IMG/VR virus record: IMGVR_UViG_3300028423_000176
Location: 1 to 21,614 of that record
Reading direction: 5' to 3' (one strand)
Length of the DNA stretch: 21,614 nt
Source: a virus
Shown here piece after piece: positions 1 to 21,614 of the stretch; the first letter of the stretch is position 1, and the number at the start of each line of letters is the position of its first letter. The notes beneath the pieces were generated by a model. The model was not told the origin of the DNA and made no database searches. It saw nothing but the letters and a program-made list of their open reading frames with translations. The position numbers were made by a program, and so were the translations under genes.

Positions 1-1
1 G

Positions 2-508
2 CCGTTCCCCGACAAGACGGACTTGATGGCCTATATTGACGAGGTGCAATGGCAGGAAGGTAAGCCGGAATATGGCGGAGGGCGGTATATCAATTACCGC
101 ATTTGTGTCACTGCGCCGGAAGCGTTCAAGAACCGCAAGGCTTATTTCAAGCTGTGGGTTGATCCGACCCAACCAAACCCGAACAAGGAAGGCGACAAGG
201 CTAAAAAGCAGGTTGACAAGGATAAGCGTCTCCTGGGAGCTATGGCAGTTAACGCGGGCGGCGGGTTGCTTTTGATCAACGGCGAGCCGACGGACGACGA
301 CCTGGCGCGCGAGTTGTCGCAAAAACCGATGGTATTTAAGGTCGGCAAATGGGAAATGCAGGGCGATACCGGCGAGATGCGTTCGGGGAATTACGTTATG
401 GCTGTTTCCCCGGCGGCGAAGGGGGTTGCAGAGGTTGCCGCACCCGCGCCATCTACGCCTAGTGCTGCGCCGAGTGCGCCGCCGATGGACGATGAAATCC
501 CGTTCTGA
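2..508 (+). CDS. DUF669-like single-stranded DNA-binding protein, 5' end outside window
   Basis: The frame is open through the left edge, so the N-terminus is missing; the TTG/ATG at 23-28 is probably internal, because family members have extra residues before the segment that aligns here. The visible part has a beta-rich core (GGRYINYRICVTAP, then FKLWVDP followed by a helix with LLGAMAVNAGG) that resembles DUF669 phage proteins, which usually sit beside recombination genes. It ends in a Pro/Ala/Ser linker and the acidic tip DDEIPF, almost identical to the DDDIPF tip by which bacterial SSB recruits partner proteins. I infer ssDNA binding in phage recombination or replication. The next gene is a YqaJ exonuclease, a common partner. 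The family assignment rests on remembered pattern, not a search. Confidence 0.7.
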   Translation, partial: PFPDKTDLMAYIDEVQWQEGKPEYGGGRYINYRICVTAPEAFKNRKAYFKLWVDPTQPNPNKEGDKAKKQVDKDKRLLGAMAVNAGGGLLLINGEPTDDDLARELSQKPMVFKVGKWEMQGDTGEMRSGNYVMAVSPAAKGVAEVAAPAPSTPSAAPSAPPMDDEIPF

Positions 509-519
509 TGCAACATGAG

Positions 520-544
520 GCGGGGCTGTCGTGGCCCCGCTTTT
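520..544 (+). terminator. Rho-independent terminator between SSB-like gene and exonuclease
   Basis: Perfect 7-bp GC stem GCGGGGC (520-526) / GCCCCGC (534-540), a 7-nt loop, then TTTT (541-544). It follows the stop at 506-508 and precedes the ribosome-binding site of the next gene, so it probably reduces read-through between them. It also argues against an exonuclease start at 508. Confidence 0.7.
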
Positions 545-564
545 ACAATGTAAAGGGGATCAAC

Positions 565-1431
565 ATGCAACACACCCAACGCAGCGAAGGCTGGCACAAA
601 CAGCGCGCTGGCCGCGTCACGGGAAGCGTCGTGGGGGCTATTTTGGGGCTTGCACCATATATGACGCGCGAGGACGTGTTGCGCTCCATGGTGCGAGCAT
701 ACCACGGCGCAGAACGCGAGTTTAAAGGGAATGTAGCAACCGAGTGGGGTGCTTCTAACGAAGCGGGCGCGGTGATGGATTACGAGCTTGAAACGGGGAA
801 TACCGTTCAAGAGGCGTATTTCGTGCCGTTTGATGATTGGCTTGGCGCTTCGCCTGATGGATATATTGGCGATGACGGACTGCTAGAGGTTAAGTGCCCT
901 TACGGCATCCGCGCGCAACACGAGCCGCAATTTAAGTCTATTTGGGATCAACCGCACTACTACGCGCAAATCCAAGTGCAGCTGCACTGTTGTGGCCGCA
1001 AATGGTGCGACTTCTGGCAATGGACGCCGCATGGCACAAAGCTAGAGCGGGTTGATTATGATCCTGAATGGATCAACAATACCTTGCCAGCTTTGCGGCA
1101 ATTCCACGCTGAATACCTGTCAGAAATAGACAACCCCGAACACCTTGAACCGTTGCGGGTGCAGGTCAATACGCAAGAGGCCAAGCGGCTTTTGGACGAA
1201 TACGACGATTTGAAAGAGGCTATCGACAACGCAAAGGACCGTCAAAAGGAAGTGCAAGCCGAACTTGTGGCATTGGTAGGCGATAAGAACGCGGAGATTT
1301 GGGGCCGAAAGCTGACAAAGGTGCAAAAACAAGGTTCCATTTCCTATGCAAAGGCGTTAAAGGATATTGCACCGGACGCGGACCTAGAACCGTATCGCGG
1401 CAAGGAAACGGAATACTGGAAGTTGAGTTGA
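565..1431 (+). CDS. YqaJ/lambda-type exonuclease
   Basis: 288-aa member of the PD-(D/E)XK YqaJ viral recombinase family, which degrades one strand of duplex ends to load a recombinase or annealing protein. Landmarks: N-terminal SVVGAILGLAPY (21-32), ATEWGASNE (58-66), the active-site Asp in GASPDG (D98), Glu and Lys in LEVK (E108, K110), and the following helix YYAQIQVQLH (132-141). These match the lambda Exo arrangement (D119, E129, K131). The C-terminal third is charged and probably helical. I chose ATG 565 because AAAGGGGA at 552-559 lies just upstream; an in-frame ATG at 508 would put the terminator hairpin inside the gene. With the SSB-like neighbour it would form a phage recombination pair. 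Confidence 0.9.
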   Translation: MQHTQRSEGWHKQRAGRVTGSVVGAILGLAPYMTREDVLRSMVRAYHGAEREFKGNVATEWGASNEAGAVMDYELETGNTVQEAYFVPFDDWLGASPDGYIGDDGLLEVKCPYGIRAQHEPQFKSIWDQPHYYAQIQVQLHCCGRKWCDFWQWTPHGTKLERVDYDPEWINNTLPALRQFHAEYLSEIDNPEHLEPLRVQVNTQEAKRLLDEYDDLKEAIDNAKDRQKEVQAELVALVGDKNAEIWGRKLTKVQKQGSISYAKALKDIAPDADLEPYRGKETEYWKLS

Positions 1432-1444
1432 AGGGGTAAGTTCA

Positions 1445-1675
1445 ATGAAACATAATAACACCAAGATAGCTGGAATGATGAACATCTATGATTGTTCTCA
1501 AGAAGAGGCAGTAATTCGTCTTGATATGTATGAAAGCGGCTTTCAAGATGGAAGGGAAAAAGGTCAGTCTGAGGCGCAGAGGTTTTTTAGGCTTTCTCTA
1601 GGAATTGAGGAACCTGATTTAGATGAGGAGGTTTATTGGAATAATCCGGTTCCGCTCAAGACCGGTGGTGAATAG
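1445..1675 (+). CDS. Hypothetical 76-aa protein
   Basis: Not recognised. It is preceded by AAGGGG around 1433-1438, 13 bp after the exonuclease stop. Residues 1-50 look helical and basic to mixed (EEAVIRLDMYESGFQDGREK), and the C-terminal third is acidic (EEPDLDEEVYW). No catalytic motif or membrane segment is visible. Its TAG stop shares the G with the GTG start of the helicase gene, so the two are probably translationally coupled. The position suggests an accessory role in recombination or replication, but that is context only. Confidence 0.75.
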   Translation: MKHNNTKIAGMMNIYDCSQEEAVIRLDMYESGFQDGREKGQSEAQRFFRLSLGIEEPDLDEEVYWNNPVPLKTGGE

Positions 1676-3489
1676 TGACCTACACCCTACGCCCATACCA
1701 GGAGACATGCGTAAACAAGGCGATGGACTTCCTAAAGAAGTCTGTCGAACCTTGCATGGTGGATGCAGCTCCGGCGGCGGGAAAGTCATTTATGATAGCC
1801 GCAATAAGCGACCGCCTATACCAGACCAGCGGCGGAAAGAAGGTTTTGAACTTAGCCCCATCGAAGGAACTTGTGCAGCAAAATCACGCCAAGATGCTTT
1901 TGACGGGGCACCCGGCGTCTATATTTTCGGCAAGCGCGGGTAGTAAATCCACTCGGCACAATATCGTGTTCGGAACCCCAGGGACCGTGAAAAACAACAT
2001 CCGCCGATTTATGTCTGGATATTGCGCGGTGAATGTAGATGAATGCCACGGCATTACGCCAACAATCCAAACGATCATTGAGACCATGCGCGAAGGTAGT
2101 CCGAACTTGCGCGTTATAGGGTGGTCTGGCACTCCGTTTCGGTTAAATACGGGCTACATATTTAGGCTGTTTCCAGATGGTCGCCCTGTTCCAGAGGAAC
2201 AAACGAAAGACCCTTATTTTGCGCAATGTGTTCACCGCGTCAGCGCAAAGGAAATGCTAGATCAGGGGTTCCTTTGCCCCATGACGGTCGGTGCGCCGCT
2301 CTCCGATGGGTATGACGCATCGGGATTGAAACCTAACCGCATGGGAAAGTTTGATCCGACCGACCTGCATAGCGTATTTGTCGGGCATGGGCGCAAGACC
2401 GCTGCAATCGTGGGTGACGTAGTTGAGCAATCGCGCAACCGTTACGGCGGGTGCATGTTGTTCGCTGCGACGGTTGAGCACTGCCACGAAATCATGGCCA
2501 GCCTGCCGCCGGGGAATAGCGGGTTTGTGACGGGAGATCATGCCGAGGCTTGCGGCGGGACGGTTAAGGGCCGAGACGCGGTTACAAAAGCCTATCGTGA
2601 CCAGCGGTTTAAGTATCTGGTTTCGGTCGGAACGCTCACAACGGGGTTTGACGTAGAGCACACCTCTACGATTGCCACACTACGCAAGACGGAAAGCGCG
2701 GCATTGCTGCAACAGATACTTGGGCGCGGATGGCGCATTGATCCGCAGAAGAAAGACGCGCTATGGCTTGACTATGCCAATAACTGCGATGAACACTTCC
2801 CGGACGGCGATATTTATGAGCCGGAAATCAAGTCGGGGTATGGCACGGGGTCTAGTGGTGCAATCCACGCCAAATGCCCGATGTGCGAGGCGGTCAATGA
2901 GTTTTCAGAGCGGCAAAACCCGGACGGGTTTGATGTGACGCCGGAAGGGTATTTCGCGGATTTGCAGGGCGAACCTATCGAAACGGAACACGGCCCTATG
3001 CCAGCGCATTACGGGCGGCGATGTACGAACCTGCTGCCCGCTCTAGGGGGTAGGCTCGAACAGTGCCAATACCGTTGGACTAGCAAGGAATGTGGCGCGT
3101 GTGGCGCGGCCAATGATATTGCGGCGCGGAGGTGTTTCGAGTGTAAAGCGGAAATTGTTGACCCGAATGAGCGCTTGCAAATCGAGTTTAGACAACTGAA
3201 ACGCAACCCGCGCAACCGGCAAACAGATGAAGTCGTAAAGTGCGAAGTTCGGGAAAGCGTAAGCGCTAACGGGAATGAGACAATCCGCGTTGACTTTGTG
3301 ACACCGTATCGGTCATTCTCGATTTGGCTAATGAAGCGCCCGACAAATAATATCGCGGCGGCGGCGCTTGATTTGTGGAAGTCACTTGATGGACAAACGC
3401 CGCGCACCGTGACATACCAGAAAGAGGACAGCGGATTTTTCCGCGTTTTTGCCTATAATAAGGAGCCTGACGTTGATCCTACCACATAA
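1675..3489 (+). CDS. SF2 DEAD/DEAH-type helicase with C-terminal zinc-binding motifs
   Basis: 604-aa superfamily 2 ATPase. Motifs in order: LRPYQ near the N-terminus, Walker A APAAGKS (about 32-38), Walker B DECH (122-125), motif III SGTP (151-154), motif V LTTGFDV (321-327) and motif VI QQILGRGWR (346-354). The C-terminal part carries cysteine pairs CPMC (401-404), CGAC (473-476) and CFEC (487-490), with further cysteines near 450 and 464, so one or two zinc ribbons are likely. It should use ATP to unwind or remodel DNA during phage replication or recombination. The start is GTG, sharing one base with the upstream TAG; I see no better start. The 3' end overlaps the VRR-NUC gene by 17 bp. Confidence 0.88.
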   Translation: MTYTLRPYQETCVNKAMDFLKKSVEPCMVDAAPAAGKSFMIAAISDRLYQTSGGKKVLNLAPSKELVQQNHAKMLLTGHPASIFSASAGSKSTRHNIVFGTPGTVKNNIRRFMSGYCAVNVDECHGITPTIQTIIETMREGSPNLRVIGWSGTPFRLNTGYIFRLFPDGRPVPEEQTKDPYFAQCVHRVSAKEMLDQGFLCPMTVGAPLSDGYDASGLKPNRMGKFDPTDLHSVFVGHGRKTAAIVGDVVEQSRNRYGGCMLFAATVEHCHEIMASLPPGNSGFVTGDHAEACGGTVKGRDAVTKAYRDQRFKYLVSVGTLTTGFDVEHTSTIATLRKTESAALLQQILGRGWRIDPQKKDALWLDYANNCDEHFPDGDIYEPEIKSGYGTGSSGAIHAKCPMCEAVNEFSERQNPDGFDVTPEGYFADLQGEPIETEHGPMPAHYGRRCTNLLPALGGRLEQCQYRWTSKECGACGAANDIAARRCFECKAEIVDPNERLQIEFRQLKRNPRNRQTDEVVKCEVRESVSANGNETIRVDFVTPYRSFSIWLMKRPTNNIAAAALDLWKSLDGQTPRTVTYQKEDSGFFRVFAYNKEPDVDPTT

Positions 3490-3868
3490 AATCCCGGTTT
3501 ACGGCGACACGGAGTGGCGCGGTAGCTGCCCTACGGAAACGGCGGAACAAGTCACGTTTTTCGCAGCGATACGAAAGACGCCGCTAGGCCGGGTAGCATT
3601 GCATATCAAGAATGAGGGCCGTAGGCGTCACGGACAAGTGTCCTGGGATAAGGCTAACGGGCTTGTCAAGGGCGCGAGTGACATTATGATACCGGGCGCG
3701 CTTGCTTTTGTGTGTGAGTTGAAGCGCAAGGACCACACGAAAAGCCGGATCAGCGACGAACAGATCGCATACCTAGAAGCCGCGCAAGAATACGGCGCTT
3801 TCGTGTGCATTGCGCTTGGCTGGGAAGCGGCATGGGAGGCTGTTCAAGAATGGCGAAAGGCCCTGTGA
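3473..3868 (+). CDS. VRR-NUC domain nuclease
   Basis: 131-aa stand-alone VRR-NUC protein of the PD-(D/E)XK fold. The catalytic set is visible: an early Glu in TAEQ (E25), KGASD with D70, and CELKR with E82 and K84, followed by a helix with Q97 and a C-terminal GWEAAWEAVQEW helix. The likely start is TTG 3473, because AAGGAG at 3460-3465 sits 7 nt upstream; an alternative TTG at 3449 has no such site. VRR-NUC proteins in phages commonly sit next to SNF2-like helicases, as here (helicase at 4407), and are thought to cut branched or damaged DNA. It overlaps the upstream helicase by 17 bp and the next small gene by 19 bp. Confidence 0.88.
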   Translation: MILPHKIPVYGDTEWRGSCPTETAEQVTFFAAIRKTPLGRVALHIKNEGRRRHGQVSWDKANGLVKGASDIMIPGALAFVCELKRKDHTKSRISDEQIAYLEAAQEYGAFVCIALGWEAAWEAVQEWRKAL

Positions 3869-4050
3869 TATGCGCGGCGTCTGGCATTGACGAATGGGCT
3901 ATAGAAACCTGCCGCGACTACATAAAAAGGTTTGACCTAACCCGCGAAGATGTTAAGATCATTCAAGAAGATGACATGACGCTAGTGATTGCGAAACGCG
4001 ATTGTGGCGTGAAATTAAAAGGAGACGCACATGGCACAAGCGACCTATAA
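3850..4050 (+). CDS. Hypothetical 66-aa protein
   Basis: Not recognised. ATG 3850 lies inside the end of the VRR-NUC gene with GGCTGTTCAAGA just upstream, a weak ribosome-binding context; a longer in-frame alternative exists at 3805. The protein starts MAKGPVICAASG and contains a segment rich in D, E, K and R (CRDYIKRFDLTREDVKIIQE). Its last 20 bases overlap the following gene, whose strong AAAAGGAGA site lies within this reading frame. The tight overlaps on both sides support translation as part of a coupled string. Confidence 0.6.
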   Translation: MAKGPVICAASGIDEWAIETCRDYIKRFDLTREDVKIIQEDDMTLVIAKRDCGVKLKGDAHGTSDL

Positions 4051-4255
4051 CGGCGAGGATTTTTCCGTCACGTTTGAGGCCACACCTGAGCGATGCGACT
4101 ACGGCGTGCCTGGATCGCCGGTTTGGACGGAATACACGGACCCGACGATTGCGGCGTTTGATTTTTTGGGATTTGACATGCCGGTTGAACATATCCCCGA
4201 TAACGTGTATGACGCGCTTCTGGAATATGCAGATGAATGCGAGGAATGGGATTGA
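4031..4255 (+). CDS. Hypothetical acidic 74-aa protein
   Basis: Not recognised. A strong Shine-Dalgarno AAAAGGAGA (about 4017-4025) precedes ATG 4031, the best site in this cluster. The protein is very acidic, ends LLEYADECEEWD and contains aromatic-rich patches (FDFLGFDMPVEHIP). Small acidic phage proteins can be DNA mimics or regulators of host enzymes, but nothing here shows that. The stop at 4253-4255 overlaps the next ATG by one base (TGATG). Confidence 0.75.
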   Translation: MAQATYNGEDFSVTFEATPERCDYGVPGSPVWTEYTDPTIAAFDFLGFDMPVEHIPDNVYDALLEYADECEEWD

Positions 4256-4410
4256 TGCGCGATACATGGGAAGGCCGCGAGATCGAGGTTGACTTTTTCT
4301 TTGGGGACGATGAATGGTGTGCAATGGAGTTGCGCGTCATGGGCGTGCCAGTAGAGTTGACGGATGAATTGACGTGGCGGCTGAATGACTTGGCGGGGGA
4401 GTTGGAATGA
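4255..4410 (+). CDS. Hypothetical acidic 51-aa protein
   Basis: Small gene found by following the coupled string: ATG 4255 overlaps the upstream TGA, and its TGA (4408-4410) overlaps the next ATG at 4407. Sequence features: MRDTWEGREIEVDFFFGDDE at the start, then MELRVMGVPVELTDELTWRL, ending in an acidic helix. Net charge is strongly negative. It fills the otherwise unexplained gap exactly between two genes, which is the main support. Function unknown. Confidence 0.7.
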   Translation: MRDTWEGREIEVDFFFGDDEWCAMELRVMGVPVELTDELTWRLNDLAGELE

Positions 4411-5789
4411 GCATTGAAGAATACCGGCTCTTTATTGCAAGCCGAGCGACTGAATTGCAGAAAAGCGGTTTTGACCCCAAGCCTTACCCTAACACGGTAA
4501 AACAACACCAAAAGGCGACGTTGAATTTCGCGCTAGAACGCGGCAAAAGCGCGGCCTTTCTGGATACTGGTCTAGGTAAGTCATTTATCGAATTGGAGTT
4601 TGCGCGGCAATGTGCAGAAGAAACGGGAAAGCCTAGCCTTATCCTGACGCCTCTTGCCGTTGCTGGCCAGATGGTGCGAGAGGGTCAAAAGTTTGGCATT
4701 GATGCGCGTCAAATCCGTGAACAATCGGAAGTCGGCGCAGGCGTCATGGTGGCAAACTATGAGCGGTTGCCAAAACTTGATCCTGAGTGTTTCGGGGCGG
4801 TTGTTTTGGATGAGTCGTCAATTCTAAAGGCATTCGGCGGCAAGACTGTCACGGCGCTAAATGAAGCGTTTGAACGGACGCCTTACAAGCTAGCCGCGAC
4901 TGCTACGCCTAGCCCTAACGACCACATGGAAATTGGCCAGCACTCATCTTTTCTTGACGTGATGCCTAGTAACGAAATGCTTTCACGTTGGTTTATTGCG
5001 GATCAAAAAAAGATGGGCGCGTATCGCCTCAAGGGTCATGGGCAAGAAAAATTCTGGCAATGGGTCGCGTCATGGTCCCGTGCCGCAACGCTGCCTAGCG
5101 ATCTTGGCGGTGATGATACTGGCTATGTATTGCCGCAAATTGAACGTCATGTCCACACTGTTTACGCTGACAGGATGCAGGACGTAGAGGATGGAATGCT
5201 ATTCCGTATTCCTGAAATGAGTGCGACTAGCTTTCACAAGGAAAAGCGGCTTACGATCCAGCAACGGTGCGAAAAGGCGGCGGAATTAGCGACACACGAT
5301 AAGCCTGTGACTGTGTGGTGTGAGACAAACGAGGAAAGCGCGCTATTGGCAAGGCTAATCCCTAACGCCGTCGAGATTCACGGCAGTCTGTCGCCAGACG
5401 AAAAAGAAAAGCGACTTTTGGGGTTTGCAGATGGTGACTTTCGTGTTATCGTCACAAAACCTAAGCTGGCAGGCTTTGGTGTCAATTGGCAGCATTGCGC
5501 CCATGCGGTTTTTGCGTCGATTAGCTTTAGTTATGAGCAACACTATCAGGCAGTGCGGCGGTCGCATCGGTTTGGGCAAACTGAACGTGTCAGGAATGAC
5601 ATTGTTGTGAGTGACACGGAAGCGAGTGTTTTGGGGTCAATCGAGGAAAAGGCAGCAAAGCACGACACGATGAAAAAGGAGATGGCAAAGGCCATGAAAG
5701 ATGCACAAGGATTCGCTGGCCTTAGGGTTGGATATGGTGAGAGGGAATTATTGCAATTCCCTAAATGGCTTAAGTCGGAGGTGGCGTAA
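4407..5789 (+). CDS. SNF2-like SF2 helicase
   Basis: 460-aa superfamily 2 ATPase of the compact SNF2-like type found in phages. Motifs: Walker A DTGLGKS (53-59), LILTPLAV (motif Ia, 78-85), Walker B LDESS (134-138), motif III AATATPSP (163-170), motif V TKPKLAGFGVNWQ (350-362), motif VI YQAVRRSHRFGQ (380-391). The RRSHRFGQ form of motif VI is characteristic of SNF2 family members. It should use ATP to translocate on duplex DNA. The start overlaps the upstream stop by 4 bp (ATGA) and its TAA overlaps the methyltransferase ATG (TAATG), with CGGAGG at 5777-5782 serving that gene. With the VRR-NUC gene upstream it forms a common phage pairing; the direct coupling to a methyltransferase is notable. 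Confidence 0.9.
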   Translation: MSIEEYRLFIASRATELQKSGFDPKPYPNTVKQHQKATLNFALERGKSAAFLDTGLGKSFIELEFARQCAEETGKPSLILTPLAVAGQMVREGQKFGIDARQIREQSEVGAGVMVANYERLPKLDPECFGAVVLDESSILKAFGGKTVTALNEAFERTPYKLAATATPSPNDHMEIGQHSSFLDVMPSNEMLSRWFIADQKKMGAYRLKGHGQEKFWQWVASWSRAATLPSDLGGDDTGYVLPQIERHVHTVYADRMQDVEDGMLFRIPEMSATSFHKEKRLTIQQRCEKAAELATHDKPVTVWCETNEESALLARLIPNAVEIHGSLSPDEKEKRLLGFADGDFRVIVTKPKLAGFGVNWQHCAHAVFASISFSYEQHYQAVRRSHRFGQTERVRNDIVVSDTEASVLGSIEEKAAKHDTMKKEMAKAMKDAQGFAGLRVGYGERELLQFPKWLKSEVA

Positions 5790-6793
5790 TGGAATGGGAA
5801 GGTAAATTCTGGAAGCTATTCAACGCGGATTGCGTTGAAGCTATGGCGCAAATGCCGGACAATAGTGTTGACTTTAGCGTGTTTTCTAGCCCGTTTTCGT
5901 CGCTTTACATTTATAGCGACAGTGAACGTGACATGGGCAACGCGCGGTCGCATGAGGAGTTTCTGGAACATCACGGGCATTTTTCGCGTGAATTGTTCCG
6001 AGTTATGAAGCCGGGTAGCGTGATTTGCGATCACCTGAAGGACACTGTTTTTTACCAAGGTTCAAGTGAAACTGGCGAAAGCGGTATTTATCCCTTTAGT
6101 GACTTGGCGATTCAATCCTATCGCAATGCTGGATTTCAGATGCGTGCGCGCGTCACGATTTGGACTGATCCCGTTATTGAACGATCAAAGTCAAACGCAG
6201 AACGACTGCTTTACAAAAACATCGGGGAGAACAGTCGCGCCTGCGCTACGGGAATGCCTGAATACATAGCAGTCATGCGAAAGGATAGCACAGGAATCAA
6301 AATCGGTGATCCTGTAAAGCACGCGGTTGCAAAATGGGGGCCGGAGCGTTATGAGGTTGACGCCAGGGAAATTGGAAAAGAGCAAGCGCAACGGCTTTTG
6401 AAAGAAGGCTTGATCGAAGGCATTAGTACAGCACTACTGGAACACCTAGCGGAGGCTGCAAAATTCCCTCTTGACCAGTGGCAAGAATGGGCAAGCCCGG
6501 TTTGGCTTAAAAATTCGGGCAGTGACGTTTTGAACGCACGGTTTAAGGGTAGTGACAAAGACGAAAAGCACCTTTGCCCCATGCCGCTTGAATATATTGA
6601 ACGGTGCATGAATCTTTATTCCGTTCCCGGCGATGTGGTGTTTGATCCGTTCACGGGTATCGGATCGACTGGCGTTAAATCTGTTGAGATGATGCGAAAG
6701 TTTGTCGGAACTGAGTTGAAGCCCGAATACGCAAAGCAGGCTGCAAAGTTCATTAAAGAGCAAGAGCAAAAGACTGGAAGTCTGTTCGACTAA
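5789..6793 (+). CDS. Beta-class site-specific DNA methyltransferase
   Basis: 334-aa AdoMet-dependent amino-methyltransferase (N6-adenine or N4-cytosine). The catalytic motif IV comes first (FSVFSSPFSSLY, 30-40) and the AdoMet-binding motif I comes near the end (FDPFTGIGSTG, 285-295, then ELKPEYAKQA), which is the beta-class order. Motif IV reads SSPF instead of the usual (D/N/S)PP(Y/F), so the first proline is replaced by serine. The stretch YSDSERDMGN after motif IV is, from memory, shared by a phage subfamily. About 120 residues between the two motifs could include target recognition. The C-terminus ends TGSLFD, resembling a sliding-clamp-binding peptide. Likely roles are protection from host restriction or marking of phage DNA. 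No cognate endonuclease is evident; VRR-NUC is not a typical restriction partner. Confidence 0.88.
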   Translation: MEWEGKFWKLFNADCVEAMAQMPDNSVDFSVFSSPFSSLYIYSDSERDMGNARSHEEFLEHHGHFSRELFRVMKPGSVICDHLKDTVFYQGSSETGESGIYPFSDLAIQSYRNAGFQMRARVTIWTDPVIERSKSNAERLLYKNIGENSRACATGMPEYIAVMRKDSTGIKIGDPVKHAVAKWGPERYEVDAREIGKEQAQRLLKEGLIEGISTALLEHLAEAAKFPLDQWQEWASPVWLKNSGSDVLNARFKGSDKDEKHLCPMPLEYIERCMNLYSVPGDVVFDPFTGIGSTGVKSVEMMRKFVGTELKPEYAKQAAKFIKEQEQKTGSLFD

Positions 6794-6805
6794 AAGGAGA
6801 TCACA

Positions 6806-6880
6806 ATGACACCACAAGACTACATGGACCTTCCATATGCTGGCATGGCTGAAAAGGAATTGCGCAAACGTAGGCTATGA
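6806..6880 (+). CDS. 24-aa mini-ORF, possibly the first half of a split gene
   Basis: A strong AAAAGGAGA (6793-6800) precedes ATG 6806, so translation starting here is likely. The peptide begins MTPQDYMDLPYAGM and ends in a basic cluster ELRKRRL before TGA 6878-6880. The same frame stays open from 6881 to 6994, so this could be the front part of a 62-aa protein interrupted by one TGA. Function unknown. Confidence 0.45.
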   Translation: MTPQDYMDLPYAGMAEKELRKRRL

Positions 6881-6883
6881 AAA

Positions 6884-6912
6884 TTGACGCCGCAAGAAAA
6901 GATTAGTAACGC
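6884..6912 (+). promoter_or_regulatory. Possible promoter for the sliding clamp gene
   Basis: TTGACG (6884-6889), 17 bp, TAACGC (6907-6912). The -35 box is good and the -10 box is poor, but the geometry matches the minus-strand candidate at 14324-14352 (TTGACA, 17, TAACGT). It lies inside a possible small reading frame, so it is uncertain. Confidence 0.25.
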
Positions 6913-6994
6913 AATGGACGCGCTTGCCATGTCACTTGATGATGCTCAAGAGGCATTCACCAAAATTGAAAAAGAAATGGAGAACCTAGAATGA
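6884..6994 (+). CDS. 36-aa continuation ORF before the clamp gene (possible second half of a split gene)
   Basis: In the same frame as the mini-ORF at 6806 and separated from it only by TGA 6878-6880 and one codon. It could start at TTG 6884 or ATG 6914; neither has a good ribosome-binding site. The residues look like a real protein: an amphipathic helix MDALAMSLDDAQEAFTKIEK with an acidic end. Its TGA overlaps the sliding-clamp ATG by 4 bp, as seen between many real neighbours here. The TTGACG at 6884 may alternatively be a promoter -35 box. Confidence 0.35.
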   Translation: MTPQEKISNAMDALAMSLDDAQEAFTKIEKEMENLE

Positions 6995-8058
6995 AACTCA
7001 CCGTAGAAAAGAAACCGCTTGTCGAAGCCATGTCAGCCGCCGCAAAGGTAGCGCAGGCAAAAACGACAATCCCGATCCTAAGCCATGTGAAGCTGTTTGC
7101 GGGCGATATGCTGAGTATCAAGGCGACCGATCTTGACATTGAGACCACTAGCCTTGTGGACGCGGATATTGTAACAATGGGCGAAACGACCGTTCACGCG
7201 GCCACACTGCTTAATATCGCAAAGAAGTCCCCCAACGGCGCGCTGATTGCCATGGAGGTTAGGGAAGATCAACTGCACGTCAGCTTTGGTCGGTCGCATT
7301 TCCAAATTGCAACTTTGCCATCCGAGGACTTTCCCGTCATGGCGTCGGAAGAATACGCGGCGACATTCACCATCCCTGCCGAACGGATGGCGCGTGTATT
7401 CGATAAGGCTCACTTTGCGGCCAGCGACGAGGAAACGCGCTACTATCTGCAAGGCGTGTATCTGCACCACGTTGACGGGCACATGCGCGGTGTGGCGACC
7501 AATGGGCACATGCTGGCCCAAGTTGACGACGCAACGGATGCAGAGTTTCCAGGCGTGATCGTGCCTAGCAAGACGATCAATGCGTTGACGCTTGGCGAGG
7601 GTGACGTTGAGGTTTCGGTAAGTGAGGGTAAAATCCGGTTCGCCACGGATCACGCGACTATCGTTTCCAAGGTGATCGACGGGACGTTTCCCGATTACAC
7701 GCGTGTCATTCCGCAAAGCAATGACAACCGCGTTGAGTTGTCCGGCGCGGCGCTTAAACAGGCCGTTGATCGTGTTGCGGCTGTCATGGAACGTGGCGGC
7801 GGTGTCCGGTTTACTCTGGATGGTGAGGGTCTTATAGTGCAAGGTCGCGGCGGTGCAAATAGCGCGGATGACTTTGTGGAAGCGTCTTACGATTGCGACC
7901 CTATGGAGATAGGGTTTAGCCCGAAATACATCAACGCCACAATGCAACGGATTGAGGGCGATGCGGTTCTGATGCTTGGCGGTGGCATGGACCCGGCGCT
8001 GCTACACGATACGGCGGATAATGATTGGCTTGCGGTTGTGATGCCGATGCGGGTTTGA
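6991..8058 (+). CDS. dnaN: DNA polymerase III beta subunit homologue (sliding clamp)
   Basis: 355 aa, close to the usual 366-380 aa of bacterial DnaN. Hallmarks: N-terminal MKLTVEKKPLVEAM, TTIPILSHVKL (25-35), IKATDLDIETT (43-53), FPVMASEEYAATFTIPAE at the domain 1/2 junction, RYYLQGVYLH, VATNGHMLA, FPDYTRVIPQ, and the C-terminal AVVMPMRV that forms part of the clamp's peptide-binding pocket. It should form a ring dimer that tethers polymerase and other proteins to DNA. A clamp carried by a phage may serve a phage polymerase outside the window or redirect host machinery. GGAG at 6979-6982 precedes ATG 6991, which overlaps the upstream TGA. Confidence 0.93.
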   Translation: MKLTVEKKPLVEAMSAAAKVAQAKTTIPILSHVKLFAGDMLSIKATDLDIETTSLVDADIVTMGETTVHAATLLNIAKKSPNGALIAMEVREDQLHVSFGRSHFQIATLPSEDFPVMASEEYAATFTIPAERMARVFDKAHFAASDEETRYYLQGVYLHHVDGHMRGVATNGHMLAQVDDATDAEFPGVIVPSKTINALTLGEGDVEVSVSEGKIRFATDHATIVSKVIDGTFPDYTRVIPQSNDNRVELSGAALKQAVDRVAAVMERGGGVRFTLDGEGLIVQGRGGANSADDFVEASYDCDPMEIGFSPKYINATMQRIEGDAVLMLGGGMDPALLHDTADNDWLAVVMPMRV

Positions 8059-8059
8059 T

Positions 8060-8088
8060 TTGCCCGCCACCCCTAAACCTGCTATCCT
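8060..8088 (+). promoter_or_regulatory. Possible promoter for dut-nrdJ
   Basis: TTGCCC (8060-8065), 17 bp, TATCCT (8083-8088); each box matches the sigma-70 consensus at 4 of 6 positions. It lies in the 53-bp gap between the clamp gene and dut, which is otherwise empty. Confidence 0.4.
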
Positions 8089-8111
8089 ATCAAACCAATC
8101 TGAGGTAAGCC

Positions 8112-8522
8112 ATGAAGCTGAAATGGAAGCGCGTTCATAAGGACGCGCAACCGCCTGTGTTTTCTAGCGAAGGTGCGGCGGCATTCGATCTTGTCGGTAT
8201 TCGGAAATCAGACGATACGTTCCGAACTGGCTTGGCGTTTGATATTCCAGATGGATATGTTGTTCTTATTTTTTCCAGGTCGGGGCACGGGTTCAAGGAA
8301 AGCACGCGCCTTTGCAATGCGGTAGGCGTTATTGACAGTGACTACACCGGGGAAATCATGGTTAAGCTGACCCGCGATGATGGCAAGCCGTTAACGGCGC
8401 AAGCCGGCGAGAGTATCGCGCAGGGTATGCTTTTGCGATTGCCAAAGGTTGAGCTAGAAGAAGTGACAGAATTGAAACAGACAGAACGCGGGGAAAAAGG
8501 TTTTGGCAGCACTGGGAAGTAA
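8112..8522 (+). CDS. dut: dUTPase (deoxyuridine 5'-triphosphate nucleotidohydrolase)
   Basis: 136-aa trimeric dUTPase that converts dUTP to dUMP and pyrophosphate, keeping uracil out of DNA and feeding dTMP synthesis. All five family motifs are present: motif 1 GAAAFDLV, motif 2 FSRSGHG, motif 3 GVIDSDYTGEI with the catalytic Asp, motif 4 IAQGML, and motif 5 RGEKGFGSTG at the C-terminus, which closes over the active site. GAGG just before ATG 8112 provides a ribosome-binding site. It is followed after 4 bp by the ribonucleotide reductase gene and further on by thyX, so dUMP made here can be methylated to dTMP. Confidence 0.95.
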   Translation: MKLKWKRVHKDAQPPVFSSEGAAAFDLVGIRKSDDTFRTGLAFDIPDGYVVLIFSRSGHGFKESTRLCNAVGVIDSDYTGEIMVKLTRDDGKPLTAQAGESIAQGMLLRLPKVELEEVTELKQTERGEKGFGSTGK

Positions 8523-8526
8523 CTCA

Positions 8527-10404
8527 ATGACGGACTATCAGAAATTCATCGCATTGTCTCGATACGCGCGATGGTTGCCGGATGAAAATAGGCGCGAGAC
8601 CTGGGCGGAAACGGTTGATAGGTATATCACCAATGTAGTTCCAGACGGGACGCCAGAGCATGCTGACCTATATGACGCCATCCTAAACCTTGACGTTATG
8701 CCGTCCATGCGAGCACTAATGACCGCTGGCAAGGCTTTGTCGCGTGACAATACGGCAGGTTACAATTGCAGCTATTTGCCTGTTGACGATCCGAAGTCAT
8801 TTGACGAAGCGATGTTCATTTTGCTTTGCGGAACCGGCGTCGGTTTTTCTGTAGAGCGGCAATACGTCAACAAACTACCCGAAGTGCCGGACCAGCTTTT
8901 TGAGAGCGAAACGACTATCGTTGTGAAAGATAGCAAAGAGGGTTGGGCTAAGTCTTACCGTCAATTACTTTCCCTGCTTTGGGCGGGCGAGGTTCCGCAA
9001 TGGGACGTGTCCAAGGTGCGTCCGGCTGGTGCGAAGCTTAATACGTTTGGCGGTCGCGCGTCCGGCCCTGATCCGCTAGTTGAACTGTTCAAATTCACGA
9101 TTGAAAAATTCCGTGGCGCGACCGGGCGGAAGCTGTCTAGCCTCGAGTGCCACGACATCATGTGCAAGATTGGCGAGATTGTCGTCGTGGGTGGCGTCCG
9201 TCGATCTGCAATGATTAGTCTTAGCAATCTAAGCGATGATCGGATGCGCCACGCTAAGTCTGGGCAGTGGTGGAATACTGACCCGCAACGCGCCCTGTCT
9301 AATAACTCTGTTGCTTATACCGACACGCCAGATGCAGAAAGTTTCATGCGTGAATGGCTTGCGCTTGTGGAAAGCAAGAGCGGCGAGCGAGGTATTTTTA
9401 ACCGTGTAGCTGCGCAAAAACAAGCGGCGAAAAATGGTCGGCGTGATCTTGATTTTGAGTTCGGCACAAACCCTTGCTCTGAAATTATCCTGCGCCCATA
9501 TCAGTTCTGCAATCTGACGGAAGCCGTTTGCCGTGCGGATGATACGCTTGACGACTTGAAAGAAAAGGTGCGTCTTGCAACTATCCTTGGCACGATTCAA
9601 AGCACGTTGACTCACTTCCCATATTTGCGCAAGGTGTGGAAGGATAATACAGAGGCGGAGCGTCTTTTGGGTGTGTCTCTGACGGGGATTATGGATAACT
9701 TCATCCTAAATCAGAACGTAACAGACCTTCCTGACATCCTTCAAGAACTCCGCCAAGTCGCAATCGAAACAAACGCGGAGTGGGCGGATAAACTAGGTGT
9801 CCCACCTAGCACGGCGATAACCTGCGTAAAGCCAAGCGGCACAGTATCGCAGCTTGTGGACAGCGCAAGCGGCATTCACGCGCGACATAGCGAATATTAC
9901 ATCAGAACAGTGCGGGGCGATAATAAAGACCCGCTAACGCAATTTATGATTGCCAACGGTATTCCGAACGAACCTTGCGCCATGAAGCCTGACACGACGA
10001 CCGTGTTTAGCTTTCCAGTCAAGTCACCGGATGGGGCGGTAACGCGCAATGATATGACCGCTATTGAACAGCTTGAATTGTGGTTGACGTATCAGCGGGA
10101 GTGGTGCGAACATAAGCCTAGCGTTACAGTAACGGTGCGCGACCATGAGTGGATTGAAGTCGGGGCTTGGGTGTATAAGCACTTCGATGAAGTGAGCGGG
10201 ATTAGCTTCTTGCCGCATTCTGACCATAGCTATAAGCAAGCGCCATATCAGGAAATCGGTGAACTGGAATATCTTGATATGGTCGAGATTATGCCCAGCA
10301 ATATCGACTGGTCTGGATTGTCCGAGTTTGAAAAAGAGGATGCCACAAAGGGCAGTCAAACGCTCGCTTGCACGGGCGGCACTTGCGAGATTGTGGACGT
10401 TTAA
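8527..10404 (+). CDS. nrdJ: Adenosylcobalamin-dependent (class II) ribonucleotide reductase
   Basis: 625-aa reductase that makes deoxyribonucleotides using a B12-derived radical, so it works with or without oxygen. Expected cysteines are visible: C81 in AGYNCSYLPV (first redox Cys), the thiyl-radical Cys in NPCSEI (C317, with E319), its redox partner in FCNL (C328), and the C-terminal pair in CTGGTCEI (C615, C620) that is reduced by the host thiol system. The layout resembles monomeric Lactobacillus-type RTPR but is shorter (about 740 aa there). Start chosen at ATG 8527, 4 bp after dut; an upstream in-frame alternative at 8503 overlaps dut. Class II enzymes are common in phages of marine alphaproteobacteria. 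Confidence 0.93.
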   Translation: MTDYQKFIALSRYARWLPDENRRETWAETVDRYITNVVPDGTPEHADLYDAILNLDVMPSMRALMTAGKALSRDNTAGYNCSYLPVDDPKSFDEAMFILLCGTGVGFSVERQYVNKLPEVPDQLFESETTIVVKDSKEGWAKSYRQLLSLLWAGEVPQWDVSKVRPAGAKLNTFGGRASGPDPLVELFKFTIEKFRGATGRKLSSLECHDIMCKIGEIVVVGGVRRSAMISLSNLSDDRMRHAKSGQWWNTDPQRALSNNSVAYTDTPDAESFMREWLALVESKSGERGIFNRVAAQKQAAKNGRRDLDFEFGTNPCSEIILRPYQFCNLTEAVCRADDTLDDLKEKVRLATILGTIQSTLTHFPYLRKVWKDNTEAERLLGVSLTGIMDNFILNQNVTDLPDILQELRQVAIETNAEWADKLGVPPSTAITCVKPSGTVSQLVDSASGIHARHSEYYIRTVRGDNKDPLTQFMIANGIPNEPCAMKPDTTTVFSFPVKSPDGAVTRNDMTAIEQLELWLTYQREWCEHKPSVTVTVRDHEWIEVGAWVYKHFDEVSGISFLPHSDHSYKQAPYQEIGELEYLDMVEIMPSNIDWSGLSEFEKEDATKGSQTLACTGGTCEIVDV

Positions 10405-10407
10405 CCA

Positions 10408-10436
10408 TTGACACACCCGCGCCCTGCCTTTATGGT
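10408..10436 (+). promoter_or_regulatory. Sigma-70-type promoter upstream of the 10467 gene and thyX
   Basis: Perfect -35 TTGACA (10408-10413), 17-bp spacer, -10 TATGGT (10431-10436). It lies between the nrdJ stop and the next ribosome-binding site (GAGGAG, 10453-10458). A possible hairpin (CGCCCTGCC 10420-10428 with GGTGGGGCG 10434-10442, two G-T pairs) overlaps the -10 box and could be an operator or weak terminator. Confidence 0.6.
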
Positions 10437-10466
10437 GGGGCGTAGGTTTATAGAGGAGATGGAAAG

Positions 10467-10763
10467 ATGACCAACTACAATGACGGCAACTGGCACGGAT
10501 GGAACGGCGGGGATCGTCCGGTGCATCCTTATACGGTAGTTGAGGTTTTCTGTGACGGCGAAAAGCTAACTCCTGGTGAGGCAGATTGTTTTGCTTGGTC
10601 AAAAGATGGATACGCAGATATCGTCGCCTTCCGCGTCGTCAAGGAACACAAAGAGCCTGAGGTTATTTGGGTAGACGATGAAAATACCGTATGGGATGAT
10701 GCAGATATTGCAATTTCGTTTGGAGTTAGTGGACTACGCAAGTTCGTGGAGGTGCTAGAATGA
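10467..10763 (+). CDS. Conserved phage protein of unknown function, 98 aa
   Basis: No named family. The N-terminal half has the pattern WHGWNGGDRPVHPYTVVEV, then a patch ending DIVAFRVVKEHK, which I recall from many small phage proteins of unknown role; the C-terminal part is acidic (DDENTVWDDADIA). No membrane segment or catalytic motif. Good ribosome-binding site GAGGAG at 10453-10458. It is the first gene after a strong promoter, and its TGA overlaps the thyX ATG by 4 bp, so the two should be co-expressed and coupled. Confidence 0.75.
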   Translation: MTNYNDGNWHGWNGGDRPVHPYTVVEVFCDGEKLTPGEADCFAWSKDGYADIVAFRVVKEHKEPEVIWVDDENTVWDDADIAISFGVSGLRKFVEVLE

Positions 10764-11518
10764 CCATCACCGCAACCATGATTGCCGACAGCGTATCCCC
10801 TCAAGGGGTGCGCCTGTCTACCTTGTCGCTACGGTATCCGCGCTTTATTCACAGCGAGGTCATGACTCACCGCGCATTCAGCCGCAACGCATCGTCAAGC
10901 CGCGCAATTCCGATCGAGCGGATGATCCAGGACGTTCTGGACGATCCCGCCATGCCGATTGAATGGGGTGCTAATCAGCCGGGAATGCAAGCCGGTGGCG
11001 TTGTCGATGATCCAGAGGAATGCAAGCGTATTTGGCTTGCGGCGCGGGATGACGCGGTATTGCAGGCCCGTGATCTTGCGGAAATGGGCGTGCATAAGCA
11101 GATCGTGAACCGCATTCTTGAACCTTACATGCATATCAACGTGCTAGTGAGCGCGACGGAATGGGGCAACTTCTTTACGCTGCGTGACCACGCCGACGCG
11201 CAGCCTGAAATACGGGAATTGGCGCAGGCTATTAAGGTTGCAATGTCAGAAAGCAAGCCGAAAGAGTTGCAATGGGGTGAATGGCATACACCATACAGCG
11301 AAAACGGCGACAAGCTAATGTCAGTGGCCTGTTGCGCATCGGTCAGCTATAAGACGGTCGAGGGCAAAACCATGTCCTTTGAACGGGCTGGCGCGATCTA
11401 TGACAAGCTTATGGGTCCTCCGTTTCATGCCAGTCCGTTTGAGCATGTGGCAACGCCGTGCATAGAGGGAAGTGGTAACTTTCAAGGATGGCGGCAATGG
11501 CGGAAGGATTTTGAGTGA
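10760..11518 (+). CDS. thyX: Flavin-dependent thymidylate synthase ThyX
   Basis: 252-aa FAD-dependent enzyme that methylates dUMP to dTMP using methylenetetrahydrofolate and NADPH. The ThyX signature appears in the variant form THRAFSRNASSSR (36-48), where the canonical motif is RHRxxSxNExSxR: the leading Arg is Thr and the central Glu is Ala. Other matching parts are PIERMIQDV, HKQIVNRILEPY, the NVLVSATEWGNFFTLRDH block near the middle, and PFEHVATP near the end. The deviations occur in a subset of phage and bacterial ThyX-like enzymes as I recall, but activity cannot be read from sequence. It completes the dUTP to dUMP to dTMP route with dut upstream. Confidence 0.9.
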   Translation: MTITATMIADSVSPQGVRLSTLSLRYPRFIHSEVMTHRAFSRNASSSRAIPIERMIQDVLDDPAMPIEWGANQPGMQAGGVVDDPEECKRIWLAARDDAVLQARDLAEMGVHKQIVNRILEPYMHINVLVSATEWGNFFTLRDHADAQPEIRELAQAIKVAMSESKPKELQWGEWHTPYSENGDKLMSVACCASVSYKTVEGKTMSFERAGAIYDKLMGPPFHASPFEHVATPCIEGSGNFQGWRQWRKDFE

Positions 11519-11805
11519 TGACCGACATAATCGACCGACTATCAGACCCCGAAAAAGTATATCCCGAGGACGACACCGACGACGACTTTGCTCTATACGC
11601 CGCAGCTCGCGAAGAAATCACCCGACTTCGAGAAAAATGCGACAAACAGTCCCATATTTTGCAACACGTATTCCCCGACAAGACCGGTCGATACTTTATC
11701 AGCGGCCAGGGCGGTGAGGTTGACGAAAACGGTTTGCCAGAGCGAGTGAGTATATGCCCCGCGTATGGCGTAGGCTGGACTGTGACTTATCGGCGGGATA
11801 GATGA
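11518..11805 (+). CDS. Hypothetical 95-aa protein
   Basis: Not recognised. ATG 11518 overlaps the thyX TGA (TGATG), and GTG 11515 is an alternative. The N-terminal half is an acidic linker (EDDTDDDFALYAAAREE) leading into a charged helix ITRLREKCDK; the C-terminal half ends VGWTVTYRRDR and could be a small beta domain. From its layout it may be a small accessory protein co-translated with ThyX. Confidence 0.7.
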   Translation: MTDIIDRLSDPEKVYPEDDTDDDFALYAAAREEITRLREKCDKQSHILQHVFPDKTGRYFISGQGGEVDENGLPERVSICPAYGVGWTVTYRRDR

Positions 11806-11814
11806 ATTTTCTTA

Positions 11815-11843
11815 TTGACGCCCTAGAATCGGTATGACATAAA
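11815..11843 (+). promoter_or_regulatory. Possible promoter for the 11870 gene
   Basis: TTGACG (11815-11820), 17 bp, CATAAA (11838-11843). Good -35, moderate -10. It lies in the 64-bp gap before a gene with a strong ribosome-binding site, and is similar in its -35 box to the candidates at 12203 and 14361. Confidence 0.35.
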
Positions 11844-11869
11844 CGTATCAACAGCAAAGGAGATACGCC

Positions 11870-12097
11870 ATGACCATCAACATCCAGACAATCGCAGCGG
11901 AAGATATTGGCGCAGAGATTGTTTACGACCTTGGCGATAACATGGCCGTCGTTGAATACGAAAACGAACGCATGGTCATTGCAGATGTTGAGGATATGGC
12001 AGAGTTCGGCGAGTTCACGCCTATCAGCAACGCGACAAGGTTCCGCGACGATGTTTCGCGCGAAGATCGTATCGCGTCCATGGTGGCGAAGTATTAA
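11870..12097 (+). CDS. Hypothetical acidic 75-aa protein
   Basis: Not recognised. Strong AAAGGAG at 11856-11862 before ATG 11870. The protein is acidic, with a probable beta region (EIVYDLGDNMAVVEYENER) followed by VIADVEDMAEFGEF and a C-terminal helix SREDRIASMVAKY. It stands alone, with its own possible promoter upstream and the structured element plus terminator at 12102-12201 directly downstream, so it is probably a single-gene transcript. Confidence 0.7.
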   Translation: MTINIQTIAAEDIGAEIVYDLGDNMAVVEYENERMVIADVEDMAEFGEFTPISNATRFRDDVSREDRIASMVAKY

Positions 12098-12101
12098 GAA
12101 C

Positions 12102-12166
12102 AACCTTGCCGCGTGTCACTGCCACTGATCCGGTAGATAAATGACACTCTAGAGCGCGACAAGGTT
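12102..12166 (+). ncRNA. Candidate structured RNA element of unknown function
   Basis: A nested fold can be drawn: outer stem 12102-12113 with 12155-12166 (11 of 12 pairs, one C-A mismatch), second stem TGTCA 12114-12118 with TGACA 12142-12146, and inner stem CTGCC 12119-12123 with GGTAG 12132-12136 (one G-T pair), leaving CTCTAGAG (12147-12154) as a one-sided bulge. It lies after the stop of the 11870 gene and directly before a terminator, so it could be a small RNA processed from the 3' end or a stabilising 3' UTR. It matches no RNA family I recognise. Confidence 0.4.
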
Positions 12167-12168
12167 TA

Positions 12169-12201
12169 GGCGGGCAATATGATTGCCCCGCCGATTTTTT
12201 T
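12169..12201 (+). terminator. Rho-independent terminator after the 11870 transcript
   Basis: Stem GGCGGGCAAT (12169-12178) with ATTGCCCCGCC (12182-12192, one bulged C), 3-nt loop, then a run of seven T (12195-12201). It insulates the following promoter at 12203. Confidence 0.85.
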
Positions 12202-12202
12202 G

Positions 12203-12232
12203 TTGACAGGGTGTTTTGTGGCGTGCTAGAAC
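12203..12232 (+). promoter_or_regulatory. Promoter of small-gene cassette 1
   Basis: Perfect -35 TTGACA (12203-12208), 18-bp spacer, extended -10 TGC-TAGAAC (TGC at 12224-12226, TAGAAC at 12227-12232). It starts directly after a terminator and lies just before the 33-bp leader repeat. Confidence 0.6.
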
Positions 12233-12237
12233 GTATG

Positions 12238-12270
12238 TAACGAAACGCTAGATAGGAGATAGCGAGATGG
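12238..12270 (+). repeat. 33-bp leader repeat, copy 1, with RBS in a hairpin loop
   Basis: Identical over 33 bp to 14395-14427. It contains an inverted repeat CGCTA (12246-12250) / TAGCG (12260-12264) whose 9-nt loop carries AGGAG (12254-12258), 8 nt before ATG 12267. The Shine-Dalgarno is thus displayed in, or held by, a small hairpin. The repeat ends with the start codon and the first base of codon 2, so it belongs to the untranslated leader. Confidence 0.85.
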
Positions 12271-12461
12271 AAAAGATGCTTAAAAACCTTAAAGCCGGGG
12301 AAAATGTATTCTTCGCAAGGTCTGAATGCGAATATGAAGAGTTTACCGAATGGCTTTGCGATAACGGATGGAGTTTTTCTAGACACTTTGAAAGCGGCGA
12401 AGCTTTTCAACGCAAAATGCCAGATGGCTTTTTAAGGGTAGTTGAGGTTGTCGGGCTGTGA
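12267..12461 (+). CDS. Hypothetical 64-aa protein of cassette 1
   Basis: Not recognised. It starts right after the leader repeat. MEKMLKNLKAGENVFFARSE, then an acidic helix CEYEEFTEWLCDNGW and a C-terminal beta-like part ending VVEVVGL. It has its own promoter (12203) and terminators (12466-12493, 12532-12557), so it is a monocistronic unit. The shared leader with the 14424 gene implies shared control, although the two proteins are not similar. Confidence 0.75.
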   Translation: MEKMLKNLKAGENVFFARSECEYEEFTEWLCDNGWSFSRHFESGEAFQRKMPDGFLRVVEVVGL

Positions 12462-12465
12462 CAAC

Positions 12466-12493
12466 AAAGGCCGCGACGAGTTGCGCGGCCTTT
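12466..12493 (+). terminator. Bidirectional terminator
   Basis: Perfect 10-bp stem AAAGGCCGCG (12466-12475) / CGCGGCCTTT (12484-12493), 8-nt loop. The A tract on one side and T tract on the other let it work for both strands, which fits its place between convergent gene blocks; it may be the end of the long minus-strand transcript. Confidence 0.75.
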
Positions 12494-12529
12494 ATCTGTT
12501 AGGCATGGCATACCAAATACCCAGACAAC

Positions 12530-12557
12530 CACCCCGCGCCAAACAAGCGCGGGGTTT
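12530..12557 (+). terminator. Terminator hairpin, copy 1 of a 28-bp repeat
   Basis: Stem CCCCGCGC (12532-12539) / GCGCGGGG (12547-12554), 7-nt loop, then TTT. The 28 bp from 12530 to 12557 match 14584-14611 with one difference in the loop. The T tract is short (TTTATA), so termination on the plus strand may be partial. Confidence 0.7.
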
Positions 12558-12571
12558 ATAGCTTACAGGTC

Positions 12572-12612
12572 ATAAATATACGCTATAGCGTATAGATCAT
12601 ATTTATACGCTA
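12572..12612. repeat. Triple 9-bp repeat / nested palindrome between convergent genes
   Basis: TATACGCTA occurs at 12577-12585, in reverse complement at 12586-12594 (together a perfect 18-bp palindrome), and again in direct orientation at 12604-12612, where it overlaps the stop codon of the minus-strand gene. ATAAATAT (12572-12579) and ATATTTAT (12599-12606) form a further inverted pair. The middle copy can pair with either neighbour, giving alternative hairpins. It could be an operator, a replication- or recombination-related site, or an AT-rich 3' hairpin. Confidence 0.6.
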
Positions 12613-12888
12613 CGACGCATCCTTACTATCCGCCTCCCCAGCAAGCGCAAAATATGCCGCACCATCTACAAAGCTATCCATGCGGAACGCGCCCTGTTGA
12701 CTTCGCACGGCCTTGAGCAGTGCCATAAATAGCCAACCCTGCGCCTCGGTCATAGCAACACCTGTGACCGCTTCGAACGCCCCCACAGTCGCCCCCATGC
12801 TGCGCTCACCTTCGGGCTTGTCGTATGTTGCGGCGCGGTCCTGCATTTCCGCCGCAGCTTGTGTTAAAATATCCGGTGCGTCCATCAT
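12610..12888 (-). CDS. DUF6378-like phage protein
   Basis: 92 aa. The arrangement ILTQAAAEMQDRAATYDKPE, then ERSMGATVGAFEAVTG and AQGWLFMALLKAVRSQ, followed by a segment DSFVDGAAYFALAGE, matches a small helical family common in phages (DUF6378 as I recall), of unknown function; its charged/histidine-poor helical bundle has been likened to small nucleotide-handling folds only speculatively. The ATG (12886-12888) overlaps the TGA of the upstream phosphoesterase by 4 bp. It is the last gene of the minus-strand block, with the stop inside the 9-bp repeat cluster. Confidence 0.7.
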   Translation of the reverse strand: MMDAPDILTQAAAEMQDRAATYDKPEGERSMGATVGAFEAVTGVAMTEAQGWLFMALLKAVRSQQGAFRMDSFVDGAAYFALAGEADSKDAS

Positions 12889-14003
12889 TCACTCCTTTCA
12901 ATCGGCTCAATTACATTCATCCGCAACCCGTGCGCGGCGCTATAGACAAACCCCTGCAACGCCCTTCGACCCGCAAACATCGCGCCGAAATCATCCGCAG
13001 GACAGAACGCCCGCAGGCTCCACCACTTGACGCCTGGAAAGTCCTTGACGCTATCATGGTGGATATGGCCCGTCAAAATATGCCTGTCCCGTGCCGCGCT
13101 CCATTCTGGGCATGTATCTGCAAGAAACATTGCCAAGTCCCGCGCATTGCGCTTGTCGCCATGGTGGAACGCTACCAAAGACTTGCCGTGTCGATACCAG
13201 TAGACATCGCGTTCGGCAGGCTCGACTGTGACATTGTGTGCGCCGCCGTATGCCGCCTGCAAAGAAAAGTGCAGGATCAGGTGCGCGTGGGGATCGTGAT
13301 TGCCGCGCAACACTCTGACGATTACCTCCGCATGTTTGTCGCAAAGGTGGTCAATAGTCCATGTGATAGCATCAATCGCAACATCGCTTATTTTGTATAG
13401 CCGCCCGTCGCTGTCCAACTTGTGTCCGCTCGTCGGGGTTTCAGACCGATTGTCATCGACGTGTAGGGTATCGCCGCCTAGTACAAGAATAGCCGTGTCA
13501 GCATCCGGCATATCAGCAGTTAGGTCGGTAAACGCTTGCTTTAGATCATCGCCCGCAAGTGACAGGTCATAATCAGGGCTGCCTGTTTCCTTACCCCAAG
13601 CCCGCATCCCAAAGTGCGCGTCCATGAGGGGATATACTGCTAGTAGATCATTGCCGCGCGGTTTCGCCTGACGCGGCTCATATGGCGGGATATCCTTGAA
13701 CGCCTCGGCAATATCCGCTAGAATGTCTTTACTATCACCAGCCGTTGCGTTCTTGAAGTGGCCAGTTACAAAACCACCATCTTCGGTTGGCATTCGTCGC
13801 CAATAGTGATCCATCTGCGACACATCAGCCATACCAAAGGCTTGCGCTGTTTGGGATACTTGCGGATCAGCATTAATCCACTTCCGCGCCCGCTCAAGCC
13901 TATGTTTCACCGCGCTTTCTGAAATACCAAGGGACGCCGCTATTTCCTTTCGCGTTGCGCCACCTTGCTGCATATCCCAGGCTTGCTTTTGCTCCGGCGT
14001 CAT
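12885..14003 (-). CDS. HTH-metallophosphoesterase fusion protein
   Basis: 372 aa. Residues 1-45 form a sigma-region-4/LuxR-like helix-turn-helix (ATRKEIAASLGISESAVKHR, 16-35). From about 118 comes a calcineurin-like phosphoesterase domain with the metal-binding set DAH (128-130), GGD (176-178), RGNHD (233-237), HHGD (280-283) and GHIHH (312-316). Such enzymes hydrolyse phosphate esters, nucleic acids or cyclic nucleotides; the substrate is unknown. The HTH suggests DNA targeting or regulation. Similar two-domain proteins occur in phages, often near packaging genes. ATG 14003 follows directly after the TGA of the secreted-protein gene. All metal ligands seem intact, so activity is likely. Confidence 0.88.
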   Translation of the reverse strand: MTPEQKQAWDMQQGGATRKEIAASLGISESAVKHRLERARKWINADPQVSQTAQAFGMADVSQMDHYWRRMPTEDGGFVTGHFKNATAGDSKDILADIAEAFKDIPPYEPRQAKPRGNDLLAVYPLMDAHFGMRAWGKETGSPDYDLSLAGDDLKQAFTDLTADMPDADTAILVLGGDTLHVDDNRSETPTSGHKLDSDGRLYKISDVAIDAITWTIDHLCDKHAEVIVRVLRGNHDPHAHLILHFSLQAAYGGAHNVTVEPAERDVYWYRHGKSLVAFHHGDKRNARDLAMFLADTCPEWSAARDRHILTGHIHHDSVKDFPGVKWWSLRAFCPADDFGAMFAGRRALQGFVYSAAHGLRMNVIEPIERSE

Positions 14004-14297
14004 TCAAAACACCTCGCCAATGATACGCGACTGCCCGTTGATGCCACTTTCAATCAAGCACCGACTATCGCCTTGCCGCATCGTTAGTGTCCAGGTTCCC
14101 GTTTCGTCGTTTACCCAAAATTCAATGATCGTGCGATCCTCGGTCATACCGTAAGCTGCGATTTCTTCACCAAACTGGCCTTGAAGATACGCCTCGGCCT
14201 GATCCGCTGGCCCGCAATTCGTGCCTTGTGCCATAGCAGGTGCGGCTGGGGCGCACGCCGCGACGGTCAAAAATGCGCTTGTCAGTAGTGTTTTCAT
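14004..14297 (-). CDS. Small secreted protein with two cysteines, host-like
   Basis: 97 aa. A signal peptide (KTLLTSAFLTVAACAPAAPA) ends either at a signal peptidase I site after AMA or at a lipobox VAAC with C15. The mature part has C28 and C80, which could form a disulfide, and the central pattern WVNDETGTWTLTM. From memory this matches a short periplasmic protein family frequent in Rhodobacteraceae chromosomes, of unknown function, so it is probably of host origin and a clue to the host. AAAAGGAGG (about 14303-14311, minus) precedes the ATG. It starts a three-gene unit with the phosphoesterase and DUF6378-like genes. Confidence 0.75.
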   Translation of the reverse strand: MKTLLTSAFLTVAACAPAAPAMAQGTNCGPADQAEAYLQGQFGEEIAAYGMTEDRTIIEFWVNDETGTWTLTMRQGDSRCLIESGINGQSRIIGEVF

Positions 14298-14323
14298 GGT
14301 CTTGCCTCCTTTTGTGTGCGACC

Positions 14324-14352
14324 ACGTTAGCGGATTGTGCGGAAAATGTCAA
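14324..14352 (-). promoter_or_regulatory. Possible minus-strand promoter for the secreted-protein operon
   Basis: Read on the minus strand: TTGACA (14347-14352), 17 bp, TAACGT (14324-14329). Perfect -35, weak -10. It is back to back with the plus-strand candidate at 14361, so the region is a divergent control region. Confidence 0.45.
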
Positions 14353-14360
14353 ATCAGGTG

Positions 14361-14389
14361 TTGACGATGGTGGTGTGGTGTGGCAAAAG
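14361..14389 (+). promoter_or_regulatory. Possible promoter of small-gene cassette 2
   Basis: TTGACG (14361-14366), 17 bp, CAAAAG (14384-14389). The -10 box is poor, but the distance from the -35 box to the leader repeat (28 bp) is almost the same as in cassette 1 (29 bp), which supports a shared promoter layout. Confidence 0.35.
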
Positions 14390-14394
14390 GTGGA

Positions 14395-14427
14395 TAACGA
14401 AACGCTAGATAGGAGATAGCGAGATGG
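14395..14427 (+). repeat. 33-bp leader repeat, copy 2
   Basis: Identical to 12238-12270, including the CGCTA/TAGCG hairpin with AGGAG in its loop. It ends with ATG 14424-14426 and the first base of codon 2. Confidence 0.85.
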
Positions 14428-14579
14428 CTTACACAGCAACAATAGTTAAGAACTCAAACACGGGGCGCTTTGACGTCATGATGGCCGCAATTGGTGGAGA
14501 TCAGGTTTCGCGTTATGGCTCATACGCGACATACGGACGTGCGGAAAAAGCCGCTAAGAAAGTCGAGCTAATGAAGTAA
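14424..14579 (+). CDS. Hypothetical basic 51-aa protein of cassette 2
   Basis: Too short for routine calling but well supported: it starts exactly at the end of the leader repeat and its TAA is followed within 10 bp by a strong terminator. The protein begins MAYTATIVKNSNTGRFDVMM, has a short beta-like half, then an Ala/Lys-rich helix RAEKAAKKVELMK. Not recognised. It is on the plus strand inside the minus-strand late block, so it is controlled apart from its neighbours, like a phage moron gene. Confidence 0.75.
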   Translation: MAYTATIVKNSNTGRFDVMMAAIGGDQVSRYGSYATYGRAEKAAKKVELMK

Positions 14580-14583
14580 AAAA

Positions 14584-14615
14584 CACCCCGCGCCTAACAA
14601 GCGCGGGGTTTTCTT
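14584..14615 (+). terminator. Rho-independent terminator, copy 2 of the 28-bp repeat
   Basis: Stem CCCCGCGC (14586-14593) / GCGCGGGG (14601-14608), 7-nt loop, then TTTTCTT (14609-14615). Positions 14584-14611 match 12530-12557 except for one loop base. The longer T tract makes this the stronger of the two. Confidence 0.85.
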
Positions 14616-14629
14616 AATAGGAGATACAC

Positions 14630-14716
14630 ATGACCAACCTAATCAAAGACGCCATCGCCTGCCTGTGCCTATTCATCATAGGCTATGCGTCGTTGTTTGC
14701 GCCCCTGATACTGTAG
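14630..14716 (+). CDS. 28-aa single-helix membrane peptide
   Basis: AGGAG at 14619-14623, 6 nt before ATG 14630, with the same GGAGATAC context as other starts in this window. The peptide MTNLIKDAIACLCLFIIGYA... is one hydrophobic segment from residue 8 to the end, so a small inner-membrane peptide is plausible. It starts just after the terminator of cassette 2, and no separate promoter is seen. Its 3' end overlaps the convergent gene at 14683-14883 by 34 bp. Function unknown; it may not be expressed. Confidence 0.45.
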   Translation: MTNLIKDAIACLCLFIIGYASLFAPLIL

Positions 14717-14883
14717 TGCCACTCAACGATCTCGTCCAAACTTGACGCGGCCCAGATTGCCATGTTAAACGCCTCGCCCGTTTCGCACATAATGGCCGCG
14801 TCAAACAACGCCTCTTTATTCACATCATCATGCACGGCCATTGCGATTCCGTCGCGCCAGTAGTCGCTATCTTCTAGTTGCAT
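14683..14883 (-). CDS. Hypothetical 66-aa protein downstream of the spanins
   Basis: Not recognised. Start ATG 14883 lies within the end of the outer-spanin gene (10-bp overlap). The protein is acidic, with helices around ALFDAAIMCETGEAFNMAIW and a C-terminal SLDEIVEWHYSIRGANND. No membrane segment. It is the last gene of the lysis transcript before the divergent pocket, and its 3' end is antisense to the 28-aa membrane peptide gene. Confidence 0.65.
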   Translation of the reverse strand: MQLEDSDYWRDGIAMAVHDDVNKEALFDAAIMCETGEAFNMAIWAASSLDEIVEWHYSIRGANNDA

Positions 14884-15089
14884 TGGCTATTCCAGACTTC
14901 GTTATGTGTGGCAATTCTTACCGCTGACCCGCGATCTTGCGACACCACCACTTGCGCCACTTCACGATCCAATTCAACCGGATCGTATAGGTCGCAGAAG
15001 TCACCAACTGGCGCACAGGCACTAATCCCGATTGCTGATAAGATCAATAAGGCGCTGATCGTCTTGCGTTTCAATTTCTCTTTGAACAT
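14874..15089 (-). CDS. Outer-membrane spanin (Rz1-like lipoprotein)
   Basis: 71 aa. Basic N-terminus, hydrophobic stretch TISALLILSAIGISAC, and a lipobox ISAC with C25 as the lipidated cysteine. The mature part is 47 aa with C32 and C70 and the pattern VRIATHNEVWNSQC, as in o-spanins of alphaproteobacterial phages that I recall. Its 5' end lies inside the inner-spanin gene in another frame (68-bp overlap), a classic spanin arrangement. It should join with the inner spanin across the periplasm to disrupt the outer membrane at lysis. AAGGA lies 8 nt before ATG 15089. Confidence 0.8.
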   Translation of the reverse strand: MFKEKLKRKTISALLILSAIGISACAPVGDFCDLYDPVELDREVAQVVVSQDRGSAVRIATHNEVWNSQCN

Positions 15090-15234
15090 TTTGTTTTTCC
15101 TTCATGGCGTCCAGTCTGCGCCGAGTGTGTTCCGCCTCTACATCCTTGCGCCCCTTACGATACAGCAAAGCCGCGACCGTTGTAAAGATCGCGGCCCCGA
15201 TGCCGTAAAGCCATAGTTTGATTTTGGTAATCAT
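15022..15234 (-). CDS. Inner-membrane spanin (Rz-like)
   Basis: 70 aa. One N-terminal membrane helix (about 6-25, LYGIGAAIFTTVAALLY), then a charged, helix-forming periplasmic part (KGRKDVEAEHTRRRLDAMKE) typical of i-spanins, though short. I chose ATG 15234 because it overlaps the TAA of the upstream holin-like gene (TAATG); a GTG at 15246 would need a longer overlap. The outer-spanin gene begins inside it in a different frame. The protein pair spans the envelope and completes host lysis. Confidence 0.78.
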   Translation of the reverse strand: MITKIKLWLYGIGAAIFTTVAALLYRKGRKDVEAEHTRRRLDAMKEKQNVQREIETQDDQRLIDLISNRD

Positions 15235-15413
15235 TACGTTGCCCACCCTTTCTTTTTGGCAAAAACGTATGCCGCCTCGACTGCCGCGCCAATAGCCATT
15301 GCAACGGTCGTAACAATATCAGGATCGGCGGCAAGTTGTTCTGCCTGCGCCATGCCGATGACAGCACCGACGCCATACCTGATAGCGATCCTGGCAATAG
15401 GCGCATAGGTCAT
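15234..15413 (-). CDS. 59-aa holin-like membrane protein
   Basis: Located between lysozyme and spanin, overlapping each by ATGA (15410-15413) and TAATG (15232-15236). MTYAPIARIAIRYGVGAVIG then a second hydrophobic helix VTTVAMAIGAAVEAAYVF and a basic end KKKGWAT; two membrane passes are possible. Similar small proteins lie in the lysis cassettes of Rhodobacteraceae phages as I recall. The place, size and topology suggest a holin or an antiholin, releasing or controlling the lysozyme. A different frame that is open over the same region gives no membrane or lysis-like sequence and was rejected. Confidence 0.72.
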   Translation of the reverse strand: MTYAPIARIAIRYGVGAVIGMAQAEQLAADPDIVTTVAMAIGAAVEAAYVFAKKKGWAT

Positions 15414-16057
15414 TTCCCACCCCCAAAAATACGCGCCAGCAGCGCCACAATGGCCCTCACAAAGCCGCTAGGCTCGCTCGGCGTGTCGGTATCCCCGCCG
15501 CGCCTCATGCGCCTCAGAATGTCGCCTCCATGCATGATACGGTCAATCCCAATCAACTTGCCCTTGGAATTTGTTTTCCAGACCGGCACATCGTCGCCGT
15601 TTGCGCCGTAATCACCCGTTCTGAATAGAGCCATTTCAGCCTTGCGACGATTCTTGATTTCCGGCGGCTTGAGCCAGCCCATGAAATGCCGCGCCGCGTC
15701 CGTGTCGCCAGCGTTGATTGCCTTGGTCAGCTTGGCGCGATAAATGCCGCCGGTGTTAAAGTCAAAGGACACAAGCGCGTCAAACTCATGCTGGGCAAGA
15801 GGAACCTCAATAGCATCGTTCACGCGGCGTTCGTATTTTTCTACATCCTCGCGGAAAATATTGATAGCGCGGTCAATAGCCTTATCCAAGTCATGCCCGC
15901 TTGGCATTTTGCCATTCATCTCTTGCGGATCAATACCACCCGCCGCCGCAGTGTGTCCAATGCCGAAAGTCCACACGCCAACACTATCACGATACGGCGC
16001 AGGAACAATGCCCTCGTGTTCGGCAATCTCAAGAATGCCCTTGTCGCTCAGCTTCAT
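15410..16057 (-). CDS. Endolysin, GH24 lysozyme with C-terminal hydrophobic tail
   Basis: 215-aa T4-type muramidase that cuts peptidoglycan. The catalytic triad has the E-8aa-D-5aa-T spacing: E15 in EHEG, D24 in APYRDS, T30 in VWTFGIGHT. FDALVSFDFNTGG and LKPPEIKNRRKAEMALF are typical of the fold. There is no N-terminal signal, so it needs a holin. After a Gly/Pro/Thr linker, residues 197-215 (SGFVRAIVALLARIFGGGK) form a hydrophobic, weakly basic tail that may bind membrane. ATG 16057 overlaps the upstream TGA by 4 bp. It is the core of the lysis cassette. Confidence 0.92.
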   Translation of the reverse strand: MKLSDKGILEIAEHEGIVPAPYRDSVGVWTFGIGHTAAAGGIDPQEMNGKMPSGHDLDKAIDRAINIFREDVEKYERRVNDAIEVPLAQHEFDALVSFDFNTGGIYRAKLTKAINAGDTDAARHFMGWLKPPEIKNRRKAEMALFRTGDYGANGDDVPVWKTNSKGKLIGIDRIMHGGDILRRMRRGGDTDTPSEPSGFVRAIVALLARIFGGGK

Positions 16058-16293
16058 TCATGGCCCCCTTTTCTCAAATATCGGTCAATACTGTCCAGCC
16101 TTGCCAGCACTTGCCCAAGCGTTGCCTGTAGAGCCTCGTGGCTTTCCTTGCTAGCCTTGGCTTGCGCCTCCAGCTTAGTATCGAGGATTCTAACCTCGGT
16201 GTCAAGGTTGGTGATTTTCTTGAGCAGCCATAGCACTACGCCGATAAGCGGCGCGACGACCCAACGCATAATGGGATCAATAAATTCAGTCAA
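16054..16293 (-). CDS. Membrane protein with coiled coil, possible holin
   Basis: 79 aa with one N-terminal membrane helix (about 8-25, MRWVVAPLIGVVLWLL) and a long heptad-rich part (TNLDTEVRILDTKLEAQAKA) ending RYLRKGGHE. Directly upstream of, and coupled to, the lysozyme gene, so a holin or lysis-control role is plausible. The start appears to be TTG 16293, placed 1 bp after the stop of the upstream gene; ATG 16269 is an alternative that would trim eight residues. Confidence 0.68.
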   Translation of the reverse strand: MTEFIDPIMRWVVAPLIGVVLWLLKKITNLDTEVRILDTKLEAQAKASKESHEALQATLGQVLARLDSIDRYLRKGGHE

Positions 16294-16294
16294 T

Positions 16295-16639
16295 TCAATA
16301 ATGTCCTTCGTCCTGTCTGTTTAGAAAGCCCCCAAGCATATCAGCCAATTCCCTTTTGCTCGGGTCTTTTGATTGTTTTATTCGCTTGAGCCTTTGAGTG
16401 GTAAAAAACTCTTGCGGAAATTCCTTGAATACCAGCGTCATGACAATCCAATTATGCAGCGTGTTCAAAACAGCAAACGGAACCGCATAAATCGCCAGAA
16501 ATACATGCGGCATACCTTTTGACTTCATGAAATAGCCAAAGGAATAGAAGCTGTAGACAAAGGCCACAATAGGACCAAGGATCAATAGCGCAAAGATACT
16601 GCTAAAAGGTATCTCGTCAGTGTCAGACCATACTTTCAT
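16295..16639 (-). CDS. Two-helix membrane protein of unknown function
   Basis: 114 aa with two hydrophobic segments (SIFALLILGPIVAFVYSFYS, about 14-33, and FLAIYAVPFAVLNTLHNWIV, about 47-66), then a basic and charged cytoplasmic-type tail (RLKRIKQSKDPSKRELADML). Not recognised. It sits between tail-associated genes and the lysis cassette, and with the following TTG-start gene may contribute to lysis or to superinfection control. GGGGCGG precedes ATG 16639. Confidence 0.7.
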   Translation of the reverse strand: MKVWSDTDEIPFSSIFALLILGPIVAFVYSFYSFGYFMKSKGMPHVFLAIYAVPFAVLNTLHNWIVMTLVFKEFPQEFFTTQRLKRIKQSKDPSKRELADMLGGFLNRQDEGHY

Positions 16640-16654
16640 CCGCCCCAGCCTCGG

Positions 16655-16975
16655 TCATGGTGTGATCCCGAACAACGCATCAACCTGTTCCGGTGTAAGA
16701 CCCTTGAATGCGGCAAGCGCCTCAATCAGCGGCGCGTTGCGGGCAATAGTCGTGGCGCTTGCCCAACGGGCTTTTGCCTCAATCCGGTCGCGGGCAGGTT
16801 GTCCGGTGAAAAAATCATTCCATCCAGTTGGCCAGCCGCTCGTGGCTTCCTCGGCGTCTGACTCCGACAAAACACCAGCATCCAGTGCGGCAAGAATAAA
16901 GTCGTCCTTGGGTAGGGATGCGGTGGATCGCGCCCGTTCAAGCCGCTGCTCTGCTGTTGGTGTCTTGATAATCAT
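16655..16975 (-). CDS. Small tail-region protein, 106 aa
   Basis: Unnamed. The build is helical: TAEQRLERARSTASLPKDDF, an AGVLSESDAEEATSG segment, then PLIEALAAFKGLTPEQVDAL. I recall this pattern (LISEAEAL... HPLIEALA...) in small proteins downstream of tail-fibre genes in proteobacterial phages, with no known role. ATG 16975 overlaps the upstream TGA by 4 bp (ATGA), so it is coupled to the 16972 gene. Confidence 0.72.
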   Translation of the reverse strand: MIIKTPTAEQRLERARSTASLPKDDFILAALDAGVLSESDAEEATSGWPTGWNDFFTGQPARDRIEAKARWASATTIARNAPLIEALAAFKGLTPEQVDALFGITP

Positions 16976-17190
16976 GCGCCCACTCCATCGGTCAGGTCAG
17001 CCTCGTCAACGTCCCATAGGTCACGGTCGGTGCGGTCGGTTGGAATTTCGGAAACGTCAACGATCTTGTAGGGCTTACCAGTTGGCACGACGATAGCCGC
17101 GATCTCCTCAATCGTTTTCGTGGCATTTTCAGCGGGGGCGAAAATTGCAACCCCATCGGTGTCGTTTTTGTATATGATACGCTGGTTCAT
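16972..17190 (-). CDS. Small tail-fibre-associated protein, 72 aa
   Basis: MNQRIIYKNDTDGVAIFAPA, a central IVVPTGKPYKIVDVSEIP and the C-terminal DLWDVDEADLTDGVGA. This pattern is common in short phage proteins encoded after fibre genes, possibly chaperones or minor tail components; function not established. AGAAGG precedes ATG 17190, 9 bp after the fibre-like gene stop. Confidence 0.75.
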   Translation of the reverse strand: MNQRIIYKNDTDGVAIFAPAENATKTIEEIAAIVVPTGKPYKIVDVSEIPTDRTDRDLWDVDEADLTDGVGA

Positions 17191-17199
17191 GATAGCCTT

Positions 17200-17874
17200 C
17201 TATCGAAATATCTGGACATTGACTATTTCCATGTCTGTCAAGTATGAAGCGGAGCTTGAGTCGTTTGCCGTCTGTATTCTAACACTATCGGTAGAAAAAG
17301 AGAACGCAAAAAGACCATCCAAATAAGAACCGGATTGAGTGGCATCAGACTCAATGCAATTTCCACCAACTGAATAATTTGCATCAACCAATGCCGTGTC
17401 GAAATTGATCGTGTAGTCGCCGGTTCCATTATCCGTAATTCCAAGCACGTTAAGGCTATCACGAATTGCAACCGTACCAGTGCCGTTGAAATTAACCCAT
17501 GACTTGACGGGACTGTTGACCGCCGCCGATGCAGCCGCCTTCGCCGGGCTAACAATACCCTCAATCGTGCTAATGCCCGCTTCCCAGTCCGCAGTTGGCT
17601 GCACCGGAATAGTATAAAACTCCGCCGCGCTCTCGTCCGATTTGACCCGCAGAAAGTCACCGCCATACCCCGTCAGCGCAGGCAGGTCGCCACCCGTTGC
17701 AGCCGCTAGTGCTTGATCTGCCTTAGTGCCGATCCAATCCGCAAGTTCATTCGCCTCGGTGCCCCAAGGGGTTAGCTTGCCAACAGTATCCGACGCTTTC
17801 GTGTCAAATACGGAATCGGTATCACTTGCGCTCGGCGGGTCGAAAGTAACTTCGATATACGGTGGGGTTGCCAT
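17200..17874 (-). CDS. Tail fibre-like protein
   Basis: 224 aa. The N-terminal part (MATPPYIEVTFDPP... and ELADWIGTKADQALAAATGG) looks like an attachment and coiled region. The C-terminal part has SLNVLGITDNGTGDYTINF followed by a beta-rich end (SVGGNCIESDATQSGSYLDG); this pattern recurs in phage fibre and receptor-binding tips as I recall. It is small for a fibre, so it may be a short fibre or adhesin. It follows the tail gene at 17875 with no spacer (TAA directly followed by ATG), and GAGAGG lies just upstream. A role in host recognition is inferred. Confidence 0.72.
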   Translation of the reverse strand: MATPPYIEVTFDPPSASDTDSVFDTKASDTVGKLTPWGTEANELADWIGTKADQALAAATGGDLPALTGYGGDFLRVKSDESAAEFYTIPVQPTADWEAGISTIEGIVSPAKAAASAAVNSPVKSWVNFNGTGTVAIRDSLNVLGITDNGTGDYTINFDTALVDANYSVGGNCIESDATQSGSYLDGLFAFSFSTDSVRIQTANDSSSASYLTDMEIVNVQIFR

Positions 17875-18774
17875 TTAGACAAGACCTCTCAATTCCAGTT
17901 TGATATGGTGCAAGTTCTTATTGTCGATGTAATGGTCGAATTGCGTCAACACGCCAAACTCCAACAATGCCAATTCCACGTTCTCTGATCCAATGAATAC
18001 TGTAGCACGGCCTTGGGTATCGCGCAAAAACCGCTCGCCACGGCGCACGTTTCCGCTATTCACGAAAACATCAATTTCCGGCTTACGAATAGACACGCGG
18101 GGAATTGTGGTCAGATTGCCAAATTCATCTTCAATATACCGCGTGAAATTCTGTGACCGAAGATTGACACCGGCCAGCGTTTCGCCCAATTGGAAAACGC
18201 GCCCTAGCACAACCTGCCCGACCTGTGCATCGCCGCTATTTGCCGTGATCGTTATATCAATCTCTGTTGATGGACCATAATAGGGCAGTGCAAGGAAAAC
18301 ATATTCCCGCGATTTTGGCCTGCCTCCGGTAAACCAATTATACCAACTGCCGTTAATGTGGTCCAGCTTCAATAGCTCGGCGGTAATCGTTTCTGATTGC
18401 GCCCCGCCATCCGATACCGTTATTTCAATATCGTCCGCTTTCAGCCCAAAGAAAGCAATGCCGTTAACAATCTTTGTCGCGTCAATGCTATAGGTAATCG
18501 TGCCCGCATTGGTGGCAAGGTTCGCCACAAAAGCATCAAACGCCGCCCACTTATTCATTGCGCCTTTGATGATCCAGGTATCGGAGTCGGATGTGGTCGG
18601 ATCGTTCCCGGTATTGCTATCAATGGCAGATACATAAACTGTCTTTGTGCTGACAACGTGAACCTCGTCGCCCGCATCGTATGTCGTGGCAACATCCCAT
18701 TCGGACGTGCTTTCCGTGAGATTGGTCGCGGTCAGGTTCGTTTCGTCTACATCGTATTTGTCAAATATCTTCAT
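17875..18774 (-). CDS. Tail structural protein, 299 aa
   Basis: The N-terminal segment has SEWDVATTYDAGDEVHVVST, VYVSA and DTWIIKGAMNKWAAFD, a pattern like the small carbohydrate-binding (ChtBD3-type) module seen in phage tail proteins; the rest is beta-rich with many conserved-looking Gly and aromatic residues and ends HHIKLELRGLV. No enzyme motif. It lies between the tape measure (ATGA overlap) and the fibre-like gene, where distal-tail or tip proteins are expected. The product is probably a baseplate or tail-tip component; the exact role is unknown. Confidence 0.72.
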   Translation of the reverse strand: MKIFDKYDVDETNLTATNLTESTSEWDVATTYDAGDEVHVVSTKTVYVSAIDSNTGNDPTTSDSDTWIIKGAMNKWAAFDAFVANLATNAGTITYSIDATKIVNGIAFFGLKADDIEITVSDGGAQSETITAELLKLDHINGSWYNWFTGGRPKSREYVFLALPYYGPSTEIDITITANSGDAQVGQVVLGRVFQLGETLAGVNLRSQNFTRYIEDEFGNLTTIPRVSIRKPEIDVFVNSGNVRRGERFLRDTQGRATVFIGSENVELALLEFGVLTQFDHYIDNKNLHHIKLELRGLV

Positions 18775-21614
18775 GACACCACCGGCCCTCTAGGAATACC
18801 GACTTCCTCCCATTGCTCGAAAATATCCACCATCTTTTGTGTCAGTCTGTTATTCAGGCGCGTGTTTTCTTCCACCTTGCCTTCAAGGTCAGTCAATTGC
18901 TGCAACCGGATCAGGCTTTGACCCTCGGCAAAACCCGGCCCGCCGCGCGTCGTGGTGATCTCACCCCGCCGCCTTGCCGCCGCAAGCAACTGGCTTTCAA
19001 ATCGAGTGCCACCCAGTGCCGCCGTTTCTGCAACAGCCTGATTGGCCGCGCTGATTAGGTCATTCATGTTTTCGAAATTCGGCACAAGCGATGCAAACTT
19101 GTCGCCCATCTTGGTCAATTCTTCGTTGACCTTTTGCAGCTTTTCCTCTTCGGAAAGCCCCTTTAGACTAACTTTGAAACTGGCGGAGAAGTCCTCAAAA
19201 ATACCCGCGCCAAATCCGAACACCCGCGCGGCTTCCATCGCGCTGCCCTGCATTTCGCCAAGCGCATCGCGGATAGGATCGGCAACCGCGTCAGATGCTT
19301 GGCGGTAATTCGTGCTACGCGACTTGATAAGGCCAAAAAGGCGGGACTTTTCAATCTTGCGGAATTGCTCAATGGAAGTTTCCAGCCCGTCCGCCGTGAC
19401 GCGAATGCCTTTGTCCAATTCCTTGATTTTTGGCACGAACAAGCTTATGGCACCCGCGACAAGACCGATGACAGGAAGCGCCGCGCCAATTGTCGCCAAT
19501 GCACCACCGCCCGCCATTGCTGCGTTAGCACCAATCGCAAAGGGACTAAAGGACGTAGCGCCGATCCCAAGCGCATTGCCTGCCGCACCTAGAAATCCAG
19601 TCCCAACAGTGCCAGCCGCCGCACTGCCCAGTGTGCCTACGGCGCTGCTAATAAAGCCGCCAAGGCCACCACCAGAACCACCTCCACCAAGCACAGACGA
19701 CAGCAGCCCACCACCACCGCCGCCACCTGCCATGGCAGACGTAGCGCCACCGCCACCACCACCAAAGCCGAGGCTAAGCATGATACGATTACGCGCTGCC
19801 ATGGCGATCATGTTTGACAGCATGTTTTTGAAGGTATCCAGCACCGACCGCGCGAACCCGGCGAAATCCTTAAATCCGCGCGCCACGAAATCACCGAAAG
19901 CGTCAGCCACGCTGCCAACGGCATTTTTGACTTGGCCGTTTAGCTTGTCGGCTAGGGTCTCGGCCTCATCGCCGGTTTTCTCCAAGTTGTCCCGCATACC
20001 ACCAGAGCCGCCAAGCGCCGTTGTCGTGGTATTTATACTTTCGGACAATGTATCATTCACAGATACAAGCCCTTGCAGAGTTTCTATTTTTTCGTCAAAA
20101 CGCGCAATAGCCTCGGATTGAGCAACCATATCAGCGCCTTCCAATTCCATTCTGTTAAGAATGGCATTGCGCTCTGCCTTGATCGCGGCAATTCTGGAAT
20201 CGACGCCTTCCTCAATCTCCATTGTCATGGCGTTGTTTGCAATCCGCATGGATTCAATTTGCGATACGACGTTTTCGCCAAGCTGGCCCAAAGCCGTTGG
20301 CACCATACCCAAATTAGCGACAAGAGTTCTTGCCTGTGTCGCCCCGGCGGAAAGGTTTACGGCTAGGTCACTAGCCTGACGCGAAGATTTATTTAGGCTG
20401 TTTGCTAAATTGTCGGCGCTATCTTTTGTATCGTCAACCGTTCCGCCAAGCGTAACGGTTCCGTTCTTTGCGTTCTCAATGGCCGCTTCAACAAGGCGAA
20501 TTTCGGCCTCAAGCTCCAGTATCTTTTCGCTAGTGCCCTCAACCTCGCCAAGCATTGTTTTTTGCTCGGCGACATTCGCCCTCAATTTTTCTAGGGTTGA
20601 ATTGTAAAGATCAAGCATACCAGAAAGATTGCCGTTAACCGCAAGAGACGCGTCGGCCATCCTTCTGAGTTCGTCGCTAACAGGTCTTCCGCTGAAAAGA
20701 TTTTGCAAATCTTCTGTAAGCCTATTAGCTTCCGCCTGTCTCCTTACAAGTTCTTGATAGCGGTCAGTAGACTTTACTGTCTCAATTCTGTTTTGTTTTA
20801 TCGCCTCTGCATTTGACAATGCCGCCTTTGCATTAGCCAAAAGGGCACCAGCATAGTCAATAGAAACCTTGCGCCCGTTAGTCATGCTTTCTGAGAAGCC
20901 TGACTGCTGGTCAATAACTTCGTCTATGGCTGATTTTGCAGCGTCGGTCGCTCTTTTTATCTCACCCATGCCGTCACTGAAATCAGCAAGACCACCGATA
21001 GCGCCGACAAGACTGGAAATTCCACGAGTTACCGCAGTAATAGTGGATACAACCCCCCGCAACACCGCAGTCAAACCCGCTTCGCCAAGTGACAAGACAA
21101 GCCCTTCAAGAGCCGACATAAGACCCTTAATATCCCCACCCAGGTTATCTCGCATGGTATCGGCCATATCGCCCGCCGCACCCTCAGCAGCGGTCAATTC
21201 GCCCGTCAATTCGCCCACGCGCTCATTCGCATCAACAAGTGCCAGCGCGCCAGATGCAGCTTCACGCCCGAAAATCTTAATGGCGTCCGAGGTGGACAAA
21301 CCCACCTCTTCAAGCGTCGCCATAATATCTGCCAGGCTTTGGGTTTCGGGGTTTACATCCTGAATGGTAAGGCCGTAATTCGACAATGCTTCGGCGGCTT
21401 GATCCGTAGGACCTGCCAGCGATGCCAGAACACCACGCATTGCCGTTCCCGCGCGCGCGCCTTGAATACCAGCATCGGACAAAACACCAATCGCCGCTGC
21501 CGTTTCTTGTAGGCTCATATCTAGCGACGAGGCGACGGGCGCAACTGTGGACATGGCCTGCCCAAGCTGCGCGACATTGGTATTCGCCCGCGAAGATGCA
21601 GCGGCAAGCGTGTC
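18771..21614 (-). CDS. Tail tape measure protein (TP901-type), 5' end outside window
   Basis: At least 947 aa; the frame is open to the right edge, 20 codons upstream of the first visible ATG (21554), so the N-terminus lies outside. The start of the visible part (NTNVAQLGQAMSTVAPVAS, then ETAAAIGVLSDAGIQGARAG and GVLASLAGP) is the TP901 tape-measure core signature. Long helical, Ala/Asp-rich stretches follow, with heptads around RIETVKSTDRYQELVRRQAE. Hydrophobic segments and a Gly-rich run (19651-19775) follow in the middle, then a more polar C-terminus. It sets tail length and is drawn into the host membrane on DNA ejection. Its size implies a long tail, so not a podovirus. Confidence 0.92.
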   Translation of the reverse strand, partial: DTLAAASSRANTNVAQLGQAMSTVAPVASSLDMSLQETAAAIGVLSDAGIQGARAGTAMRGVLASLAGPTDQAAEALSNYGLTIQDVNPETQSLADIMATLEEVGLSTSDAIKIFGREAASGALALVDANERVGELTGELTAAEGAAGDMADTMRDNLGGDIKGLMSALEGLVLSLGEAGLTAVLRGVVSTITAVTRGISSLVGAIGGLADFSDGMGEIKRATDAAKSAIDEVIDQQSGFSESMTNGRKVSIDYAGALLANAKAALSNAEAIKQNRIETVKSTDRYQELVRRQAEANRLTEDLQNLFSGRPVSDELRRMADASLAVNGNLSGMLDLYNSTLEKLRANVAEQKTMLGEVEGTSEKILELEAEIRLVEAAIENAKNGTVTLGGTVDDTKDSADNLANSLNKSSRQASDLAVNLSAGATQARTLVANLGMVPTALGQLGENVVSQIESMRIANNAMTMEIEEGVDSRIAAIKAERNAILNRMELEGADMVAQSEAIARFDEKIETLQGLVSVNDTLSESINTTTTALGGSGGMRDNLEKTGDEAETLADKLNGQVKNAVGSVADAFGDFVARGFKDFAGFARSVLDTFKNMLSNMIAMAARNRIMLSLGFGGGGGGATSAMAGGGGGGGLLSSVLGGGGSGGGLGGFISSAVGTLGSAAAGTVGTGFLGAAGNALGIGATSFSPFAIGANAAMAGGGALATIGAALPVIGLVAGAISLFVPKIKELDKGIRVTADGLETSIEQFRKIEKSRLFGLIKSRSTNYRQASDAVADPIRDALGEMQGSAMEAARVFGFGAGIFEDFSASFKVSLKGLSEEEKLQKVNEELTKMGDKFASLVPNFENMNDLISAANQAVAETAALGGTRFESQLLAAARRRGEITTTRGGPGFAEGQSLIRLQQLTDLEGKVEENTRLNNRLTQKMVDIFEQWEEVGIPRGPVVS

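Follow-up and report, generated by a model that had tools for sequence, protein, structure and literature searches.

The window analysed here, a 21.6-kb stretch of DNA with a GC content of 52.2%, belongs to a tailed phage whose host is probably a member of the Rhodobacterales, in a group of apparently alphaproteobacterial phages. It carries two single small genes, each on the plus strand behind the same 33-bp leader. Cassette 1 lies in slot 1, where the rightward early block meets the leftward late block. Cassette 2 lies in slot 2, within the lysis-side late genes, and its plus-strand position inside a minus-strand block, pointed out in an earlier sequence-only reading, was confirmed.

Cassette Genes and Promoters

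The cassette 1 gene (12267-12461, plus strand) encodes 64 aa and has a GC content of 42.6% (GC3 41.5); the cassette 2 gene (14424-14579, plus strand) encodes 51 aa and, with 48.1% GC, departs only modestly from the window. The two products had been described as not alike, and indeed their alignment was no better than those of shuffled sequences and BLAST gave no similarity. No relatives of the 64-aa protein were found. Searches with these two proteins and with the 50-aa protein of the related phage L004 (see below) gave nothing convincing in phages, Pfam, PHROGs, NCBIfam, or PADLOC, and neither did an IMG/VR protein search with the 64- and 51-aa proteins or a plasmid search with the 51-aa protein only. 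Both genes are missing from every relative found, a set that does not include a close relative of the window phage. The 51-aa protein is predicted to adopt a beta-beta-beta-alpha fold (pLDDT 89) with weak likeness to phage AP2/HNH-associated or DUF1508 domains; a match to KtrA (5but, E 0.0007) was distrusted, with no single stretch passing. For the 64-aa protein, the predicted structure was of unusable quality.

The putative -35 boxes of the sequence-only reading, TTGACA at 12203-12208 and TTGACG at 14361-14366 (both plus strand), are in place 35 and 34 nt upstream of leaders 1 and 2, but neither promoter was called by our promoter scan, and the -10 regions are poor (CTAGAA at 12226-12231 on the plus strand, after a 17-bp spacer, and CAAAAG in cassette 2).

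Terminators

The early block is closed by a predicted terminator, GGCGGGCAAT-ATG-ATTGCCCCGCC followed by T7 (12169-12201, plus strand, fold -16.1 kcal/mol), which directly abuts the TTGACA of cassette 1. The same terminator-promoter composite is found at the early/late junction of the related phages L004, L005, L007, and L009.

Behind the cassette genes, a 28-bp terminator repeat occurs twice in the window, at 12530-12557 and 14584-14611, with the single mismatch reported earlier, and never in shuffled sequences. The proposed order of a gene followed by this repeat was only partly borne out: both repeats are present, but in cassette 1 a nearer terminator had been overlooked. This strong hairpin (12466-12493, plus strand, 10-bp stem, fold -18.2 kcal/mol) is the first one 3' of the 64-aa gene, and the shared copy follows it, 69 nt beyond the stop codon. 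Both shared copies stand where a plus-strand gene meets a minus-strand operon, copy 1 at a convergent junction with the operon ending at 12610. Copy 2 is bidirectional, with TTTTTT on the minus strand. Given these positions and the bidirectionality of copy 2, the shared terminators may serve the minus-strand operons as much as the cassettes. Their use as a handle for exchange was set aside: three contigs in which no synteny to the window was detected carry the 23-bp core of the repeat, which resembles a strong terminator of generic type. As evidence the repeated terminator counts for less, because its core is present in unrelated phages and a closer terminator precedes it in cassette 1.

The 33-bp Leader

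The two leaders (12238-12270 and 14395-14427, plus strand) are identical, exactly as first read, and each ends at the start codon of its gene. A search of the window with a 26-mer of the leader, tolerating as many as 3 mismatches, gave two occurrences, and 0/100 dinucleotide shuffles produced a match. Within the leader, a hairpin CGCUA-GAUAGGAGA-UAGCG is predicted at 12246-12264 (plus strand, fold -5.1 kcal/mol, z -2.9) and again at 14403-14421, with the Shine-Dalgarno (SD) sequence in its loop and the AUG 2 nt after its end. In a comparison set of 103 larger genes, only 5 have Watson-Crick hairpins with the SD in the loop. The hairpin is short; 2.9% of shuffled leaders pass when the SD is kept fixed, and its z drops to -0.5 and -1.1 once the gene start is attached to the fold.

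L004, whose best aligned coding segments share 70-78% nucleotide identity with the window phage, carries the leader (31/32 with copy 1, at L004 5979-5948) at the same early/late junction, ahead of a third unrelated gene of 50 aa. The ~32-nt leader thus precedes three unrelated genes (64, 51, and 50 aa) in the two phages. It is the most identical segment aligned between them (97%, against 70-78% for the longest coding alignments), and L004 retains the predicted hairpin as a 6-bp stem. The promoter region has drifted, its score being reached in 22/1000 shuffles, whereas the leader has not; alignment persists in the terminator and flank downstream (0/1000 shuffles). The leader is present in two copies in the 21.6-kb window and one in the 27 kb of L004, both of which may be fragments.

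The leader is otherwise rare. The sequence-only reading had proposed a search of related phages for leader and terminator; in IMG/VR, the leader was found in L004, there ahead of a different gene, but in no other phage, which makes two phages in total, and the terminator appears generic. A 22-mer of the leader had no match in viral contigs because L004 differs by one base, and L004 was the sole match to a shorter pattern. The phage collection gave no noteworthy match, and the single match among genome contigs, in a Lachnospiraceae contig, was put down to chance as it has no hairpin and no start codon after it. A looser search for the hairpin gave two candidates: in L090, CGCTA-TGTAGGAGT-TAGCG stands ahead of the ATG of an HNH gene, and in L089 the matching site does not resemble a gene start; both were dropped as evidence, their number being no greater than a rough chance estimate.

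Gene Exchange among Related Phages

The relatives were found to fill slot 1 with different genes. L011 holds a ~330-bp cassette there and L012, 91-94% identical to it, has none, so that the pair represents a filled and an empty slot. L007 and L009 carry unrelated genes, for a 68-aa protein and a 117-aa phosphoribosyltransferase-like protein, inside slot flanks that are 97-98% identical (46/47 bp and 76/78 bp). Across eight filled slots, seven gene families are represented. For one slot gene, a relative lies in another phage's late block, and both share the SD stretch GGAGGTTTGGC. These comparisons show that slot 1 gains, loses, and exchanges genes from one related phage to the next, within nearly constant promoter and terminator flanks. 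For the window phage and L004, we infer replacement from the absence of similarity, and extreme divergence is possible for that pair.

Cassette exchange, suggested in the sequence-only reading, is supported by the alignments insofar as variable genes lie between constant flanks (L007/L009, L011/L012, and L004), but the leader is not a general flank. The other slot genes have leaders unrelated to the 33-bp leader, mostly without a hairpin. Because just two phages carry this rare leader and different flanks serve for exchange elsewhere, it does not qualify as a general handle for recombination.

Comparison with Known Systems

Like morons, each cassette consists of one small gene with terminators of its own (12466-12493 and 12530-12557 in cassette 1; 14584-14611 in cassette 2) and promoter-like elements, and has its place between genes that are neighbours in relatives, on the opposite strand to the late block in the case of cassette 2. 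The lower GC content (42.6% and 48.1% against 52.2%, modest for the 51-aa gene) and, for slot 1, presence in L011 and absence at the same site in its close relative L012 also agree with this class. The identical leader common to two morons of one phage sets them apart.

The leader also resembles the Start-Associated Sequence (SAS) of cluster K mycobacteriophages. SAS has the consensus GGGATAGGAGCCC, which includes AGGAG, lies a few bp before the ATG, and occurs in 11-19 copies per genome (PMC3203893); it is reported from cluster EF Microbacterium phages as well (PMC7302621). An SD hairpin is not among the authors' proposals for SAS in the portions of these two papers considered. Both elements are repeated, over-conserved sequences that occupy the ribosome-binding site within a few nt of the ATG of unrelated genes, which have their own upstream gap; the leader contains AGGAG, is present in two copies in the window, and stands ahead of three unrelated genes. 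The GATAGGAG of the leader is shared 8/8 with GGGATAGGAGCCC, and complementary arms surround the SD core in each, GGG/CCC in SAS and CGCTA/TAGCG in the leader. A shared core whose arms differ yet stay complementary fits the prediction of a functional hairpin. The leader is nevertheless not SAS. Its CTAGATAGGAGATAG exceeds 2 mismatches to the consensus, with agreement limited to the core, and it has other arm sequences, a longer stem, and a longer conserved 5' part. There are 2 copies in the 21.6-kb fragment against 11-19 per genome, in an apparently alphaproteobacterial phage and attached to genes in exchange slots. Unlike in ESAS, no 17-bp imperfect inverted repeat was seen upstream of the leaders among the 25 longest of 63 inverted repeats. 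In the cluster EG Microbacterium phages Hyperion and OneinaGillian, PMC7302621 describes a repeated motif 14-21 bp upstream of start codons, likewise at similar positions in surroundings with little nucleotide or protein similarity, but with another sequence than the leader and not located at the SD.

Interpretation

We consider it fairly likely that the window carries two moron-type small-gene cassettes in two hypervariable slots, equipped with one standard SAS-like leader for translation initiation. Transcription would start near the first leader base, so that leader copy 1 would probably be close to the entire transcribed 5' UTR, and the leader would be retained as a compact module that shows the SD in a small hairpin loop before the AUG. 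Genes exchanged by recombination in the conserved terminator and promoter flanks would land behind this standard leader and be expressed immediately, whatever their product. Slot 2 would have acquired its leader copy recently, or the copy would be under strong selection.

Shared regulation of both cassettes is possible. The leader could be a translational operator whose loop is recognised by a factor of phage or host origin, either a protein or a small RNA, that switches both genes as a mini-regulon. Besides the stem and SD, constraint does extend to the loop and to the 5' part that stays single-stranded, beyond the needs of ribosome binding, 31/32 positions are kept across phages, and the same argument is put forward for SAS in PMC3203893. 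No candidate regulator was found, however, the leader precedes only two window genes, and the present findings do not separate an operator from an enhancer; we regard a mini-regulon as rather unlikely. We are similarly doubtful that the leader is a homology arm, or a relic of recent local duplication or recombination, with a function limited to its ribosome-binding site. Recent recombination, in a region of frequent gene exchange, can produce a perfect pair of copies in one genome and a near-perfect copy in another, but in 3/3 copies the similarity ends at the start codon and, on the 5' side, at about the expected transcription start, and recombination tracts are not expected to share those ends every time.

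An operator in DNA, with CGCTA-N9-TAGCG bound by a repressor as an inverted repeat, appears quite improbable. The half-sites are symmetric, and the palindrome TATACGCTATAGCGTATA at 12577-12594 has the same CGCTA/TAGCG, but with a spacing of 0 rather than 9; the window holds no further copies, and in every copy the site takes in the SD and runs up to the start codon, which a DNA site would not require. It is just as improbable that the three genes, rather than being replacements, descend from a common ancestor as orthologues or paralogues that have diverged past recognition. Small phage genes can change very fast and the lengths are alike (64, 51, and 50 aa), but no similarity above shuffles was seen among them, and the nearly identical flanks of L007 and L009 enclose proteins as unrelated as those of 68 and 117 aa.

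The standard-leader reading could be extended to SD-in-loop hairpins before the AUG as a recurrent form of phage control, with separate origins in the SAS of actinobacterial phages and in the alphaproteobacterial group, a role as plug-in expression handle for exchangeable small genes, and possibly recognition by a dedicated factor; we consider this generalisation unlikely. The filled/empty pair and the swap pair make a clear case, at the sequence level, of accessory genes swapped behind fixed control flanks. Comparison of the leader with SAS could help explain these long-unexplained elements, and small proteins that act on hosts or on competing phages could be sought in the slots.

A third plus-strand gene (11870-12097) is likewise preceded by a gap of its own, a TTGAC, and a leader of similar shape. 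This leader (11844-11869, plus strand) forms a predicted CGUAUC...GAUACG hairpin with an AGGA SD in the loop and the AUG 2 nt on; its geometry is like that of the 33-bp leader and its stem sequence differs.

Genome and likely host

The 21,614-bp viral record carries a rightward early block that includes nucleases, helicases and a B12-dependent ribonucleotide reductase, together with what we take, from reading the protein sequences rather than from a family search, to be a methyltransferase, a beta clamp, a dUTPase and a ThyX-like protein. The leftward block encodes tape measure, tail, lysozyme-type endolysin, spanins, a secreted protein and a DNA-repair exonuclease. No close relative was found in the phage collection. 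For the exonuclease the closest matches come from Sulfitobacter phages (50%), for the reductase from Lentibacter/Roseobacter phages (75%), which points to a likely Rhodobacterales host. A 92-aa gene (12610-12888, minus strand) matches phrog_474 (5e-23), labelled phosphofructokinase, a name that seems unlikely for a protein this short. A possible 24-aa ORF with a good Shine-Dalgarno sequence (SD) lies at 6806-6880, in the gap preceding the presumed beta clamp; over 29 bp it is 90% conserved in L004, a related virus record.

Two cassettes with a common leader

The sequence-only reading had described two unlike genes, of 64 and 51 aa, between an identical 33-bp leader (12238-12270 and 14395-14427) and a 28-bp terminator repeat with one mismatch (12530-12557 and 14584-14611). 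Our analysis, which places the genes at 12267-12461 and 14424-14579 on the plus strand, bore this out: the leaders match at 33/33 and the terminators at 27/28 positions, both with 0 occurrences in dinucleotide shuffles, and a shuffle test found no similarity between the genes. The order leader, gene, shared terminator is present in both, but cassette 1 is ended by a closer terminator (12466-12493). Upstream of the leader the cassettes are weakly similar (score reached by 5/1000 shuffles), and both -10 boxes are poor. The shared terminator sits at convergent junctions, copy 2 being bidirectional. Three contigs in which no synteny to the window was detected also contain its core, CCCCGCGCCTAACAAGCGCGGGG: in L084 (1940-1910, 31/31 bp) and L085 (127-98) it follows solitary genes of 97 aa, each with a promoter-like stretch of its own, and in L086 (8442-8464) it lies 3' of a beta clamp and 5' of a 44-aa gene.

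The 51-aa protein is predicted with good confidence from its single sequence as beta-beta-beta-alpha (pLDDT 89); Foldseek matches to the model were weak and included AP2/HNH-associated phage domains and DUF1508/YegP. The protein may possibly be a small DNA- or RNA-binding domain. Structure prediction of the 64-aa protein yielded no usable model.

Two imperfect 27-bp tandem copies (12557-12610, 81%), lying between copy 1 of the shared terminator and the point where the minus-strand operon ends, contain an 18-bp perfect palindrome, TATACGCTATAGCGTATA (12577-12594), which includes the leader's CGCTA/TAGCG half-sites. Immediately past terminator copy 2, a 28-aa ORF, MTNLIKDAIACLCLFIIGYASLFAPLIL (14630-14716, plus strand), has a good SD, AATAGGAGATACAC, and one likely membrane helix.

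Gene turnover in the slots

Relatives were retrieved via the exonuclease and searched with the leader by BLAST, giving one convincing match (31/32), in L004. There the gene order is that of the window (homologue of 11515-11805, terminator-promoter stretch, leader, small gene, terminator, convergent exonuclease side), and the small gene, encoding MLPFIKLWTDKDAICGNIYRVEFLDGSVCGYPSEKIRDYAIERVTGVKPW, is unrelated to either window cassette gene. The two genomes are distant, with 57% amino-acid identity in the exonuclease and 70-78% nucleotide identity in the longest coding alignments, against 97% in the leader. Similarity was marginal in the promoter stretch (22/1000 shuffles reach the score) and clear in the downstream terminator with its flank (0/1000); the flank past the terminator, taken alone, was not similar (57/1000).

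The early/late junction adjoining the exonuclease (slot 1, which holds cassette 1) is kept in nine records, window included. Its gene encodes 64 aa in the window, 50 in L004, 60 in L006, 68 in L007, 71 in L010 and 87 in L011; those of L005 (112 aa) and L009 (117 aa) are related and phosphoribosyltransferase-like, and L012 has none. Around the slot, identity between L011 and L012 is 91-94%, and the extra ~330 bp of L011 comprise a terminator, a promoter-like stretch and the gene, ending at a terminator common to both. L007 and L009, with long segments 70-82% identical and slot flanks matching at 46/47 and 76/78, enclose unrelated genes. The late block of L005 contains a relative of the L010 slot gene (71 aa), with 11 nt of the SD region (GGAGGTTTGGC) in common, and there the SD region thus travels with the gene. 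These comparisons show that slot genes turn over through insertion, loss and replacement. Slot 2, among the lysis-side late genes, holds cassette 2; the matching region of L009 carries a late-block gene (1270-1812, minus strand) that we take, from reading its sequence, to be GIY-YIG-like, which suggests that slot 2 is variable too.

The moron-type exchange first proposed is therefore well supported for slot 1 of the phage group, and it is also the likeliest explanation for the two cassettes in the window. The proposal that leader and terminator serve as exchange handles fared less well: the slot flanks of L007 and L009 are near-constant, but the conserved flank ends ahead of the leader, which is thus not a general recombination handle. 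Shared regulation of the two cassettes is possible.

The leader as a likely translation-initiation element

In all three leader copies a weak -10 lies five or six nt ahead of UAACG, with a 17-bp spacer from TTGAC (TTGCG in L004). Since the -35-like box and this spacer place the -10 just before UAACG, the conserved block would be a 5' UTR running from about +1 to the AUG. The leader folds as CGCUA-GAUAGGAGA-UAGCG (-5.1 kcal/mol, z -2.9), and the single base change in L004 leaves the fold intact. Support is modest, such a hairpin arising in 2.9% of shuffled leaders with the SD held fixed; with downstream sequence attached, z was -0.5 and -1.1. A Watson-Crick hairpin of this type is present in 3/8 separate slot-type leaders (the window pair with L004 as one entry, gene 11870, L005-L007 and L009-L011) and at 5/103 larger genes of the phage family (16/103 allowing G-U), a comparison made post hoc in which L005 falls in both counts. 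The shared leader is likely a functional translation-initiation element. The same hairpin form, CGCTA-TGTAGGAGT-TAGCG-AAC-ATG, occurs in contig L090 (12931-12967), where it could be chance, before a gene that we take to be HNH endonuclease-like.

The nearest parallel considered was the Start-Associated Sequence (SAS) of cluster K mycobacteriophages. SAS (GGGATAGGAGCCC) has 11-19 copies per genome, typically 3-7 bp ahead of the start codon of genes from different families, and its function is given as unknown; its outer parts are symmetric, and position 1 and positions 10-13 are conserved despite inability to pair with rRNA (PMC3203893). A second report describes a SAS-like element in cluster EF, GGGAAAGGACCCC, and one repeat retained in place in EG phages otherwise dissimilar in sequence (PMC7302621). 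The role of SAS is stated to be still ill-defined, and putative promoters to lie within ESAS (PMC11373665), which is an upstream 17-bp imperfect inverted repeat. In consensus SAS copies of TM4 we found that a 3-bp GGG/CCC stem is possible, with AUAGGAG in the loop. The window leader has GATAGGAG and symmetric arms in common with SAS but differs in arm sequence and copy number and shows no ESAS among the 25 longest of 63 inverted repeats, and so is SAS-like rather than SAS.
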